Below, piece by piece: positions 1 to 64,000 of a DNA stretch of 64,000 nucleotides (the stretch's first letter is position 1; every line of letters starts with the position of its first letter). The stretch is from Corallococcus sp. AS-1-6 (GTDB taxonomy: Bacteria > Myxococcota > Myxococcia > Myxococcales > Myxococcaceae): positions 1 through 64,000 of the forward strand of contig NZ_JAIQDE010000004.1 of NCBI RefSeq assembly GCF_020037015.1, written 5' to 3'. The position numbers were made by a program, and so were the translations under genes. The notes under the pieces are model-generated. The model was not told the DNA's origin. It saw only the letters and a list, made by a program, of their open reading frames with translations, and searched no databases.

Positions 1-59
1 CCCGCTGGGGGCTTCTTCTTGCGATGTCACCCCACCTCTATGCGGCTCGTAGGACTGCT

Positions 60-700
60 TATTCCGCGCAGACCTCCAGTCGGACTGGTCTCGGAGACCC
101 GAGGCCGGGGACCTCGTTCCGCCCAAGCCGGGGAGCTCTCCGGACGCTCGGACCGGTTCTGGTGCCCCGCAGCCGTGAGCAGTTGTTCCAACCGGGCAGC
201 GGAAGCCTGTCGGACCGGTGCTGGTGCACTGCGGCCGGGGACAGTTGGTCCACCTGGGCAGCGGAAACCTGTCGGACAGTCGGACCGGTTTGGGCTCACT
301 GCGGCCGGGGCGGTTGGTCCGACCGGGCAGCGGAAACCTGTCGGACACTCGGGCTGGTTTTGGCGCACCGCGGCCGGGGCGGTTGGTCCGACCGGGCAGC
401 GGAAACCTGTCGGACTGTCGGACAGGTTTGGGCGCTCCGTGGCTGGGGGCGTCGTTCCATCCGGGGCTGCGGAAGCCTGTCGGACTGTCGGACAGGTTTT
501 GGTGCTCCGTGGCTGGGGGCGTCGTTCCATCTGGGGCTGTCGGACTGTTGGACGGGTCTGGGCGCTCCTTGGCTGGAGGCAGTGTTCGTCTGGGGCCGCG
601 GAAACTTGTCGGACAGTCGGACAGGTTTGGGAACGCTGTCTCTGGATGGCTGCCTACCTCAGCCTGGCGGGGAAACTTGTTGGACTGTCGGACAGGTTTG
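60..700. repeat. Degenerate tandem array of ~70-bp hairpin-bearing units
   Basis: About ten head-to-tail units of 59-71 bp. The clearest begin at 199, 261, 330, 399, 469, 539, 598 and 669. Each unit begins near GCGGAAACCTGTC and holds an inverted repeat with 9-nt arms AAACCTGTC/GACAGGTTT around a 9-nt loop; 403-429 is perfect, and 265-291, 334-360, 473-499, 602-628 and 673-699 are variants. Inside the hairpin, TGTCGGAC is directly repeated. The units at 399-468 and 469-538 differ at only about 4 of 70 positions, and the outer units are more diverged. The unit length drifts between 69, 70 and 71, so no reading frame is kept. I therefore read it as a non-coding intergenic repeat. Its function is unknown. 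Confidence 0.85.
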
Positions 701-977
701 CCCGTTCCGGGTGGGGGGGCGCTGGGACGGCTGGCGATTCGCGGGCCGTAACCCCGGGGCTGTGGGGACCATGAGGGACGACTGGGGCAACGCGGTCCGG
801 GCCGGTGCGAAGTGCTCGGGGAGGGGGTCTGGGGCTGGGTGACGATTGCCATTTCCCGGGTGGCTTTCGTTGTGTCGTGCGGGGCCGGGCTGGATGGCCT
901 CGACACGTGCTGGTGCGGTTCTTTGTCGTGCGGCGCTTTCGTTCGGCGGCCGTGCGCCAACTTCTGGAGGAACGCGG
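701..977. other. Gene-free stretch between repeat array and SDR operon
   Basis: Nothing coding is convincing here. The stretch should hold the promoter of the SDR-lysZ-lysK operon, but I could not pick a -35/-10 pair with confidence. A ribosome binding site, CTGGAGGA, lies at about 964-971 just before the SDR start. Confidence 0.5.
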
Positions 978-1754
978 ATGGAACTGGGACTCGCCAACAA
1001 GGTCGCGCTCGTCGCTGGTGGCTCCAGCGGGCTGGGACTCGCCGTCGCGGAGGAACTGGCGAAGGAGGGCGCGCATGTCGCCATTGGCGCTCGGGACACG
1101 GACCGGTTGGCCCAGGCGGAGGCCCGGCTCAAGTCCGTGGCCCGGGGCGGCCGGATCATGGCGACTCGTGTGGACGTGAAGGACGACGCGGACGTGCGCC
1201 GCTGGGTGGAGGACGTGGCCGCGAAGCTGGGCGCGCTGCACGTCGTTGTCACCAACAGCGGGGGACCTCCTCCCGGCCCGGCCTCCTCCTTTGGCGTGGA
1301 CGCGTACCGGAACGCGACGGACGCGGTGCTGCTGCCGCCCATCTCCCTGGCGCTCGCGGCGCTGCCCCACCTGAAGAAGGCCGGATGGGGACGCGTGCTG
1401 TTCATCACCTCGGAGACCGTGCACCGGCCCGTGGCCCGCTTCGCGCTGTCCGGCTTCGCTCGCATGGGCATCGTCGGCTTCTCCGCCGCGCTGGTGCAGG
1501 AGCTGGGCGACGCCGGCATCACCGTCAACGTGCTGGCGCCGGGCTACATGCGCACGCCTCCGGTGGAGCGCACCGCCGGCAACGCGGGTGACGTGGAGGC
1601 GGGGCTTCGCGCCATGGGCGCGCACATCCCGCTCAAGCGCGTGGGGCTCCCGGAGGAGTTCGCCGCCGCCGCGGTGTTCCTCGCCAGCGAGCGCGCCTCC
1701 TTCATCACCGGCACCGTGCAGCTCGTGGACGGTGGCGCGAGCGTCATCGGATGA
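978..1754 (+). CDS. Atypical short-chain dehydrogenase/reductase (SDR) family protein
   Basis: 258 residues, the usual length for a classical SDR. The ATG at 978 has a good GGAGGA ribosome binding site about 7 nt upstream. The nucleotide-binding glycine motif is present as GGSSGLG near residues 14-20, and the NAG-like motif of strand beta4 reads TNSGGPP. The catalytic part is degenerate: after the conserved Ser (ITSE), the YxxxK site reads FALSG, so both the catalytic Tyr and Lys appear to be replaced. This matches a known subgroup of beta-ketoacyl-ACP-reductase-like SDRs that lack the standard tetrad. The stop overlaps the next gene's start (ATGA), so it is translationally coupled to the LysZ-like kinase. 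Its substrate is unknown. NAD(P) binding is likely, but normal SDR chemistry is doubtful. Confidence 0.85.
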   Translation: MELGLANKVALVAGGSSGLGLAVAEELAKEGAHVAIGARDTDRLAQAEARLKSVARGGRIMATRVDVKDDADVRRWVEDVAAKLGALHVVVTNSGGPPPGPASSFGVDAYRNATDAVLLPPISLALAALPHLKKAGWGRVLFITSETVHRPVARFALSGFARMGIVGFSAALVQELGDAGITVNVLAPGYMRTPPVERTAGNAGDVEAGLRAMGAHIPLKRVGLPEEFAAAAVFLASERASFITGTVQLVDGGASVIG

Positions 1755-2620
1755 GCGCCACCTCCGCCGCCCCGTCCCGCCGTCCCGTCGTCGTGAAGAT
1801 TGGCGGCGCGGCGGGCGTGGACCTGGAGAATGTCTGCGCGGACGTCGTGGAGCTCGTCCGCCAGGGCGAGCGCGTCGTCGTCGTCAACGGCGGTTCGGAG
1901 GCCGGGGAGCGGCTGCTGGGCTCGCTGGGCCTGGAGCGCCCGGAGGCCACCACCGCGAACGGCAACGTCGTGCGCCTCACCTACGCGCCCACGCTCCGCG
2001 CGCTCACCATGGCGTGGGTGGGCGAGGTCAACAAGGCCGTGGTGCTCGCGCTGCTCGCGAAGGGCGTCACCGCGCTGGGCCTGTGCGGCGCGGACGGCCG
2101 CGTGCTCACCGCTCGCAGGCGGCCACCGCTCAAGCTGCAGGACCCCGGCGGACGGATGCGCATCGACCGCGAGCACCTGGCCGGTGAGGTCTCCTCGGTG
2201 AACTCGGCGCTCCTGGGGACGCTGCTGGAGGGCGGCTACGTGCCCGTCGTGTGCCCTCCCGCGGTGACGGAGGACGGCGTGCTCGTGAACGTGGACGCGG
2301 ACCACGTGGCGTCGTCCATCGCGGCGGCGCTGGGCGCGAGGGCCCTGGTCATCCTCTCCAACGTGCCGGGGCTGCTGGCGGATCCGAAGGACCCTGCCTC
2401 GCTGGTGCGCTCGAGCGACGACGTGGAGGGCTGCATGCCGCTCGCGGGCGGTCGCATGCGCTACAAGCTGGAGGCCGTGCGCCGGGCGCTGCTGGGCGGC
2501 GTCCCGACCGCGTACGTGAGCGCGTCGCGCGTGGCGCGGCCGGTGTTCTCCGCGCTGGAGGAGGCGGGCGGTACGAAGTTCACCCTTCGCGAGGGAGGCA
2601 GGGCGGATGCGGACGCGTGA
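1751..2620 (+). CDS. lysZ: Amino-acid kinase of the LysZ type ([LysW]-aminoadipate/glutamate kinase)
   Basis: 289 residues of the acetylglutamate-kinase fold. The N-terminal VVKIGGAAGVD, the NGGSEAGE loop, NADADH-like VNVDADH and the C-terminal GRMRYKLEAV block match the LysZ branch, which phosphorylates the side-chain carboxylate of aminoadipate or glutamate bound to the carrier protein LysW, better than free N-acetylglutamate kinase (ArgB). Overlap with the SDR upstream (4 nt) and with the LysK-like hydrolase downstream (14 nt) indicates one operon. Having LysK as partner supports the LysW-dependent reading. No LysW, LysX, LysY or LysJ gene lies in this window, so it cannot be decided here whether lysine or arginine is made. 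ArgB remains the alternative. Confidence 0.8.
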   Translation: MSATSAAPSRRPVVVKIGGAAGVDLENVCADVVELVRQGERVVVVNGGSEAGERLLGSLGLERPEATTANGNVVRLTYAPTLRALTMAWVGEVNKAVVLALLAKGVTALGLCGADGRVLTARRRPPLKLQDPGGRMRIDREHLAGEVSSVNSALLGTLLEGGYVPVVCPPAVTEDGVLVNVDADHVASSIAAALGARALVILSNVPGLLADPKDPASLVRSSDDVEGCMPLAGGRMRYKLEAVRRALLGGVPTAYVSASRVARPVFSALEEAGGTKFTLREGGRADADA

Positions 2621-3683
2621 GCCAGGCGTCGACTTGTTGCGGTGGATGGTGGAGCAGTACAGCCCCAGCCACCAGGAGGACTCCTTCGCCGGAGCGCTGG
2701 TGGAGCGGCTGGGCACACGCGGCTGGCGGGCGCACACCGACGCCGTGGGCAACGCCGTCGCCCGCTACGGTGACGGGGACACCGTCATCGCGTTCCTGGG
2801 CCACATCGACACCGTGCCCGGGGAGGTGCCCGTGCGGCTGGAGGGGCAGAAGCTCTACGGCCGGGGCGCGGTGGACGCCAAGGGGCCGCTGTGCGCGTTC
2901 ATCGAAGCCGTGGAGCTGCTGGACGACGCGGAGCGCGCCGGCAAGCAGTTCCTGCTCCTGGGCTGCGTGGAGGAGGAGGTCGCCATCACCCGCGGCGCCC
3001 TGCACGTGCGCGACCAGTACGCCCCGGACTTCGTCATCAACGGCGAGCCCAGCGGCGCGCACGCGGTGACAATCGGCTACAAGGGGCTGCTGCGCCTGGA
3101 CCTGGAGCACCGCGCCGGCCGCCGCCACACCGCGAGCCGCGACTACCGCGCCGCCGCCGAGCACGTCATCGACGCGTGGAACGCGCTCAAGCGCCTGTGT
3201 GACGACTGGAACCGCGAGCGCCCGTCCCTCTTCGAGCAGAACCTCCCCTCCCTCAACGCCTTCCACACCGGCGCCACGGAGACGGAGGAGTGGGCCACGG
3301 CCGCCGTGAGCATCCGCACCGGCCCGTCCACGGACACCGACGCGCTGCTCGCGGCGCTGGCCACCGTGCCCACCGTGACGGTGCGCACCGTGGCGCGGAA
3401 GAGCGCCGTGTCCACGAACGGCAACGACGCGCTCTCCCGCGTCTTCAAGCAGGCCATCCGCGAGCGCGGCGTGAAGCCCACGCTGCGCCTGAAGACGGGC
3501 ACGTCCGACTGGAACACCGTGGCCTCCGCGTGGGCCGTGCCCACCGTGGCGTACGGCCCCGGCGACGCGGCGTTGGACCACACGCCCCACGAGCACATCG
3601 ACCTGCCGGAGTACGAGGAGGGCGTCGCGGTGCTCGCGCGCGTGCTGGCGCTGCTGCCCGTGAAGGGGGCCGCGGGGGGCTGA
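2607..3683 (+). CDS. lysK: M20-family [LysW]-lysine/ornithine hydrolase
   Basis: 358 residues, the normal length of LysK. It is a zinc peptidase of family M20 that would release lysine or ornithine from the carrier LysW in the last step of the LysW pathway. Visible metal-site motifs are GHIDTVPGE (first His/Asp), GRGAVDAKGP (bridging Asp), the EEE triplet of GCVEEEVA with the general base and ligand Glu, NGEPSG, and HTPHEHID near the C terminus for the last His ligand. The dimerisation domain sits between about residues 160 and 260. The start overlaps the end of the kinase gene by 14 nt. The stop lies 4 bp before the stop of the convergent MFS gene. Confidence 0.85.
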   Translation: MRTREPGVDLLRWMVEQYSPSHQEDSFAGALVERLGTRGWRAHTDAVGNAVARYGDGDTVIAFLGHIDTVPGEVPVRLEGQKLYGRGAVDAKGPLCAFIEAVELLDDAERAGKQFLLLGCVEEEVAITRGALHVRDQYAPDFVINGEPSGAHAVTIGYKGLLRLDLEHRAGRRHTASRDYRAAAEHVIDAWNALKRLCDDWNRERPSLFEQNLPSLNAFHTGATETEEWATAAVSIRTGPSTDTDALLAALATVPTVTVRTVARKSAVSTNGNDALSRVFKQAIRERGVKPTLRLKTGTSDWNTVASAWAVPTVAYGPGDAALDHTPHEHIDLPEYEEGVAVLARVLALLPVKGAAGG

Positions 3684-3687
3684 AGGC

Positions 3688-4923
3688 TCAGGTGCCCAGC
3701 GCGGCCAGGCCCCTGGCGCGCAGGGTCCGCATCCCCACCACGATGCCGAAGAAGAGCAGGGCGCAGCCCGCGGTGATGGGCCGCACGCCCACCCGGTCCG
3801 ACAGCGCGCCCTGGCCCCAGACGCCCAGGATGTAGCCCGCGTTCACCAGGAGCAGGAACAGGCTGCTCACGCGCGCCTGCAGCTCCGGCGGCGTGCGCGC
3901 CTGACACACCGTCTTCAGGCCGGTGAAGGCGACCAGGTACACCGCGCCCAGGATGAACAGCGTCACCAGGGCCACCGGCAGCGTGGGGGAGAGCCAGTAC
4001 GCGGCGGAGCACAGCCCCACCAGCAGCAACGACGTCTCCAGGAAGGCCCGCCGCCCCATCCGCGCGGCGAGCGCGCCGGAGCCGAACGCCGCGATGACCG
4101 CGCCCGTCCCCTGCGCCGTGAGCAGCATGGACGTGGTGGTCGCGTCCCCGCCCAGCACCTTCAGCGCGAACACCGGCACCAGCCCCACGAAGGGGGAGAT
4201 TAGCAGCCCCACCAGCGCGCCGGAGCCCAGCGCGAGCGCGATGCCCGGGTCCGTCCACGCCAGCCGCACGCCGCGCATGATGCCGGCCCACAGCGCCTCG
4301 GCCTTGGGAGGCAGGGTGCTGGCCGCGCCGCGCATGCCCGCGAGCGCCAGCAGCACGGCGAGGAAGGACAGCGTGTTGACGAACAGCGCCCCGGCGATGC
4401 CCACCTTCGTCAGCACGAGCGCGGCCAGCACGGGGCCGATGATGCGGCCCAGGTTGAACTGCGCCGAGTCCAGGCTGAGCGCGTTGTGCAGGTCCTCCGG
4501 CGGCACCACGGCCACGGTGAGCGCCGTGGCGCAGGGGATGACCAGCGTGCTGAACGCGCCGTTGAGCAGCGAGATGGCCGCCACCCACGGCACCGACAGG
4601 TTGTTCGTCCCGGCCAGCACCGTCAGCAGCGCGGCGAGCAGGGCCTGGACGCAGATGCACACGGCCATGAAGGTGCGCCGGTCGAAGCGGTCCGCGAGCG
4701 CGCCGCCCAGGGGCGCGAGCACCAGCGAGGGCAGGTGCGTCAGCGCGGCGACGCCGCCCGTCCAGGCGGCCTGGCCCGTCACCTGCGTGACGTAGACCCC
4801 CAGCGACACGGACTCCATCCACGTGCCGATGTTGGACACGAGCGTGCCCAACCACAGAAGGGTGAAGTCGCGATGGGACAGGGCCCGGGCGGAGCCCGAA
4901 CGGGAGAACAGGGAGGTGGCCAC
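3688..4923 (-). CDS. MFS transporter (DUF/enterobactin-exporter-like, 12 TM)
   Basis: 411 residues with about 12 hydrophobic segments. The start is a GTG at 4923-4921 preceded by GAAGGAG. The motif GGALADRFDRRTFM after the second helix is the major-facilitator A motif, and DLHNALSLDSAQFNLGRI is the block typical of the EntS/MFS_3 branch of drug and siderophore exporters. It lies in the inner membrane and probably exports a small hydrophobic or amphiphilic compound by proton antiport; the substrate cannot be told. It is divergent from the pseudouridine synthase gene across about 100 bp. Confidence 0.88.
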   Translation of the reverse strand: MATSLFSRSGSARALSHRDFTLLWLGTLVSNIGTWMESVSLGVYVTQVTGQAAWTGGVAALTHLPSLVLAPLGGALADRFDRRTFMAVCICVQALLAALLTVLAGTNNLSVPWVAAISLLNGAFSTLVIPCATALTVAVVPPEDLHNALSLDSAQFNLGRIIGPVLAALVLTKVGIAGALFVNTLSFLAVLLALAGMRGAASTLPPKAEALWAGIMRGVRLAWTDPGIALALGSGALVGLLISPFVGLVPVFALKVLGGDATTTSMLLTAQGTGAVIAAFGSGALAARMGRRAFLETSLLLVGLCSAAYWLSPTLPVALVTLFILGAVYLVAFTGLKTVCQARTPPELQARVSSLFLLLVNAGYILGVWGQGALSDRVGVRPITAGCALLFFGIVVGMRTLRARGLAALGT

Positions 4924-5022
4924 GGAGACACTCCTTCTACAGCGCGCCCCTGACGCGTGCTCGGTGGGCGCACGCCTACACGGTGGTTGACTCCCTGGCC
5001 GCCATGGGAGACGGGGAAAGCC

Positions 5023-5949
5023 ATGACGCGGCACAAGGTTCTCGTGGTTCCCCGGGAGATTGCCGGCGAGCGGCTCGACCGGTTCCTGACGAAGCACGTC
5101 CCGGGCCTCACGCCGGAGCGGGCCCGGGCGTTGCTGGACGCGGGCCGGGTGCGCATCCGGGGCAAGAAGGCGCAGGCCACGCGCAAGCTGTGGGGCGGCG
5201 AGGAGCTCACCCTGGAGACGCCGGAGCCCCGGCCGTCGCCGCATGCCTCGCGGGAGGGGCCGGAGCTGCCGGTGCTGTACGACGACGCGGCGCTCGTCAT
5301 CGTGGCGAAGCCGCCGGGGCTGGTGGTGGAGCCGGAGGGGCGGGCGGCGTCGGTGGTGGGGCTGCTCGCGGCGCGGTGCCCGCCCTTCGACGTGGAGGGC
5401 GTGGCCCAGCCGGGCGTGGTGCACCGGTTGGACCGCGAGACGAGCGGATGTCTGGCATTGGCCCGGACGGATGACGCGGTGGCGGCGCTCTTGAAGGCGT
5501 TCCAGGAGAAGCGCGTGGACAAGCGCTACCAGACGCTGGTGCTGGGCCGCCCGCCGGACACGGGGCACCTGGAGGGGCCGTACGCGAGGGACCCGAAGGA
5601 TCCGCGCCGCTTCACGACCCGCGTGCCCTCCGCGCGCCGGGCGGCGCTGACGTTCACGGTGCGCGAGCGGTTCCGGGAGGGGGCGCTCCTGGACATCGAC
5701 CTGGACACCGGGCGCACGCATCAGATCCGCGTGCAGTTGTCGGAGGCCGGGTTCCCGGTGCTGGGGGACTCGCTCTATGGCCCGGAGGAGGCGCGCAGGC
5801 ACCCGGCGGCGCTCGCGGTGGGGCGTCAGGCCCTGCACGCGTGGCGGCTGGAGGTGCCGTCCTCCGCGACGGGACAGCTCATCCAGGTGGAGTCACCGCC
5901 GCCGGAGGACTTCCAGCGGGGGCTCACGGTGCTGCGCGGGGTCGCCTGA
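5023..5949 (+). CDS. RluA/RluD-family 23S rRNA pseudouridine synthase
   Basis: 308 residues. An S4-type RNA-binding domain (about residues 14-60, with LDRFLTKHVPGL) precedes the pseudouridine synthase domain. The catalytic motif HRLDRETSG (about residues 133-141) holds the essential Asp, and RTHQIRVQL is the second family signature. The family isomerises uridines in 23S rRNA or tRNA; the exact site cannot be assigned from sequence alone. The ATG at 5023 follows a GGGGAAAG ribosome binding site. Upstream in-frame sequence exists but carries no better start. Confidence 0.92.
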   Translation: MTRHKVLVVPREIAGERLDRFLTKHVPGLTPERARALLDAGRVRIRGKKAQATRKLWGGEELTLETPEPRPSPHASREGPELPVLYDDAALVIVAKPPGLVVEPEGRAASVVGLLAARCPPFDVEGVAQPGVVHRLDRETSGCLALARTDDAVAALLKAFQEKRVDKRYQTLVLGRPPDTGHLEGPYARDPKDPRRFTTRVPSARRAALTFTVRERFREGALLDIDLDTGRTHQIRVQLSEAGFPVLGDSLYGPEEARRHPAALAVGRQALHAWRLEVPSSATGQLIQVESPPPEDFQRGLTVLRGVA

Positions 5950-5985
5950 TACCGTCCGGGCACCGGGCGGATCAGGGCGGCACGC

Positions 5986-6264
5986 TCACCGGGTGTCGTC
6001 CTCGGCGTCGGGCTCGGGCGGCTCCAGACGGGCCTGCCGTTCACTGGCCTCCCAGGAGGCCTCGGCGTCACCGGCGTGCACGCGGGCTGCGGCCGCGTCG
6101 TCCTGGTCTCCGGTCCACGTGGTGTGCCCGCCCGCGAAGCCCTCCAGGGGCCGAGCGCCGCGACGCGACTCCACCTCCAGGTCCTTCTGCTCCTGCTCGC
6201 GCAGCCGCTCGCGCTCCTGCTCCCGTTCATGCTCGTGCTGCTGCTCGAGAATCCTGTCCGCCAT
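5986..6264 (-). CDS. Small highly charged hypothetical protein
   Basis: 92 residues. Residues 5-35 are almost entirely Glu, Gln, Arg and Lys with heptad-like spacing (REQERERLREQEQK), suggesting a helical or coiled-coil segment; the remainder is acidic and probably disordered. An AGGAGGTG ribosome binding site 8 nt before the ATG at 6264 supports real translation. No signal peptide or known domain. It is convergent with the pseudouridine synthase gene and divergent from the gene at 6432. Confidence 0.65.
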   Translation of the reverse strand: MADRILEQQHEHEREQERERLREQEQKDLEVESRRGARPLEGFAGGHTTWTGDQDDAAAARVHAGDAEASWEASERQARLEPPEPDAEDDTR

Positions 6265-6431
6265 CGCGCCTCACCTCCTGCCCCAAGGTGGGGTGCGTCC
6301 GCGCGGGGCGGCAGGGGGCGGCGGGCCCTCCGTGCACGGCCGCATGCCTGGCGTGCGGTCGGCGGCACGGGCGTCCCACGGAGTACGCTGGAGGAGCCCG
6401 TGGGAGCCGGGCCTCTGGAGGAACGCGGCGC

Positions 6432-7472
6432 ATGAACGCAGGAGTCTCCATCGTCGCCGATGACACGCGGAGCTGGGGAATGGAGACCCCGGGCCCTGGC
6501 CTGCTGCTGCACGTCCCCGCCGCGGGCCGCTGGGCGCAACGGCCCGCCATGCACCTGGACGCGGCTCCCGGCTACCGCCTCCGGCTGCGCGGCATGCGAC
6601 AGACGCTGCTCTGGACCCGCATCGACTCCTACTGGGACCGCGCCGTCTTCCTCCGGGGAACGGCCCTCTTCCCCCAGGTCCTGCCGCCCCTGTCCGCGCC
6701 CGAGGTCCGGGCCGTGGAGGCCGCGTCCGGCACCGGGCCCTGGTGGGAGGCCTGGGCCTGGCGGGTGGCGCGTGCGCTCGTGGAGGCTCCGCTGCCGGTG
6801 CTCCACGCCGGCTCCTGGTGTCTGCGCCCCGTGCGCGCCATCGCCGCGGAGCAGGCGGAGCGGCATCCCGTCTCCCCCATGGAGTGGGGCTTCGGTCAGC
6901 CGCCCCTGCCGCCGCACTCGCTCTCCGCGGTGACGCGGTTCCTCACGGCCTGGAAGGAGGACTGGTGGGAGTCGCTCCCCGAGCAGCGGCCGGGCGCCGT
7001 GCTCGCGCTTCGCGTGCCCTCGTCGCCGGAGGATGGACGCGTGAAGAGCTGGCGCAAGCGCGCACGGGACGGGACGTTGCCGCCCGTGCTGCTGCTGTAC
7101 GTGGACATCCTCGCGAAGTGGCTGGTGCTGGATGGTCATGACCGGCTGCACGCGGCGCTGCTCGAAGGCGTGGAGCCTCCGCTGCTGGGCTTGTGGCCCT
7201 TCGTCACCCCGCCGCGTCCCGCGAGCGCCGTGCGCGAGGAGGGCGCCCTGTTCAGCGCGGAGTTCCAACTGCGCGCGGGCGCGACGCCAGAGACCGTCGA
7301 CCGCGTCAACCGCATGCTGGTGCACAGCTTCACCCCCGACCCCAGGGGGACCGTCTCGCGCGCCTGGCCCATCCCGGGGGGACGCGAGACCTGGCGCGAG
7401 GAGGTCACCACCCGGCGCCGCAGGGGCTGGCTCCCGCCGCTGGAGGACAACGCCCTGGACTGGCTCACGTAG
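6432..7472 (+). CDS. Hypothetical protein with ParB/sulfiredoxin-like motif
   Basis: 346 residues, soluble, Trp-rich and with no signal peptide. The only recognisable signature is VDILAKWLVLDGHDRLHAAL (about residues 222-241), which resembles the DGHHR box of the ParB/sulfiredoxin nucleotide-binding fold. The rest, including a C terminus rich in Arg and Trp, matches nothing I know. The start is supported by GGAGGAACGC directly upstream. The GNAT gene begins 10 bp after the stop, so the two are probably co-transcribed. A role in DNA partition is not implied by the short motif. Confidence 0.75.
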   Translation: MNAGVSIVADDTRSWGMETPGPGLLLHVPAAGRWAQRPAMHLDAAPGYRLRLRGMRQTLLWTRIDSYWDRAVFLRGTALFPQVLPPLSAPEVRAVEAASGTGPWWEAWAWRVARALVEAPLPVLHAGSWCLRPVRAIAAEQAERHPVSPMEWGFGQPPLPPHSLSAVTRFLTAWKEDWWESLPEQRPGAVLALRVPSSPEDGRVKSWRKRARDGTLPPVLLLYVDILAKWLVLDGHDRLHAALLEGVEPPLLGLWPFVTPPRPASAVREEGALFSAEFQLRAGATPETVDRVNRMLVHSFTPDPRGTVSRAWPIPGGRETWREEVTTRRRRGWLPPLEDNALDWLT

Positions 7473-7482
7473 ACTGCCCGGC

Positions 7483-8004
7483 ATGCTTCGTCCGCACTTC
7501 GAACGCCAGACCACCGGCCGGCTGCTGCTCCGCGCCATCCGCGAAGACGACCTGGACGCGGTCTTCGCCCTCCATTCGGACCCCACGACGAACCAGTTCA
7601 GCCGCCGTGGCTACATGCAGACGCTGGACGACGCGCGGCGGATCATGGGCCTCTGGCTGGAGGACTGGGCGCGCGAGGGCGTGGGGTACTGGCTGGTGGA
7701 GCGGCTGGAGGCGCCCGGCGTCGTCGTGGGCCTGGGCGGCCTGCGCCACAAGGAGCTGGAGGGCCAGCGCGTGCTCAACCTCGCCTACCGCTTCGTGCCC
7801 CAGACCTGGGGCTCCGGGTACGCCACGGAGGTGTCCCGCGTCGCGCTGGCGCTGGCGGCCCGGCACCTGCCGCACGTGCCCCTCGTCGCCATCATCCACC
7901 CGGAGAACGCCGCGTCCCTCCGCGTGGCGGAGCGGCTGGGGATGCACCTGGACCGCCACGTCACCGAGGACGGCATCCCGAACCGCGTGTATGTGATTCG
8001 CTGA
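7483..8004 (+). CDS. GNAT-family N-acetyltransferase (RimJ/RimL-like)
   Basis: 173 residues, the expected length. N-terminal TTGRLLLRAIREDDLDAVF is the usual beta1-alpha1 of the RimJ/RimL group. PQTWGSGYATE provides the acetyl-CoA pyrophosphate loop (Q/RxxGxG/A region). HPENAASLRVAERLGM is the C-terminal helix motif of this branch. It would move acetyl from acetyl-CoA to an amine, either a protein N terminus or a small molecule; the acceptor is unknown. It follows the gene at 6432 by 10 bp and probably shares its transcript. Confidence 0.88.
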   Translation: MLRPHFERQTTGRLLLRAIREDDLDAVFALHSDPTTNQFSRRGYMQTLDDARRIMGLWLEDWAREGVGYWLVERLEAPGVVVGLGGLRHKELEGQRVLNLAYRFVPQTWGSGYATEVSRVALALAARHLPHVPLVAIIHPENAASLRVAERLGMHLDRHVTEDGIPNRVYVIR

Positions 8005-8012
8005 CGCTCGCG

Positions 8013-11000
8013 TCAGCGCGGGTCGAAGGAAGCGCACACGCGCACGCCGCTGCGCACGTCCCGCGCGGTCGCGTCGCCGGGGGACAGGTCGGCGCTCGCC
8101 GCGACGAACGAGTCGTAATACCAGGAGCCTCCCCGCAGCACGACGCTGCCGAACTCCGGCGTCACGGAGCGCGTGAGCTCGTAGGCGTTGCCCGCCATGT
8201 CCCGCAGGCCGAACGGGCTCACCGACGCGGGGTGTGTCCCTACCGCGTCCGGGCCAAAGGCCAACGGCCGCCGGTCATACGTCGCGTCGATGTTGGCGTC
8301 GTCGGGCTGGAGCTGGTCGCCGTGCGGATAGCGGCGGCCGTCCGCGCCCCGGGCCGCGTACTCCCATTCGTGCTGGCCGCACAGGCGCGCTCCCGGCAGC
8401 CGCTTCGTCCGGTGGAGCCAGTAGAAGTAGCCCTCCAGGTCCTGCGCGGAGACGCCGGACAGCGGCAGCCGCTTCCAGTCGACGCTCGCGTGCCGCGTGC
8501 GCTCCGAGTAGAGCAGGGGCTCGCCCTCCTTCGCGGTGCGGAACTCCTCGCGGGTGCGGTGGAAGGTGAAGACCCAGCCCGTGCCCTGCCGCCACCGCAG
8601 CGTGATGGTGCCTCCGTCGCCGAAGTGCGGCTGTTCGAGGATCCTCCTCGCGGGCGCGTCCGGGGGCAGGTCCTCCAGGTAGGTCAGCCAGTCCCCGAAC
8701 GTCACCTCGTCGCGGCCCACCAGATAGCCGCCGGTGAGGCAGTAGCGGTGCATGGGCGGGCTGAAGGTGAAGCGGCGCACCACCTCCGGCTCCGCGCTGC
8801 CCAGGAGGAAGCAGCCCGGCGGGATGTAGACGTAGCCCTCCGGCACCTGGGTGGGGAGCGTGAGGCGCAGCGCTTCACGCGAGCCGTGCGTGAGGAACAC
8901 CGGGACGTCCAGGGGCACCCGGCCCGGCTGCGTGACGTGGAGCAGGTAGGAACCCTCCGGGAGGACGAAGCGCGAGCCTCCCGCGGCCGGCACGGGTTCG
9001 CGGCGGAAGGGCCCGTCGCTCCGCAGGACGCGCGTGATGGACACGCGGGCCCCCGGTGGCGTGCTCTCGACCAGCAGCTCCGCGGGCTCGTGGAACCGCC
9101 GCAGGGAGGCCTCGCCCTCCCTGGCGGAGTCCACCTCCTGCTCCAGGCGCTGGAGCCACGCGTCGCGCTCGTGGCGCTGGTGGAAGGCCTCCGCGAGCAG
9201 GACGCGCTCGGACAGGACCTCCGCGATGAGCCGGCGCGTGTCGGCATGGTGGCGGTCGCGGTCCAGGCCGCGCTCCAGGCTCCGGCTGGCGCGGGTGAAG
9301 GCGGCCTCCGCCTGGTCGCGCAGGGCGAGCGTCTCCGTCCAGCGCTTCTCCGCGGCGCTGCGCAGGCCCGTGGCATCCGTCGCGGTCTCCGGCCCCAGTG
9401 AGGAAGGAGGGCGGCCGTCGAACATGGCCAGCGACTCCTCGCGGCTCGCGAGCGCCCGCGCGGCGAGGGTGCGGCCCGAGGCCAGCGCCTCCTTCGCGGT
9501 GCCCAGCTCCGCGGCGATGTGGCGCGCGTCCTCCAGGTACGCCTGGAGCCGGAGGCCGCCATACGACGCCAGGACGGCGAGCGCGAGCACCAGCGCGGTG
9601 AGGCCCCGTCCCCAGCGCGCGCGGCGCACGGCCCGGTGGGACGCCCGGAGGAAGGCCTGCTCCCGGGGGCCCAGCGTGGCGGGCTCCAGCACCCGCACCT
9701 CATCCAACTGGCGCTGACCCCAGAGGGCCTCGCTGGCGCGGCGCAGGCGGTCCCACTCCGCGCTGGCCGCCTCCACGCGCTTGCGCAGCACGCGGTGCCC
9801 GATGTCGTCGTCCAGCCAGTCGCGCAGCGTGCCCCAGCTCGAGATGAGCGACTCGTGGGCGATCTCCCAGCGCGGCAGGCCGCTCACCGTGCGCGTGTGC
9901 AGCAGGCGGCCTTCCACGAGCATGCGCAGCGCCGCGCGGGAGGTGTCATCCGAGGCGTCCGCGAGGTCCTCCGCGCCGCGCTCGATGCGCGTGCCCTCGG
10001 CCGTCACCAACTGGAGCAGCAGCCGCCGCGCCGCCGCGTGCTCCGCGGGGCTCATGCGCGCGAGCACGCCGTCCGCGTGCCGGGACAGCGCTCCGGCCAC
10101 GCCGCCCATCGCCTCCAGCGCCGAGCGCGTGATGCGGCCCCGCGCGGCGTCGCGGCGCTCCCATAGCTCCGCGAGCGCGAACTGGAGCAGCGGCAGGCTG
10201 CCCACGCCATGCGCCGTGGAGTCGACGAGCGTCCGCACCAGCTCCGGCGACTCGAAGGCCACGCCCCGCGCACGGGCCGGGCCGATGATGGCCTCGCGTA
10301 CGCCCTCGGGCGACAGGGGCCGGAGGATGTAGAGCGCCCGCTCCGCCTCCTCCCCCAGGCCCGGCAGCGCGCACAGGCGCGTGAGGAAGTCGCCCCGCAC
10401 CGCCAGCAGCACGTGCACGCCCGGTGACGGCAGGGCCAGCTCCCCCAGGACGCGGGCGAAGTGCGCGGCCTGCCCGGGGTCGGAGAGGGTGAGCAGCTCC
10501 TCCAACTGGTCGACGAAGAGCAGCAGCCCCCGCCCGCGGGCATGCGCCTCGCGCAGCGCCTGTCCCAGCCAGGCCGGCGTGTCCGTGAGCGCGGTGACGA
10601 GCTCCGCCTCCCTCCGCCCCAGCACCGGCGCGAGCGCGGCGGCCAGCGCGTCGAGCGGGCGATGGCCGGGCCACAGCGTGACGACGTGCGGCTCGCGTCC
10701 GTCGCCCAGGTCTCCGGCCGCCACCCGGGGCAGCACGCCCGCGCGGCACAGCGAGGACTTGCCCGTCCCGGAATCGCCAGCGACGAGCACCAGCGGCCGC
10801 GTGCGCAGGCGCTCCAGCACGGCGCGGATGTCGCCCTCGCGTCCGAAGAAGAGCGCCCGGTGCTCGGCCGCGAACGGCGCGAGCCCGCGATAGGGATTGC
10901 CGGCGCCCAGCGGCGCGGGCGCGATGGAGCGCTCCAACTGCTCCAAGGCCTCGCTCAACGCCTCCGCTGAGTTGAAGCGCTCCAGCGGCTCCACCGCGAG

Positions 11001-11942
11001 GCAGCGCTGGATGAGGGCGGCGAAGTCGGGGTCCACCTCCGGGCCCAGCGCGGCGCGGGGCGGGGCGTCCTCGGGCCTCCGCGAGGCGCGGCGGGGCACC
11101 TGGCCCGTGCACAGCTCATGGAGGATGAGGCCCAGCGCGTACAGGTCGCTGCGCGCGGAGGCAGGGCCCCCGGTGAGCACCTCCGGCGCCAGGTAGGGCA
11201 GGGTGCCCACGAGCAGCGGCGAGCCGGACGCCAGCTCCGAGCCCACCTCGAAGCGCTCGGCGAGCCCGAAGTCGAGCAGCTTCACCTCCCCCTCGCGCGT
11301 GACGAGCGCGTTGGAGGGCTTGAGGTCGCGGTGCAGGACGCCCTGGCGGTGCGCCGCCGCCAGCCCCCGCGCCAGGCCCACGCCCAGGGACAGCACCCGG
11401 CGCCACGGCACCGGCAGGGGCAGCTCCGCGAGCGTCTCGCCGACGACGTACTCGGAGACGATGTACGGGTGGCCGTCCACCGCGCCCACGCTGAACACGC
11501 TGACGATGTTCGCGTGTTGCAGCCGCGCGAGCGCCCGGGCCTCCGTGGTGAACAGGTCGCGGAAGCGCTCATCCGGCCGCGCCGCCGCCATGAACTTCAC
11601 CGCCACGCGCCGATCCAACGACGTGTCATGCGCCAGGTAGACGATGCCCATCCCGCCCCGGCCCAGCGGGCGCTCCAGGCGGAACGCATCGAACGACGGC
11701 GGCGGCGTCCAGGGCTCCGGCTCCGGCGGCGGCAGCAGGTCCGTCTCCCGCGCGTCGGGGGGCTCCGCGTCCTCCACGGACGAGCGCTGGATGCCGGGCG
11801 TGAGCGTGGCCAGCAGGCTCCGGCACTCGCCGCACCCCGAGGCGTGGCGGTGCACCTGCGCCAGCGCCTCGTCCGTGAGCTGGTCCTCCAGGAGCTGGAC
11901 CAGGACGTCGTCGGTCAGGCAACTGGAAGGGAGCGCGCTCAC
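8013..11942 (-). CDS. Zinc-finger/Ser-Thr kinase/STAND ATPase/FGE-like fusion protein
   Basis: 1309 residues, GTG start. Domains in order: a short anti-sigma-like zinc finger H33-x3-C37-x2-C40; a Hanks-type kinase (about 87-345) with GRGGMG, VAVK, HRDLKPSN and DFGLAE all intact; a STAND-type P-loop ATPase with GDSGTGKSS near 389 and FVDQLEEL near 470; one membrane helix near 772-795; a PEGA-like segment near 955-1020; and a C-terminal formylglycine-generating-enzyme-like domain (about 1035-1309) recognised by HEWEYAARG, DMAGNAYELT and LRGGSWYYD. The kinase and ATPase would be cytoplasmic and the FGE-like part outside the inner membrane. The oxidative cysteines of true FGE are not evident, so I read that domain as a binding module. 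It is divergent from the sigma-factor gene at 12071. Confidence 0.88.
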   Translation of the reverse strand: MSALPSSCLTDDVLVQLLEDQLTDEALAQVHRHASGCGECRSLLATLTPGIQRSSVEDAEPPDARETDLLPPPEPEPWTPPPSFDAFRLERPLGRGGMGIVYLAHDTSLDRRVAVKFMAAARPDERFRDLFTTEARALARLQHANIVSVFSVGAVDGHPYIVSEYVVGETLAELPLPVPWRRVLSLGVGLARGLAAAHRQGVLHRDLKPSNALVTREGEVKLLDFGLAERFEVGSELASGSPLLVGTLPYLAPEVLTGGPASARSDLYALGLILHELCTGQVPRRASRRPEDAPPRAALGPEVDPDFAALIQRCLAVEPLERFNSAEALSEALEQLERSIAPAPLGAGNPYRGLAPFAAEHRALFFGREGDIRAVLERLRTRPLVLVAGDSGTGKSSLCRAGVLPRVAAGDLGDGREPHVVTLWPGHRPLDALAAALAPVLGRREAELVTALTDTPAWLGQALREAHARGRGLLLFVDQLEELLTLSDPGQAAHFARVLGELALPSPGVHVLLAVRGDFLTRLCALPGLGEEAERALYILRPLSPEGVREAIIGPARARGVAFESPELVRTLVDSTAHGVGSLPLLQFALAELWERRDAARGRITRSALEAMGGVAGALSRHADGVLARMSPAEHAAARRLLLQLVTAEGTRIERGAEDLADASDDTSRAALRMLVEGRLLHTRTVSGLPRWEIAHESLISSWGTLRDWLDDDIGHRVLRKRVEAASAEWDRLRRASEALWGQRQLDEVRVLEPATLGPREQAFLRASHRAVRRARWGRGLTALVLALAVLASYGGLRLQAYLEDARHIAAELGTAKEALASGRTLAARALASREESLAMFDGRPPSSLGPETATDATGLRSAAEKRWTETLALRDQAEAAFTRASRSLERGLDRDRHHADTRRLIAEVLSERVLLAEAFHQRHERDAWLQRLEQEVDSAREGEASLRRFHEPAELLVESTPPGARVSITRVLRSDGPFRREPVPAAGGSRFVLPEGSYLLHVTQPGRVPLDVPVFLTHGSREALRLTLPTQVPEGYVYIPPGCFLLGSAEPEVVRRFTFSPPMHRYCLTGGYLVGRDEVTFGDWLTYLEDLPPDAPARRILEQPHFGDGGTITLRWRQGTGWVFTFHRTREEFRTAKEGEPLLYSERTRHASVDWKRLPLSGVSAQDLEGYFYWLHRTKRLPGARLCGQHEWEYAARGADGRRYPHGDQLQPDDANIDATYDRRPLAFGPDAVGTHPASVSPFGLRDMAGNAYELTRSVTPEFGSVVLRGGSWYYDSFVAASADLSPGDATARDVRSGVRVCASFDPR

Positions 11943-12070
11943 GGAGTGGGGACCCTCACGCTAGTCACGCCGCGCGCGGCGTTCAATGACACACGCGGAC
12001 ACGGCGCCACGCACCGTGCGCGAGATGCGCTTGGGGCGCGGGCGGGGGCCCGGCATGGTATGGCGTTGCC

Positions 12071-13003
12071 ATGTCCCAGGTGTCCGCACTGGCCACGACC
12101 TTCCTCTCGCACACGAAGACGCGCTTCGTGGCCCCCTCGCCGGAAGCGCTCGCGGAGCTCGACGCCTTGCTGTCTCGCGCCTGGGAGGACGCGCAGGCCC
12201 GCTGGCCGGGCATCCCGCTGCCCGCCGAGCGCTTCGTGACCCACGTCGCGGAGCGGCTCCCCCCGGCGAGCCCCACCGCGCCCGTCGCGCCGCTCGTCTC
12301 CGCCCTGTCCCTGCCGGAGCTGTACCTGGCGTGCGCGTGCCTCCAGGGCCACTCCGCCGCGCTGGAGGCCTTCGAGCGCCACTACCTGTCCCGGCTGCCG
12401 GAGCGGCTGCGCAGCCTGCGCCAACCGGACGCGATGATCGACGAGGTCCGCCAGCGCGTGGGCGTGAAGCTCCTGGTGGCCAGCGCGGGCCAGGTGCCCG
12501 CCATCGCGGACTACACGGGGCGGGGGGGCCTCTTGAGCTGGGTGGTCGTCATCGCCAGCCGCATCACCCACAAGCTGCGCGGGCAGGAGAAGCCCTCCAC
12601 GGAGGACGACGCGGAGGAGCTGTTCAAGGCGCTGCCCGCGCAGGGGCTGGACCCGGAGCTGGACGTGATGAAGCGCCGCCACCACGCGGCCTTCCGTCAG
12701 GCCGTGCGCGAAGCCGCCGCCACGTTGTCGGCCGAGGACCGCCATCTGCTCCGCCTCCACTTCGCCGACCGGCTCTCCACGTATGAGATGGCGCCGCTCT
12801 TCCGCGTCAACCAGTCCACCATCTCCCGCTGGCTGAAGCGGGTGCAGCAGCAGGTCTACGCGGAGACCCGGCGCCGCCTGCAGGAACAACTGGGCCTCTC
12901 CACGGAGGACTTCCAGAGCTTCATCGCCTTCGTGGACAGCCAGCTCGACCTGACCTTGAGCCAGCTCCTCGACGAGAAGCGCGAGCCCTCGTCGGACGGT
13001 TGA
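12071..13003 (+). CDS. Sigma-70-family (ECF-like) RNA polymerase sigma factor
   Basis: 310 residues, longer than a typical ECF factor because of an N-terminal extension of about 90 residues. A region-2-like segment follows (about 95-175), then region 4 (about 210-285) with the helix-turn-helix TYEMAPLFRVNQSTISRWL. It resembles the myxobacterial paralogous family of sigma-factor-related proteins that sit next to Ser/Thr kinase genes. Its divergent neighbour, 128 bp away, is a membrane kinase with an anti-sigma-like zinc finger, which suggests control by that protein or by phosphorylation. The stop is 1 bp from the stop of the convergent ADYC gene. Confidence 0.85.
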   Translation: MSQVSALATTFLSHTKTRFVAPSPEALAELDALLSRAWEDAQARWPGIPLPAERFVTHVAERLPPASPTAPVAPLVSALSLPELYLACACLQGHSAALEAFERHYLSRLPERLRSLRQPDAMIDEVRQRVGVKLLVASAGQVPAIADYTGRGGLLSWVVVIASRITHKLRGQEKPSTEDDAEELFKALPAQGLDPELDVMKRRHHAAFRQAVREAAATLSAEDRHLLRLHFADRLSTYEMAPLFRVNQSTISRWLKRVQQQVYAETRRRLQEQLGLSTEDFQSFIAFVDSQLDLTLSQLLDEKREPSSDG

Positions 13004-13004
13004 C

Positions 13005-14102
13005 CTACCGCGCTCGCGCGGGGTCCGCCTTCGGGGGGCCATAGGAGAGGTTGCGCAAGAGCGCGGCCCCGGGCTTCACGTCGCCGCGGCGCACCGTGCA
13101 CGCCTCTGCGTCCTCGCGTGCGTCCGCCGTGTCCGCCTGGAACCGGCCGGGGCACTCCTGGAGGATGCCCTCCAGCGCGCGGCCGTCGCGGGTGCGGGAC
13201 AGGCAGGTAGCGCCGTCGGGCGCCCAGGCCGCCTCGAAGGACCCCTTCGCCGGGTCCCACTCCCGCGTCACCTCCGTCGCGCGCTCCAGCACGCCCAGCC
13301 CGTCGTAGATGTCGATGGTGGTGTCCTGGCGCGTGTGGCTCCGGCCGTTGCCGCAGTAGTCCGCGCGGGCCAGCCGGGTGCACGCCTGGTGGAGGCCGGC
13401 CAGCGACTGCCCGTCGCGCGTGGCCCAGGGCGCGTAGCCCCAGAGGATGCACTTGGAGATGGCGCCGTTCTCACACGCGAAGGTGATCCGGTCCGCTGCG
13501 TCGGCGTGGGCGCCGCTCGCGTCCCACACGCCGCCCACCGCCAGGGCCCGGGGCGCGGGAGAGCGCTCCAGCGCGACGCAGGGGTTCTCCCACTCTCGCG
13601 CCACGGGGTTCCAGGCCTCGATGCGGTAGAAGACGCGGGTGGGGTCGTCCGCCGCGGGCTCCGCGCCGCAGAGGGCCACCTCCACGGGCTTGCCGTCGCT
13701 GGCGGTGCCCTGGAGCACGGTGCCCACCACGTCGCTGGCCGTCGCCCCTGCCTCCGGCGCGGGGACCGGCCACAGCCGGCCATTCTCGAAGCGCAGCGCC
13801 TTCACCCCGTCCTCCGCCTGCCGGGGGGCGTCCAGCGCCACGGAGACGAGCACGCTGGTGCGCTCGTCCGTCGGCTTCTCATCCCAGCCGCGCTTGGTTC
13901 CCCACAGCATGGTGCCCTGGGGCCGGGCGATGCGCTGGGCCGTCTGGGACTGGCACCGGCGCGCGTAGCGCTCGGCGTCGGTCGGGCCGCTCACGGTCCG
14001 GGTGGGGGCGGGCTTCGGGGCGGCGGCGGGCGGCGCGGCCTGTCCTGGCGAGGACAGGAGCAGGAACAGGCACACCGGCAGGGTTCGGAAGGACGCGCTC
14101 AT
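13005..14102 (-). CDS. Secreted ADYC-domain protein
   Basis: 365 residues with a Sec signal peptide (about 1-22, cleaved after GQA). The C-terminal half contains the block ACENGAISKCILWGYAPW and then RADYCGNG (about 246), the signature that names the ADYC domain, a domain of unknown function common in myxobacteria. Several Cys suggest disulfides in the periplasm or outside the cell. A paralogue with the same two blocks lies at 58635-59741. It is convergent with the sigma factor gene and co-directional with the large membrane protein gene 66 bp upstream. Confidence 0.8.
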   Translation of the reverse strand: MSASFRTLPVCLFLLLSSPGQAAPPAAAPKPAPTRTVSGPTDAERYARRCQSQTAQRIARPQGTMLWGTKRGWDEKPTDERTSVLVSVALDAPRQAEDGVKALRFENGRLWPVPAPEAGATASDVVGTVLQGTASDGKPVEVALCGAEPAADDPTRVFYRIEAWNPVAREWENPCVALERSPAPRALAVGGVWDASGAHADAADRITFACENGAISKCILWGYAPWATRDGQSLAGLHQACTRLARADYCGNGRSHTRQDTTIDIYDGLGVLERATEVTREWDPAKGSFEAAWAPDGATCLSRTRDGRALEGILQECPGRFQADTADAREDAEACTVRRGDVKPGAALLRNLSYGPPKADPARAR

Positions 14103-14168
14103 CGCTTCGGATGAGACCCCGGGCCTGAAATCGATGCACGGAATCCGTCCGCCCCCCGCACGGGGCCG

Positions 14169-17100
14169 TCAATCCCAGCCGCGCAGTTGGACGCGCACCC
14201 GCCGCAGCAGCAGGTCCCACTCCTGGCGCTTCAAGGTCGCCATCACGCGCCCGGTGACGATGGTGAGGCCGGTGAGTGTCATCACCAGGAAGCCGATGCG
14301 GTGGTCCCGGAGGCCCGCGTCCAGCAGGTTGGCCACCACGTCCAGGAGCAGGAACAGCGTCCCCAGCGCCAGGTAGGCGCGGATGCGCAGGGCCATGCCC
14401 ACCGCCACGCCCAGAAGACAGACAGCGCCGAAGACAATCGCATACGTGCCGTCCGCGGACTCGCCCATGCGGGCCGCCAGCTTCGCCGCCGCGGGCACGT
14501 ACAGCAGCAGGCCGCCCAGGATGCGCACCGCGTTGCGCGCCGCGTGCGGGAGGCTGGACGTGAAGAGCTGTCCCATCATCAGGAGCAGCAGCCCCAGCGG
14601 CGCCAGGTACACCTCCAGCCCCTCCAGGCCGAACGCGAGCGCGGCGATGAGCAGCGCCAGGTTGCAGGCCGCCGCGGCGAACGCGCCGAACATCCGGCTG
14701 CGCTCCACCGCGCCCAGCGCCGCGTACAGCAGGCCGGAGCCTCCCGCGAGCAGGGCGGCGTCCCCCGTCGCGTCGCCGGGGAGGATGAGCGCCACCGCGA
14801 TGGGCAGGAGCGCCGCGAACCGCCGCGTCGCCTGCTCCACGGGGCGCACGCCCGCCCTGCGCGCCAGCACCGTCACGCCGACCAGGACGAAGCCCAGCGA
14901 CAGCGCGAAGAGGGCGTCATGCTCGGGGCGGAGGCCCTGCGCGTACAGCCCGCGCACCAGCGCGTAGACGCCCACCACCGCGAGCTGCACGAAGTAGACA
15001 TGGCGGCCCGTGTGCTCGCGCCACGCGGCGTGCAGGGACACGCCCACGGCCAGCCCGATGGCCGCCAGCGCCACGGGCAGCACGTCCTCGGAGGCCTGGC
15101 CTCCCACGGCGACGGCCGCCAGCAGCGCCGCGCTCGCCACCAGCCACAGGTCGCGGCCCCACCCCATGCCTCCCGCGACGTCGCTCCGGCGGCGGGACGT
15201 CATGCGGCGGGCGATGTGAAGGGCCAGCGCGCTCCCCGCCGCGGCCAGCGCCAGCTCCGCTCCGGACCGGGTGAAGAGGGGCAGGTACGTGGGGTCCCAG
15301 GGGGCCCTGGCTTGCGCGAGGAGCGCCAGCCCCGTGGCGACGACCGCGCCCCCGGCGACCATCGTCCCGAGCCCCGCGATGAAGCCGGCGAGCGCCCCGC
15401 GCCACTGGAAGGCCGCCACGAGGAGCGCAGCGGAGAGGAGCCCCAGCGTCAGGGGGAAGGCGGAGGACCTCATCCATGCGCCCGTCAGCCCCGAGATCAT
15501 CTCCCACACGAGGACGGGAACCGCCAGCGTCGAGGACGTGTGCCCTTCGACGGCCAGCGCATACACCGTCGCGGCGATGAAGTAGGGCAGCACGGCCAGG
15601 TGGGCGCGCAGCCGCGTGCGGCCCTCGTCGTGGCCCCGCCGCTTCGCGAGCCAGGGCGCGACGACCACCACCCCGAGCCCCAGCAGCGCCAGCGTGGGGC
15701 CCGGCCACGGTTCGAGGTGCGGCATCAGGTGGGCCAATGCATGGACGAGCAGCAGGAGCCCCAGGCCCACCACTCCGCGCCCACGGCCTCGCGCGCCCCC
15801 CACGAACAGCACGGCACCGGTGGCGAGGACGAGGTCCGCCGCGAGCACGCCGGGCTGGAAGAAGGCCGCCCCCGCCACGAGCACCACGGCGGTGAGCGTT
15901 TCCCTGCTCAGGGCATCGAGGAAGGGGCCCGGGCGGTCATCGGTGCCCAGGGACAGCAGCCGCCGGAAGAACGCACGTCCCGCGTCCACCCGGGCCACCG
16001 CGACCGCGAACACCGCGTAGACGAGCCCGGCGGCGGCGATGCCCGCGAACGCCTGCTGCCACAGGAGGAAGTGCGTGCTGCCCGGGGGCATCCAGGCCGC
16101 GGGGTGCGACGCGCTCAGCGAAGGGCTGATGAGGTGCGCCGCCGTGGCGCGGATCCACTGCCCGTCGGGAGGCCGCAGGGCCACCAGCGGACTCCCGAGC
16201 AGCGACTGTTGCGCGGCCCAGAGCGCGGCGCCGGGGAGCCCCAGCAGGAGCCCCCCATGCGCGAGGATGCGCGAGCGGAACGAGGCCGCCAGCAGGACCG
16301 TCAGCAGCGCGGGCCCCAGCACCAGGAGCGGAGGCACCAGCCCCAGCGCGCGGGACGGATCCGGCAGGCCCACGACGACGGCCGAGCGCAGGAGCAGCAC
16401 GGCCAGCACGGCCACACCCAGGTGGGGCACCGCGTGGTACAGCGGCCCGTGCCTGGGGTTCTCCAGGCGCTGGGCCACCCACGGCCCCACGCGCCGGAGC
16501 ACCAGCGCCAGGGCCCACAGCGCGATGCCGATGAGGGGCAGGCGCCACGCGGACACATCGGGCGGAAGCGGCCGGCCCGCGCGATTGACGACCCCGGTGA
16601 GCGCGATGAACCCGCCGCTCACGGCGAGCGTCACCACCGAACCCCGCAGATGGAACGCCACGAAGCCACGGGACACGAACGCCAGCAGCGCGCCCGCGGT
16701 GAGCAGCCCGCCCGCGAGCAGGGCCACCGGACGCCCGGCGCTGTCGGGCAGGGCGACCCAGTTGACGAGCGTGATGACCGCGAGCACGGCCTGCACGAGC
16801 GCGGCGCCCGCGAAGCCGTCCGTGAAGAGCGGCCGTCCCCGCGCGCCGAACGGCAGGGGGACGACGTCCAGCAGCCGCCGGCCCTTCACCCTGTCGAGGC
16901 CCGGGCCGCGAAGCATCGCGAAGAGCGTGAAGCCGAAGGCCAGGCCCGCCGCCACGAGCGCGGCCCGGGCCGAGGCGAAGTCGGAGACCGTCCCCAGGCC
17001 CTGCGACACCGTGAGCGCGAGCCCCGTGGCCGCCAGGAATCCGACGAGCCGGCTGCCATCGCGCCGGACGCGAAGCAGCAGCACCGCCGTGGCCAGCGCG

Positions 17101-19316
17101 GTGGGCACGCAGGCGAGCAGCGCCGCCTGTGAGCCCGCGACCTCCGCGAGCGCATCCGGCAATACGGGCGCGACCCCCAGCGCCCGAGCCACCCCGAGCG
17201 CGGCGATGCACAGCGACAGGTCCTCCAGGGGGCGGAGCGCGTCCCGCAGCCCCTGGCGCTCCAGCCACGCGGACTGTGCGAGCCCGCCCAGGCCATAAAG
17301 CACCGCCGCGAGCGCGAAGACGCCCAGGCCCGCCGCGCTGGACGCGAGCCACGGAGTCCCGTCCACCGCCGAGAGCGCGCCGAAGAGCAGCGCGACACCG
17401 CCCAGGTAGTGGAGGCCCCGCCATCTCCACCGCCCCGCGAGGTGGGCCGCGAACGCGATGACCGCACCCGTGTACGCCTGGGGCCAGGGCGCGCTCGTCC
17501 CCTGCGTCCACGTCACCGCGGAGAACGCGGGCATCGTCGCCAGCGAGACGACGACACTCCACGCGAGCATCCGGTTGCGAAGGACGGCGGAGGACGTCAC
17601 GCGCGCCAGGAGCATCAGCCCGGACGCCACCGCCGCGACCCCGAAGCACCACCACGCCGGATCGCCCGGCGCCTGCACGCGAGCGACCAGCGCCCCCGCG
17701 AGCAGCGAGGCCATGACGGCCGGATGCACCAGGGCCCGCCGACGGAACTCCAGCAGGAAGAAGACGAGCGCGGCCAGCACGGGCGCGCAGGCGGATGCGG
17801 TATCCACCCAGGTGTCCTCGCCCGGGAAGGCCGAGAAGGCGCCGAGCGCCCCCGCGAGCGCGCCGCTGGCGACCACCGCGTGCGCCAGCGTCTCGAACAC
17901 CGGGGCCGCGCGGGGATGGGCCGCCCGGACGGAATCCGCGGACGCCCCCGCGGCCACCACCGCGCCCAGCGCCACCGCCCACAGCACGAGCCCCGCGAAC
18001 AGGGGCGCCCCCGGCTCCAGCGCGTCGAAACCGGAGGGAGCGCTCGCCACGCAGAAGACCGCCAGCCAGAGCGCGCCGTAGAGCGCGGCGCCCACGCTGG
18101 TGAACGAAGCAGTACCCGACCGAGCCCGCCACACCGAAGCCGCCAGCGCCACCACGCCCGCGAACGCGCACAGCGCACGCAGCCAGGGCGCGTCGTCCCA
18201 ACCCATCAGCGGCAGCCCCGCCAGGAGCGACGGGAACAGCGCCACCGCGAAGGACGTGGCCGAAGTCCCATGCCACAGCCGCCCCGCGGCCCGGAGCGGA
18301 AGGAGCGCGATGGCGGCGACGCCGAGCGCGGTGGGGATGCCAACGGCGGGCGTCAGGGCCACCAGGGCCGACAGCGCGATGAACACCACCGGCAGCAAGG
18401 CGAGTCCGATACTCGCGAGCACGCGCCCCGCCGACCGGGAGCGCCGCGAAAGGAACGCGCCCAGCCCGATGAAGGCCGCGTGGTAGCCCAGCAGCGCGCC
18501 CGTGACGATGAGCTGCCGGGGAACTCCGCCCAGCGCCCGCCATGCCTCGCGCACGCCCATGAGCGAGCCGCCCAGCACAAGCACCGCGCCGAGGAACCAC
18601 CAGATGTACTCGTTGAGTCGGGGAGGGTTGTCGCCGTCATCGAGCGCGATGACGGCCTCCAGCCCACTGCCTCCCAGAGAGTCCAGGTGCCCCCGGCCGA
18701 ACAACGCCTGACCCGACCCCAGCGCCGACCCCAGATCCTCCTCGCTGGAGGACTCACCGTCCTCCGGAGCCACCACGCTCCGCCGAGCCACCCGTGCACG
18801 CTCCACCCGGGCTGCCTCGTCACCCAGGTCCTCCACACGGGAGGACTCTCCAACGTCCAGCGACGGCACCCGCAGTGCCGCCTGCTGTTCCCGCTCCGCC
18901 CGCGCCGTCTCCTCCAGCGAGTGCGCGAGCGAAGCCAGCCACCCCGGTCGCCACCCGCCCGCGCGACGCAGCGAGTGCGCCACGCCATCCGCCCAGGCCT
19001 CCACGCGCGCCGCGGAGTCGAGCACCGGCTCCTCCGGAACCGGAACCCCCACGGCCTCGGGCGCGGGAACCTCTGGAACGCTCGCGACCGCTTCAGGATG
19101 CGTCGCGAGCGAGGCCTCCAGCCGGTCCGCCGTGGCCGCATCCAGCAACCCGTCGAAGCGCCAGTGCTCGATGCGCCGTCGCATCCGCGCCAGCACGAAG
19201 TCATCCAGGTGCCGCCCGGCGGCGGGCACGAGGGCGGCACCGCACTCCGGGCACAGGGGCCCGGAGTCCGGCACACGCGGTTCCGTACAGGCAGGACAGA
19301 GCATGTGCGTCAGCAT
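14169..19316 (-). CDS. Very large polytopic membrane protein with N-terminal zinc ribbon
   Basis: 1715 residues. The N terminus has a CPAC...CPEC zinc ribbon (about residues 8-25), then a helical piece (HWRFDGLLDAATADRLEASL) like the start of DUF2157 proteins, then an acidic Ser-rich linker to about residue 225. From there to the C terminus run many dozens of hydrophobic segments, rich in Ala, Leu, Val and Gly. No catalytic motif is visible. It most likely sits in the inner membrane. A second ATG 12 nt downstream (19304) is an equally possible start. Such giant multi-helix proteins recur in myxobacterial genomes without a known role. Confidence 0.8.
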   Translation of the reverse strand: MLTHMLCPACTEPRVPDSGPLCPECGAALVPAAGRHLDDFVLARMRRRIEHWRFDGLLDAATADRLEASLATHPEAVASVPEVPAPEAVGVPVPEEPVLDSAARVEAWADGVAHSLRRAGGWRPGWLASLAHSLEETARAEREQQAALRVPSLDVGESSRVEDLGDEAARVERARVARRSVVAPEDGESSSEEDLGSALGSGQALFGRGHLDSLGGSGLEAVIALDDGDNPPRLNEYIWWFLGAVLVLGGSLMGVREAWRALGGVPRQLIVTGALLGYHAAFIGLGAFLSRRSRSAGRVLASIGLALLPVVFIALSALVALTPAVGIPTALGVAAIALLPLRAAGRLWHGTSATSFAVALFPSLLAGLPLMGWDDAPWLRALCAFAGVVALAASVWRARSGTASFTSVGAALYGALWLAVFCVASAPSGFDALEPGAPLFAGLVLWAVALGAVVAAGASADSVRAAHPRAAPVFETLAHAVVASGALAGALGAFSAFPGEDTWVDTASACAPVLAALVFFLLEFRRRALVHPAVMASLLAGALVARVQAPGDPAWWCFGVAAVASGLMLLARVTSSAVLRNRMLAWSVVVSLATMPAFSAVTWTQGTSAPWPQAYTGAVIAFAAHLAGRWRWRGLHYLGGVALLFGALSAVDGTPWLASSAAGLGVFALAAVLYGLGGLAQSAWLERQGLRDALRPLEDLSLCIAALGVARALGVAPVLPDALAEVAGSQAALLACVPTALATAVLLLRVRRDGSRLVGFLAATGLALTVSQGLGTVSDFASARAALVAAGLAFGFTLFAMLRGPGLDRVKGRRLLDVVPLPFGARGRPLFTDGFAGAALVQAVLAVITLVNWVALPDSAGRPVALLAGGLLTAGALLAFVSRGFVAFHLRGSVVTLAVSGGFIALTGVVNRAGRPLPPDVSAWRLPLIGIALWALALVLRRVGPWVAQRLENPRHGPLYHAVPHLGVAVLAVLLLRSAVVVGLPDPSRALGLVPPLLVLGPALLTVLLAASFRSRILAHGGLLLGLPGAALWAAQQSLLGSPLVALRPPDGQWIRATAAHLISPSLSASHPAAWMPPGSTHFLLWQQAFAGIAAAGLVYAVFAVAVARVDAGRAFFRRLLSLGTDDRPGPFLDALSRETLTAVVLVAGAAFFQPGVLAADLVLATGAVLFVGGARGRGRGVVGLGLLLLVHALAHLMPHLEPWPGPTLALLGLGVVVVAPWLAKRRGHDEGRTRLRAHLAVLPYFIAATVYALAVEGHTSSTLAVPVLVWEMISGLTGAWMRSSAFPLTLGLLSAALLVAAFQWRGALAGFIAGLGTMVAGGAVVATGLALLAQARAPWDPTYLPLFTRSGAELALAAAGSALALHIARRMTSRRRSDVAGGMGWGRDLWLVASAALLAAVAVGGQASEDVLPVALAAIGLAVGVSLHAAWREHTGRHVYFVQLAVVGVYALVRGLYAQGLRPEHDALFALSLGFVLVGVTVLARRAGVRPVEQATRRFAALLPIAVALILPGDATGDAALLAGGSGLLYAALGAVERSRMFGAFAAAACNLALLIAALAFGLEGLEVYLAPLGLLLLMMGQLFTSSLPHAARNAVRILGGLLLYVPAAAKLAARMGESADGTYAIVFGAVCLLGVAVGMALRIRAYLALGTLFLLLDVVANLLDAGLRDHRIGFLVMTLTGLTIVTGRVMATLKRQEWDLLLRRVRVQLRGWD

Positions 19317-19570
19317 ACCGGGCCGCCCACACCCGGAGTGTCGTCCCTGATGACACTGTCACCACGAGGCGCCCGGCGCCGTGCTCCAACGCCACGCACG
19401 AAACCCGAGGTCTCGAGTCATCATGGTCATTCTCTTGGATTGTGATTCGGACTGTCAGGGGGGGAAGACAGCCGATGGGGTACGAAGTGGAGACGAATCA
19501 ATTGCTGTCATGGCACCCGCGCCAGCCGGTGCCGCCAATTCACGTGCCATCGGGCTCTGATAATGCCGGT
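19317..19570. other. Gene-free stretch next to the toxin/immunity cassette
   Basis: About 250 bp with no credible gene. Its base composition is less GC-rich than its surroundings, for example around 19430-19510. A small hairpin, CTGTC/GACAG, lies at about 19454-19473. It probably holds the promoter of the large membrane protein gene and the tail of the toxin/immunity operon. Confidence 0.4.
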
Positions 19571-19611
19571 GCTAGGACTTGTTGTTGCGCTCCCGCAACG
19601 CCTTGCACGGG
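19571..19611 (-). repeat. Orphan copy of chaN 3' end (direct repeat, copy 1)
   Basis: Bases 19576-19611 match 20800-20835 at 35 of 36 positions, in the same orientation. Read on the minus strand, this orphan still encodes PCKALRERN-N-KS followed by a TAG stop (19571-19573), mirroring the true end of the ChaN-like gene (PCKALRERN-K-KS, TAG). It begins 3 bp beyond the stop of the SMI1/KNR4 gene, so the toxin/immunity pair lies exactly between the two copies. Confidence 0.9.
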
Positions 19612-19614
19612 CGA

Positions 19615-20076
19615 TCATCTTCCCAGCCAGAAGGTTCGGCCCTGACTGCGAAGGGCCTTGTCCAGGAACTCCCCGAAGCTCGACGCGATGAGGGGTGTCT
19701 CGTCCGGATACGTCTCATGGAAGGCGTCAAGCAGCGGGTACCGGTCGTTCTCTCTCCTTGCCACGTCCACGATCACGAAGTCGGTGTCCTGCATGTCCAC
19801 CAGCGTGAAGTGAGAGGCTGGACCCGCGCTCTCCTGGTCTCGGCCCCGGATGGCGACGCGAGCCCGCTGGATCTCGTCCAGTGGCAGGATGCCGTACTTC
19901 GGATTCGGCATCGGCGCGAAGAGCCCCCCTCCATTGGAGTGCAGGTAGAAGACGCGCATCTCCTCATCCAACCGCCAACCCATGCGTGCCTCGAAGGCAG
20001 CGATCTGCTGGGAACTCGCAGGAGGATTCGGAAAGTGGTGCCGGAAGAACTCGGCCAGCAGGTTGTCCATGTGCAC
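19615..20076 (-). CDS. SMI1/KNR4-family immunity protein (SitI-like)
   Basis: 153 residues, soluble. The pattern AFEARMGWRLDEEMRVFYL, NGGGLF and YGILPLDEI is that of the SMI1/KNR4 (SUKH) superfamily, whose bacterial members are mostly immunity proteins paired with polymorphic toxins. The GTG start has GAGGA 6 nt upstream; an ATG two codons later is the alternative. It follows the lipoprotein toxin gene by 10 bp in the same direction, the usual toxin-then-immunity order. It would bind and neutralise the GHH nuclease in the cytoplasm. Confidence 0.85.
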   Translation of the reverse strand: MHMDNLLAEFFRHHFPNPPASSQQIAAFEARMGWRLDEEMRVFYLHSNGGGLFAPMPNPKYGILPLDEIQRARVAIRGRDQESAGPASHFTLVDMQDTDFVIVDVARRENDRYPLLDAFHETYPDETPLIASSFGEFLDKALRSQGRTFWLGR

Positions 20077-20086
20077 GGGGGAATCC

Positions 20087-20737
20087 TCAGTCCGCGTACG
20101 GACGCTCGAGCCCTGGCGTCAGCCACTTTCCGCCCGGCGCGTAGCAGGCGGGGTACTCGTCGTTGAACGTCTGGTGGATGTCGGCCGGTACGGGGAGGAT
20201 GTTACCCGGAGCGACTGGAGGACCGCCGTGGCCCAGGTCGAAGATGTGGTGTCCGGGGAAGTTCTTCCCTGCGCTCGTCGTGGGCCACGCGCCGAACTCG
20301 GAGGCCCAGTCATCGCGAAACCGGTCCCTCGCGTTGGACCACTGGTCTCGAAGGCGTTGCACGTTGCTGACCTTCGGATAGTCACAGCAGCAGTGGGTGA
20401 TGGCCATGCGGCCGCCGGCCTCCGCTGGCATGAAGAAGTAGCGCCCCTTCCAGTCCCCCTTGATGTCGGCCAGCCACATGCAGCCCATGAGGGGAAGCCC
20501 CTGTGCCGAGCACTTCGACTCGCAGCGGGACAGGAGTGCGGCGCTGCACTGCCAAGGTCCGTAGTAGATGGTCGTGCGCAGTTGTCCTCCGTCAGGCGTC
20601 GTGAGGATGGGGCTGACCCATTTCCCACGCGCCGGACTGTTGGCCCCGCCAACGGTTGCTGAGCCGCAGCCCACGAGGGCGATGAGCGCAGCGGCGCTCG
20701 CGAGACGGTGACCTGTGAGTGCGGTTGTCATGGTCAT
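20087..20737 (-). CDS. Lipoprotein toxin with GHH/HNH-type nuclease domain (SitA-like)
   Basis: 216 residues. A lipoprotein signal peptide ends in the lipobox LVGC (Cys24). A Cys-rich middle part (WQCS, CESKC, MGCMW, HCCCDY) follows. The C-terminal domain carries GHHIFDLGHGG (about 162-172), then N179-x2-P, H188 and N192, the order of residues in GHH-type HNH/endonuclease VII toxins. A lipoprotein with a nuclease domain followed by a SUKH immunity gene is the layout of the myxobacterial SitA/SitI system, in which toxins pass to kin by TraA/B-dependent outer-membrane exchange. Assignment to that system is inference. The start is not certain: ATG codons at 20737 and 20731 are both weakly served by ribosome binding sites. 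Confidence 0.75.
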   Translation of the reverse strand: MTMTTALTGHRLASAAALIALVGCGSATVGGANSPARGKWVSPILTTPDGGQLRTTIYYGPWQCSAALLSRCESKCSAQGLPLMGCMWLADIKGDWKGRYFFMPAEAGGRMAITHCCCDYPKVSNVQRLRDQWSNARDRFRDDWASEFGAWPTTSAGKNFPGHHIFDLGHGGPPVAPGNILPVPADIHQTFNDEYPACYAPGGKWLTPGLERPYAD

Positions 20738-20795
20738 CCATGACAGCTTAGCCAAAGCCGCGAGTTGCGTCGGCGCGGATGGATGCTCCCTTGCT

Positions 20796-21776
20796 CTATG
20801 ACTTCTTGTTGCGCTCCCGCAACGCCTTGCACGGGTCGTCCTCCGGCATGGCCGGCGTGAACCAGACGTAGTCGTAGGGCAGGGAGGTGGCGCCAACGAC
20901 AGCCGCGTAGTCCTGGGGGTTCAGCGCGTCCGGTGACACCTCCAGCAAGGCCACGCTCAAGACCGTGACGTCCTTCACGCGGCGCTCCAGGTGCGCGGGG
21001 ACGCCCCGGTCCTCGCGGACGTGGCCGTTGCCGGCGATGAGGATCGCGCCGTCCCGGGGCACGGTCTCCAGCAGCCGGTCCGCCATCATCGCGTCGCGCG
21101 CCCGCTGCGCCAGCGCCATGGGCTCCAGCATCTGCTGGGGAAGCTGTCCGCAGTGCGAGCGGTCCAATTCCTCGCGGACCGCCTGCGCCTCCGCTTCGGG
21201 CACGGGCGCCTCCAATCCCAGACGCGAGCGCAGGTCGGAGGGGAGCGCCTCCGGTCCCTTCATCACCAGCTCCCGCACCCGCGCTCGGGGCAGGTTGGCG
21301 GCGACGATGGGCAGGCGCGCCTGGAGGCCCGCGGCGAACACGGGCGCGTAGAGGCTGAAGGCGGGCCAGCCGCTGTTCGCCCAATCCACCGCCTTCGCCA
21401 GCCCCTCCACGTCCTCCGGATGGGCCCTCAGCGCCGCGTCCACGGCGGGCTGCTGCGTGACGTCCAGCATCTCGAAGGCGAGCGCGGGCCGCTGCCCGGA
21501 GGCCGTCCTCGCGCGCACCAGCTCCGCCTGGAGCCGGTGGTGGTCCGGGTGGTCGTGCCTTTCACCCAGGAGCACGAAGCGCGCGGGCACCACGGCCGCG
21601 CGCAGGGCGCTCTCGTCCACGAAGCGGCCTGCCGCCACGTCCCAGACGCGGCCCACCAGCGGGTGGTCCCGGTACAGCGTCGTGGCCCACTCCCGCGCGG
21701 GAGGAGGGGAGGGCTGCTGCCTGCTGGCACAGCCAAGGGACAGCGCGAGGACGAGGACGAAAGGGATTCGCGTCAT
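20796..21776 (-). CDS. ChaN-family (haem-binding uptake) lipoprotein
   Basis: 326 residues. The signal peptide ends in the lipobox SLGC (Cys16). LLGERHDHPDHHRLQ (about 69-83) is the signature of the ChaN/Tiki-like erythromycin-esterase-type fold, and AILIAGNGHVREDRGVP near residue 246 is the second family block. Campylobacter ChaN binds haem pairs and is linked to iron uptake; whether this protein binds haem is not shown. It would be lipid-anchored in the envelope. Its last 12 codons are duplicated downstream of the toxin/immunity cassette. Confidence 0.85.
   Translation of the reverse strand: MTRIPFVLVLALSLGCASRQQPSPPPAREWATTLYRDHPLVGRVWDVAAGRFVDESALRAAVVPARFVLLGERHDHPDHHRLQAELVRARTASGQRPALAFEMLDVTQQPAVDAALRAHPEDVEGLAKAVDWANSGWPAFSLYAPVFAAGLQARLPIVAANLPRARVRELVMKGPEALPSDLRSRLGLEAPVPEAEAQAVREELDRSHCGQLPQQMLEPMALAQRARDAMMADRLLETVPRDGAILIAGNGHVREDRGVPAHLERRVKDVTVLSVALLEVSPDALNPQDYAAVVGATSLPYDYVWFTPAMPEDDPCKALRERNKKS
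20800..20835 (-). repeat. 3' end of chaN-like gene (direct repeat, copy 2)
   Basis: This is the functional copy of the 36-bp direct repeat whose partner lies at 19576-19611, 1224 bp away. Here it forms the last codons of the ChaN-like gene. One mismatch changes a Lys codon to an Asn codon in the partner. Confidence 0.9.
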
Positions 21777-22158
21777 CCCGTCATCTCACCCAGACCGCGC
21801 CGCCATTGCCCGTCTGAAAGCGGTGCGACCGCCGCTCCCGGACACAAGGAGGGAGGGCCCCAAGGCCCGGGGGAGCCCCGTCCGCCTCCCTGGAGAACAA
21901 GGGAGGAGGTTCGAGGTCTTCCCCGCTGAGAGAGCCTGCTCGCCAGGCGACGGAAGGGGCCGCCCTCGGAGACTCCAGCGTTGAAGTGGGGAGACCGGCT
22001 GGATACGTCCACATCAGGTCACCTCGTCCACGCGTCCCGCACCCCTCGAGCCTCCCCTGAGCCGTCCGACGAACGAACAGAACGCACCGGGGCTGACCGA
22101 AGTCACCGGGGCCGCGCCGCGTGCGGAGGGCTGGCTGGACACGCTGCGCGGCGGCAGC
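21777..22158. other. Intergenic stretch before the hybrid kinase
   Basis: 382 bp between divergent genes. It should contain promoters for the ChaN gene (leftward) and the histidine kinase gene (rightward). The kinase reading frame stays open back to a stop at 21982-21984, without an ATG or GTG before 22159, so part of this stretch could be translated if a CTG start is used. No clear promoter was recognised. Confidence 0.4.
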
Positions 22159-25110
22159 GTGATGGGGCGGCTCATCCTGGAGCGGGACTGGTCCGGGACG
22201 CCGCTGGGACCCATCGCGTCGTGGCCGTCCGTGCTGCGCACCCTGGTGAGCATGTGTCTGACGACGCGCTTCCCCATGTTCATCTACTGGGGACCGGAGC
22301 GCGTGCAGCTCTACAACGACGCGGGCATCCCCATCATGGGCGCCAAGCACCCGGACCATGCGCTGGGGCCGCTGCGCGACGTCTTCCCGGAGCTGTGGCC
22401 TCAACTGGGGCCCATGTTCGACGAACTGGAGCGCACGAAGCAGGCGAACTGGGCGGAGAGCCATTCGCTGCCCATCCAGCGGGATGGCACCGCCGAGGAG
22501 GCCTACTTCACCTGGTCCTACACGCCGGTGCTGGATGACGACGGCACGGTGGCGGGCTTCTACACGCCGGCCCTGGAGACCACGGGGCAGGTCCTGGGGC
22601 AGCGGCGTCTGCGCACGCTGCACCTGCTCACCCAGCGCGCGGGCGGCGCGGGCTCCGTGGAGGAGGCGTGCCGGGCCGGCCTGGACGTCCTGACGGAGAA
22701 CCCCGCCGACCTGCCCTTCACGTGGCTCTACGTCACGGACGCGCAGGGGACGCGGGCCTCGCTCGTGGGCTCCACCGGCATGGGCGACCGGGGCGCGGAG
22801 GTGCCCGCGCACCTCGGCCTGCGCGCGCCGGAGGACCGGGGGCCCCCGGGAGGGCTGTTGGCTCCGGCGGCGGGGACGCGCCAGGCCCAGCGCGTGGAGG
22901 ACGTGAACGGCTGGCTCGGAGCGCCGCCCTCGGAGCCGCCCCGGCCGGCCCTGGTGCTGCCGCTGCCGCACGCGGAAGGGGACCGGGACCTGGGCTTCCT
23001 GGTGGCGGGCCTGAGCCCCGTGCTGCGGCTGGAGGGCGAGTATCGCGGCTTCCTCGAACTGGTGGCGGGGGCCCTGGCCACGGCGGTCTCCAGCGCCCGC
23101 GCGCAGCAGGAGGCCCGCGCGCGGATGGAGCAGCTCGCGGCGTTGGACCGGGCCAAGACGGCCTTCTTCAGCAACGTGAGCCACGAGTTCCGCACGCCCC
23201 TGACGCTGATGCTCGGGCCCGTGGAGGACGCGCTGGTGGATCCGGCGGAGCCGCTGGGGCCGCGTCAGGCGGAGCGGCTGTCCCTGGTCCAGCGCAACGC
23301 CACCCGGCTGCTCAAGCTGGTCAACACGCTGCTCGACTTCACCCGCACGGAGGCCGGACGCGTGCGCGCGGCCTTCCAGCCCACGGACCTGTCCGCCTTC
23401 ACCGCGGAGCTGGTGAGCCACTTCGAGTCCATCGCGAAGCGCGCCCAGCTCACCCTCACGCTCGACCTGCCGGCGCTGCCGGAGCCCGTCTGGGTGGACC
23501 GTGAGATGTGGGAGAAGATTGTCTTCAACCTGCTCTCCAACGCGATGAAGTTCACCTTCGAGGGCGGCGTCCACGTCCGGCTGCGAACCGAGGGCGGCCA
23601 GGCGCGGCTGACGGTCCGGGACACCGGCAGCGGCATCCCGGAGCAGGAGCTGCCGCACATCTTCGAGCGCTTCCACCGCGTGGAGAACGCCCGCTCGCGC
23701 AGCCACGAGGGCAGCGGCATTGGCCTGAGCCTGGTGCAGGAGCTGGCGAAGCTGCACGGCGGCACCGTGGACGTGACGAGCACGCTGGGGCAGGGCGCGA
23801 CCTTCTGCGTCGCGGTGCCCCTGGGCCACGGCCACCTGCCGCGCGAGCAGCGCGTCCCCGAGGGAAGAGGTCCCGCGCACTCCATCGCGCGGAGCGCGTC
23901 CGCCTACGTCGAGGAGATCCGCGGCTGGATGGGCCCGGCGGGCCCGGAGCTCGGGCCGCGAGCGTCGGAAGCAGCGAAGGCCACCCCGCTCCTGCCACCC
24001 ATGTCCGCGCGGGTGCTGGTGGTGGACGACAACGCGGACCTGCGCACGTACATCACGGGCCTGCTGGACGCGTCCGTGACGGTGGAGACGGCGGAGGACG
24101 GCTTCGCCGCGCTCCAGGCCATCCGCGCGCGCCCGCCCGACCTGGTGTTGAGCGACGTGATGATGCCGCGCCTGGGCGGCTTCGGGCTGCTGCGCGAGCT
24201 GCGCGCGGACCCCCGGCTGCGGGCCATCCCGTTCGTCCTGCTCTCCGCGCGCGCGGGCGAGGAGTCCTCGGTGGAGGGGCTGGAGGCGGGCGCGGATGAC
24301 TACCTGGTGAAGCCCTTCTCCGCGCGCGAGCTGGCGGCGCGGGTGCGCACCCAACTGGAGATGGCGCGGGTGCGCCGCGAGGTGGCGGCGCTGGCGGCGC
24401 GCGAGGCGGTGTTGCAGGAGGCGGTCCGCGCGCGGGACGAGTTCCTGTCGGTGGTGAGCCACGAACTGAAGACGCCGCTGGCGGGCTTCCGCCTCCAGTT
24501 GGATCTCATCGAGCGGAGCCTGGGGTCGGAGGAGCGCGCCCGGTTGGGCGAGCGGCTCCTGTTCACGCGGCGGCAGGTGCACCGGCTGGCCACGGTGGTG
24601 GAGACGCTGCTCGACATGTCCCAGTTGTCCTCGGGGCCGGTGCACCTGGACGTGGAGGACGCGGACCTCTCCGCGCTGGTGACGGAGGAGGTGGCCCAGG
24701 CACGGGAGGAGCTGGGCCGGGAGGGCTGCGAGGTGCGCTTGCGCATCGCGGGCCCGGTGCGGGGCCGGTTCGACCGGGGGCGCCTGGAGCAGGTGGTGCA
24801 GGGCCTGCTGTCCAACGCGCTGAAGTACGGCGCGGGCAAGCCGGTGGAGGTGCGCGTGGAGCAGGCGGGCCCGTGCGCGCGCCTGACGGTGGTGGACCAC
24901 GGCATGGGCGTGCGTCCGGAGGACCGGGAGCGCATCTGGGAGCGCTTCGAGCGCGCGGTGTCCGTGCGCAACTTCGGAGGCCTGGGCCTGGGCTTGTGGA
25001 TCGCCCGTCAGGTGGTGGAGGCCCACGGCGGCACCGTCGGCGTGTCCGAGACGCCAGGGGGCGGCGCCACCTTCACGGTGTCACTGCCCCTGGCGGGACC
25101 GCGCTCCTGA
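22159..25110 (+). CDS. Hybrid sensor histidine kinase, PAS-HK-REC-HK
   Basis: 983 residues from the GTG at 22159, or 982 from the adjacent ATG. The N-terminal PAS-like module (DWSGTPLGPIASWP) and a GAF-like stretch precede the first HisKA/HATPase pair with phospho-acceptor His in SNVSHEFRTPL (about residue 340). A receiver domain (about 614-734) follows with VVDDNADL, acceptor Asp in LVLSDVMMP and the KPF lysine. A second complete kinase then begins with SVVSHELKTPL (about 768) and ends with GLGLGLWIARQ. No transmembrane helix is seen, so it should be cytoplasmic. The start is uncertain because no ribosome binding site is evident. Confidence 0.88.
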   Translation: MMGRLILERDWSGTPLGPIASWPSVLRTLVSMCLTTRFPMFIYWGPERVQLYNDAGIPIMGAKHPDHALGPLRDVFPELWPQLGPMFDELERTKQANWAESHSLPIQRDGTAEEAYFTWSYTPVLDDDGTVAGFYTPALETTGQVLGQRRLRTLHLLTQRAGGAGSVEEACRAGLDVLTENPADLPFTWLYVTDAQGTRASLVGSTGMGDRGAEVPAHLGLRAPEDRGPPGGLLAPAAGTRQAQRVEDVNGWLGAPPSEPPRPALVLPLPHAEGDRDLGFLVAGLSPVLRLEGEYRGFLELVAGALATAVSSARAQQEARARMEQLAALDRAKTAFFSNVSHEFRTPLTLMLGPVEDALVDPAEPLGPRQAERLSLVQRNATRLLKLVNTLLDFTRTEAGRVRAAFQPTDLSAFTAELVSHFESIAKRAQLTLTLDLPALPEPVWVDREMWEKIVFNLLSNAMKFTFEGGVHVRLRTEGGQARLTVRDTGSGIPEQELPHIFERFHRVENARSRSHEGSGIGLSLVQELAKLHGGTVDVTSTLGQGATFCVAVPLGHGHLPREQRVPEGRGPAHSIARSASAYVEEIRGWMGPAGPELGPRASEAAKATPLLPPMSARVLVVDDNADLRTYITGLLDASVTVETAEDGFAALQAIRARPPDLVLSDVMMPRLGGFGLLRELRADPRLRAIPFVLLSARAGEESSVEGLEAGADDYLVKPFSARELAARVRTQLEMARVRREVAALAAREAVLQEAVRARDEFLSVVSHELKTPLAGFRLQLDLIERSLGSEERARLGERLLFTRRQVHRLATVVETLLDMSQLSSGPVHLDVEDADLSALVTEEVAQAREELGREGCEVRLRIAGPVRGRFDRGRLEQVVQGLLSNALKYGAGKPVEVRVEQAGPCARLTVVDHGMGVRPEDRERIWERFERAVSVRNFGGLGLGLWIARQVVEAHGGTVGVSETPGGGATFTVSLPLAGPRS

Positions 25111-25131
25111 TGAGTCATTGCAGTCAGCAGC

Positions 25132-25167
25132 AAGGCCCGCACTCTCCGTTTGGGAGAGGCGGGCCTT
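25132..25167. terminator. Bidirectional intrinsic terminator
   Basis: A hairpin with arms AAGGCCCGC-A-CTCTCC and GGAGAG-GCGGGCCTT around a short loop (one bulged A) lies between the convergent histidine kinase gene and the gene at 25196-25696. The stem begins with AA and ends with TT, but there is no long T-run. Confidence 0.75.
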
Positions 25168-25195
25168 GGATGTCAGGCATTGGCTGTCCAGACGC

Positions 25196-25696
25196 TTACT
25201 TGGAATCCACCACCAGCACCATCCACCGGTCGGTGGCGTGGTCGATGCGCACGTTGGCGGCGCCGGCCTCCTGGAGCTGCTGCACCACGCGCTCCAGGAA
25301 CTGGAGCTGCTCCGCGGACGCGTCCACGAACACGTTGCGCGACCCCGGGCCCTTCGCCTTGGGCTTCTTCGCAGGCGCCGCACCCGCGTGCAGCTCCGGC
25401 GCCGCCGCGGCCTTCAGCAGCGTCCCCGCGTCCTCCGCCGTCACCTCGGCCCGCTCGTCCTGCACGTCCACGTCCTGCTCCTCCTTGGGGGCGGCGACCG
25501 GAGCGGCGGGCTGCGAGGCCAGCTCCTTCTTCGCCTGTTCGCGCAGCTCGTTGAACGTGCGCAGGTTGATGGTGGCGCCGAAGCGGTCCTTGAAGCTCTC
25601 CAGGGCGTCCTGGCGGCTCAGGTCGGGCTGGTTGCGGAAGAGGTCGAGCAGGAACGCGTGACGCTCCTGCGACTGCTCCTGGGAAGTCCTGGGCAT
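25196..25696 (-). CDS. Conserved hypothetical protein with helical N- and C-terminal parts
   Basis: 166 residues if the ATG at 25696 is used, with GGAG about 10 nt upstream; an in-frame earlier start would add 10 residues. The N-terminal part (about 1-60) looks like a small helical domain ([21 protein letters not shown]). A Pro/Ala/Glu linker follows, and the C-terminal 50 residues form an alpha-beta unit ([11 protein letters not shown]...MVLVVDS). No signal peptide and no catalytic motif. I do not recognise the family. Confidence 0.65.
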
Positions 25697-25784
25697 GGCG
25701 GTGTGGCTCCGGCGGTGTGGCCGCATGAAGAAAGGCGGCGCACCCTATACCCGAGCCTCCCCCCGGAACAAAGCCAGGGGGCCG

Positions 25785-27812
25785 CTACCGCCCGCGCGGG
25801 CCCGGACGCGGCGTGCGCCCCCCGCCGCGAGGCCCCGACGGACGCGGCTGCGCGGGGCGGGGCCACGCGTTCGTCGCCAGGCCCTCCTCGGCATTGGAGC
25901 CCTCCGAGGCGCGGCGCAGGCGCGCGGCCTCCGCGGCGGACTCCGGCGGCACCAGCGCCTTGGGCCCCCGGCCAATCAGGTCCTCGCGCCCCGCCAGCTT
26001 CAGCGCCTCGCGCGCCAGCGGCCAGTGCTCCGGGTTCCAGTAGAGCAGGAGCGCCTTCTGCAGCCGCTTCTCGCGCAGGCCCTTCGCCGTGTACACGGGC
26101 TCCATCTTCAGCGGGTCCAGGCCCGTGTAGTACATGGCCGTGGCCACCGACATGGGCGTGGGGATGAAGTCCTGCACCTGCCGGGGCCGCTTGCCCTTCT
26201 CCTTCAGCCACTGCGCCAGCATCACCATGTCCTCCAGCGTGGAGCCGGGGTGGCCGCTGATGAAGTAGGCGATGTCGTACTGCTCCTTGCCCGCGTCCTC
26301 GCTGGCGCACGCGAACATGTGCTGGAAGCGCTCGAAGCTCTCGATGCCGGGCTTCTTCATCTTCTCCAGCACGCGCGGCGACACGTGCTCCGGCGCCACG
26401 GACAACTGGCCGCCCACGTGGTGCGCCGCCAGCTCCTTCACGTACTCCGGCGAGCGCTCCGCCAGGTCGTACCGCACGCCGCTCGCGATGAAGACGTGCT
26501 TCACGCCCGGCTCCTCGCGCACCTGCTTCATCAGCGAGATGAGCGGCCCGTGGTCCGTCTGGAGGTTCTCGCACACGCCCGGGTGCACGCAGGACAGCTT
26601 GCGGCAGCGGCTCTCGATGTCCTCGCTCTTGCACTTGAGCTTGTACATGTTCGCCGTGGGCCCCCCCAGGTCCGTGATGGTCCCCCGGAAGTCCCCCATG
26701 CGCCGCAGCTCGCGCACCTCGCGCAGCACGCTCGCGGCGGAGCGGCTCTGGATGACGCGCCCCTCGTGCTCCGTGATGGAGCAGAAGGTGCAGCCGCCAA
26801 AGCACCCGCGCATCAGCACCACCGAGTGCTTCACCGTCTCGTACGCGGGGATGGGCTCCCGGTACATGGGGTGCGGCACGCGGTTGAACTTCAGGTCGTA
26901 CAGCTCATCCATGGCCACCGTGGCCGTGTCCCCGGGCCTGTCTCCGGCGCCGTCCTCCAGCGGCCGGGCGGGCGGGTTCATGTAGATGGCGCGGTTGCCG
27001 TGGCGCTGCGCGATGGCGCGCGCGTTGCCGGGGTTGGTCTCCAACTGGAAGTCCCGGCTCATCACCGCGAAGGCGCGCGTGTCCGCCACCACCTCTTCAT
27101 AGGAGGGCAGCACCACCACCTTGTCCTTGTCCGCCGCGCGCCTCGCCGGGTCCGCCTCCAGGACCTTCATCGCCGCGTCGTTGATGAGGTGAGCGGTGCC
27201 CCGGATGTCCTTCAGGTCCTCGATGCGCTCGCCCCGGTTCAGCCGGTCGGCGATCTCCCAGATGGGCCGCTCGCCCATGCCGAACACCAGCAGGTCCGCC
27301 TTGGCGTCGAAGAGGATGGAGCGGCGCACCTTCTCGCTCCAGTAGTCGAAGTGCGCGATGCGCCGGAGGCTGGCCTCGATGCCGCCCAGGACGATGGGCA
27401 CGTCCGGGAAGGCCTCGCGGCAGCGCTGCGCGTAGACGATGGAGGCCCGGTCCGGCCGGCAGTTGGTGCGCCCGCCCGGGCTGTACTGGTCCTCCGAGCG
27501 GTTCTTCTTCTGGGCCGTCAGCCGGTTGAGCATCGAGTCCAGGTTGCCCGCCGCCACCCCGAAGAAGAGCCGGGGCGCTCCCAGCGCCTTGAAGGGCTCC
27601 GCCGAGTGCCAGTCCGGCTGGGGGATGAGCCCCACCTTGAAGCCCCGCCCCTCCAGGAAGCGCGCGATGAGCACCGGCCCGAAGGCCGGGTGGTCCACGT
27701 AGGCGTCGCCGCTCACGATGATGATGTCGCACTGCTCCCACCCCCGGGCCTGCATGTCGGCGCGGGTGACGGGGAGGAACGGGTGGGCGTGGCGTGGGGT
27801 GATGGAGGCCAT
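25785..27812 (-). CDS. YgiQ-family radical SAM protein
   Basis: 675 residues. The ATG at 27812 has a GAGGGGAG ribosome binding site. The [4Fe-4S]-SAM motif C-x3-C-x2-C is in [12 protein letters not shown] (about residue 334). The N-terminal part ([41 protein letters not shown]-type blocks) and the C-terminal [12 protein letters not shown] block are diagnostic for YgiQ (UPF0313). The physiological reaction of YgiQ is not established. The last 60 residues are Pro/Arg/Gly-rich and likely disordered, as often seen in myxobacterial orthologues. Confidence 0.92.
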
Positions 27813-28160
27813 GGGTGTGCTCCCCTCAACACTGGGGGAAGGCCCAACCAACCCCATCAGGGCGGGCGCTGTCCACTGCGACGGCCGCCTGCCCCCCTGT
27901 TCCCCGAGAGACCGGCAACCCGCCAGGTCGTTCAAACCCAGACAGTGAGTGCGCCGTTTCTCGACTCCTCGCAAAGACAGACAGCGGGGTCATTGGGGCG
28001 CCAACGGGGTGTTTGTGTACACCTGGACCTGGGTACAACTTTGCCCGTATTGCTAGAAAAGTCCGTTCATGGCAAAGAATGCTCATGGGCCTGGCTGTCA
28101 TTGACTGGCGTCTGGGCCGTTCCCCTCATCCCCGCACCGCCCTTCTCATTGGAGAGAGTC
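27813..28160. other. Intergenic region between YgiQ and the lipoprotein gene
   Basis: 348 bp between divergent genes, less GC-rich than its flanks around 27960-28090. No gene is supported, although the reading frame of the downstream lipoprotein stays open through it. A sigma-54-like promoter candidate lies at 28030-28045. Confidence 0.5.
28030..28045 (+). promoter_or_regulatory. Candidate sigma-54 promoter
   Basis: TGGGTACAACTTTGCC keeps the invariant GG and GC dinucleotides of a -24/-12 promoter with exactly 10 nt between them and has TTGC at the -12 element. It lies about 115 bp before the ATG of the lipoprotein gene. The -24 element is weaker than consensus (TGGGTA instead of TGGCAC), so this is only a candidate. 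Confidence 0.35.
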
Positions 28161-29309
28161 ATGTCCTTGCGCCGTCCTCTGTCGTTCTTCGCCTCCCTGC
28201 TGATGCTGGGCGGCTGCGGTGCCGAAACCCTGGAGGAGGGCGCGGCGCCGCGTCAGTCCGCGGCCGCGCTGCACACGGGCATCGACCTGTCGGCGACCGG
28301 GCTGGGCGTGACGTGTGACGACGGCCAGGTGGCGACGGTGACGGGCGCCATCGTCAACGAGGCGCCGACGGGCATCGACCCGTCGGTGGCGGGCATCTAC
28401 GCGGGGGAGCCGGCCCAGGGCGGCACGCTGCTGGCGACGGTGAACGTGCCCTGGCTGGTGGGCAAGGAGCGCTATGCGTTCGAGGTCCCGGTGGTGCTGC
28501 CGGAGGGCACGCAGAAGCTGTTCGTGGTCGCGGACCACACGAACTTCTTCCCGGAGGACAGCGAGGAGAACAACACGGCGACGCTGACGCTGGCGGCTGG
28601 CGGCGGCTGTCTGGTGAACCAGCCGCCGGTGGCGCTCTGCAAGAACGTGACGGTGACGGCGAACGCGTCGTGCTCGGCGGCGGCGTCCATCGACAATGGC
28701 TCGTATGATCCGGATGGCTTCCCGCAGCCGCTGAGCGTCACGGCCAGCCCGGCGGGCCTGTACCCGGTGGGGACGACGCCGGTGACGCTCACGGTGTCGG
28801 ACGGGATGGACTCGGCCACGTGCTCGGCCACGGTGACGGTGGTGGACGCGACGGCGCCGGTGGCCGGGGCGAGCAAGGACCTGGTGCTGGCCCGCACGCT
28901 GGGCGCGGACTACAAGACGGTGACGCTGGCGGACTGCGCGCAGCCGGCGGCGGACACCTGCGGCGGGACGCTGGACCTGCAGCAGTCGGCCTCCATCGTG
29001 CGCGTGGAGTCGGACGAGTCCGAGGACGCGCTGTTCAGCCTGGCCCTCTTCAAGTGCCGGGACATCGTGCTGAGCGCGGACCGCAAGTCCGCGCAGTTGC
29101 GCGCGGAGTCCAGCCTGCTGGGCAACGGCCGCGTCTACACGATGGTGTACTCGGTGGCGGACGCGTCCGGTAACGCGACCCTCGGCACCTGCAAGGTGAA
29201 GGTGCCCAGCCTCCAGGGCGTCCTCTCCGTGGGGCTGGGCCCCGTGTACTGCCAGGGCACGGACTGCCCGGCGAACACGGGCGGCGGGCTGCTCTGCCCG
29301 CTGCTGTAG
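28161..29309 (+). CDS. Lipoprotein with CARDB- and HYR-like Ig folds
   Basis: 382 residues. The signal peptide ends in the lipobox MLGGC (Cys20). The first third (about 35-150) resembles a CARDB adhesion-type domain, with the ending NNTATLTL typical of it; a following part (about 155-235, with VSDGMDSATCSATVTVVD) resembles HYR repeats. The C-terminal 130 residues have paired cysteines and are not recognised. It would be an outer-membrane or surface lipoprotein. The ATG at 28161 follows GGAGAG. Confidence 0.75.
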   Translation: MSLRRPLSFFASLLMLGGCGAETLEEGAAPRQSAAALHTGIDLSATGLGVTCDDGQVATVTGAIVNEAPTGIDPSVAGIYAGEPAQGGTLLATVNVPWLVGKERYAFEVPVVLPEGTQKLFVVADHTNFFPEDSEENNTATLTLAAGGGCLVNQPPVALCKNVTVTANASCSAAASIDNGSYDPDGFPQPLSVTASPAGLYPVGTTPVTLTVSDGMDSATCSATVTVVDATAPVAGASKDLVLARTLGADYKTVTLADCAQPAADTCGGTLDLQQSASIVRVESDESEDALFSLALFKCRDIVLSADRKSAQLRAESSLLGNGRVYTMVYSVADASGNATLGTCKVKVPSLQGVLSVGLGPVYCQGTDCPANTGGGLLCPLL

Positions 29310-29340
29310 TCCCCACGGAGCTTCAAGGTGGTGGATGACG

Positions 29341-29371
29341 GCCCGGGTCCGCGAGTGTGCGCGGCCCGGGC
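29341..29371 (+). terminator. GC-rich hairpin after the CARDB lipoprotein gene
   Basis: Arms GCCCGGG/CCCGGGC with an inner CGCG/CGCG pair and a 6-nt loop lie 32 bp after the stop codon. No T-run follows, so the terminator role is likely but not certain. Confidence 0.5.
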
Positions 29372-29529
29372 TGTCGTGCGTGGAGGGGGAGCGCGGGCTT
29401 TCACCCCGGGTGCAGGCGTGCGAGGGGCCCGCGCGTGCGTTGACGCAGATCGACGCCTCCCCTAGCTTGGCCGGCTCCCGGCACCGCCCCTTTCCGAGGA
29501 CAGGAAGGGCCGCGCCGCGAGCACCCCGT

Positions 29530-32500
29530 ATGATGCGCAGGACGGACGAGGAGTCGGGTCAGGGGGAGGCGCCGCGGGACGAGCGTGCTCCGGATGACCT
29601 CATGCCCGTGCTCCGCGTGGAGTACGACACCGACGTCCAGGAGGGCCATGTCGCGCCCGTGCTCCGGGTCCGCTCGTCGTGGCCGCCGCGAGAGTCGGAG
29701 GACGCCGCGCCCGCGCCGAAGGCGACGGAGGTGAAGGGCAGGGCGTCCGCGAAGGCGAGGACGCTGACGTTCCGCGAGCTGGACTCCGCGGCGCTGGCCT
29801 CCATGCCGGCCTCCCACCGCGTGAACCGAGCGCGTCCCGCCGTGCCGGGTGACGCTCCCGTGGCCGATGCCTCCACGCCGGACCGCCTTCGTGTGGACGA
29901 CGCAGCCGCCGCGCGTCCGCCTGTGGAGGCACCCGCGCCGGACCTCGTCCGCGTGGACGACGTGGCCGACGCACGTCCCCCTCGGGAGGCGCCGGCCCGC
30001 GATGTATCCGCCTCCGGCGACGTCACCCCCGCGGAGCGCGAGGCCATGCAGGCCGCCGTGTCCTCCGGGCGCCGCCGCGAACAGTGGGTGGCCCCCACCT
30101 ATCTTCCGGAGGACCTCCGCGACGCGCTGGTGGCCGAGCGCAGCCAGTACCGCGCGCAGCGGCTCCAGGAGGCCCGTGAAGTGGGGCTGGCCGGGCCCGG
30201 CGTGCTGGGGCTCGTGCCCGTTCCCGCCGCGGATCCGGACTGGTCCGGTGGCTCGCTGCTCGGCTTCCTCGGCGAGGAGCTCGTCTTCGCCGGCAACATC
30301 GTCCACCTGGACTTCGAGTCCGGCCGCGTCTTCGCCGCCTCCGACTCCGGCGAGGACCTGGACCGCCGCGTCCTGTCCTGCGAGCGCTGGTGCTACCGGC
30401 CCTACGACTTCGCGGAGGCCCTCTGCGCCGCCGCGGCCGCCTACGAGGACCGCGTCCCCGCCCTCACCACCGCCCTGTCGCGCGCGAAGGGCGAGCTCCT
30501 CCCGTCCACGCCGTCCCCCCGCGACGCGGAGCTCATCCCCGTGGACCGGCTGTGGCGCCAGCCGTGGGGCAGCATCTGGGGCCCTCCCGGCACCGGCAAG
30601 ACGACCGCCGTCGCGGACCTCATCGCCCGCGCCCTGCGTGCGTTCCCGAATGAGCGCATCCTCGCCGTGGCCCCCACCAACCGCGCCGCGGACGAGCTGG
30701 TGATCCGCGTCAGCGCCCTGCTGGAGCGAGACCCCATCCCCCTGCGCCCCCTGGCCCGCACCATCTTCCGGGGCGGCACTGGCGCCAGCGAGGCCCTCCA
30801 CAAGCTGCCCACCGTGGCGCTGGAGGAGAACAAGACGAGCAAGCTGCTCAACACCATCCAGCAGCGCGAGCGCGAGCTCACCCTGGAGCGCTCCCGGGGC
30901 GGCCCCGCGCCGGAGCTCGCCCGCATGCAGGCGGAGCTGCGCAGCCTGCGCGGCCGCGTGAAGGACCCCACGCTCAAGGAAGCGGAGAAGGGCGACAGCC
31001 CCCTCATGGTCCTCACCGTGCACCGCGCCCTGCGGCTGGTGTCGGAGCTGGAGGGCGAGGAGACCTTCCAGCGGCTCGTGGTGGACGAGGCCGGCATGGT
31101 GACGCGCGCGGCGACGGCGCTGCTCGCCCCGCTGGCGAAGCAGGTGACGCTCGCGGGCGACCCCAAGCAGATCGGCCCCGTGAGCCGCGCGGCGGAAGGA
31201 GCTGGGAAGGGCACCCAGACGTGGCTGCGCGCCAGCGCCCTGTCCCACCTGGAGGATGCGGTGAAGGACGCGGAGCGCCCGGACGTGCTGCTCCTGCGCA
31301 CCCAGCACCGCATGCACCCGGACATCGCGAAGGTGGTGAGCCACTTCTGCTACGGCGGCGCGCTGGAGGACGGCGACCTGGTGAAGGACCGGGCCCTGAA
31401 GCCCGCGCCCGTGCCCGCCTTCCCGTCCCGCGCGATGTGGCTGGTGCTGGACGGCCTGAGCCGCGACACCCGCCGCCTCACGCACGGCCGGGGCGAGACG
31501 GGCTCCGGCTACCAGCGCGAGCTGTCCGCGGAGCTCGCCGTGACGCTGGCCCGCCAGGCCGTGCGCCTGGGCCTCACGGTGCTGTGCGTGACGCCCTACC
31601 GCGCCCAGGCGGCGCTCCTGCGCAAGCTGGGCAACGCGGCGGGGCTGCGCCACGACATGTTCAGCGCCTCCACCATCCACCGCCAGCAGGGCACCCAGTA
31701 CGACGTGGTGATGGTGGACACGGTGGCCGGCGGCCGGCCCTTCCCGCCGCACACGCTGGTGCCCATCCTCAACGTCGCCGCCAGCCGCGCGAAGGAATAC
31801 CTGCTGGTGCTCGCCTCGCGCGCGGAGGCCCGCGCCTCGCCCGTCCCCGCGCGCTTCCTGTCGCTGCTCCCCCGCGTGCGCGTCCACGCCGGCACGCCGC
31901 CGAAGCTGGAGCTGCTCGCCACCCAGCCGCGCCCGCCTCCGCCGCCCCCGCCGCCGCTGGTGCCCATGGGGCTGGGCGGCGAAATCGCCGGCGGCAGGGA
32001 CACGGGGCCCCTCTTCACGCAGGAGCAGGTCTCCCTCTTCGAGCGCCGCTTCGACGACGGCCACCACCTGGTGCGCGGCGTGGCCGGCAGCGGCAAGACG
32101 TACGTGCTGGCGCACTGGGCCGCGCGCTACCTGCTGGAGAACCCGCGCGCCCGGGTGCTGGTGTCCTTCTACAACCGCTCGCTCGCGCCGCTCGTGGACA
32201 AGCTGCTCATGGAGGCGCTCACCGTGCGCGCGGGCCCGGAGCAGGTCCGCCCGCTCCGGGCCCAGGTGACGGTGAAGCACGTGGGCGCGCTCCGGCGCCT
32301 GGAGCCGCACGCCTTCGACGCCGTCTTCGTGGACGAGGCGCAGGACATGGACGCCAGGGGCCTGGCGGCCCTGCACGCGCTGGTGCGCCCCCGCGTGGAC
32401 GCGGACGGCCGCGAGTCCCGCTGCTTCCAGTTGTTCATGGACGACTCGCAGAACGTCTACGGCCAGGTGCCCATCGACAGCCTCAAGGAGCAGCTCCCCG

Positions 32501-33246
32501 AAGGGCTGTCCTTCCGGGGCCGCACCCGCGTGCTCAAGGAGACCTTCCGCGCCACGCGCGACATCCTCGACGTGGCCTTCAACGTCGTGCTGGACCCCTT
32601 GCGCCAGCACCGCGTCACCGACCCCGGCATGCGCGAATACATGAAGGCCGGGGAGCTGGCCCGCGAGCGGCTCCTGTGGCTGCCGGAGGAGACGCTGGAG
32701 GGCCTCTACCGCGTGCAGTCCACCGAGCGCGGCGGCGTGCTGCCCCAGGTGAAGGACTTCGCCTCCAGCACCAGCGAGGCGCGCTGGGTGGCGAAGGAGA
32801 TTGCCCGGCTCGTGCGTGAGGAGGGCGTCCACCCCGGCGACATCCTGGTGGTGGCGCCGGTGATGCCCGCGTCGTTCACGGACGCGCTGCGCAAGGCGGG
32901 CGTGCCCGCGGAGGCCTACGGCGGCAAGGGCGGGCGGGACGTGACGGACTTCCGGGTGAGCGGCGTGGACCACGTGCGCGCCACCACGGTGTTCTCCTGC
33001 AAGGGCCACGAGTGCCCCGTCGTCTTCTTCGCGGGGCTGGAGGCCCTGGACTCCATCGAGGCGTGGATGGCGGGCGGGCGCCAGCGCAACGAGCGCGAGA
33101 ACGAACGCATCCGCCGCGCGATGTTCTACGTGGGGGCGACCCGCGCGATGAAGCGCCAGTACCTCACCGGCGTGCGGGGGGGGCGCTTCCTCCGGGTGGC
33201 CGCGTCCTACGTGGAGACGCTGTCCGGCCACCGCCCGGCGCCCTGA
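29530..33246 (+). CDS. Double superfamily-1 helicase: Upf1-like core fused to UvrD-like core
   Basis: 1238 residues. After a disordered N-terminal 150 residues and a beta-rich region comes a first helicase core with GPPGTGKTT (about 350), VVDEAGMV (about 518), RTQHRMHP, TPYRAQ, and the Upf1/Dna2-type STIHRQQGTQYD and NVAASRAKEYL blocks. A Pro-rich hinge (about residues 805-820) leads to a second core with GVAGSGKTY (about 849), FVDEAQDMD (about 934), KETFRATRDI, SCKGHECPVVF and YVGATRAMKRQ, of UvrD/Rep/PcrA type. Both cores keep their ATPase motifs. It is probably a cytoplasmic DNA or RNA translocase; the substrate is unknown. The ribosome binding site is weak, and ATG 29533 is an alternative start. 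Confidence 0.88.
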   Translation: MMRRTDEESGQGEAPRDERAPDDLMPVLRVEYDTDVQEGHVAPVLRVRSSWPPRESEDAAPAPKATEVKGRASAKARTLTFRELDSAALASMPASHRVNRARPAVPGDAPVADASTPDRLRVDDAAAARPPVEAPAPDLVRVDDVADARPPREAPARDVSASGDVTPAEREAMQAAVSSGRRREQWVAPTYLPEDLRDALVAERSQYRAQRLQEAREVGLAGPGVLGLVPVPAADPDWSGGSLLGFLGEELVFAGNIVHLDFESGRVFAASDSGEDLDRRVLSCERWCYRPYDFAEALCAAAAAYEDRVPALTTALSRAKGELLPSTPSPRDAELIPVDRLWRQPWGSIWGPPGTGKTTAVADLIARALRAFPNERILAVAPTNRAADELVIRVSALLERDPIPLRPLARTIFRGGTGASEALHKLPTVALEENKTSKLLNTIQQRERELTLERSRGGPAPELARMQAELRSLRGRVKDPTLKEAEKGDSPLMVLTVHRALRLVSELEGEETFQRLVVDEAGMVTRAATALLAPLAKQVTLAGDPKQIGPVSRAAEGAGKGTQTWLRASALSHLEDAVKDAERPDVLLLRTQHRMHPDIAKVVSHFCYGGALEDGDLVKDRALKPAPVPAFPSRAMWLVLDGLSRDTRRLTHGRGETGSGYQRELSAELAVTLARQAVRLGLTVLCVTPYRAQAALLRKLGNAAGLRHDMFSASTIHRQQGTQYDVVMVDTVAGGRPFPPHTLVPILNVAASRAKEYLLVLASRAEARASPVPARFLSLLPRVRVHAGTPPKLELLATQPRPPPPPPPPLVPMGLGGEIAGGRDTGPLFTQEQVSLFERRFDDGHHLVRGVAGSGKTYVLAHWAARYLLENPRARVLVSFYNRSLAPLVDKLLMEALTVRAGPEQVRPLRAQVTVKHVGALRRLEPHAFDAVFVDEAQDMDARGLAALHALVRPRVDADGRESRCFQLFMDDSQNVYGQVPIDSLKEQLPEGLSFRGRTRVLKETFRATRDILDVAFNVVLDPLRQHRVTDPGMREYMKAGELARERLLWLPEETLEGLYRVQSTERGGVLPQVKDFASSTSEARWVAKEIARLVREEGVHPGDILVVAPVMPASFTDALRKAGVPAEAYGGKGGRDVTDFRVSGVDHVRATTVFSCKGHECPVVFFAGLEALDSIEAWMAGGRQRNERENERIRRAMFYVGATRAMKRQYLTGVRGGRFLRVAASYVETLSGHRPAP

Positions 33247-33266
33247 AACACAGGGCGCGGGACTTG

Positions 33267-33635
33267 TTACATCCGCCAGCCGCCAGGCACGCCCGCGCTC
33301 TTGCCGAACGCCGGCTGCGCGTACACCTCACGGAAGCGCGCGCGCAGCAGGTCGAACGTCTGCTGGAGGTCCGGCGCCGCGGCGCGCGCGTCCGGCAACT
33401 GCCCGCCCATCCGCGCGAAGCAGCGGCTCATGGCGCCATCCAGCCACTGCGTCACGGCGGCGGTGTCCTGGTCCTGGAGCCGCTCGAACACGGACAGGGC
33501 GCGCTCCAGCGTCTCGCCGACCAGCTCCGTGGAGTCGACCGCACTCCCAGCGCAAAGCCTCGCGGCCCGAACCTCCAGGGCCGGACGATGCTTGCGAACA
33601 AACTCCCCGAAGGCATGCAGATTCACGGTGACCAT
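33267..33635 (-). CDS. Small sigma-region-2-like protein without region 4
   Basis: 122 residues. The stretch AFGEFVRKHRPALEVRAARL, VDSTELVGETLERALSVFERL and WLDGAMSRCFARMG follows the helical pattern of ECF sigma region 2, with TELVGETLERAL in place of the usual DAEDLVQETFLRA core-binding helix. Nothing like region 4 follows; the last 40 residues end in a Gly/Trp tail. GAAGGG precedes the ATG at 33635. It could be a sigma decoy or a degenerate sigma factor. It is convergent with the double helicase gene across 20 bp. Confidence 0.6.
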   Translation of the reverse strand: MVTVNLHAFGEFVRKHRPALEVRAARLCAGSAVDSTELVGETLERALSVFERLQDQDTAAVTQWLDGAMSRCFARMGGQLPDARAAAPDLQQTFDLLRARFREVYAQPAFGKSAGVPGGWRM

Positions 33636-33882
33636 TCTTAACCCTTCGCCCCCACGCTGTCAGAACGCTGGCCGCGAAAAACCTTGGCTTCCGGACACCG
33701 TGAATCGTGTCGGTGGAAAAGGGTGGTGGGATGAATCATGTATCACTCTCCGTCCTGGCAGGCGAGGGACCGGGAGCATTTCGCCCGGGCCGTGGGTCGA
33801 GCGGGCCACCCCGTGGGATCGGGCAGACCCAGGGGTCCGGCGTTGTTCTCCGGCGCGTTTCGTTTCAAGGAAAGCGAGAGAC

Positions 33883-34677
33883 ATGCGTCGCACGGTGGAG
33901 CTGACGGACATGGCAGGGAATGACGAGGGGCCTCGCGTCCTCTTGTTGCCCGGGCTGGGCGCGCGTGGATCAGGCTTCCGCGAGCTCGCCCTGCGGCTGA
34001 CGGACGTGGCGCGCCCCGTCATGGTCGAGTACCCGGAGGGCGAGCACGCCGCGTGCGGCGCGAGGGCCCTGGCGGAGCAGGTGCTGCGCGTGACGGGGAG
34101 CGTGGACGCGGTGGTGGCCAGCTCCTTTGGCGGCATGGTGGCGGCGCACCTGGCCGCGGGCGGCGCGACGCGTGGCGTGGCGTTCCTGGGGGCCTTCACC
34201 CGCACCTCGCAGGTGGGGCCTCGCGGCAGGCTCATCGCGATGATGGGCCCCATCGCGGTGCTGGGACGCCCCGGGCGCGTCGCGGCGTCGCTGGCGGCGT
34301 GGCGGCCGGTGGGCTCCGGGCAGGTGGCGGACGTGGTGCCCACCACGGCGCTGGAGCGGCTGACGACGCTGCGGCGCGCGTTCTCCATCCACGCGGAGCC
34401 TCCGCCGCCGGACCTGCGCCCGCTGAGCGTGTCGTGTCTGTGCATCCAGGGGGACCGCGACGTGCTGGTGCCGCCGTCCTCGCTGGAGCGGCTGGCCGCG
34501 TCGCTGCCGGAGGGCACGCCCCGGCACCTGCTGCGCGGCGCGGGCCACGTGCCCTATTTCTCGCACCCGGAGGAGTGCGCGCGGCTGCTCACGCCGTGGC
34601 TCCAGGCGCTCGCGCCCGCGGGGCTCGCGGCGCTGGCGGCCCGCGGACTGACTCCGGACGTGGGCTCCGCGGCCTGA
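33883..34677 (+). CDS. Alpha/beta-fold hydrolase
   Basis: 264 residues, single domain. LLLPGLGARGSGF supplies the oxyanion-hole loop. The nucleophile elbow is ASSFGG (second Ser, about residue 82), an A-x-S-x-G variant of GxSxG. The acid is Asp in QGDRDVLV, and the base is His in GAGHVPYFSHP. No signal peptide, so it is cytoplasmic. It looks like a BioH/homoserine-acetyltransferase-like esterase; the substrate is unknown. Confidence 0.85.
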   Translation: MRRTVELTDMAGNDEGPRVLLLPGLGARGSGFRELALRLTDVARPVMVEYPEGEHAACGARALAEQVLRVTGSVDAVVASSFGGMVAAHLAAGGATRGVAFLGAFTRTSQVGPRGRLIAMMGPIAVLGRPGRVAASLAAWRPVGSGQVADVVPTTALERLTTLRRAFSIHAEPPPPDLRPLSVSCLCIQGDRDVLVPPSSLERLAASLPEGTPRHLLRGAGHVPYFSHPEECARLLTPWLQALAPAGLAALAARGLTPDVGSAA

Positions 34678-34779
34678 CGCCGCGCGCGGCCTTGACAACC
34701 CGCCTGCGGCGCGACGGATCCGTCCGCCCGTCGGGGGGGTGTACGGATGCGGGCGCGGGAAGTAGCTTCGCCTCCGCCG

Positions 34780-35670
34780 ATGTCGACCCGTCCTCTTCGC
34801 GCGCTCCTCTTCCTGGCGTTCCTGTCCACGACGGCACAGGCCGCCGCGGAATCCGTTCCGGCCCTGACGGCCTCGCCCGTGCTGCCCACCGCTCCGGCCC
34901 GGGCCGCCGCTCCGGCGCCCGCGCCCCGCCGCACCGTGCTGCTGCTGGGCGACAGCCTCATCGCCACGGGCTTCGGGGAGTACCTCCAGAACCAACTGGC
35001 CGCGCACCCGAGCATCCGCTGCGAGCGCCGCGCGAAGTCGTCCACGGGGCTCGCGCGCCCGGACTTCTTCGACTGGCTGGAGGTCGGTCAGCAGGAGGTG
35101 CGGCAGCACCAGCCGGACGTGGTGGTGGTCATCCTGGGCGGCAACGACGGGCAGGCCCTGCACACGCGGCAGGGGCGCGCCACCGTGGCCTGGGGCAAGC
35201 CGGACTGGCAGGGCGAGTACCGCCAGCGGCTCACGGACTTCGTCACGGCCATCTCCGCGCCGGGCCGCAAGATTGTCTGGCTGGAGCTGCCCGCCACGGG
35301 CCGCCAGCGCTTCGAGCAGAAGCTCACGGTGATCCGCGACCTGCAGCGGGAGGTCATCGCCGCGCGCGGGGACGCCGTGCACCTGGAGACGCGGCCCTAC
35401 TTCACGGACGCGCGCGGCAGGGCGCTGAAGCAGGCCCGCGTGGAGGGCTTCCGCAAGCCCATGCGCCTGCGCATGACGGACGGCGTGCACTTCACCGTGG
35501 CCGGCGGGCGCTACTTCGCGAACAAGGTCTACCCGGAGGTGCTGGGCGTGCTGGGCCTGGAGCACGCGGAGCCCGGTCCCCAGCACACCACGCGCCCCGC
35601 CGCCGCGCCCGTGAAGCCTGCGATGCAGGCCCTGGCCCCGGCGGCCCCCCCGGCTCCGGCGGCGCCGTAG
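34780..35670 (+). CDS. Secreted SGNH/GDSL-family hydrolase (DUF459-like)
   Basis: 296 residues. A signal peptide (MSTRPLRALLFLAFLSTTAQA) and a Pro/Ala linker lead to block I LLGDSLIATGF (Ser about residue 58), then SSTGLARPDFFDW, the Asn block GGNDGQ, and block V DGVHFT with Asp and His. The combination with SSTGLxRPDFFDW is that of DUF459 proteins related to O-acyl-transferring or cleaving enzymes of cell-surface polysaccharides. The C-terminal 40 residues are Pro/Ala-rich. An ATG 33 nt upstream (34747) would only lengthen the signal peptide's N-region. Confidence 0.85.
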   Translation: MSTRPLRALLFLAFLSTTAQAAAESVPALTASPVLPTAPARAAAPAPAPRRTVLLLGDSLIATGFGEYLQNQLAAHPSIRCERRAKSSTGLARPDFFDWLEVGQQEVRQHQPDVVVVILGGNDGQALHTRQGRATVAWGKPDWQGEYRQRLTDFVTAISAPGRKIVWLELPATGRQRFEQKLTVIRDLQREVIAARGDAVHLETRPYFTDARGRALKQARVEGFRKPMRLRMTDGVHFTVAGGRYFANKVYPEVLGVLGLEHAEPGPQHTTRPAAAPVKPAMQALAPAAPPAPAAP

Positions 35671-35683
35671 CGGCCCTCCCGCT

Positions 35684-36541
35684 TCAGGAGTGGCGCGGCC
35701 AGGAGCTCTCGCTGCCCGCGTCGGGACGCAGCCTGCGCACGGCGCGCAGGAGCAGCTCCTCGTCGCGCGGGTTGGCCAGGAAGCCGCGCGCCTCCAGCTT
35801 CCGCGCCCGGTCGAAGCCCTCGTCGTCCGACGTGCCGTGGACGATGAGCGCGCCCTCGATGTGGACCTCGCCCGCGAGCAGCCCCTCCATGGCCTGGAGG
35901 GGGGCGAGCACCACGTCGGTGTCGCGCGTGTGCAGCACCTCCAGCGGCGTGGCGACGCGGGACGGGATGCCGTTGCGCGAGAGCGTGCGGGAGATGAGCA
36001 CCGCCGTGACGGGCGGCCAGCCGTAGAGCATCAGCGGCGGGCTGGGCACGGCGGGGCGGCTCGGCCCCTGCGCGGCCCCGGCCGTTTCGCGGATGCCATA
36101 GAGGGCGCTGAGCGCGCGGGACAGGGCGCCGTCCGAGGCCAGGTGCGGCTCCACGCGCGCCTTGCCGGACACGGCCCGCACGTCATCCACCGCGTCCAGC
36201 GACAGAGGCGCGGGCACGGCCAGGTGGAGCACCTCCCGGTCCTCGCGCGTCTCCAGCCGCAGCGGCACCACGCCGTACTGCCGGGCGATGCGCGCGGGCA
36301 CCAGCCGGGTGAGGGCGCGGTCGAGCGGGTGCCGGTCCAGGTCCACGGCCTCCACGTCGAACTGGATGGCCAGCGCGCGCAGGACGTCCGCCTCCGTGCA
36401 CACGCCCTCGCTCACCAGGGCGCGGCCCAGCGGGACATGGACCTCGTGGTGGTGCACCAGCCCCAACCGGAGCTGGCCTTTGTCGACCACTCCCAGCTCC
36501 AGGAGGATCTCCCCCAACGGGCGTCTGGTTCCGATTTCCAT
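35684..36541 (-). CDS. GspE N-terminal-domain (MshEN) protein
   Basis: 285 residues. PLGEILLELGVVDKGQL and PLGRALVSEGVCTEADVLRALA are the two short-motif halves of the GspE/MshEN domain (about 1-150), which in type II secretion and pilus ATPases can bind c-di-GMP. No ATPase domain follows. Instead the C-terminal half (about 165-285, GWPPVTAVLISRTLSRNG...DTDVVLAPLQAMEG) resembles a response-regulator-like fold without an obvious phospho-acceptor. Such stand-alone MshEN proteins are common in myxobacteria. A GTG two codons upstream is an alternative start. Confidence 0.75.
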   Translation of the reverse strand: MEIGTRRPLGEILLELGVVDKGQLRLGLVHHHEVHVPLGRALVSEGVCTEADVLRALAIQFDVEAVDLDRHPLDRALTRLVPARIARQYGVVPLRLETREDREVLHLAVPAPLSLDAVDDVRAVSGKARVEPHLASDGALSRALSALYGIRETAGAAQGPSRPAVPSPPLMLYGWPPVTAVLISRTLSRNGIPSRVATPLEVLHTRDTDVVLAPLQAMEGLLAGEVHIEGALIVHGTSDDEGFDRARKLEARGFLANPRDEELLLRAVRRLRPDAGSESSWPRHS

Positions 36542-36611
36542 GCCCACTCAACGTGGCAACCCGTCCGGCCCGCGACGACGGTCGGGCGGGGGCCCGTCCG
36601 CCCGCCTGCCC

Positions 36612-36983
36612 TCAAGACGCGTGAAGCGGGAAGAGCGCCTCGTAGGCCTCCGGCTTGAAGCCCACCGTGACGGCGCTCCGGGTGACGAGCACCGGCCGCT
36701 TCACCAGCTTCCCGTCCTTCGCGAGCCACTCCACCAGCTCCGCGTCGGAGGCCGCGTCCACCTTCTCCTTGCCGAGCGCGCGGTAGCTCTGCCCGCTGGT
36801 GTTGAGCCACTTGCGCACGGACACGCCGCTTCGGGGAATCCACTGGCGCAGCTCCGCCACGCTGGGGGGCTGGTCCACGATGGGGCGCGTCTTGTAGGAG
36901 ACGCCTCGCGCCTCCAACCACTTCAGCGCCTTCTTGCAGGTGTCACAGCCGGAGTACGCCAGCACGAGGATGTCATCGGACAT
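36612..36983 (-). CDS. ArsC/Spx-family thioredoxin-fold protein
   Basis: 123 residues, the family length. A CDTC redox motif sits near the N terminus (YSGCDTCKKALKWL), followed by VRKWLNTSG and KLVKRPVLV, the conserved core of ArsC/Spx/YffB proteins. In Spx the CxxC acts as a redox switch, in YffB and ArsC as a reductase; which applies here is open. Spx partners and RNA polymerase binding cannot be judged from sequence. Confidence 0.88.
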   Translation of the reverse strand: MSDDILVLAYSGCDTCKKALKWLEARGVSYKTRPIVDQPPSVAELRQWIPRSGVSVRKWLNTSGQSYRALGKEKVDAASDAELVEWLAKDGKLVKRPVLVTRSAVTVGFKPEAYEALFPLHAS

Positions 36984-37022
36984 GCGCGGGCTTCTACCAG
37001 AGCGCTTCCGGGAAGAGAGACC

Positions 37023-38384
37023 ATGAACCGCTCCGCCACGCTCCATATCGTCCTGTCCGTCCTCTGCCTGCTGGGAGGCGGAGTGGGGTGCTCCGGGGAG
37101 ACCGGACCCGCCGGGGAGACCCCGTCCGGCGTCGTGCCCGACAGCGGCACCCCGGACCGCGACGCGGGCACGTCCGACGCGGGAAGGGATGACGCCGGCA
37201 CGTCCGACGCGGGCACCCCCGACGCGGGGACATCCGATGCCGGCGCGGATGCGGGCACCCCGGACGCGGGCGCCGCGGATGGCGGCGGGGTCATCCCCGC
37301 GGATGGCGGCACGCAGGTGGCGGGCACGATGCCCGCGCGCCTGACCCTGGCCGGCTCTCCGTACCGCGTCGTGGGCAACGCCCAGTACGTCGTCACCATC
37401 CCCAAGGGACAGACGACGACGGTGGAGCCGGGCGTGGTCATCGACTTCAAGGGGAACCCGGCCGTGACGGAGGCGGACGTGCGCGACGGCGCGCAGGACG
37501 TGATGAACCACCAGAACGGCCGCGTGGAGCTGCGCGTGTACGGCCGCATCCTGGTGCAGGGCACCGCCAGCGCTCCGGTGACCCTCACCTCCACGAACCC
37601 CCATGGCTGGTGGGGCATGAACTTCTTCGGAGACCAGTCCAAGGGGGACGGCGACCCCGTCTTCCAGCACATGGTCTTCGAGAAGGTGCGCAAGAACGAC
37701 TACAACGGCGACCGGGACCGCACGCGCGGCGCGCTGTGGGCCTACTACCCGGGGCCGGTCACCATCGAGCACTCGCTCTTCCGGGACAACGAGTCCTCCG
37801 GCAAGTGCGGCGCGCTGGACCTGATGTTCACCGACGGCTCGGTGGTGACGGACACCCTCTTCGAGAACAACCGCACCCGGGACATCGACCGCTTCGCCAC
37901 CGGCGACGGGGCCACGTCCGGCGGCGGCGCCATGTGCGTCACCCACGGGCGCAACTCCATCGTGCGCGGCAACACCTTCCGGAACAACACGCTGTCCGCC
38001 TTCCGGGGCAGCCAGTCCAACGCGCTCCAGCCGCGCGCCTACGAGGTGTGGCCCAACGGGGCGAACCACTACGACCTGGGCGGCGGAGGAGCGCTGCACT
38101 ACTTCCAGCCGGACCACGACCTCATCGAGGACAACGTCTTCGAGAACAACGCCGCCGTGCGCGGGCCCGGGGCGGCCCTCTACCTGGAGGACGTGCCCAA
38201 CGCGGGCGTCACCCTGCGCGGCAACACCTTCACCGGCAACCAGGCCGGCGCCGGGGGCGTCATCGTCTGCAACCGGGGCAGCGGCGACGCCACCGAGCTC
38301 GTGCTGGGCCCGGGCAACACCTTCAGCGGCAACACCGTCAACGGCGCGGCGGCCCCGCAGGTGACGGGCGACTGCGCCCGCTGA
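37023..38384 (+). CDS. Lipoprotein with D-A-G linker and parallel beta-helix
   Basis: 453 residues. Signal peptide with lipobox GVGC (Cys23). A linker of repeated DAG(T/S) units (about 38-88) extends the protein from the membrane; such linkers are typical of myxobacterial lipoproteins. The rest is a right-handed parallel beta-helix of the pectate-lyase/NosD type, seen as repeated NTFRNN, NVFENN and NTFTGN turns. No catalytic residues are evident. It is likely a surface-exposed binding or structural protein. The ATG is preceded by GGGAAGAGAG. Confidence 0.8.
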   Translation: MNRSATLHIVLSVLCLLGGGVGCSGETGPAGETPSGVVPDSGTPDRDAGTSDAGRDDAGTSDAGTPDAGTSDAGADAGTPDAGAADGGGVIPADGGTQVAGTMPARLTLAGSPYRVVGNAQYVVTIPKGQTTTVEPGVVIDFKGNPAVTEADVRDGAQDVMNHQNGRVELRVYGRILVQGTASAPVTLTSTNPHGWWGMNFFGDQSKGDGDPVFQHMVFEKVRKNDYNGDRDRTRGALWAYYPGPVTIEHSLFRDNESSGKCGALDLMFTDGSVVTDTLFENNRTRDIDRFATGDGATSGGGAMCVTHGRNSIVRGNTFRNNTLSAFRGSQSNALQPRAYEVWPNGANHYDLGGGGALHYFQPDHDLIEDNVFENNAAVRGPGAALYLEDVPNAGVTLRGNTFTGNQAGAGGVIVCNRGSGDATELVLGPGNTFSGNTVNGAAAPQVTGDCAR

Positions 38385-38526
38385 CGAACCGCCCCTGAAG
38401 CCGCCAGGGCCCGCGGCTCCCGTCCGCCCGCACGGAGGGCAGGCGGGCCGCCGTGCCTGACGGCCTGCCCCGTGGGGCAGCGAAGCGCATCCTTTCTGGA
38501 GCCATCCCATCCCCGGAAGGAGACGC

Positions 38527-39564
38527 ATGGAGGGCACTCGCGCCGAACCCATTCCCGCGCTGGACGAGCCGCTGGACCTGCCAGCGAAGCGCCGGCGGGG
38601 CTGGTGGATTCCAGGGCTGCTGGTGCTCGTCGCGCTGCTGGCGTTCATCTTCTCGCGGCACCACGAGGAGGAGGAGTTCCTGGAACTCCTGCGGCAGGCC
38701 CGGCCCGCGTGGCTGCTGGTGGCCGCCGCGTGCCAGGTGGGCACGTACCTGTGCGTGGCGGGCATCTGGTGGACGGTCCTGCACCGCTCGCGCATCCAGA
38801 CGTCGCTCTGGTCGCTGTCGCGGCTGTCCTTGATGAAGCTCGCGTTCGACCAGGTGATTCCCACCGGCGGCGTGGGCGGGTCGCTGCTCGTGGGGCGCGG
38901 GCTGCGCCGCCACGGGGCCAGCCCGGGCACCGCCGCGGGCGCGGTGCTGCTCACGGTGCTGTGCTTCTACATCGCGCAGGCGCTGGGCGTGGGCGCGAGC
39001 CTCTTCTTCCTCTGGCGCAGGGCCGAGCTGAACGAGTGGATCCAATGGCTCGTCACCGCCTTCGGCGTGGTGGCGTTGATCATCCCGCTGGGCATCCTCT
39101 GGGCCACGCGCCACCGCGAGTGGACGCCGGGCCGCTTCGCCCGCCGCATCCCGTCCCTGGGCACGCTGCTCAAGGCCATCGCGGAGGTGCCGCCCGGCAT
39201 GCTGCTCGACCCCGGCCTGCTCGTGCGCGGCGTCCTGCTGCAACTGGGCGTCTACGTGCTGGACGCGGCCACGCTCGGCGCCATGCTCCACGCGCTGGGG
39301 CAGGAGGCCTCCCTGAGCACCGTGTTCGTCAGCTTCATGGTGGCCTCCATGGCGGAGACGGTGTCCATCATCCCCGGCGGCGTGGGCACCTACGAGGCCG
39401 CGTCCGTGGGCATGCTCAACCTCTTCGGCGTCCCGGTGGAGGCGGCGCTCGCGGGCACGCTGCTGCTGCGCGGCTTCACGCTCTGGCTGCCCCTGCTCCC
39501 CGGCCTGTACATGCTGCGCCACTCCTTCCGCCGCCGCCCCGTGCCCGGAGGGCAGGCAGGCTGA
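38527..39564 (+). CDS. LPG-synthase-TM / UPF0104-type membrane protein
   Basis: 345 residues with about eight transmembrane helices. The blocks IPTGGVGGSLLVGRGL and SIIPGGVGTYEAASVGML are the conserved gated-loop motifs of the lysylphosphatidylglycerol synthase transmembrane family (flippase part) without the synthase domain. It lies in the inner membrane and may move a lipid or lipid-linked sugar; the substrate is unknown. GGAAGGAG precedes the ATG. Confidence 0.85.
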   Translation: MEGTRAEPIPALDEPLDLPAKRRRGWWIPGLLVLVALLAFIFSRHHEEEEFLELLRQARPAWLLVAAACQVGTYLCVAGIWWTVLHRSRIQTSLWSLSRLSLMKLAFDQVIPTGGVGGSLLVGRGLRRHGASPGTAAGAVLLTVLCFYIAQALGVGASLFFLWRRAELNEWIQWLVTAFGVVALIIPLGILWATRHREWTPGRFARRIPSLGTLLKAIAEVPPGMLLDPGLLVRGVLLQLGVYVLDAATLGAMLHALGQEASLSTVFVSFMVASMAETVSIIPGGVGTYEAASVGMLNLFGVPVEAALAGTLLLRGFTLWLPLLPGLYMLRHSFRRRPVPGGQAG

Positions 39565-39670
39565 CCCCACCGGGAAGGGCCCGGGCCCACGCCGCCGCTT
39601 CCCGAGCCCGCCCGTCTTGCGCGATGGTTCGCCCCGCGTGGACGACACCGGAAGCGAGAGCGAAGCACTC

Positions 39671-40081
39671 ATGAACCTGGGCCCGGCGCTGTTCCTCCAC
39701 CCCGGCGTGAAGGTGCGGCCGTGCGAGTGGGGCATGGGCGTCTTCACCGACACCTTCATCGCCGCGGGCGAGCTCATCGAGGAGTGCCACTACCTCAAGG
39801 TCCCGCAGCGGCAGTGCCGCGGCGAACCACTCGACGACTATGTTTTCGAGATTCGTTGGCACCGCCACGAGGAGCCCCGCAAGGGCGACTGGGTCGCGCT
39901 CGTGATGGGCTACGGGATGATCTACAATCACGCCAGCGACCCCAACGCGTCCTACAGCCGCGCGGAGGATCGCGATGTGTTCCGGTATCACGCACTGCGG
40001 GACATCCACCCGGGTGAGCAGATCTTCATCAGCTACGGGGAGAACTGGTGGAAGGCGCGAGGTGAGGAAGTTCCTCCCTGA
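39671..40081 (+). CDS. SET-domain protein (putative lysine methyltransferase)
   Basis: 136 residues, essentially a bare SET domain. GMGVFTDTFIAAGELIEE is the first SET motif, YGMIYNHASDPNASY contains the NHxxxPN SAM/lysine-channel motif, and IHPGEQIFISYGENWW ends with the catalytic Tyr block. Stand-alone SET proteins occur in bacteria, often thought to be acquired from eukaryotes, and methylate protein lysines. No target is implied by the neighbours. A TTG start 54 nt upstream is possible but less likely. Confidence 0.85.
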   Translation: MNLGPALFLHPGVKVRPCEWGMGVFTDTFIAAGELIEECHYLKVPQRQCRGEPLDDYVFEIRWHRHEEPRKGDWVALVMGYGMIYNHASDPNASYSRAEDRDVFRYHALRDIHPGEQIFISYGENWWKARGEEVPP

Positions 40082-40100
40082 GTCGCTTCGCACCGTGTGC

Positions 40101-40115
40101 GCACCTGACAGGTGC
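40101..40115. promoter_or_regulatory. Perfect 7-bp dyad upstream of the DUF1592 gene
   Basis: GCACCTG-A-CAGGTGC is a perfect inverted repeat with a single-base centre, within the 197-bp leader of the DUF1592/DUF1552 operon, 163 bp before the ATG. It could be an operator for a dimeric regulator or part of a hairpin terminator of the SET gene. No regulator can be named. Confidence 0.35.
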
Positions 40116-40278
40116 GTTCGCACTTCCTGCTCCGTGAGGGCGGCTTCTTCCTCGGGAAAGCGGGGAAACGTCCGGAAATGAATTCCCCCTGTCCGCGGGG
40201 GGGGCAACCAGTACAATGCGGGCCGCCTGTGCGCCGGTCGTCCGTCAGGCCGCGCGGGTGCGAGGAAAGTCAGACATC

Positions 40279-41901
40279 ATGCCATTGCGTCGTTTCTATC
40301 TGTCCTCCGCTCTCGTGCTGTCCGCCTCCGCCTGCACCGGCAACATCGGTGGGCAGGACGCGGAGCTTGAAAGCGCGGCGGCACCCGCGCGGGTGCGCCG
40401 GCTGACGCGCGACGAGTACAACAAGTCCGCCTCCGCGGTGCTGGGCACGCCGGTCGACATCGCCCAGGGCTTCGCCGCCGAGGACACCATCCTCGGCTTC
40501 TCCACGCACGAGCGGCTCCAGGTGACGTCGCTGCTGGCGGATCAAATCGACACCGCCGCGGTGTCGCTGGCGGAGCAGGGCAAGTCACAGCTCAGTGACT
40601 TCTACGCGTGCCCGCAGGGCAGGACGCAGGACGAGTGCGCGCGGTCCTTCATCCAGCGCGTGGGCGAGCGCGCCTTCCGCCGGCCGGTGACGGCGGACGA
40701 GGAGGCGGACCTGCTGGCCCTCTTCAACGAGGGCAAGAAGGGCGGGACCATGGAGACGGGCGCGGAGCTGGTGCTCCAGGCGCTCTTCTCCTCCGCGTCG
40801 TTCCTGTACCGCACGGAGCTGGGGCCGGAGGGCGCCCGCAAGGGCCAGGTGGTGGAGCTGACCGCCTACGAGCTCGCCTCCGAGCTGTCCTTCATGGTGA
40901 CCGGTGGACCGCCGGACGCCACGCTGCTCGCCTCCGCCAAGGCCGGCACGCTGGCCTCGCCCGACGAGCGCGAGGCCCAGGCGCGCCGCCTGCTCAAGAC
41001 GCCGGCCGCGCAGGTGAAGCTGCGCCAGTTCTTCGTGGAGTGGCTGGGGCTGGGCGGCCTGGCCAAGGTCAACAAGAACAACCTCGTGTACCCGGACTAC
41101 AGCGTGGACTTCCGCGACTCCATGGTCCGCGAGCGCGACGCGTTCATCGACTTCATCGTGAAGAACCACTCGGGCTCCGTGGAGGAACTCCTGAGCGCCA
41201 ACTACTCGTTCGTGGACGAGACGCTGGCGAACTTCTACGGGGCGCTGGAGCGCACCAACGTGGATGCCGACACGGGCCTGGGCCGCGTGACGCTGCCGCC
41301 GGAGCGCCTGGGCATCCTCACGCAGGCGGGCGTGATGTCCACGTACGCCCACTTCGACTCGTCCTCGCCCATCAAGCGCGGCAAGTTCGTGCTCACGCGC
41401 ATGCTGTGCCGCACGGTGCCCGCGCCGCCGGCCAACGTGTCCACCATCCCCCCGGCGCTGTCGGAGAACGCCACCACCCGCGAGCGCTTCGCGGCGCACA
41501 CCGACAACCCCGCGTGCGCCAGTTGCCACAAGACCATCGACCCCATGGGCTTCGGCATGGAGGACTTCGACGGCCTGGGCCAGCACCGCACGGAGGAGAA
41601 CGGCCGCACGGTGGACGCCAGCGGCGCGGTCATCGCGAAGGACGGCACCACCCGCCTGAGCAGCTTCACCGGCGGCGCGCAGCTCGCGCGCTACCTGACG
41701 ACGAGCGAGGAGCTGGCCCACTGCGTGCCGCTGCAGTTCCTGCGCTACGCCATGGGGCGTGACGAGCACGTGTCGGACGCGGCGCTGCTCTCCGCCATGC
41801 GCACGGGCCCCTACCGCACGGACCGCCTGAAAATCACCGAGGCGCTGGTCAGCCTGGTGCGCTCGTCTTCCTTCACCCAGCGGCGCCTGCCCACCCGTTG
41901 A
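40279..41901 (+). CDS. DUF1592/DUF1588/DUF1585 (PSD-type) lipoprotein
   Basis: 540 residues. Signal peptide with a lipobox-like end (SASAC, Cys19). VRRLTRDEYNKSASAVLG is the DUF1587-like start; the middle is DUF1592 (ELASELSFMVTGGPPD). DUF1588 near residue 412 holds CASCHKTIDPMGFGMEDFD with a CxxCH haem-c-type motif, and DUF1585 ends the protein. These multi-DUF proteins are always followed by DUF1552 proteins in planctomycetes and myxobacteria; their role is unknown, but the CxxCH suggests a redox function. ATG with AGGAAAG upstream. The next gene starts 12 bp after the stop. Confidence 0.88.
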   Translation: MPLRRFYLSSALVLSASACTGNIGGQDAELESAAAPARVRRLTRDEYNKSASAVLGTPVDIAQGFAAEDTILGFSTHERLQVTSLLADQIDTAAVSLAEQGKSQLSDFYACPQGRTQDECARSFIQRVGERAFRRPVTADEEADLLALFNEGKKGGTMETGAELVLQALFSSASFLYRTELGPEGARKGQVVELTAYELASELSFMVTGGPPDATLLASAKAGTLASPDEREAQARRLLKTPAAQVKLRQFFVEWLGLGGLAKVNKNNLVYPDYSVDFRDSMVRERDAFIDFIVKNHSGSVEELLSANYSFVDETLANFYGALERTNVDADTGLGRVTLPPERLGILTQAGVMSTYAHFDSSSPIKRGKFVLTRMLCRTVPAPPANVSTIPPALSENATTRERFAAHTDNPACASCHKTIDPMGFGMEDFDGLGQHRTEENGRTVDASGAVIAKDGTTRLSSFTGGAQLARYLTTSEELAHCVPLQFLRYAMGRDEHVSDAALLSAMRTGPYRTDRLKITEALVSLVRSSSFTQRRLPTR

Positions 41902-41913
41902 GCTTTGACTCCC

Positions 41914-43296
41914 ATGCCCCGCGACTTCTCCCGACGCAGCATCCTGAAGCTCCTGTCCGGCACGGCCATGGCGGCGCCCTTCGCGCACCTGCTCACCAGC
42001 TCCGTCGCCGAAGCGGCTGACGCCGCGCCCCTGCGCTTCATCGCCCTGTTCACCCCGCACGGCTTCCTGCCGGAGTACTGGGTGCCCAAGGGCAATGACA
42101 CGAGCTTCGACATCGACTTCGAGAACTCCGTCCTCCAGCCGCTCCAGCGCCACCGGGACAAGCTCCTGGTGCTGGACGGCCTGGACTACCGCGTCCTCTA
42201 CGAGCACGGCCGCACCGGCCACGAGGGCGGCCCCGTCACCTTCCTCACCGGCAGCCAGGTGGAGGTGTCCAGCGGTGACGAGCTGCCCTCCGGCGCGTCC
42301 CTGGACCAGGTGATTGGCAACGCGGTGGGCGGCGCCACCCAGTTCCGCTCGCTGCAACTGCACGCCTTCGAGCAGTTCGGCGCCCAGCACGTCTACAACA
42401 GCATCTCCTTCACGGAGAACGGCTCGCGCGTCCCCTTCGAGCTGAACCCCGCCAACGTCTACAAGCGCCTCTTCGGCGGCCTGGGCGGCTCCGCGGCGGA
42501 GGCGCAGGCCATCCTGGCCCGGCGCAAGAGCCTGCTGGACTACCTCATCAAGGACGCCACTCGGCTGAAGTCGCGGCTGGCGGCCGCGGAGGGCACCAAG
42601 CTGGACACGCACCTGGCGGCGCTGCGCGACATCGAGCGGCGGCTCACCAACACCGGCGCGCTCAACTGCGCCCGGCCGGAGGCGCCCTCCGAGGCGCTGA
42701 GCGACCTGGGCGACATCAACAACATGCCCGGCCTCACCGAGCTGCACATGGACCTCATCGCCCGCGCGTTCGCGTGTGACCTGACGCGCGTGGTGACCAT
42801 GACCATCCCCGGGCCGTCCATGCCGTGGATTGGCATCGACGAGGACATCCACAACGACATCGCCCACCGCACGGACACCCAGTCGGAGCCCGCGCGCACG
42901 CAGATCCGCCTGCGCATGGTGCAGGTGCAGCGGTGGTACTCCGAGCAGGTGGCGCGGCTGATGGACACCCTCAAGTCCATCCCGGAGGGCAGCGGCACGG
43001 TGCTCGACAACACCCTCATCCTGTGGGGGAACGAGCTGGGGGACGCGGCCGGGCACATGAACGTGTCCATCCCCACGGTGCTGGCGGGCGGCGCGGGCGG
43101 GAAGTTCCGCATGGGCCGGATGCTGTCCCTGCGCCCCGGCCAGGATCCGCTGGGCTCCTGGGACGGGCCGGGCAAGCCGCTCCAGGGCGCGGTGGCGCAC
43201 AACAAGCTGCTCACCTCCATTGCCCAGGCCTTCGGCGTGAACGTGGACCGCTTCGGGCACGAGGACTACGTGGGCACGCTGCCCGGCCTCACCTGA
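41914..43296 (+). CDS. DUF1552 protein, Tat-exported
   Basis: 460 residues. The twin-arginine signal DFSRRSILKLL begins at about residue 4, so it is exported folded, probably with a cofactor or metal. The rest is DUF1552, an alkaline-phosphatase/sulfatase-superfamily-like fold (RFIALFTPHGFLPEYW at the start, TLILWGNELGDAAGH and SIPTVLAGGAGG near the end). It forms an operon with the DUF1592 gene 12 bp upstream. A TTG three codons earlier could also start translation but ATG 41914 places the RR motif normally. Confidence 0.88.
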   Translation: MPRDFSRRSILKLLSGTAMAAPFAHLLTSSVAEAADAAPLRFIALFTPHGFLPEYWVPKGNDTSFDIDFENSVLQPLQRHRDKLLVLDGLDYRVLYEHGRTGHEGGPVTFLTGSQVEVSSGDELPSGASLDQVIGNAVGGATQFRSLQLHAFEQFGAQHVYNSISFTENGSRVPFELNPANVYKRLFGGLGGSAAEAQAILARRKSLLDYLIKDATRLKSRLAAAEGTKLDTHLAALRDIERRLTNTGALNCARPEAPSEALSDLGDINNMPGLTELHMDLIARAFACDLTRVVTMTIPGPSMPWIGIDEDIHNDIAHRTDTQSEPARTQIRLRMVQVQRWYSEQVARLMDTLKSIPEGSGTVLDNTLILWGNELGDAAGHMNVSIPTVLAGGAGGKFRMGRMLSLRPGQDPLGSWDGPGKPLQGAVAHNKLLTSIAQAFGVNVDRFGHEDYVGTLPGLT

Positions 43297-43312
43297 GGCT
43301 TCCTGAAAAGAC

Positions 43313-43347
43313 AACGGGAGCGGACCCCCAGGGCCCGCTCCCGTTTT
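43313..43347. terminator. Intrinsic terminator between convergent genes
   Basis: Arms AACGGGAGCGG and CCGCTCCCGTT enclose a 12-nt loop and are followed by a short T-run (CCCGTTTT). It serves the DUF1592/DUF1552 operon and, in reverse, the pectinacetylesterase-like gene. Confidence 0.85.
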
Positions 43348-43371
43348 CATTCCAGCGAAGGACGGTGGGGA

Positions 43372-44676
43372 CTACCCGCCGAGCGCGCCGTTGATGAGGG
43401 GCGCGAGGATGCTCATGCCCGCGTCCTCGTTGTTGTAGTTGTTGGCCGGCTCGTAGATGCGGATGCGCTGGTTGTTGTTGATGAAGCGCGACAGGAAGAC
43501 GTCCATGGGGACGAACTCGCTGTGGCAGGCCCAGGACTGCCACGGGCTGTCGATGTACTCGTACCAGTACTTCTTCTCCATCCGCTGGCAGGCGTGCGCG
43601 CCCACGAAGGTGATGATGGTGCTGCAGTGGCTGGCGTTGATGGCGCGGTGGTGCGGGATGAAATAGCTGAAGTTGTTGTACTTGTTCAGCTCGTTCACGA
43701 ACGCGTCCTGGTCCTGCTTCCAGTACGCGTGGATGGACGCTTCGTCGTTGGGCGTCTTGAAGCGCTCATACGAGTAGCGCGAGTAGTTGTAGTCCATCGT
43801 GTAGCCCGTGTACGCGAGCTGGTCGTTCGGGAACTCCGTGGCCACCATCTTGTTGATGGAGCCCATGTCGTTGATGTTGAAGCTGGCCGGAAGCTGGCTG
43901 AACACCGAGTCCAGGTTCCACGACGAGCGGATCTTGTCGTGCAGCGGGCGCGACAGGGAGTTCGCGTTCGGCGCCATGAAGATGGGGCCGGAGTCGTTGA
44001 TCATGTACCCCTTGGCCGGGTTGATGGCCTTGCGGATGAAGTAGTACCCGGCGGAGGTGGACGTGCCGCCCGCGCTGTAGCCCGTCACCAGCAGCTTCTG
44101 CACGCTGGGGAAGTTCTGCTTGGCGTAGTTCGCCGCGGCCAGCGTGTTGTTGTAGCCGTTGTGGTACCAGGTCAGCGGCGCCTGGCCGCCGGTGGCGTCT
44201 ACGTACGTCTTGGCGTTGTTGCCGATGTGCACGTCGCCCGTGCAGTACGGCAGGTAGACGATGTTCCAGCCCTTGGTGACGATGTCCTTGCGGTCGCGGA
44301 AGGGCAGGCCCGGGTCCGCCCCGTTGACGATGGGGGACACGTACTTGGCCGTGAACTGCGTCATGTAGTCGTCGGCGATGCCGTTGGGGTTCGCCGCGCC
44401 CAGGATGCCCAGGCGGCCGCTACAGGAATCGTAGTCCCAGCACGCGCCGCCGCCCTCCATCATGAACAGCAGGTTGGGCGAGCCCGTCTTGTGCACGAAG
44501 AACTTGTACTGCGAGCCGTTGCCACACTTCAGGCCCGGCAGCGCCACCTTCTGCCAGGGGTAGGTGTTGCCGCCGTCCACCAGCACGTCGACGATGCCTT
44601 CCACCAGCACTTCGGCATGCGCGGCGCCCACGGGGGCGGAGAGGGCCAGAAGGCTCATCCAGAGAAAACTTCTCAT
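43372..44676 (-). CDS. Secreted pectinacetylesterase-family protein
   Basis: 434 residues. Signal peptide (about 1-21, ending AHA). [15 protein letters not shown] is the conserved oxyanion-hole/cysteine block of the pectinacetylesterase/Notum family. The nucleophile is Ser in TGYSAGG (about residue 201), and the His of the HCST block and an Asp complete the triad. The protein is unusually rich in Asn and Tyr compared with its neighbours. It would act outside the cell on acetylated sugars or lipids. A strong TGGAGGA ribosome binding site fixes the ATG at 44676. Confidence 0.85.
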
Positions 44677-44960
44677 GCGGCTTCCTCCAAAGGGGGAGTA
44701 GGGAGTGGGGTTGCGGCCGCGAATGATACGTTTTTGTTTATCAGCCGGAAGCGGGGAAACTTCGCTTGCGGTGAAAATAGTGAATTCCATGTTGGGTGCA
44801 GCATTCCATCTGAAAGGATTGGAATTGCCGTCGCGCGTCAGCCGGGACTCAAGAATTGACGCGTCGTGACATGTTTTAAATGTATCAATTGCGCAATGCG
44901 TCGCATGGCGGGGGTGGCGCGGGTTGCGGCGGGTGCGGGGCGCGGGGTATGGCCTTGGGC
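44677..44960. other. AT-richer divergent intergenic region
   Basis: 284 bp between divergent genes with clearly lower GC content than the coding flanks. It should hold both promoters. A possible rightward -35, TTGACG, lies at 44856-44861, with a poor -10 (TAAATG) 15 bp downstream; I do not consider this proven. No gene seen. Confidence 0.4.
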
Positions 44961-45638
44961 ATGAGCACGCACGCGCGTTGGAAGCTGCCCCTGGGCACGG
45001 CGGGAGTCCTGGTCCTGGCGGTGGGGGCGTGGCTTGTCTTTGGCGGGCCGGCGCCTGAGGACGCCGCGCCGGTCCCGGTGCCCGCGCCCGTGACGCAGGC
45101 CCCCGCGCCGCCGCCCGTGTTCGCGTCCACGCCGGCGGTGCCCCGCGCGAAGGACGGCGGGCTGGACCTGGTGGGCGCGGCGACGGCGCAGGTGCAGGCG
45201 GCGCCGGACCCGGAGCCCGCCCCCTATCCGGTGGACCTGGAGGCCCTGCGCGCGAAGCTGCCGGGCAACCTGTACTTCGAAATGGACGCGCCCACGAAGG
45301 ACCCGGCGGAGCTCAGCCGCCGCGAGGGCGTGAAGGCGAAGTGGAACGCGCTCTACGGCAAGGTGCTGTCCAACGAGGCCTCCGAGGAGGAGGTGCACCA
45401 GTACTACGAGCACCGCCGCCAGGTGTCCGAGGACGCCATCGCCTTCGCCACCACGATGCTGCAGGACTACGGCGACAAGCTGCCCTCGGAGCACCGGGGC
45501 CTCCTGGAGCTGAGCGTGAACATGCACCGCACGCGCCTGGCGGAGCTCCCCCGCCAGGAGGCGGAGGCGCTGTCGCGCCGCGAGGCCCACGCCCAGCGGC
45601 AGAAGGAGTGGCGGGCCGGCGGCGGCCGTCAGCCCTGA
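44961..45638 (+). CDS. Hypothetical single-pass membrane protein
   Basis: 225 residues from the ATG at 44961; an ATG four codons upstream is equally possible. One N-terminal membrane helix (about 9-29) is followed by a Pro/Ala/Val-rich stretch and then a charged helical C-terminal half (about 95-225, [29 protein letters not shown]) that is probably a coiled coil in the periplasm. No known domain. The 3' end overlaps that of the HelD-like gene by 10 bp. Confidence 0.65.
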
Positions 45639-47764
45639 AGCGACGCTTCCGCGCCGGGGAAGGTGCGGATGAGCGGGGAGCGCACGGCGGAGGAGGCCAC
45701 CCACAACTGGTGGGAGGAGCGGGTGACGGCGACGTGCAGCCTGCGGCGGGCCTCGTCGTCCGTGGGGTAGGCGCGCGCGGTGACGTCCGGCAGGACGACG
45801 TAGTCGAACTCCAGGCCCTTCACGTTGTCCACGTCCGTCACGTCCACGCCGGGCTCGAAGGAGAAGTCGCCCTCCAGCACCAGCCGCGCCCAGGGCATCT
45901 CCCGGATGACGCGGTGGAAGGACTGGGCGGACTCGCGGCTGCTGGCGATGACGCCCACCGACGCGTGCGGCTCGCGCAGCACCAGGTCCCGCAGGGCGTC
46001 CGCCAGGAAGAGCCACGCCTGGGCCTCGTCCGGGAAGTGGTGGAAGCCCACGGGCGCGCCCTCGCGGCCGGCCTTCGCGGCGGTGGCGGGGGACTGGGTG
46101 CCCAGCACGTGCTGCGCCAGCTCCACCACCGGGCGCGGGCAGCGGTAGGACACCTGGAGCCGGCAGGTGGCGGCGTCGCGGATGCCCAGCTCCTCCAGCG
46201 CGGCGTCCCAGCCGGCGAAGCCCGCGGTCGTCTGTTGCACCTCGTCCCCGGCGAGCGTGCAGCTCCGGCTGTCACCGAGCAGTTGGCTGACGACGAAGAG
46301 CTCGAAGAGGGAGAAGTCCTCCGCCTCGTCCAGCACCACGTGCGCCAGCCGCTCCACGCCCAGCGCGCCCCGCTGCGCCTTGAGGAACATGAGGACGGGC
46401 AGGTCGTCCGCGTCCACCGTGCCCGCGAGCGCGTCCGGCGTGTCCGCTTCAATCGCGCGCCCGTCCACGGTGATGAGGCGGTCCTCGTCGAAGCCCTTGT
46501 ACTGGCGCGACAGCGGCGTGGCGAGCTGCTGCCGGGTGTGCTCCAGCACCTCCGCCACCACGGTGCGCGGCAGCTCACCCTTCGCGTCCGCCACCACGGC
46601 CTCCAGGAAGGCGCGGTCCATGTACGCGTCCGCCAGCTTGATGCGCAGCCGGTCCAGCGTGGGGGGCAGGGGCTTGCCCTTGAACACGGGCACCCGGCCG
46701 GCGAGCGCGCGGCGCAGGGCGGGGTGGCGCTTGAAGCGCGATACGAGCGCGGGCGCCTCCGGGGACAGCTTGATGCCCGGCACGCTGAAGGCGGACCGCG
46801 CGGTGGCCAGCGACCAGGCCTCCAGCGTCTCCACGGACACCTTGCCCAGGCCCAGCGGCGCCAGCAGCCGGCGCGTGAGCCGGGCCAGGCCCTCCTCCGG
46901 GACGACGACCTTGGTGCGCGCCTGCGGGTACGTCTTGGCGTCGTCGAAGATGACCTTGGCCAGCCGGTGCAGCGCCACCGTCGTCTTGCCGCTGCCCGCG
47001 CTGCCCAGCACCAGCAGCGGCTGCTCCGGGCCGGTGCTGACGGCGGCGTACTGCTCCGCGTCCAGCAGCGCCGTCACGCCGAAGGCGTCCTCCACGCGCG
47101 TGGCGCCCTGGCCCACGCCCAGGAAGCCCGGGCGCGCGGCGGTGCCGCTGCCGCCCGCGAGCACGGAGGCCGCGTCACGCCCGCGCGCGTGCCAGCGGCC
47201 GTGGGCGTCGCGCTGGAGCAGGTGCGGGCCGGTGCTGATGCGGGTGAGGACGCCCTTCTCGATGATGACCAGCCGGCGCGCCTCCACGTCGCCTTCGGAG
47301 AGCCGGTCTCCGAAGGACTCCTCGAACGCGTCACCCTCCTCGTAGTTGTAGAAGACGCGGGCGACGGGGGCGAACCTCCAGTCGATGACGCGCACGCCGG
47401 CGGAGAGGTTGGCGAAGCTGGTGCGGCCGAGCAGGTAGTCGCGCGAGCCGGTGGGCCCGGACAGGCGCAGGTGCGCGAAGTAGGGGGCGTTCGCGTCCGG
47501 CAGCGGGACGGCCTCCTGCCGCTCCAGCATGGAGCGCACCTCGTTCATCTGGGTGAAGACGTGCGGCAGGTCCGCGGCGTGCGCCGTGGTGGCGTCGTCG
47601 CGCAACACCTGGAGCTGGGCCATCAGCCCCTGCGTGTCCAGCGTGCGCTCCGCGGCCTGACGTCGCGCCTCCGCCAGCGCCTGCTGCACGCGGGACAGCA
47701 GGGCTTCCTCCTCGGCGATGAGCGCGAGCGCCTCGGGCGACAGCTCCTGCTCCTGGCCGGCCAT
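45629..47764 (-). CDS. HelD-like SF1 helicase (RNA polymerase-associated ATPase)
   Basis: 711 residues. The N-terminal coiled coil (about 1-85) and then YLLGRTSF with VIDWRFAPVARVFYNYEEG are the hallmarks of the HelD family, which removes stalled RNA polymerase from DNA. The helicase core has GSAGSGKTT (about residue 256), VVLDEAEDFS, SYRCPRPVVELA, DVDNVKGLEFDYVVLPD and LHVAVTRSSHQLW. ATG with AAGGAAAG upstream. It is probably cytoplasmic and RNA-polymerase-bound. UvrD-like DNA repair roles are the alternative. Confidence 0.85.
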   Translation of the reverse strand: MAGQEQELSPEALALIAEEEALLSRVQQALAEARRQAAERTLDTQGLMAQLQVLRDDATTAHAADLPHVFTQMNEVRSMLERQEAVPLPDANAPYFAHLRLSGPTGSRDYLLGRTSFANLSAGVRVIDWRFAPVARVFYNYEEGDAFEESFGDRLSEGDVEARRLVIIEKGVLTRISTGPHLLQRDAHGRWHARGRDAASVLAGGSGTAARPGFLGVGQGATRVEDAFGVTALLDAEQYAAVSTGPEQPLLVLGSAGSGKTTVALHRLAKVIFDDAKTYPQARTKVVVPEEGLARLTRRLLAPLGLGKVSVETLEAWSLATARSAFSVPGIKLSPEAPALVSRFKRHPALRRALAGRVPVFKGKPLPPTLDRLRIKLADAYMDRAFLEAVVADAKGELPRTVVAEVLEHTRQQLATPLSRQYKGFDEDRLITVDGRAIEADTPDALAGTVDADDLPVLMFLKAQRGALGVERLAHVVLDEAEDFSLFELFVVSQLLGDSRSCTLAGDEVQQTTAGFAGWDAALEELGIRDAATCRLQVSYRCPRPVVELAQHVLGTQSPATAAKAGREGAPVGFHHFPDEAQAWLFLADALRDLVLREPHASVGVIASSRESAQSFHRVIREMPWARLVLEGDFSFEPGVDVTDVDNVKGLEFDYVVLPDVTARAYPTDDEARRRLHVAVTRSSHQLWVASSAVRSPLIRTFPGAEASLQG

Positions 47765-48092
47765 GATGTCTTTCCTTTCCGCCCGCGGGCGTTCGTGGAG
47801 CGGGCAAGGTGAACGCTGGCTACCTCCGGGTCAACCCGTTGGATTTCCGGGCCGACTTGCTAGATTGAGGATCGCGGTGAAGGCGCCCGTCCTGCGTCCC
47901 GGGTCCTCCCGCGCGCGCGCTTCCCATCCACCCCGCCAGGTTGCCTCCCCATGGGGTGGGGTGGATGTCCGCGACTGGTCGCTGAAGGGGGGTGTCTGTC
48001 GAATGGCGGCGCGCACCGGGCGCGGGTGGCTTCTAACGGCACTCGCGGCTTGCTTCCGTCCGCATCCATCCCGAACACGGAGGATGCACCGG

Positions 48093-48923
48093 ATGACCTC
48101 GAAGAACGCGCCGTTCCGCTGGACGCTGTCGCTCGCAGCCGCGCTGGGAATCGCCACGTCGGCGGGGGCGCAGGAGCCGGAGCCCCAGACGGAGACGACG
48201 ACCACGACCACGACGATGAGCTCGGAGGAGATGGCGAAGCCGGTGAAGCCCCAGGGGCGCATCGGGCCGCAGTTCGCGGTGAGCGGCAACGTGGGCTTCG
48301 GCCTGGGCTACGTCTACACGAACGGCCAGGCGCCGTCTGGTGGGCTGGAGGACCTGAAGATCACCCAGTCCGCGAAGATCTCCTTCCCCATCATCGCGGA
48401 GCTGGGCTTCCGGGTGACGCCGCGCTTCTACCTGGGCGTGTGGGGCAGTTGGGAGCCGGTGCTGACGAAGACGAACGAGCTGTCGTGCCCGGAGGGCTTC
48501 AGTTGCGACACCTTCCAGTGGCGCGTGGGGCCGGAGGTCCGCTACCACATCCGGCCGGACGCGAGCTTCGACCCGTGGATTGGCCTGGGCGTGGGCCTGG
48601 AAATCCTGAAGAGCCACGTGGAGGGGGACACGCAGGTGCAGGTGGCGCCGGGCGTGTTCCTGCCCACGCACGTGGACACGCACGTCACGGACCGGGGGCC
48701 CACCATCGCGCGCCTCACGCTGGGCGGCGACCTGCGGCTGACGCGGGCCCTGGCGGTGGGGCCCATCATCAGCGCGTCCGTGGGCCAGTACACGGTGCGC
48801 ACCGGGACGCAGACGCTGGACATCACCGGCGTGGGCAGCCGCGACCAGGGGCTCACGCCCGTGGATGACGGCTTCCACGCGCTGTTCACCATTGGCATCC
48901 GCGTGGCGTTCCTGCCCCTGTAG
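48093..48923 (+). CDS. Outer-membrane beta-barrel protein
   Basis: 276 residues. Signal peptide (about 1-26, ending AGA), then a Thr-rich linker (TETTTTTTTM), then a small beta-barrel of the OmpA/porin-like type (about 60-276) with alternating hydrophobic strands (GFGLGYVYT, PRFYLGVWG) and a C-terminal strand ending in VAFLPL. The GGAGG at about 48080 gives best spacing to the ATG at 48093; ATG 48084 is too close to it. The 328 bp upstream hold no other gene. Confidence 0.75.
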   Translation: MTSKNAPFRWTLSLAAALGIATSAGAQEPEPQTETTTTTTTMSSEEMAKPVKPQGRIGPQFAVSGNVGFGLGYVYTNGQAPSGGLEDLKITQSAKISFPIIAELGFRVTPRFYLGVWGSWEPVLTKTNELSCPEGFSCDTFQWRVGPEVRYHIRPDASFDPWIGLGVGLEILKSHVEGDTQVQVAPGVFLPTHVDTHVTDRGPTIARLTLGGDLRLTRALAVGPIISASVGQYTVRTGTQTLDITGVGSRDQGLTPVDDGFHALFTIGIRVAFLPL

Positions 48924-49009
48924 CACCGGGTGGCGGTGAAAAAGCAGGCACCCCGTGGAACCTGGGGACCGGGTGAGGTGTCTTGGGGCGCACCTCTCCC
49001 GGAGGGTGC

Positions 49010-51898
49010 ATGGCGTCTCGAAAGGTGTTCGTCGTGGTGGCCGGGCTGGCGCTCCTGCTGGCCGGCGCCTTCGTCTGGATGCGTGCCTCCGTGCCCGCCG
49101 TGGCGGCGCGCGATGCGGTGGTGACGTCCCCCGAGCGGCCCGCGTCCGGCCCGGCGCGGGCCCCGGTGCGCGATGACGGCAAGGCGACCGCGCCCGTGGA
49201 GCAGCCCATGCGGGACGCGGACGGCGCGCTGCGCGTGGAGACCGTCACGGCGTCGGGGCCGTTCGCGGGCGCGGAGGTGACGCTGTACCTGCGAGGGCCC
49301 GCGTCCCCGGGCTCACGGCTGCCGTCGTGGCGCGTGGCGGGGCAGGGCCGGACGGACGCGGCGGGAGCGCTGGTGCTGCCCGCGCGTCCCGGGCCCTACC
49401 TCGTCACCGCGCGTGCGGAGGGGCTGGCGCTGGCGCGCGCGGAGGTGACGCGCCCTCATGGAGAAGCGGTGACCCCGGTCCGCCTCCTGCTGGAGCCCGG
49501 CGTGTCGCTGACAGGCCTGACGGTGGAGCGCGCGGGCGGCGCGCCGGTGCCGATGGCGGAGCTGACGCTCACGCCGCACACCGGCTTCGAGGACGCGCTC
49601 CCCGTGTTCCTCCAGACGGGCGCGTCGGTGCCGGACGAGGCGCGGCAGGAGGCGCTCAGCGACGCACGGGGCGCGTTCGGGTTCCACGGGCTGGCGCGCG
49701 GTGAATATCAACTGGACGCGCGAGCCCCGGGCCACGCGCCCCGCCGCATCGCGCGCGTGCACGTGCCGGGCACGGACGTGCGCGTGGAGCTGGACGGCTC
49801 CGCGTTCATCGAGGGCTTCGTCACCCGCGCGGATGGCACGCCCGCGCCGGGAGCGCGCGTGAGCGCCTGGGGCGAGGACGGCGCCGTGGAGGTGGAGGCT
49901 GGAGACACGGGGAGCTTCTCGCTGGACGTGCCGCCCGGGTCGTTCCAGGTGACGGCCCGTCTCGGGGCGGAGACCGGCCCGGTCGTCGCGACGCCGGGCA
50001 GGACAGGGCCGGAGGAGAGCGGCGCGGCCGAGGGCCCGATCGTCGTGGGGCCGGGCATGACGGTGAAGGACGTGCGGATCCGCCTGGGCGGCGCGGCGTC
50101 GCTCGCGGGCGTGGTGCGGCGCAAGGACTCGGGCGAGGCCATCGCGGGGGCCACGGTGGGCGTGCGCGCGCATGGCGACCGCGCGGAGTTGCTCCAGACT
50201 CGCTCGGAGGCGGATGGCCGCTTCGAGGTCCGCGGGCTCGCGCCGGGTGCGTACGACGTGCAGGTGCGCGCTCCGGGCCTCCAGCCGCTCACGCGCACGG
50301 GGCTGGGCGTGCTCGCGGGGCAGCGCTTCGAACTGGTGCTGGATCTCGCGGCGCCTGGACGCATCGAGGGCACGGTGGTGGATGGCGCGGAGGCGCCGCT
50401 CCCCGGCGTGACGGTGGTGGCACGGCTCCGGTGGATGCCCTTGCCGGACGCGCTGCCCTCGGTGACGGACGCGCAGGGGCGCTTCACGCTGGAGGACGTG
50501 CCGGAGGGCACCGTGTACGTCACGGCGCGCCGCGCGGACAGCGAGGACGCGGTGCGCCAGCCGGTGCGCGTGGAGGCGGGGAGGACGGCGACGGCGCGGC
50601 TGAAGCTCGTGGACGAAGGCGTGCTGGAGGGCACCGTGCGCAAGGAGGACGGAGCGCGGCCGTCCGGGGCGGTGACGGTCTCCGCGCACCGGGTGGGCGC
50701 GCCGCCCTTCGAGTCCGTCGACGTGCCCGCGAAGCCGGATGGGACGTGGTCGATGCGCGTGGGCGTGGGGCGCTACCAGTTGAGCGCGTGGCTGTCCTCG
50801 CTGCGCTTCCAGAACGGCGACCAGCAGCAGGTGGTGGAGCTGGAGGCCGGCGGGCGGCGCCACGTGGACCTGGTGGTGGGCGAGCCCAAGAAGCCGCTCC
50901 GCGTGACGGTGCTGGAGCCCAACGGCGCGCCCAGCGTCCACGCGACGGTGATGGCCACGGAGGCGGGCCACACGGACATCCAGGCGGAGGAGATGACGGA
51001 CGCGTCCGGGCAGGCGGTGCTGCCACTGGACGGCCTGGGCTCGGACGCGTGGCGCGTCTGGTCCACGAATGGCGGGCGGCAGGGCGAGGCCGCGAGCGTG
51101 TCCGCGACCCGGAAGGAACTCACGCTCCAGTTGAAGCCCGCGGCCCGGCTGAGGGGCACCGTGCGCTCCGCCGGAGGCCGCGACGTGCGGGGCTTCACGC
51201 TGACCGTGACCGCGGCGCGCGGCGAGGACGACTTCCTCTCCTCCGTGGAGCGCCGGTTCTCCGGGGACGCGTTCCAGGTGGACGACGTCTTCCCCACGCG
51301 CGTCACGGTCACGGCCACGCTGCCGGACGGGCGCGCGGGCAAGGTGGACGTGACGCTCGCGTCCGGCGTGGAGGCCGCCGTGGAGGTGGTGGTGGACGCG
51401 GGCGGCGGCGTGTCCGGACGGCTGGTGGACGCGCGCACGAACGAGCCGCTCGCGGGCGCGTACGTGGACGCGGACGGCATCGCGTCCCCCACCACGGGCC
51501 CGGACGGGCGCTTCGAGTTGAAGGACCTGGCCCCGGGCGCGCACCGGCTCACCGCGTGGAGCCGGGGGCGGGAGCTGGTGGACCGGCGGGTGACGCTCGC
51601 CGCGGGGAAGACGCAGGCGCTGGGGGACTGGCGCCTGGGGCTCCAGCGCGTGGAGCCGGGGCGGCTGGGCCTGAGCTTCGGCATGACGGGACGGGACGTC
51701 GTCATCAGCGGCATCGCGGAAGGCTCGGACGTGGCGGGCCTCCAGGTGGGGGACGTGGTGCGCTCCATCGACGGGGCGGTGGTGCTGGACACGGGCGAGG
51801 CGCGGCGGCGCGAGCTGGGCGCGCCGGGCAGCCCCGCGGTGCTCGCGCTCCAGCGAGGCGGCCAGGCGCTGTCCCTCACGTTCATCCGCGCACGCTGA
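49010..51898 (+). CDS. Large periplasmic protein with carboxypeptidase-regulatory-like repeats and a PDZ domain
   Basis: 962 residues. An N-terminal membrane anchor or signal (about 5-28) is followed by eight or more repeats of the carboxypeptidase-D regulatory-like fold, each recognisable by LxGxVxxxxxxPxxGAxVxA...D..GRFxLxxLxPGxYxLxA patterns. At the C terminus (about 885-960) a PDZ-like module reads ISGIAEGSDVAGLQVGDVVRSIDG. This layout is common in myxobacteria; the ligand is unknown. GGAGGGTGC precedes the ATG. Confidence 0.8.
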   Translation: MASRKVFVVVAGLALLLAGAFVWMRASVPAVAARDAVVTSPERPASGPARAPVRDDGKATAPVEQPMRDADGALRVETVTASGPFAGAEVTLYLRGPASPGSRLPSWRVAGQGRTDAAGALVLPARPGPYLVTARAEGLALARAEVTRPHGEAVTPVRLLLEPGVSLTGLTVERAGGAPVPMAELTLTPHTGFEDALPVFLQTGASVPDEARQEALSDARGAFGFHGLARGEYQLDARAPGHAPRRIARVHVPGTDVRVELDGSAFIEGFVTRADGTPAPGARVSAWGEDGAVEVEAGDTGSFSLDVPPGSFQVTARLGAETGPVVATPGRTGPEESGAAEGPIVVGPGMTVKDVRIRLGGAASLAGVVRRKDSGEAIAGATVGVRAHGDRAELLQTRSEADGRFEVRGLAPGAYDVQVRAPGLQPLTRTGLGVLAGQRFELVLDLAAPGRIEGTVVDGAEAPLPGVTVVARLRWMPLPDALPSVTDAQGRFTLEDVPEGTVYVTARRADSEDAVRQPVRVEAGRTATARLKLVDEGVLEGTVRKEDGARPSGAVTVSAHRVGAPPFESVDVPAKPDGTWSMRVGVGRYQLSAWLSSLRFQNGDQQQVVELEAGGRRHVDLVVGEPKKPLRVTVLEPNGAPSVHATVMATEAGHTDIQAEEMTDASGQAVLPLDGLGSDAWRVWSTNGGRQGEAASVSATRKELTLQLKPAARLRGTVRSAGGRDVRGFTLTVTAARGEDDFLSSVERRFSGDAFQVDDVFPTRVTVTATLPDGRAGKVDVTLASGVEAAVEVVVDAGGGVSGRLVDARTNEPLAGAYVDADGIASPTTGPDGRFELKDLAPGAHRLTAWSRGRELVDRRVTLAAGKTQALGDWRLGLQRVEPGRLGLSFGMTGRDVVISGIAEGSDVAGLQVGDVVRSIDGAVVLDTGEARRRELGAPGSPAVLALQRGGQALSLTFIRAR

Positions 51899-51948
51899 AG
51901 GAGGCGCGGCTTGAAAGCGCGGGGTGGGCCCTGACAGCATCCCGCGCC

Positions 51949-53094
51949 ATGGATGAGCGCTTCACCCCGGAGCACGAGGCGTTCCGCCGCACCGTGCGTC
52001 AGTTCGTCGAGAAGGAGCTGGCCCCGCACGCGCTGGAGTGGGACCAGGCCGGCGAGTTCCCTCGCGACGTGTTCCGCCGCTGCGGCGAGCTGGGCTTCTT
52101 CGGCATCAGCCATGATCCGGCCCATGGCGGCAGCGGGCTGGATTACTGGTACGTGGCCGCCTTCGCGGAGGAGCTGGCGCGAGCGCGCAACGGGGGCGTG
52201 GCGATGTCGCTCCTGGTGCAGGGGCAGATGGCCACGCCGGTCATCAACGAGCTGGGCACCGACGAGCAGAAGCGCGAGTTCCTGGCCCCCGCGCTCACCG
52301 GGGAGCGCATCGCCGCATTGGCGATGAGCGAGCCGGACGCGGGCTCGGACCTGGCCCGCCTGCGCACCACCGCGCGCAGGGATGGTGACGACTACGTCAT
52401 CCAGGGCGCGAAGACGTGGATCTCCAACGGCGCCCGCGCGGACTTCCTGGTGCTGGCGGTGCGCACGGGAGGGGAGGGCGCGCCGGGCATCTCGCTGGTG
52501 ACGCTGCCCACGGACGTGAAGGGCTTCAGCGTGTCGAAGAAGCTCCAGAAGGTGGGCCACCGCTCGTCGGACATGGCCATCCTCTACTTCGAGGACTGCC
52601 GCATCCCCGCCCGCTACGTGCTGGGCCGGGAGAACGACGGCTTCTTCCACATCATGAACAGCTTCCACGCGGAGCGCCTGGTGACGGCGCTCCACACGGT
52701 GGCGGTGATGGACGACCTCATCCGGGAAGCCATCCGCTACGGCCGCGAGCGTCAGGCATTTGGAAAGCGGCTGCTGGACTTCCAGGTGTGGCGCCACACC
52801 TTCGTGGACCACGCCACCCGCGTGGAGGCGGCGAGGCAGCTCACCTATCAGGCGGTGCAGCTCTTCAATCGCAAACGCAAACAGAAGCCGGTGAAGGAGA
52901 TCGCCATGGCGAAGCTCCTCACCACGGAGCTGGCGCAGCGCGTGGCCTATGACTGCCAGCAGTTCTACGGCGGCATGGGCTACGTGGAGGAGTCACACGT
53001 CGCGCGGGCGTGGCGCGACGTGCGCATGCTCACCATCGGCGGAGGTACGTCCGAGGTGATGAAGGAGATCATCGCCGGGACGATGGCCCTGTAG
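51949..53094 (+). CDS. Acyl-CoA dehydrogenase
   Basis: 381 residues, family length. ALAMSEPDAGSDLARLRTTA is the FAD/substrate-binding signature, and YGRERQAFGKRLLDFQ and QFYGGMGYVEE are the C-terminal helical signatures. The catalytic base position near ARAWRDVRMLTIGGGTSEVMK is in the usual place before the GGGTSE block; the Glu base cannot be pinned without alignment. It would oxidise acyl-CoA with electron-transfer flavoprotein as acceptor. Chain-length preference is not known. It follows the previous gene by 50 bp. Confidence 0.92.
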   Translation: MDERFTPEHEAFRRTVRQFVEKELAPHALEWDQAGEFPRDVFRRCGELGFFGISHDPAHGGSGLDYWYVAAFAEELARARNGGVAMSLLVQGQMATPVINELGTDEQKREFLAPALTGERIAALAMSEPDAGSDLARLRTTARRDGDDYVIQGAKTWISNGARADFLVLAVRTGGEGAPGISLVTLPTDVKGFSVSKKLQKVGHRSSDMAILYFEDCRIPARYVLGRENDGFFHIMNSFHAERLVTALHTVAVMDDLIREAIRYGRERQAFGKRLLDFQVWRHTFVDHATRVEAARQLTYQAVQLFNRKRKQKPVKEIAMAKLLTTELAQRVAYDCQQFYGGMGYVEESHVARAWRDVRMLTIGGGTSEVMKEIIAGTMAL

Positions 53095-53126
53095 CCTCAC
53101 GCGGCTGCCCAGGGCCCCTGGCGTTG

Positions 53127-53657
53127 CTACTTCCCCAGGAGGCCGCCGAGCATTCCGCCCAGCCCGCCGCCGCCCTGGGGGCCGCCGCCACCGGAGCCGC
53201 CCGCGAGCAGGGGCACCACGGCGAGGATCTTCCCCACCAGGCCCGGGTCCAGGCGGGACTTGAGGAAGTCGAGGAGCAGGGGCGCCACCAGGGTGGCCTT
53301 GCTCGCGTCCAGGTTGAAGCGCTGGAGGATGGCCACCACGCCCGCGACCTCTCCCGCGTGGGCCGCCGCGCCGCCCAGGGCGCCCATGAGGCCGCCACCA
53401 CCACCGCCGCCCGCGCCGCCGAGCATGCCGCCCAGCGCGCCCATGAGGCCGCCGCCGTCACCCGAGGGGGCCTGGGCCGCCGCCTGCTGCTGCCAGCCCT
53501 GCAGCTCCGGGATGGCCTGGTCCATCTGCCGGGCCGCGTCCGGGCCGACCTTCTCCTGCACCGTGCCCTGCACCAGCTTCAGGAGCGAGCCCGCGAGCCC
53601 CTGTGCCTGCGTGCCGTCCACTCCAAGCTGCTGCGAGAGCTGTCCGATGAGGTCCAT
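53127..53657 (-). CDS. DUF2780-like protein with poly-Gly loop
   Basis: 176 residues. The N-terminal helical part (LIGQLSQQLGVDGTQAQGLAG) and the later LLLDFLKSRLDPGLVGKILAVVP match the DUF2780 (VcgC/VcgE-like) pattern. The middle (about 70-100) and the last 25 residues are Gly/Met/Leu-rich repeats of the GGLMGALGG kind, giving amphipathic flexible segments. No signal peptide. GAAGGAGC precedes the ATG at 53657. Function unknown. Confidence 0.75.
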   Translation of the reverse strand: MDLIGQLSQQLGVDGTQAQGLAGSLLKLVQGTVQEKVGPDAARQMDQAIPELQGWQQQAAAQAPSGDGGGLMGALGGMLGGAGGGGGGGLMGALGGAAAHAGEVAGVVAILQRFNLDASKATLVAPLLLDFLKSRLDPGLVGKILAVVPLLAGGSGGGGPQGGGGLGGMLGGLLGK

Positions 53658-53780
53658 GCGCCGCGCTCCTTCACGTTCACGTGAGTCCCGGATGGGAGGC
53701 GGTGGTTGTAGCGGTCCGGACCGGGGCGGTGGCCGGAAAAAGCAGCGCGAGCGTTGGTCGGAGGACGCCCGGAGGGGGCG

Positions 53781-54269
53781 CTACAGTCGGGTGAAGGACC
53801 AGCTCAGCGCGCGGCCGCCCTCGTAGGGCATGACGCCGTGGAAGGGGCGCGGGTCCGCGTCGAACACGAGCGGCAGGAAGTGCCGGTCTCCGTCCCACAG
53901 GTTCAGGGACAGGATGGAGGACACGGGGACCCAGGACAGGGAGCCCTCGGGGTTCTTCTCCAGGGGCGTGCCCTCGAAGGCGTCGATGCGGAAGATGAAG
54001 CCCAGCCAGTCCTCGCCGTGCTTGCCGAAGCCCGGCCAGGACAGGGTGCCGCGCAGGACCATGCGCGTGCACTCGATGCCGGCCTCCTCGCGGATTTCGC
54101 GGCGCATGCACGCGGCGATGTCCTCGTCGCGGTCCATCTTGCCGCCCAGGCCGTTGTACTTGCCGTAGTGGGCATCCTCCGGACGCGCGTTCCGGTGGAT
54201 GAGCAGCACCTGCTGGCCGTCCGGCGACATCACGTAGCCCAGCGTGGCGACGATGGGGGTGTAGGGCAT
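53781..54269 (-). CDS. NUDIX hydrolase (8-oxo-dGTPase-like)
   Basis: 162 residues. The NUDIX box is complete: GGKMDRDEDIAACMRREI then REEAGI (about residues 42-65), with the two metal-binding Glu of the REUXEE core. YGKYNGLGGKMD and the C-terminal FDADPRPFHG block resemble MTH1/MutT-like 8-oxo-dGTP diphosphatases (YtkD/NUDT1 branch). It would clear oxidised nucleotides in the cytoplasm; other NUDIX substrates cannot be excluded. Confidence 0.88.
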   Translation of the reverse strand: MPYTPIVATLGYVMSPDGQQVLLIHRNARPEDAHYGKYNGLGGKMDRDEDIAACMRREIREEAGIECTRMVLRGTLSWPGFGKHGEDWLGFIFRIDAFEGTPLEKNPEGSLSWVPVSSILSLNLWDGDRHFLPLVFDADPRPFHGVMPYEGGRALSWSFTRL

Positions 54270-54405
54270 GGGCCGGGTTCGTCGCCTGATTCAGGCAGGG
54301 CGTCAAGCGGCGCGGCGCCATCGCCGCGTCCAACGCATGGCGCATGCATGGGTGTGGCACGGCACACACCCATGCCCTGCCTTCGTTACGAGCAGGCCGT
54401 CGCGG

Positions 54406-55170
54406 TCAGAAGCAGCGCGCCCGGCCGGACACGTCGACCTGGCCGGAGGCGCCGCCCAGGTACCAGTACCCGTTGCTCTGGAAGGTCCGGACGTACTCGC
54501 CGCCGCCCTCGAACTTGCCCCGCACGAACGTCAGGGCGCAGGAGCGGTTGAGCACGGGATCCAGCAGCTTCGCGGCGCCGCCCTGTCCCCAGCCGACCTC
54601 GTTCGTGTACGACGAGGAGGCGACGCAACGCGCCCGCACCCGCACGCCGCTCTGGCTGGAGTTGCCGTTCAGGTACCAGTAGCCGTTCTCGACATAGGCG
54701 TGGACCCACTCTCCGCTGCCGTGGAACTTGCCGGCGATGCCGGTGATGAAGCACACGCGGCCCGCCGCCGACCCCATGGAGACCGGGTACGCCATCGACT
54801 GGGTCCACTCGTATTGCTGGGAGGCGGTCGTGGCCACGCAGCGCGCCGCGCCCCGGATGCCGGACTGGCTGGAGGCCCCGCCGAGGTACCAGGAGCCGCC
54901 GCTCTCCGTGATGTCGATGCGCTCGCCGCCGCCCTCGAAGTCTCCGCCCACGCGGGTGAGGAAGCACGCCCGGCCCGAGCTGGCGCCCAGCGGCGTGAGG
55001 GACTGGCCCTGCGCCCAGGTGTACTCGTCGGTCGCGGCGATCTCCTCCTCCTGCGTGGCCAGCGCGGGCGCGGCGGGGACTTCCGCGTCCAGCGGCAGGT
55101 CCTCCGGACCGCAGCCCCAGAGCAGGGCGGGGAGCGACAGGGCGACCAGGGCGTGACGGAGCTTCGACAT
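54406..55170 (-). CDS. Lipoprotein with three ~70-residue repeats
   Basis: 254 residues. Lipobox LLWGC (Cys20). After a short acidic linker, three homologous repeats follow (about 45-115, 115-185 and 185-254). Each holds a Trp/Gln start (YTWAQGQ, YEWTQSM, VGWGQGG), a central CFLTRVGGDFEGGGE-like strand pair, WYLxGxSxQSG and a closing ARC(V/F). The cysteine pair per repeat suggests an internal disulfide. This looks like a small beta-fold repeated for ligand binding at the surface. I do not recognise the family by name. An AAGGA ribosome binding site precedes the ATG at 55170. Confidence 0.8.
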   Translation of the reverse strand: MSKLRHALVALSLPALLWGCGPEDLPLDAEVPAAPALATQEEEIAATDEYTWAQGQSLTPLGASSGRACFLTRVGGDFEGGGERIDITESGGSWYLGGASSQSGIRGAARCVATTASQQYEWTQSMAYPVSMGSAAGRVCFITGIAGKFHGSGEWVHAYVENGYWYLNGNSSQSGVRVRARCVASSSYTNEVGWGQGGAAKLLDPVLNRSCALTFVRGKFEGGGEYVRTFQSNGYWYLGGASGQVDVSGRARCF

Positions 55171-55394
55171 GATGGGGATGTCCTTGTGATGGGATGGATG
55201 GCGTGCGCCGCCCGCGGGCCGCGGTGCGCCGCAGCGCCATGCCCGTCCCTTGAGCAATGCGTGTGCCGGAAGGACTGGGAGGGCCGGCCCCTCGGAAGCG
55301 CTGCCTTCCGGGCGCGTGGATGGCACGGGGCCGGGTGTGCCACCGGCACGCGCGCGACGTGCCAGTGTGCCAGCGCGTTTGATAGGCTTTGACG

Positions 55395-58300
55395 ATGGCA
55401 TCCTCCGGCGGCGACGCACCCGCCAGTCCTCCGCCCAGCGAACCGACGGCGCCCGGACCCGCGCCGGTGGACCTGAGCACGCAGGAGGGGGAGCGCCCCG
55501 TCCCCGTGGAGGCCGCGCCCTCGCCCGGCCGGGAGCGCTACGTGCTGCTGTCGCTCCTGGGCCGGGGCGGCATGGGCGAGGTCCACCGGGCGCGCGACCT
55601 GCGCCTGGGCCGCGAGGTGGCGCTCAAGTTCCTGCGGGGCGCGTCCCCGGAGCGCTCCCTGCGGCTGCTCCAGGAGGCCCGCGCCCAGGCGCGCCTGGAC
55701 CACCCGAACATCTGCCGGGTGCACGAGGCCGGCGAGCTGAACGGCCGGCCCTACATCGCCATGCAACTGGTGGAGGGCGAGCCGCTGGACCGGGCCGCCG
55801 CCGCGCTCTCCCTGCCGGAGAAGGTCCGCGTGATGAAGGCCGCCGCGGAGGCCGTGCACGAGGCCCACCGGCTGGGCGTCATCCACCGCGACCTCAAGCC
55901 CTCCAACCTGCTGCTCACCCGGGACGCGGACGGCCGCCCCGTGCCCGTCATCGTGGACTTCGGGCTGGCGTACGACGCCGACCTGGGCCACGGCCTCACC
56001 GCCTCGGGCGACGTCATGGGCACGCCCGCGTACATGGCTCCGGAGCAGGCGCGGGGCGACGTGCGCGCCATCGACCGGCGCAGCGACGTCTACGGCCTGG
56101 GGGCCACGCTGTACGAGCTGCTCGCGGGGGTGCCTCCCTTTCGCGGCGCCACCCCGCTGGAGACGCTGCAGGGCGTGCTGCACGACGAGCCCCGTCCGCC
56201 GCGCGCGCTGGTGCCGCACCTGGACGCGGAGCTGGAGACGCTCTGCCTCAAGTGCCTGAGCAAGGACCCGGCGCTGCGCTACGCCTCCGCGCGCGCGCTG
56301 GCCGAGGACCTGGGACGCTACCTGGACGGCGAGCCCATCCTCGGGCGGCGCCCGGGGCCCGTCCACCGGGTGCGCCGGCTCGTGCGCAGGCACCGCGCGC
56401 TGGTGGCCGTGTCGGGCGTGTCGCTCGCGGGCATGCTGCTGCTCGCCGGACTCGCGGCGCGCTCGTGGCTGGCGGAGCGGGAACTCCAGTCAGTGAGCGC
56501 GGCGCGCGTCCAATTGGCGGAGCAACTGGGGCAGCAGGTGCGCGAGTCCGAGTGGTTCGTGCGCGCCTACCAGGCCCTGCCGCTTCACGACACCCGGCCC
56601 GAGCAGGCGCGGGTGCGCGAGCGGCTGGCGGCCATGGCCTCCCTCCAGCACGGCCTGGGCGCCCGGGGCGACGGGCTCGTGCAACTGGCGCTCGGACGCG
56701 GGCTGCTGGCGCTGCGCGAGTTCGAGGCCGCGCACCGCGCCCTGGAGCGCGCGCGAGCGCTGGGCGTCGACACGCCGGAGCTGCACTCCGCGCTGGGGCA
56801 GGTGCTGGGGGAGCGCTACCGCATGGCCCTGGAGGACGCGCGGCGCAGCGGCGGCGCGGCGTGGGTGGAGCACCGGCGAGCGGAGCTGGAGGCGCGCTTC
56901 CTTCAGCCCGCGCTGCGGTCCCTGGAGCAGGGAAGGGGACTGGCGCTGGAGTCGCCGAGCTACCTGGAGGGCCTCATCGCCTTGTATCGGCGGGACCTCG
57001 CTGGCGCGGAGCGGGCCGCGCGGGAGGCCGTGACGCGGACCCCGTGGCTCTCCGAGCCCCGGAAGCTGCTGGCGGACGTCACCGCCGCGCGGGCCCTGGC
57101 GCTGCTGGAGCGGGGCGACTACGCGGGGGCGCGGGCGGGCTTCGAGGCCGCGGCCGGACGCTATGGTGAGACCCTGGAGGTGGCGCGCAGCGACGCGGCG
57201 GCCCACGAGGCGCTCGCGGAGGTCTGGTTGCAGGTGTCGGAGCTGGACCGGCGGGAGGGCCGGTCCCGGCGCGTGGCGCTGGAGCGGGCCGAGGCCGCGG
57301 CGGACCAGGGCCTCCAGGCGGATCCGGACCGGGCCTCGGGGCACACCCGCAGGGCCCAGGTGCTGATGAACCAGTACCGGCGGGTGACGTTCCAGGGCGA
57401 GGCCGACCCCCGTGGCGCGCCGGCCCTGCTGGACGCGTGGCTGCGGGCCGCGGAGCGCGCCGTGGCGCTGGCGCCGGACGACGTGCTCGCGCATGACTCG
57501 CTGGGGTATGGCCACTTCATGCGGGGCCTGCGGCAGGCCCGGGCCGGCGAGTCGCCGGACGCGTCCTTCGCGCAGGCCGTCACGTGGTTGTCGCGCGCCA
57601 TCGCGAAGCAGCCGCGCTACCCCTGGGCGCTCAACGACCTGGGGCTCGTGCACCGCTGGCGCGGCAACCACCAGCGGGAGCGCGGGGGGGACCCCTCCGG
57701 GGCCTACGCGGAGGCGGAGCGGTGCTTCCAGCGGGCGGCGGAGGCGGACCCCTCCTATCTCTTCGCCCTCTCCAACCTGACGGAGCTGCACGCGGAGCAG
57801 GCCGCGTGGCGGCAATCGAGGGGGGAGGAGCCAGCGGCGGACGTCCAGCGGGCGAGGGACGCGGGCGCGAGGGCGCTCGCGCTGGACGCCCGCTTCGCCG
57901 CCGTGCTGCACCACCTGGCCGCGGCGGAGCTGGCGCAGGGACACTACCTCTTCGATACCGGAGCGGACGCGCGCCCTTCGATTTCGAGCGCGCTCCAGCA
58001 CGCGGCGCGCGCGCTGGAGCTCAACCCGGCGTCGGACCGCGCGCTGCTGCACCGGGCCCGCGCGCACGCCCTGGAGGCCCGCATCGCGCTGCGCGAGGGC
58101 GGCACCCCGGCGTCGGCGCTCGCCCGCTCCGCCCAATCGCTGGCGGAGGCCCTGCGGCGCTCGCCGGCCTGCGCGGACTGCCGCGTCCAGGGCGCGGAGC
58201 TGGCGCGCCTGGCGGCGGAGCACGCGCGGCGCCAGGGCCAGGACGCCGTGCCCCACCTGCGCCGGGCGCTCGACGAGGCACGGCGCGCGACGGAGGCCCA

Positions 58301-58619
58301 GCCCTACGCGGACGCGCACGTGGAGCGCGCGCGGGCGTGCGGACAGCTCGCGTGGGCGCTGGCCCCCCGCGCGGCGCGGGCGGTGGTGCGCGAGGGGCTC
58401 GAACAGGTGGACCAGGCGCTGCGGCTCGACCCGGCGCGAGCGGAGGCGCATGCCCTGCGGGGCGTGCTGCTGCTCGCGGGCGCGCGTGGACGGGAGGCGG
58501 CGGGAGCGCGGGACGAGGCCCGCGCCGCGCTCGCTCGCGCCGTCGAACAGGCCCCGCGGCTGCGCGAGGACTACGCCCCGTGGCTCCGCGACGCGGCGCT
58601 GGAGCCCGGCGGGTCATAG
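55395..58619 (+). CDS. Membrane Ser/Thr kinase with TPR-rich sensor half
   Basis: 1074 residues. A Pro/Ala linker (1-48) precedes the Hanks kinase (about 50-310) with GRGGMGEVH, EVALKFL, HRDLKPSN, VDFGLA and GTPAYMAPEQ all intact. One transmembrane helix (about 337-357, LAGMLLLAGLAA) separates it from about 700 residues of TPR-like helical repeats (ALERARALGVDTPELHSALG, WALNDLGLVHRW, ALRGVLLLAG) on the other side of the membrane. Such kinases sense cell-envelope conditions in myxobacteria. Substrate unknown; the FHA-bearing activator at 59930 is a candidate partner. A TTG start two codons earlier is possible. Confidence 0.9.
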   Translation: MASSGGDAPASPPPSEPTAPGPAPVDLSTQEGERPVPVEAAPSPGRERYVLLSLLGRGGMGEVHRARDLRLGREVALKFLRGASPERSLRLLQEARAQARLDHPNICRVHEAGELNGRPYIAMQLVEGEPLDRAAAALSLPEKVRVMKAAAEAVHEAHRLGVIHRDLKPSNLLLTRDADGRPVPVIVDFGLAYDADLGHGLTASGDVMGTPAYMAPEQARGDVRAIDRRSDVYGLGATLYELLAGVPPFRGATPLETLQGVLHDEPRPPRALVPHLDAELETLCLKCLSKDPALRYASARALAEDLGRYLDGEPILGRRPGPVHRVRRLVRRHRALVAVSGVSLAGMLLLAGLAARSWLAERELQSVSAARVQLAEQLGQQVRESEWFVRAYQALPLHDTRPEQARVRERLAAMASLQHGLGARGDGLVQLALGRGLLALREFEAAHRALERARALGVDTPELHSALGQVLGERYRMALEDARRSGGAAWVEHRRAELEARFLQPALRSLEQGRGLALESPSYLEGLIALYRRDLAGAERAAREAVTRTPWLSEPRKLLADVTAARALALLERGDYAGARAGFEAAAGRYGETLEVARSDAAAHEALAEVWLQVSELDRREGRSRRVALERAEAAADQGLQADPDRASGHTRRAQVLMNQYRRVTFQGEADPRGAPALLDAWLRAAERAVALAPDDVLAHDSLGYGHFMRGLRQARAGESPDASFAQAVTWLSRAIAKQPRYPWALNDLGLVHRWRGNHQRERGGDPSGAYAEAERCFQRAAEADPSYLFALSNLTELHAEQAAWRQSRGEEPAADVQRARDAGARALALDARFAAVLHHLAAAELAQGHYLFDTGADARPSISSALQHAARALELNPASDRALLHRARAHALEARIALREGGTPASALARSAQSLAEALRRSPACADCRVQGAELARLAAEHARRQGQDAVPHLRRALDEARRATEAQPYADAHVERARACGQLAWALAPRAARAVVREGLEQVDQALRLDPARAEAHALRGVLLLAGARGREAAGARDEARAALARAVEQAPRLREDYAPWLRDAALEPGGS

Positions 58620-58634
58620 CCTCCGCGGCGGGGC

Positions 58635-59741
58635 CTACTGTTTCAGGGGGTGGGGCACGCCCGTCGCCATCACGGCGGGCGCGCTCCACCCGCGCACGGC
58701 GCCACAGGGCGGCAACTGGAGGCCCGCGGGCAGCGGCAGGGCGGTCCTGCGGTTCTCGGGGTTGAGGCAGACGGCGCCCTGGGGACTCCAGAGCGCCTCC
58801 AGGTGCTCAAGCTCCTCCAGCCGGTCGCTGGAGCGCGTGCCGAAGCCGTGCGCGTCCCGCCGGAGGAAGTCCGTGCCGCTCACCGTGAACGTCCGCGCGT
58901 CTCCGAGCCCCACGAAGTACGCGGCGCGCTTGGCCTGGAGACACGCGCCATAGACGGCCGCCCGCTCCGGCGTGTCCATGCGCGACGCCGGGTCCCACGG
59001 CGGATAGCCCCAGTCCAGGCACGCGCCGATGGCGCCCGTCTCGCACGCGAGCGTGACCGCGCTGGCGTCCGGTTGGACCGCGGCGTTCAGGCCGTCCACG
59101 TGCCGTCCCGGCAGCAGCAGCGAGGCGACCCGCTGCTTCTCGGGCGCCGCGCATTGGGGCCGCCAGTCCGGCATCCCCACCTGGCGGTAGTGCACCTGGA
59201 AGCGGCTGGCGCCGAGCGGCGTCCACCTCATCTCATAGCTCGCGTTCCGGGGGTCTCCGTCCGCGGGGGTGACGGGCAGCGAGAAGGTGAAGGTCTGCTT
59301 CGCCAGCTCTGTTCCCCGGAGCTTCCGCACGTCGCCGTCCGGACCGGCCACCGCGAGGAAGAGGTCCGTGGGCGTGGCATGGATGCCGTGCAGGCGCGGC
59401 GCCGCGCCTGACGCTCCGGCCAGCTCGACCGGGACCTCGAGCACCGCGCGCCGACCCTCCCGGGAGCGGACCCTCATGCGCACGCCCTCGGGGGTGTTGA
59501 CGAAGCCCTCCGGACACAGGGGGGCCGTCCGCTCGAACACGAAGCAGTGGCTCTGCCCCTCCGCGATGTAGATGCCCAGGCCGTTCGGATCCGGATCGCA
59601 CTGGCCCGTGGGGCAACCGCTTGCGCCGGAGGGCTCCGGCTTCGCTTCGTTGGGGGGGACCCGCACGGGGGCGGTCAGCCGGCAGCCGCCGCTCCCCATC
59701 ATCAATGCCAGACAGCCGAACCACACGCGATGAAGCTTCAC
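58635..59741 (-). CDS. ADYC-like domain lipoprotein
   Basis: 368 residues, GTG start with GAGGAG 8 nt upstream. Lipobox SGGC (Cys20). The C-terminal half repeats the two blocks of the ADYC protein at 13005-14102: ACETGAIGACLDWGYPPW, then RAAYFVGLG where the ADYC motif itself is changed (A-A-Y-F, lacking the cysteine). The N-terminal half (about 25-200) is Cys-bearing and not recognised. It would be anchored in the outer or inner membrane. It is convergent with the kinase-TPR gene and divergent from the sigma-54 activator. Confidence 0.75.
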   Translation of the reverse strand: MKLHRVWFGCLALMMGSGGCRLTAPVRVPPNEAKPEPSGASGCPTGQCDPDPNGLGIYIAEGQSHCFVFERTAPLCPEGFVNTPEGVRMRVRSREGRRAVLEVPVELAGASGAAPRLHGIHATPTDLFLAVAGPDGDVRKLRGTELAKQTFTFSLPVTPADGDPRNASYEMRWTPLGASRFQVHYRQVGMPDWRPQCAAPEKQRVASLLLPGRHVDGLNAAVQPDASAVTLACETGAIGACLDWGYPPWDPASRMDTPERAAVYGACLQAKRAAYFVGLGDARTFTVSGTDFLRRDAHGFGTRSSDRLEELEHLEALWSPQGAVCLNPENRRTALPLPAGLQLPPCGAVRGWSAPAVMATGVPHPLKQ

Positions 59742-59929
59742 CCGATGTCTCCTCGAGAAGGGCTCCGGACCGGAGCCGTTCGCGGCTCCTTGTGCGAGCC
59801 CCATGCCAATATGGCCCACGAACGCCGGGCCCGGGCGCCGGGGCCTCCCAGGCCCTGGGGGCGCGGGCTGGCACGCGCGGTGGCACACGGGGCCTGTGCC
59901 TCCGGTGGGCCCGGCTATGCTGGCGCGGC

Positions 59930-61291
59930 ATGGAACACGACCCGTCGACCCTGCAACCGAGCGGCGCCCTCGCGCAGCGGGCCTCCGCGGACGACGCGCC
60001 GGTGCCGGGGCTGCTGCGCCTGACGTGCGCGGGGACGCCGATGGCGGTGGCGGTGCCCCTCCAGGGGACGATGACGCTCGGCCGCGCGAGCCCCGGGCTG
60101 GGCGCGCTCCAGGATCCGCGGATGTCGCGCAGCCACGCGCGGGTGCACCACGACGGGCGCCGGTTCTGGGTGACGGACCTGGGCAGCCAGAACGGGACCT
60201 CGGTGGACGGCGAGCCCCTACCGGCGAACGTGCCGCGCGAGGCCCAGCGGCTCATCCGGCTGGGAGACTCGCTCTTCATGCCCACCCCGGACGTGGGCCC
60301 CCTGGCGCGCCAGGGCGTGCGAGAGGTGGAGGGCTTCGTGCGCGGCCCCGCCTTCCAGCGGCTGCTGGAGGAGGTGGCGCGCTCCGCCCAGCACGGCTTC
60401 ACGCTGCACATCCACGGGGAGAGCGGCACCGGCAAGGAGCAGGTGGCCCGCACCTTCCACGACCGCGGCCCCCGGAGCCGGGGCCCCTTCGTGGCGGTCA
60501 ACTGCGCGGCCATCCCCGCCGCGCTCGCGGAGCGGCTGCTCTTCGGCGCCCGCCGCGGCGCCTTCTCCGGCGCCGACGACGCGGAGGGCTACCTGCAGGC
60601 CGCCGACGGAGGGACCCTGTTCCTCGACGAGGTGGCGGAGCTGGACATGGGCGTGCAGGCGAAGCTGCTGCGGGCGCTGGAGACGCGCGAGGTGCTCCCG
60701 CTGGGCGGCTCGAAGCCCCGGAAGGTCGACGTCCAGGTCTGCTCCGCGGGCAACCGCGACCTGCGCGCGCAGGTGGCCCAGGGGCGGCTGCGCGAGGACC
60801 TGTACTTCCGCATCGGCAGGCCGGAGGTCTCCCTGCCTCCGCTGCGGCGGCGTCCGGAGGAGCTCCCCTTCCTGGTGGCGCGCGCCGTGGCGGAGCTGGC
60901 GCCGGGCCTGCCGCCGCACGTCACGCTCTTCGAGGCCTGTCTGTCGCGGCCCTGGCCCGGCAACGTCCGCGAGCTGCGCGTCGAGGCGCGCGCGGCCGCG
61001 CAGCAGGCCCTGCTCCAGGGCGCCGACCGCGTCGAGGCCGCCCACCTCGCGCCCGGAGCGGGGACGGCGTTCGGCGCGGCCTCCGCGCCAATGGAGGCCC
61101 CGCCGGCGCTCCCCGACAGGCCCCCTTCCGCCCGCGCGCGTCCCCTGGATGAAGACGAGCGGGCCCGCGTCGAGCAGGCCTTGCGCCACCACAATGGCAA
61201 CGTGGCCGCGACCGCGCGCGCGCTCGGGATGCACCGCACGCAACTGCGGCGCCTGCTGGAGCGGTACGGCCTGGACCCGGGCCGGAGCTGA
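59930..61291 (+). CDS. FHA-domain sigma-54-dependent transcriptional activator
   Basis: 453 residues. FHA domain (about 30-110) with GRASPGLG, SRSHARV and SQNGTSVDG, which binds phospho-threonine. AAA+ domain (about 135-365) with Walker A GESGTGKEQ (about 163), the sigma-54 contact loop as GAFSGA (Thr to Ser change from GAFTGA, about 209), Walker B FLDEVAEL (about 231) and the R-finger region LREDLYFRIG. C-terminal Fis-type HTH (NVAATARALGMHRTQLRRLLER). It would activate sigma-54 promoters when a Ser/Thr kinase phosphorylates a partner or itself. Confidence 0.92.
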   Translation: MEHDPSTLQPSGALAQRASADDAPVPGLLRLTCAGTPMAVAVPLQGTMTLGRASPGLGALQDPRMSRSHARVHHDGRRFWVTDLGSQNGTSVDGEPLPANVPREAQRLIRLGDSLFMPTPDVGPLARQGVREVEGFVRGPAFQRLLEEVARSAQHGFTLHIHGESGTGKEQVARTFHDRGPRSRGPFVAVNCAAIPAALAERLLFGARRGAFSGADDAEGYLQAADGGTLFLDEVAELDMGVQAKLLRALETREVLPLGGSKPRKVDVQVCSAGNRDLRAQVAQGRLREDLYFRIGRPEVSLPPLRRRPEELPFLVARAVAELAPGLPPHVTLFEACLSRPWPGNVRELRVEARAAAQQALLQGADRVEAAHLAPGAGTAFGAASAPMEAPPALPDRPPSARARPLDEDERARVEQALRHHNGNVAATARALGMHRTQLRRLLERYGLDPGRS

Positions 61292-61295
61292 TGGC

Positions 61296-61326
61296 GAGGC
61301 CCAGGCGCACGCTGGCGCCGGGCCTC
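61296..61326. terminator. Intrinsic terminator between convergent genes
   Basis: Hairpin with arms GAGGCCC-A-GGCGC and GCGCC-GGGCCTC (one bulged A) and a 6-nt loop, between the sigma-54 activator gene and the small peptide gene. No T-run, but position and stem strength fit a bidirectional terminator. Confidence 0.6.
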
Positions 61327-61339
61327 ACCCCGGGCGAGC

Positions 61340-61549
61340 CTAGAAACAGGTGCAGGCGGCCTTGTAACACTTGCCCAGGCGGAAGCCCTTCGCGACACAG
61401 CTCGCGTTGCACTCCTCCGCGTAGCACTCCACCTGAGAGGCCTCCGCGGTCGCGGGCGTGGACAGCGCCAGCGTGGCGCCAAAGGAAACAAAGGCACCCG
61501 CGCCCATCGCGAACAGCACCCGGCCCGCCTTCTTCAACGACGTCATCAT
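61340..61549 (-). CDS. Secreted six-cysteine defensin-like peptide
   Basis: 69 residues. GGGAG precedes ATG 61549. Sec-type signal peptide about residues 1-36 (cleavage near TATAEA-S). The mature part of about 32 residues has six Cys at 42, 47, 51, 61, 66 and 68: C-x4-C-x3-C-x9-C-x4-C-x1-C. This is the cysteine-stabilised alpha-beta (CSalphabeta) framework of invertebrate and fungal defensins (CxxxC helix and CxC strand), with a short first loop. It has a positive patch (KGFRLGKCYK). Myxobacterial defensin-like peptides have been described before (Anaeromyxobacter AdDLP), and this fits that class. Activity (antimicrobial, protease inhibitor or signal) is unknown. Confidence 0.75.
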   Translation of the reverse strand: MMTSLKKAGRVLFAMGAGAFVSFGATLALSTPATAEASQVECYAEECNASCVAKGFRLGKCYKAACTCF

Positions 61550-61604
61550 GTGTGTGTCTCCCGGTGTGGATGTTTCGGTTTGAAGCATAGCTCAACCCGG
61601 GAAT

Positions 61605-62822
61605 TCAGGGGGTCCCCGGCGTGAGCTTCCACAGACGGCCGTTTGAATCGTCCGTCAGCAGATAGAGCGCGCCGTCGGGCCCCTGGACCACCTCGCGGAT
61701 CCGCGCCTTGCGCTCCGTGAGCAGGCGCTCCTCGCCGACCACGCGGTCGTCCTTCAAGACCAGCCGCACCAGCGCCTGGCTGGACAGGCCTCCGATGAAG
61801 AAGTTCCCCTTCCACTCCGGGAAGAGCGCCCCCGAGTAGATGGTGAGCCCCGAGGGCGAGATGACCGGATCCCAATAATAGACAGGCTGCTCCATGCCCG
61901 CGGCCTGCGTCGTCTTGTGGATGGGCTCGCCCGAGTACTCCTCGCCATAGCCAATCGTGGGCCAGCCGTAGTCCTTGCCGGCCTCCGGGCGGTTGAGCTC
62001 GTCGCCTCCGCGTGGCCCCATCTCCACGATCCACAGCCGGTTCCGGGCATCCAGGGCCGCGGAGAGGATGTTGCGGTGTCCGGAGGACCAGATCTCGGGC
62101 CGGGCGTCCTTCCTGCCCACGAAGGGGTTGTCCTGGGGGATGGCGCCATCCGGGAGGATGCGGACCACCTTCCCGAAGTCGCTCTTGAGGTCCTGCGCCT
62201 GGACGCGGCCGGGGAGGATGGAGCGCTCACCGAGCGTGACGAAGAGCTTGCCGTCCGGCGTGAAGACGAGCCGCCCGCCCGCGTGCATCGTGGACTCGAG
62301 CGTGGGCTGCATGCGGAAGATGACCTGGAGCCCCTCGATGCGCGGCTTCGGGCCGTCCACCAGCTTCGCGCGCGCAACCGCGAGCCCGTTGCCGCCCTCG
62401 CGCGGCTCGTAATAGGTCCAGTAGATGAGGCCGCTCTTCGCGTAGTCGGGCCCCACCTCCACGTCGAGCAGCCCGCCCTGTCCCCGGCCGTCCACCTTGG
62501 GGAGGCCCGCCACCGGGGGCGACTTCTTGCCCGCGGCGGTGACGATGTAGAGCGAGCCCGTGGGCTTCTCCGTGACGAGGAAGCGGCCATCCGGCAGGAA
62601 CGCGAGGGCCCACGGCTTGTTGAAGCCCGAGGCGAGCTCCGTCACCACGATGGGCGTGCGCGTCTTCACCGCCGGGGCGCGCGTCTGCTGCGGGAACGCG
62701 GGCTTGAACTCCGGGACGTTGGGGGGCGCGGTCTCCAGCGGCCGGGGCGTCTGGGCCGCCGCTTCAGGGGCGGCGCCGAGCAGGAGGGAGGCGATGAGCG
62801 AGGTCACGAGTCCATGGCGCAT
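61605..62822 (-). CDS. PQQ-dependent aldose sugar dehydrogenase-like protein
   Basis: 405 residues. Signal peptide (about 1-23, ending AAA). It is a six-bladed beta-propeller of the soluble glucose dehydrogenase/Asd family. [20 protein letters not shown] is the start of the family, [21 protein letters not shown] the central block, SSGHRN the PQQ-binding region, and [17 protein letters not shown] a late signature. The catalytic His equivalent is likely in MHAGGR. It would oxidise aldoses in the periplasm with PQQ as cofactor and Ca2+ as a ligand. GGD(E)LN is characteristic of Asd-type enzymes. Confidence 0.9.
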
Positions 62823-62853
62823 GGGGTGACTCTCCGCCGGGACGGGCCGGGCG

Positions 62854-64000
62854 TCACCCGTCGAGGGACACGCGTCGCGCCTCTTCGTTGCCTGGGTGAA
62901 CAGTCGCGGCGCCGCCCACCGTGAAGTCGAGCACCCGGTCCCACAGCGCCTCGAACTGCGGCTCCTGGAAGTCGGAGCCCGACTTCAGCCAACTGATGTG
63001 CTCCGGGGGCTGATCGAAGTGGCCCATGACGTCCAGGTGGTCCGCGCGCGCGACGTGGAGGACCTGTCCCCAGACCTGGGCGCGGCTAGGGACGATGCCG
63101 TCGCTCCGGGACTCGAACCTCCGGCCGAGCACGTCCTGGAGGGCCTGGGTCTGGGCCGGCGTGCGCTCGGGAACCTGGAGCTCCCGGGAGAGCGGCGCGC
63201 TCTGCTCATACAGGAAGGCGAAGAGCGCGTAGAGCAGCGCGTCCGTGGTGAGCAGCAGGCGCGACGCCAGCGTGGGCGGCGGCGCGCCCGTGACGACGCA
63301 GCCGTAGCGCACGCCCTCCCGGTCCGGTGTGTTCGCGTTGAAGGTCCTCACGCTGGCCGGCATGAGCTCCTGGATGAGCGCCTGGTTCTCGCCCACCTGG
63401 CCGAAGAACCGGATGAGGTCCTCGCGCTCGCCCTCCGAGAGGTCCGCCGTCAGCCGGACGATTTGATTGAAGAGGTTGGGCGGGAGCTTCGCCTCTTCGC
63501 TCCTCAGCACCAGCCAGTAGCACGCCTGGAGCGCGGCGGTCCGCAGGGGCATGGCCTTGCGGTGCAGGGTGAGGAAGGTGAAGAGCCACAGGTAGCGCAG
63601 CAGCGTCTTCCCCACGCCGCCCTGGTGGAAGTAGCTGGCCAGCGGGGTGCCGTGATGCGGGGTGGCGATGGTCACCACCGAGCGCACCCGCTTCACGAAG
63701 GCCGGCGCCTCCCGCGCCATGCGCGGTGAGACGACGCTGCGTGCATCCAGCCCGCCCGTGGAGTGGCCGACGAGGTGGAGGTGCGCGTCGTCCTCGTTCG
63801 CGGTCCGCGCCATCTCCCGGAACACGTCCCGGGCGCGCGCCTCCAGCCCGGAGGTGGGGGCCGAGGCGATGGCGTGCACCCGTGCATGGACGCCGCGCTC
63901 CTTGAAGCGCTGCTCGAGCAGACGGGGGACGTTCTGGAAATAGGCGATGCGCTCCGTTTCCTTGTCACCCATCTGCGTGAAGCCAAAGAAGCCGGGGACC
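62854..64000 (-). CDS. Alpha/beta-hydrolase (triacylglycerol-lipase-like), 5' end beyond window
   Basis: At least 381 residues, cut by the window edge. The frame continues upstream of the first ATG (63972) with VPGFFGFTQ, the usual start of this lipase family (oxyanion strand), so the true start lies outside. The nucleophile is Ser in [12 protein letters not shown], followed by [12 protein letters not shown]. The catalytic acid is probably in RSDGIVPS, and the base in [10 protein letters not shown]. Similar proteins in myxobacteria are annotated as esterases/lipases of the PGAP1-like type. The substrate is unknown. Confidence 0.85.

What the first reader, a model, noticed from the sequence alone, without database searches (positions are those of the whole stretch)
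61340..61549. Candidate myxobacterial CSalphabeta defensin-like peptide
Six cysteines in C-x4-C-x3-C-x9-C-x4-C-x1-C after a clear signal peptide, the framework of animal and fungal defensins. Known: a defensin-like peptide from Anaeromyxobacter has been used to argue for a myxobacterial origin of eukaryotic defensins. A short first loop and a distinct mature sequence would make this a separate member. It was easy to overlook, at 69 codons.
Basis: partly seen in the sequence, partly recalled or inferred. Interest (0 to 1): 0.8.

Follow-up and report, generated by a model that had tools for sequence, protein, structure and literature searches.

The report
Corallococcus six-cysteine defensin-like peptide gene
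This bacterial gene encodes a small secreted peptide, predicted to be held together by three disulfide bonds, that has the fold of insect defensins and short scorpion toxins; it is real and conserved, but it belongs to a family of myxobacterial defensins described in 2024 whose function is still unknown.

Summary
The ORF is real. It lies on the minus strand at 61549-61340: 69 codons, C-x4-C-x3-C-x9-C-x4-C-x-C (fourth Cys in a G-x-C motif) behind a signal peptide. Dinucleotide-model sequence gave no copy of this exact framework in 300 simulated windows. Seven Corallococcus species keep the 32-codon mature region with no amino-acid change despite synonymous divergence of about 0.17. AlphaFold2 folds the mature part as helix-strand-strand (block pLDDT 80-88). 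The best structural matches are BmBKTx1, scorpion Defensin-1 and nasonin, all CS-alpha-beta peptides with the same loop lengths as printed. Two orthologs pass Pfam's gathering score for Toxin_2.

The interpretation as a CS-alpha-beta defensin-like peptide therefore holds, but it is not a new kind. Cardoso et al. 2024 (PMC11561630) already describe class I bacterial defensins, mostly from Corallococcus. An identical precursor occurs in two other Corallococcus genomes.

New here: class I and class II-like peptides share one conserved leader (63% identity, against 28% at non-Cys mature positions), so they are one Myxococcaceae family. The window's clade is its only cationic branch. No partner gene travels with it.

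Function is unproven. Best guess: a secreted antagonistic effector. It lacks the lipid II-binding signature of actifensin and plectasin.

The parts
61340..61549 (-). CDS of the defensin-like precursor, 69 aa plus TAG stop
   Evidence: conserved in 12 Corallococcus genomes
61466..61549 (-). Conserved leader, residues 1-28: Sec-type signal peptide ending in a conserved T-x-A
   Evidence: 63% mean pairwise identity over 23 residues across 40 family members; signal peptidase site inferred, not tested
61427..61465 (-). Residues 29-41, linker; alternative signal peptidase sites ATA and AEA lie here, so the mature N-terminus is uncertain
   Evidence: sequence; A35 and A37 invariant in class I
61343..61426 (-). 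Six-cysteine CS-alpha-beta core, residues 42-69 (helix 44-53, strands 59-62 and 65-68)
   Evidence: AlphaFold2; PDB matches
61558..61562 (-). Putative ribosome-binding site GGGAG
   Evidence: sequence; GGGAG conserved in the 7 close orthologs
61584..61589 (-). TATGCT, possible -10 box: TATGCT in G000, G010, G003, G001, G008, one-base variants in G006 and G011; also TATGCT in two more distant orthologs. Inferred only
   Evidence: upstream alignment; the sigma-70 scan found no full consensus promoter
61293..61329 (.). GC-rich hairpin between the convergent stop codons, likely terminator; a similar inverted repeat follows several orthologs
   Evidence: fold -34.8 kcal/mol, z -2.24; downstream alignment

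Best explanation
The gene encodes a class I bacterial cis-defensin (corallosin type). Proposed pathway: the precursor is exported by Sec (inferred from the leader), signal peptidase cuts at T-x-A (after residue 28) or at the later A-x-A sites (after 35 or 37), periplasmic Dsb enzymes form three disulfides (inferred; pairing C1-C4, C2-C5, C3-C6 by homology), and the compact 28-residue core is released from the cell. Outside it most likely acts as an antagonistic effector of this predatory soil bacterium on prey or competitors by binding a cell-surface target through its basic face (R57, K60, K63), rather than by plectasin-type lipid II capture. Shown here: the gene, its framework, homology, predicted fold, strong purifying selection, and absence of a linked transporter or immunity gene. 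Inferred: secretion route, disulfides, release, target and antagonistic role. Confidence in identity as a CS-alpha-beta peptide of the published class I group is about 0.95; confidence in the antagonistic role is about 0.5. The figure below is for the whole statement.
For: Framework and signal peptide. PDB phmmer: scorpion Defensin-1 1.9e-4, BmBKTx1 3.5e-4, nasonin-1M 2.5e-3; family profile to BmBKTx1 6.5e-6. AlphaFold2 gives helix 44-53 and strands 59-62, 65-68. Foldseek to 3e8y: TM 0.88 normalised by target, rmsd 0.6 over 28 columns; VIA-align Z 3.7 to 1r1g, rmsd 1.1, 30 aligned. Two orthologs exceed the Pfam Toxin_2 gathering score, 26.9 and 26.2 against 25.1. 16 of 16 Corallococcus genomes carry at least one family member. 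Mature region: no amino-acid change in 7 species. This clade is the only cationic one, +2 to +3 from C1 to the end, in a family otherwise 0 to -5 apart from one run-on copy. Published class I is mostly Corallococcus with a KCXN motif in four members, and three orthologs here have KCVN.
Against: The only myxobacterial relative reported as tested in the papers read, xanthusin-1 of class II, had no antimicrobial activity according to its authors; a later paper states the opposite. The near-absolute conservation of the mature peptide in one clade is unlike the positive selection seen in actinomyces defensins. No immunity or export gene is linked. Net charge of the whole secreted form after T-x-A is about 0. 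The window peptide itself stays below the cut-offs of the Pfam and NCBIfam models it matches.
Confidence: 0.5

Rival explanations
1. It is a secreted peptide with a role inside the producer population (periplasmic, envelope or developmental function, or cell-cell signal), and the defensin fold is only a stable scaffold.
For: Mature sequence frozen across 7 species; stand-alone gene with no partner; most paralogs are acidic rather than cationic; class II xanthusin-1 inactive against microbes and expressed without induction by a competitor.
Against: Paralogs diversify strongly outside the cysteines (28% identity) and vary from 1 to 5 copies per genome, which fits effectors facing changing targets; class I is missing from 4 of 16 Corallococcus genomes.
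Confidence: 0.28
2. It works like a short alpha-KTx peptide: K60 and the terminal F69 form a Lys-aromatic dyad that plugs potassium channels of prey bacteria or of protist, fungal or nematode grazers.
For: Best structural and sequence neighbours include potassium-channel peptides with the same loop lengths; two orthologs pass the Pfam Toxin_2 gathering score; KCXN motif noted in class I by its discoverers; G-K-C and a C-terminal Phe are kept in all 12 orthologs. That a Lys plus an aromatic is the functional dyad of such peptides is my own knowledge.
Against: Sequence and fold likeness does not give function; scorpion Defensin-1, equally similar, is not named as a channel toxin. The likeness of non-Cys positions to it, keeping glycines, is only p about 0.001 before correcting for choosing the best PDB hits. 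The window copy lacks the N of KCXN.
Confidence: 0.12
3. It is an antibacterial lipid II binder like actifensin, actinomycesin and plectasin.
For: Same superfamily; NCBIfam actinodefensin is the top weak family match, E 0.0043 over residues 22-69; 11 of 21 family members match it weakly.
Against: Far below the actinodefensin cut-off (17.6 against 65 bits). It lacks the N-terminal GXGCP motif and the helix histidine before Cys3 (it has Ser50) that mark the lipid II-binding group.
Confidence: 0.08
4. It is a chance open reading frame, not a gene.
For: Small ORF in high-GC DNA where spurious ORFs are many.
Against: It lies between, not across, the flanking genes; omega 0.07; family of 40 distinct members with conserved cysteines.
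Confidence: 0.01

Closest known systems
Class I bacterial cis-defensins (corallosins), Cardoso et al. 2024, PMC11561630
   Same: Genus Corallococcus, short n loop, G-x-C gamma-core, three predicted disulfides, signal peptide, KCXN motif in some members as in three orthologs here
   Different: No difference found; the exact published sequences (Table S2) could not be read here, so identity with a named corallosin is likely but not proven
Class II myxobacterial defensins, xanthusin-1 (NMR)
   Same: Six-cysteine CS-alpha-beta scaffold; class II-like peptides in these genomes share the same conserved leader as the window peptide
   Different: Class II is defined by a 9-13 residue N-terminal tail; the class II-like peptides found here are mostly acidic with C-x2-C, C-x3-C or C-x7-C first loops. 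The window clade is cationic with C-x4-C
Actifensin / actinomycesin (actinodefensins, NF038042)
   Same: Bacterial CS-alpha-beta peptide with short n loop
   Different: Those sit in multi-gene clusters beside ABC transporters, use a non-classical leader, carry GXGCP and a helix His, and evolve under positive selection; none of this is seen here
BmBKTx1 (alpha-KTx 19.1), scorpion Defensin-1 (6bi5), nasonin-1
   Same: Same loop lengths C-x4-C-x3-C-x9-C-x4-C-x-C; 43-46% identity to BmBKTx1 and 6bi5 and 33% to nasonin-1 over 27-28 residues; superposable fold
   Different: Arthropod peptides; common descent as against shared fold constraints cannot be settled from about 28 residues
AdDLP of Anaeromyxobacter
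   Same: Myxobacterial defensin-like peptide
   Different: AdDLP has four cysteines (CSH motif only) and lacks the GXC gamma-core (PMC5116183)

Membership tests
CS-alpha-beta (cis-defensin) superfamily | Six-cysteine array with C-x3-C and C-x-C and a G-x-C gamma-core | tested here: met
CS-alpha-beta (cis-defensin) superfamily | Alpha-helix packed on a two-stranded sheet | tested here: met
   AlphaFold2 models and matches to solved CS-alpha-beta structures; prediction only
CS-alpha-beta (cis-defensin) superfamily | Disulfides C1-C4, C2-C5, C3-C6 | not testable with these tools
   Implied by superposition at 0.6-1.1 A on solved relatives; no bond was measured and no model coordinates were available
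Class I bacterial defensin (Cardoso 2024) | Short n loop | tested here: met
   C1-x4-C2; class definition
Class I bacterial defensin (Cardoso 2024) | N-terminal tail of 1-4 residues before Cys1 | tested here: inconclusive
   Tail is 4 if cut at AEA, 6 at ATA, 13 at the family-wide T-x-A
Class I bacterial defensin (Cardoso 2024) | Mainly from Corallococcus | tested here: met
   Named orthologs in C. exercitus, interemptor, terminator, sicarius, praedator
Actinodefensin NF038042 | NCBIfam cut-off 65 bits | tested here: not met
   17.6 bits
Actinodefensin / plectasin lipid II binders | GXGCP N-terminus and helix His before Cys3 | tested here: not met
   Sequence has ...SQVECY and Ser50 before Cys51; signature described
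Pfam Toxin_2 (PF00451) | Gathering score 25.1 bits | tested here: not met
   Window peptide 17.5 bits; but two orthologs reach 26.9 and 26.2
Potassium-channel blocker (works like) | Block of a potassium channel | not testable with these tools
   Needs electrophysiology
Antimicrobial defensin | Growth inhibition of microbes | not testable with these tools
   Needs assay; class II relative reported inactive

The most novel reading that the evidence does not exclude
The window peptide is one branch of a bacterial peptide arsenal built like venom peptide families: one strongly conserved leader, a fixed disulfide core, and a diversified surface. Its cationic Corallococcus branch is functionally a short alpha-KTx-type channel blocker or another eukaryote-directed effector, which would give myxobacteria a channel-directed peptide weapon and make the bacterial origin of defensin and KTx scaffolds testable.
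Probability: 0.12. Interest if true: 0.75.

Novelty: new member of a known kind. Interest (0 to 1): 0.36.

Why it matters
Bacterial defensins are few and their function outside Actinomyces is unknown, so a widely held, strongly conserved, cationic member in a predatory myxobacterium is a good test case. The shared leader shows that class I and class II-like peptides belong to one precursor family, which bears on the published suggestion that class II is a separate group. Finding the role of the window peptide would help decide whether the defensin scaffold began as a weapon in bacteria.

Tried and rejected
Plasmid, phage and viral-contig searches gave no relative, so there is no sign of mobile-element carriage. 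Apparent loss of flanking genes in some species first suggested mobility, but DNA comparison shows orthologous loci with local gene turnover in the close species. Two other weak hits in the own genome, including window 28805-28903, look like chance matches to leader-like sequence. Neighbour clustering in 32 loci found no gene family other than the peptide itself in more than 5 of 16 locus groups; what recurs are generic kinases and regulators (the gene caller was crude). Rfam found nothing at the locus. No full sigma-70 consensus promoter was found. The 21-row alignment could not seed a genome-contig scan, so class I alone was used. I could not read the supplementary tables of PMC11561630 to match the exact sequence, nor identify xanthusin-1 among the loci.

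Full report
Observation. The reported ORF exists at 61340-61549 on the minus strand, 69 codons, with the stated cysteine spacing. It lies between two genes and does not overlap them: a convergent FHA-sigma54 activator ending at 61291 and a glucose/sorbosone dehydrogenase-like gene (GSDH) at 61605-62822. A GC-rich hairpin of about 15 pairs fills the gap between the convergent stop codons. The exact cysteine framework did not occur in 300 Markov versions of the window; a looser pattern occurred twice.

Is it a gene. Seven Corallococcus genomes carry near-identical copies; two besides the window's own have an identical 69-residue precursor. Over the last 32 codons there is no non-synonymous difference in any pair, with pS 0.171; the leader has omega 0.18. 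By my count from the printed sequences there are about ten synonymous changes in those codons. Five more distant orthologs keep every cysteine and the C-terminal ACTCF. The genus is Corallococcus: contigs of the same lengths as those of G003, G008, G012, G005 and G009 are titled C. exercitus, interemptor, terminator, sicarius and praedator.

What it is. The mature peptide matches solved CS-alpha-beta peptides by sequence: scorpion Defensin-1 1.9e-4, BmBKTx1 3.5e-4, nasonin-1M 2.5e-3. Their loop lengths in the printed alignments are the same as here. The family profile reaches BmBKTx1 at 6.5e-6. Single-sequence AlphaFold2 gives a helix at 44-53 and strands at 59-62 and 65-68, and a seven-sequence alignment gives the same; overall confidence is modest because the leader is poorly predicted, but the core blocks are at pLDDT 80-88. 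Foldseek to 3e8y gives TM 0.88 normalised by the target and rmsd 0.6 over 28 columns, though its E-value is poor, as expected for so short a chain. VIA-align gives Z 3.7, rmsd 1.1, 30 residues to 1r1g; by its own notes Z values this low are not strong on their own. The window peptide is under the curated cut-offs of the Pfam and NCBIfam models it matches, but two orthologs pass Toxin_2.

Family context. All 16 Corallococcus genomes searched have at least one relative, and the family reaches four further genera of the same GTDB family; beyond the family there was only one marginal hit in the order, and the phylum search found nothing outside the family at E 1e-4. Forty unique full-length precursors share a leader KKxGxxLLAxxxGxxxSFGxTxA at 63% mean pairwise identity, while mature positions other than cysteine are only 28% identical. 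The C-x3-C and C-x9-C spacing is nearly fixed and the first loop varies from 2 to 7 residues. The tree puts the C-x4-C peptides (12, all Corallococcus) apart from the rest with 99/100 support, with the usual caution for 70 columns. Within that clade the ten SQVEC peptides including the window's are cationic (+2 to +3 from Cys1 on); all other paralogs are neutral to strongly acidic, apart from one run-on copy. Decayed copies exist: one lost Cys1 (L020), one keeps only the leader (L070), and one runs on at the C-terminus (L028).

Locus. In the seven close species DNA comparison shows an orthologous position with turnover of flanking genes: conserved sequence common to all pairs extends about 45 bases on either side of the ORF. 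No transporter, protease or immunity gene recurs beside family members, unlike actinomyces defensin clusters between ABC transporters.

Literature. Cardoso et al. 2024 (PMC11561630) define five classes of bacterial cis-defensins. Class I has 20 sequences, 15 from Corallococcus, and a KCXN motif in four. Class II includes xanthusin-1 with an NMR structure and no antimicrobial activity in their tests. A 2025 paper (PMC12284004) cites xanthusin-1 as antimicrobial, which contradicts the source. The same paper gives the signature of the lipid II-binding group (GXGCP and helix His) that the window peptide lacks. So the finding is correct in kind but not new in kind; the KCVN motif of three orthologs here suggests the published class I is this very ortholog group. 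From my own memory, not a tool, the length of G010 (10,080,619 bp) is that of the C. coralloides DSM 2259 chromosome; its copy is identical to the window's.

Mechanism. Shown: gene, framework, conserved leader, predicted fold, purifying selection. Inferred: Sec export, Dsb oxidation, cleavage at T-x-A or A-x-A, release, and action on other cells. A lipid II mode is unlikely from the missing signature. A KTx-like mode is possible: Lys60 in G-K-C and the terminal Phe69 are kept in all 12 orthologs, but fold likeness does not prove it, and the non-cysteine similarity to scorpion Defensin-1 with glycines kept fixed is only p 0.0007 before allowing for selection of the best hit. The frozen sequence and the inactive class II relative keep a self-directed role open.

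Verdict. A real, conserved, secreted defensin-like peptide of the published class I, function unknown, most likely an antagonistic effector.

Noticed in passing
window 54308-61295: A segment of about 7 kb with a Ser/Thr kinase-TPR protein (55389-58619 +), an ADYC-domain protein (58635-59888 -) and an FHA-sigma54 activator (about 59960-61291 +) has no long DNA match in the orthologous loci of six other Corallococcus genomes, so it looks like a strain-specific island. Its PADLOC hits reflect the kinase domain.
   Followed up: partly
L064 (G030:C19:1278-1448, minus) and L065 (G098:C2:7064146-7064316, plus): Genomes of another genus (g16) carry a six-cysteine G-x-C peptide with an unrelated leader (MRQIIVGAALALGLGVGFTAGIPSAEA...), so CS-alpha-beta-like cores occur behind at least two leader types.
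   Followed up: no
L070 (G118:C67:482636-482737), L020, L028, L066: Decayed family copies: leader without core, a copy that lost Cys1, and copies with a C-terminal run-on.
   Followed up: partly
literature, PMC12284004 against PMC11561630: The later paper cites xanthusin-1 as antimicrobial; the original reports no activity.
   Followed up: yes
L078/L093 (G001:C3) and L079/L094 (G011:C16): Two diverged family members lie 4 to 7 kb apart on the same contig in two Corallococcus genomes.
   Followed up: no
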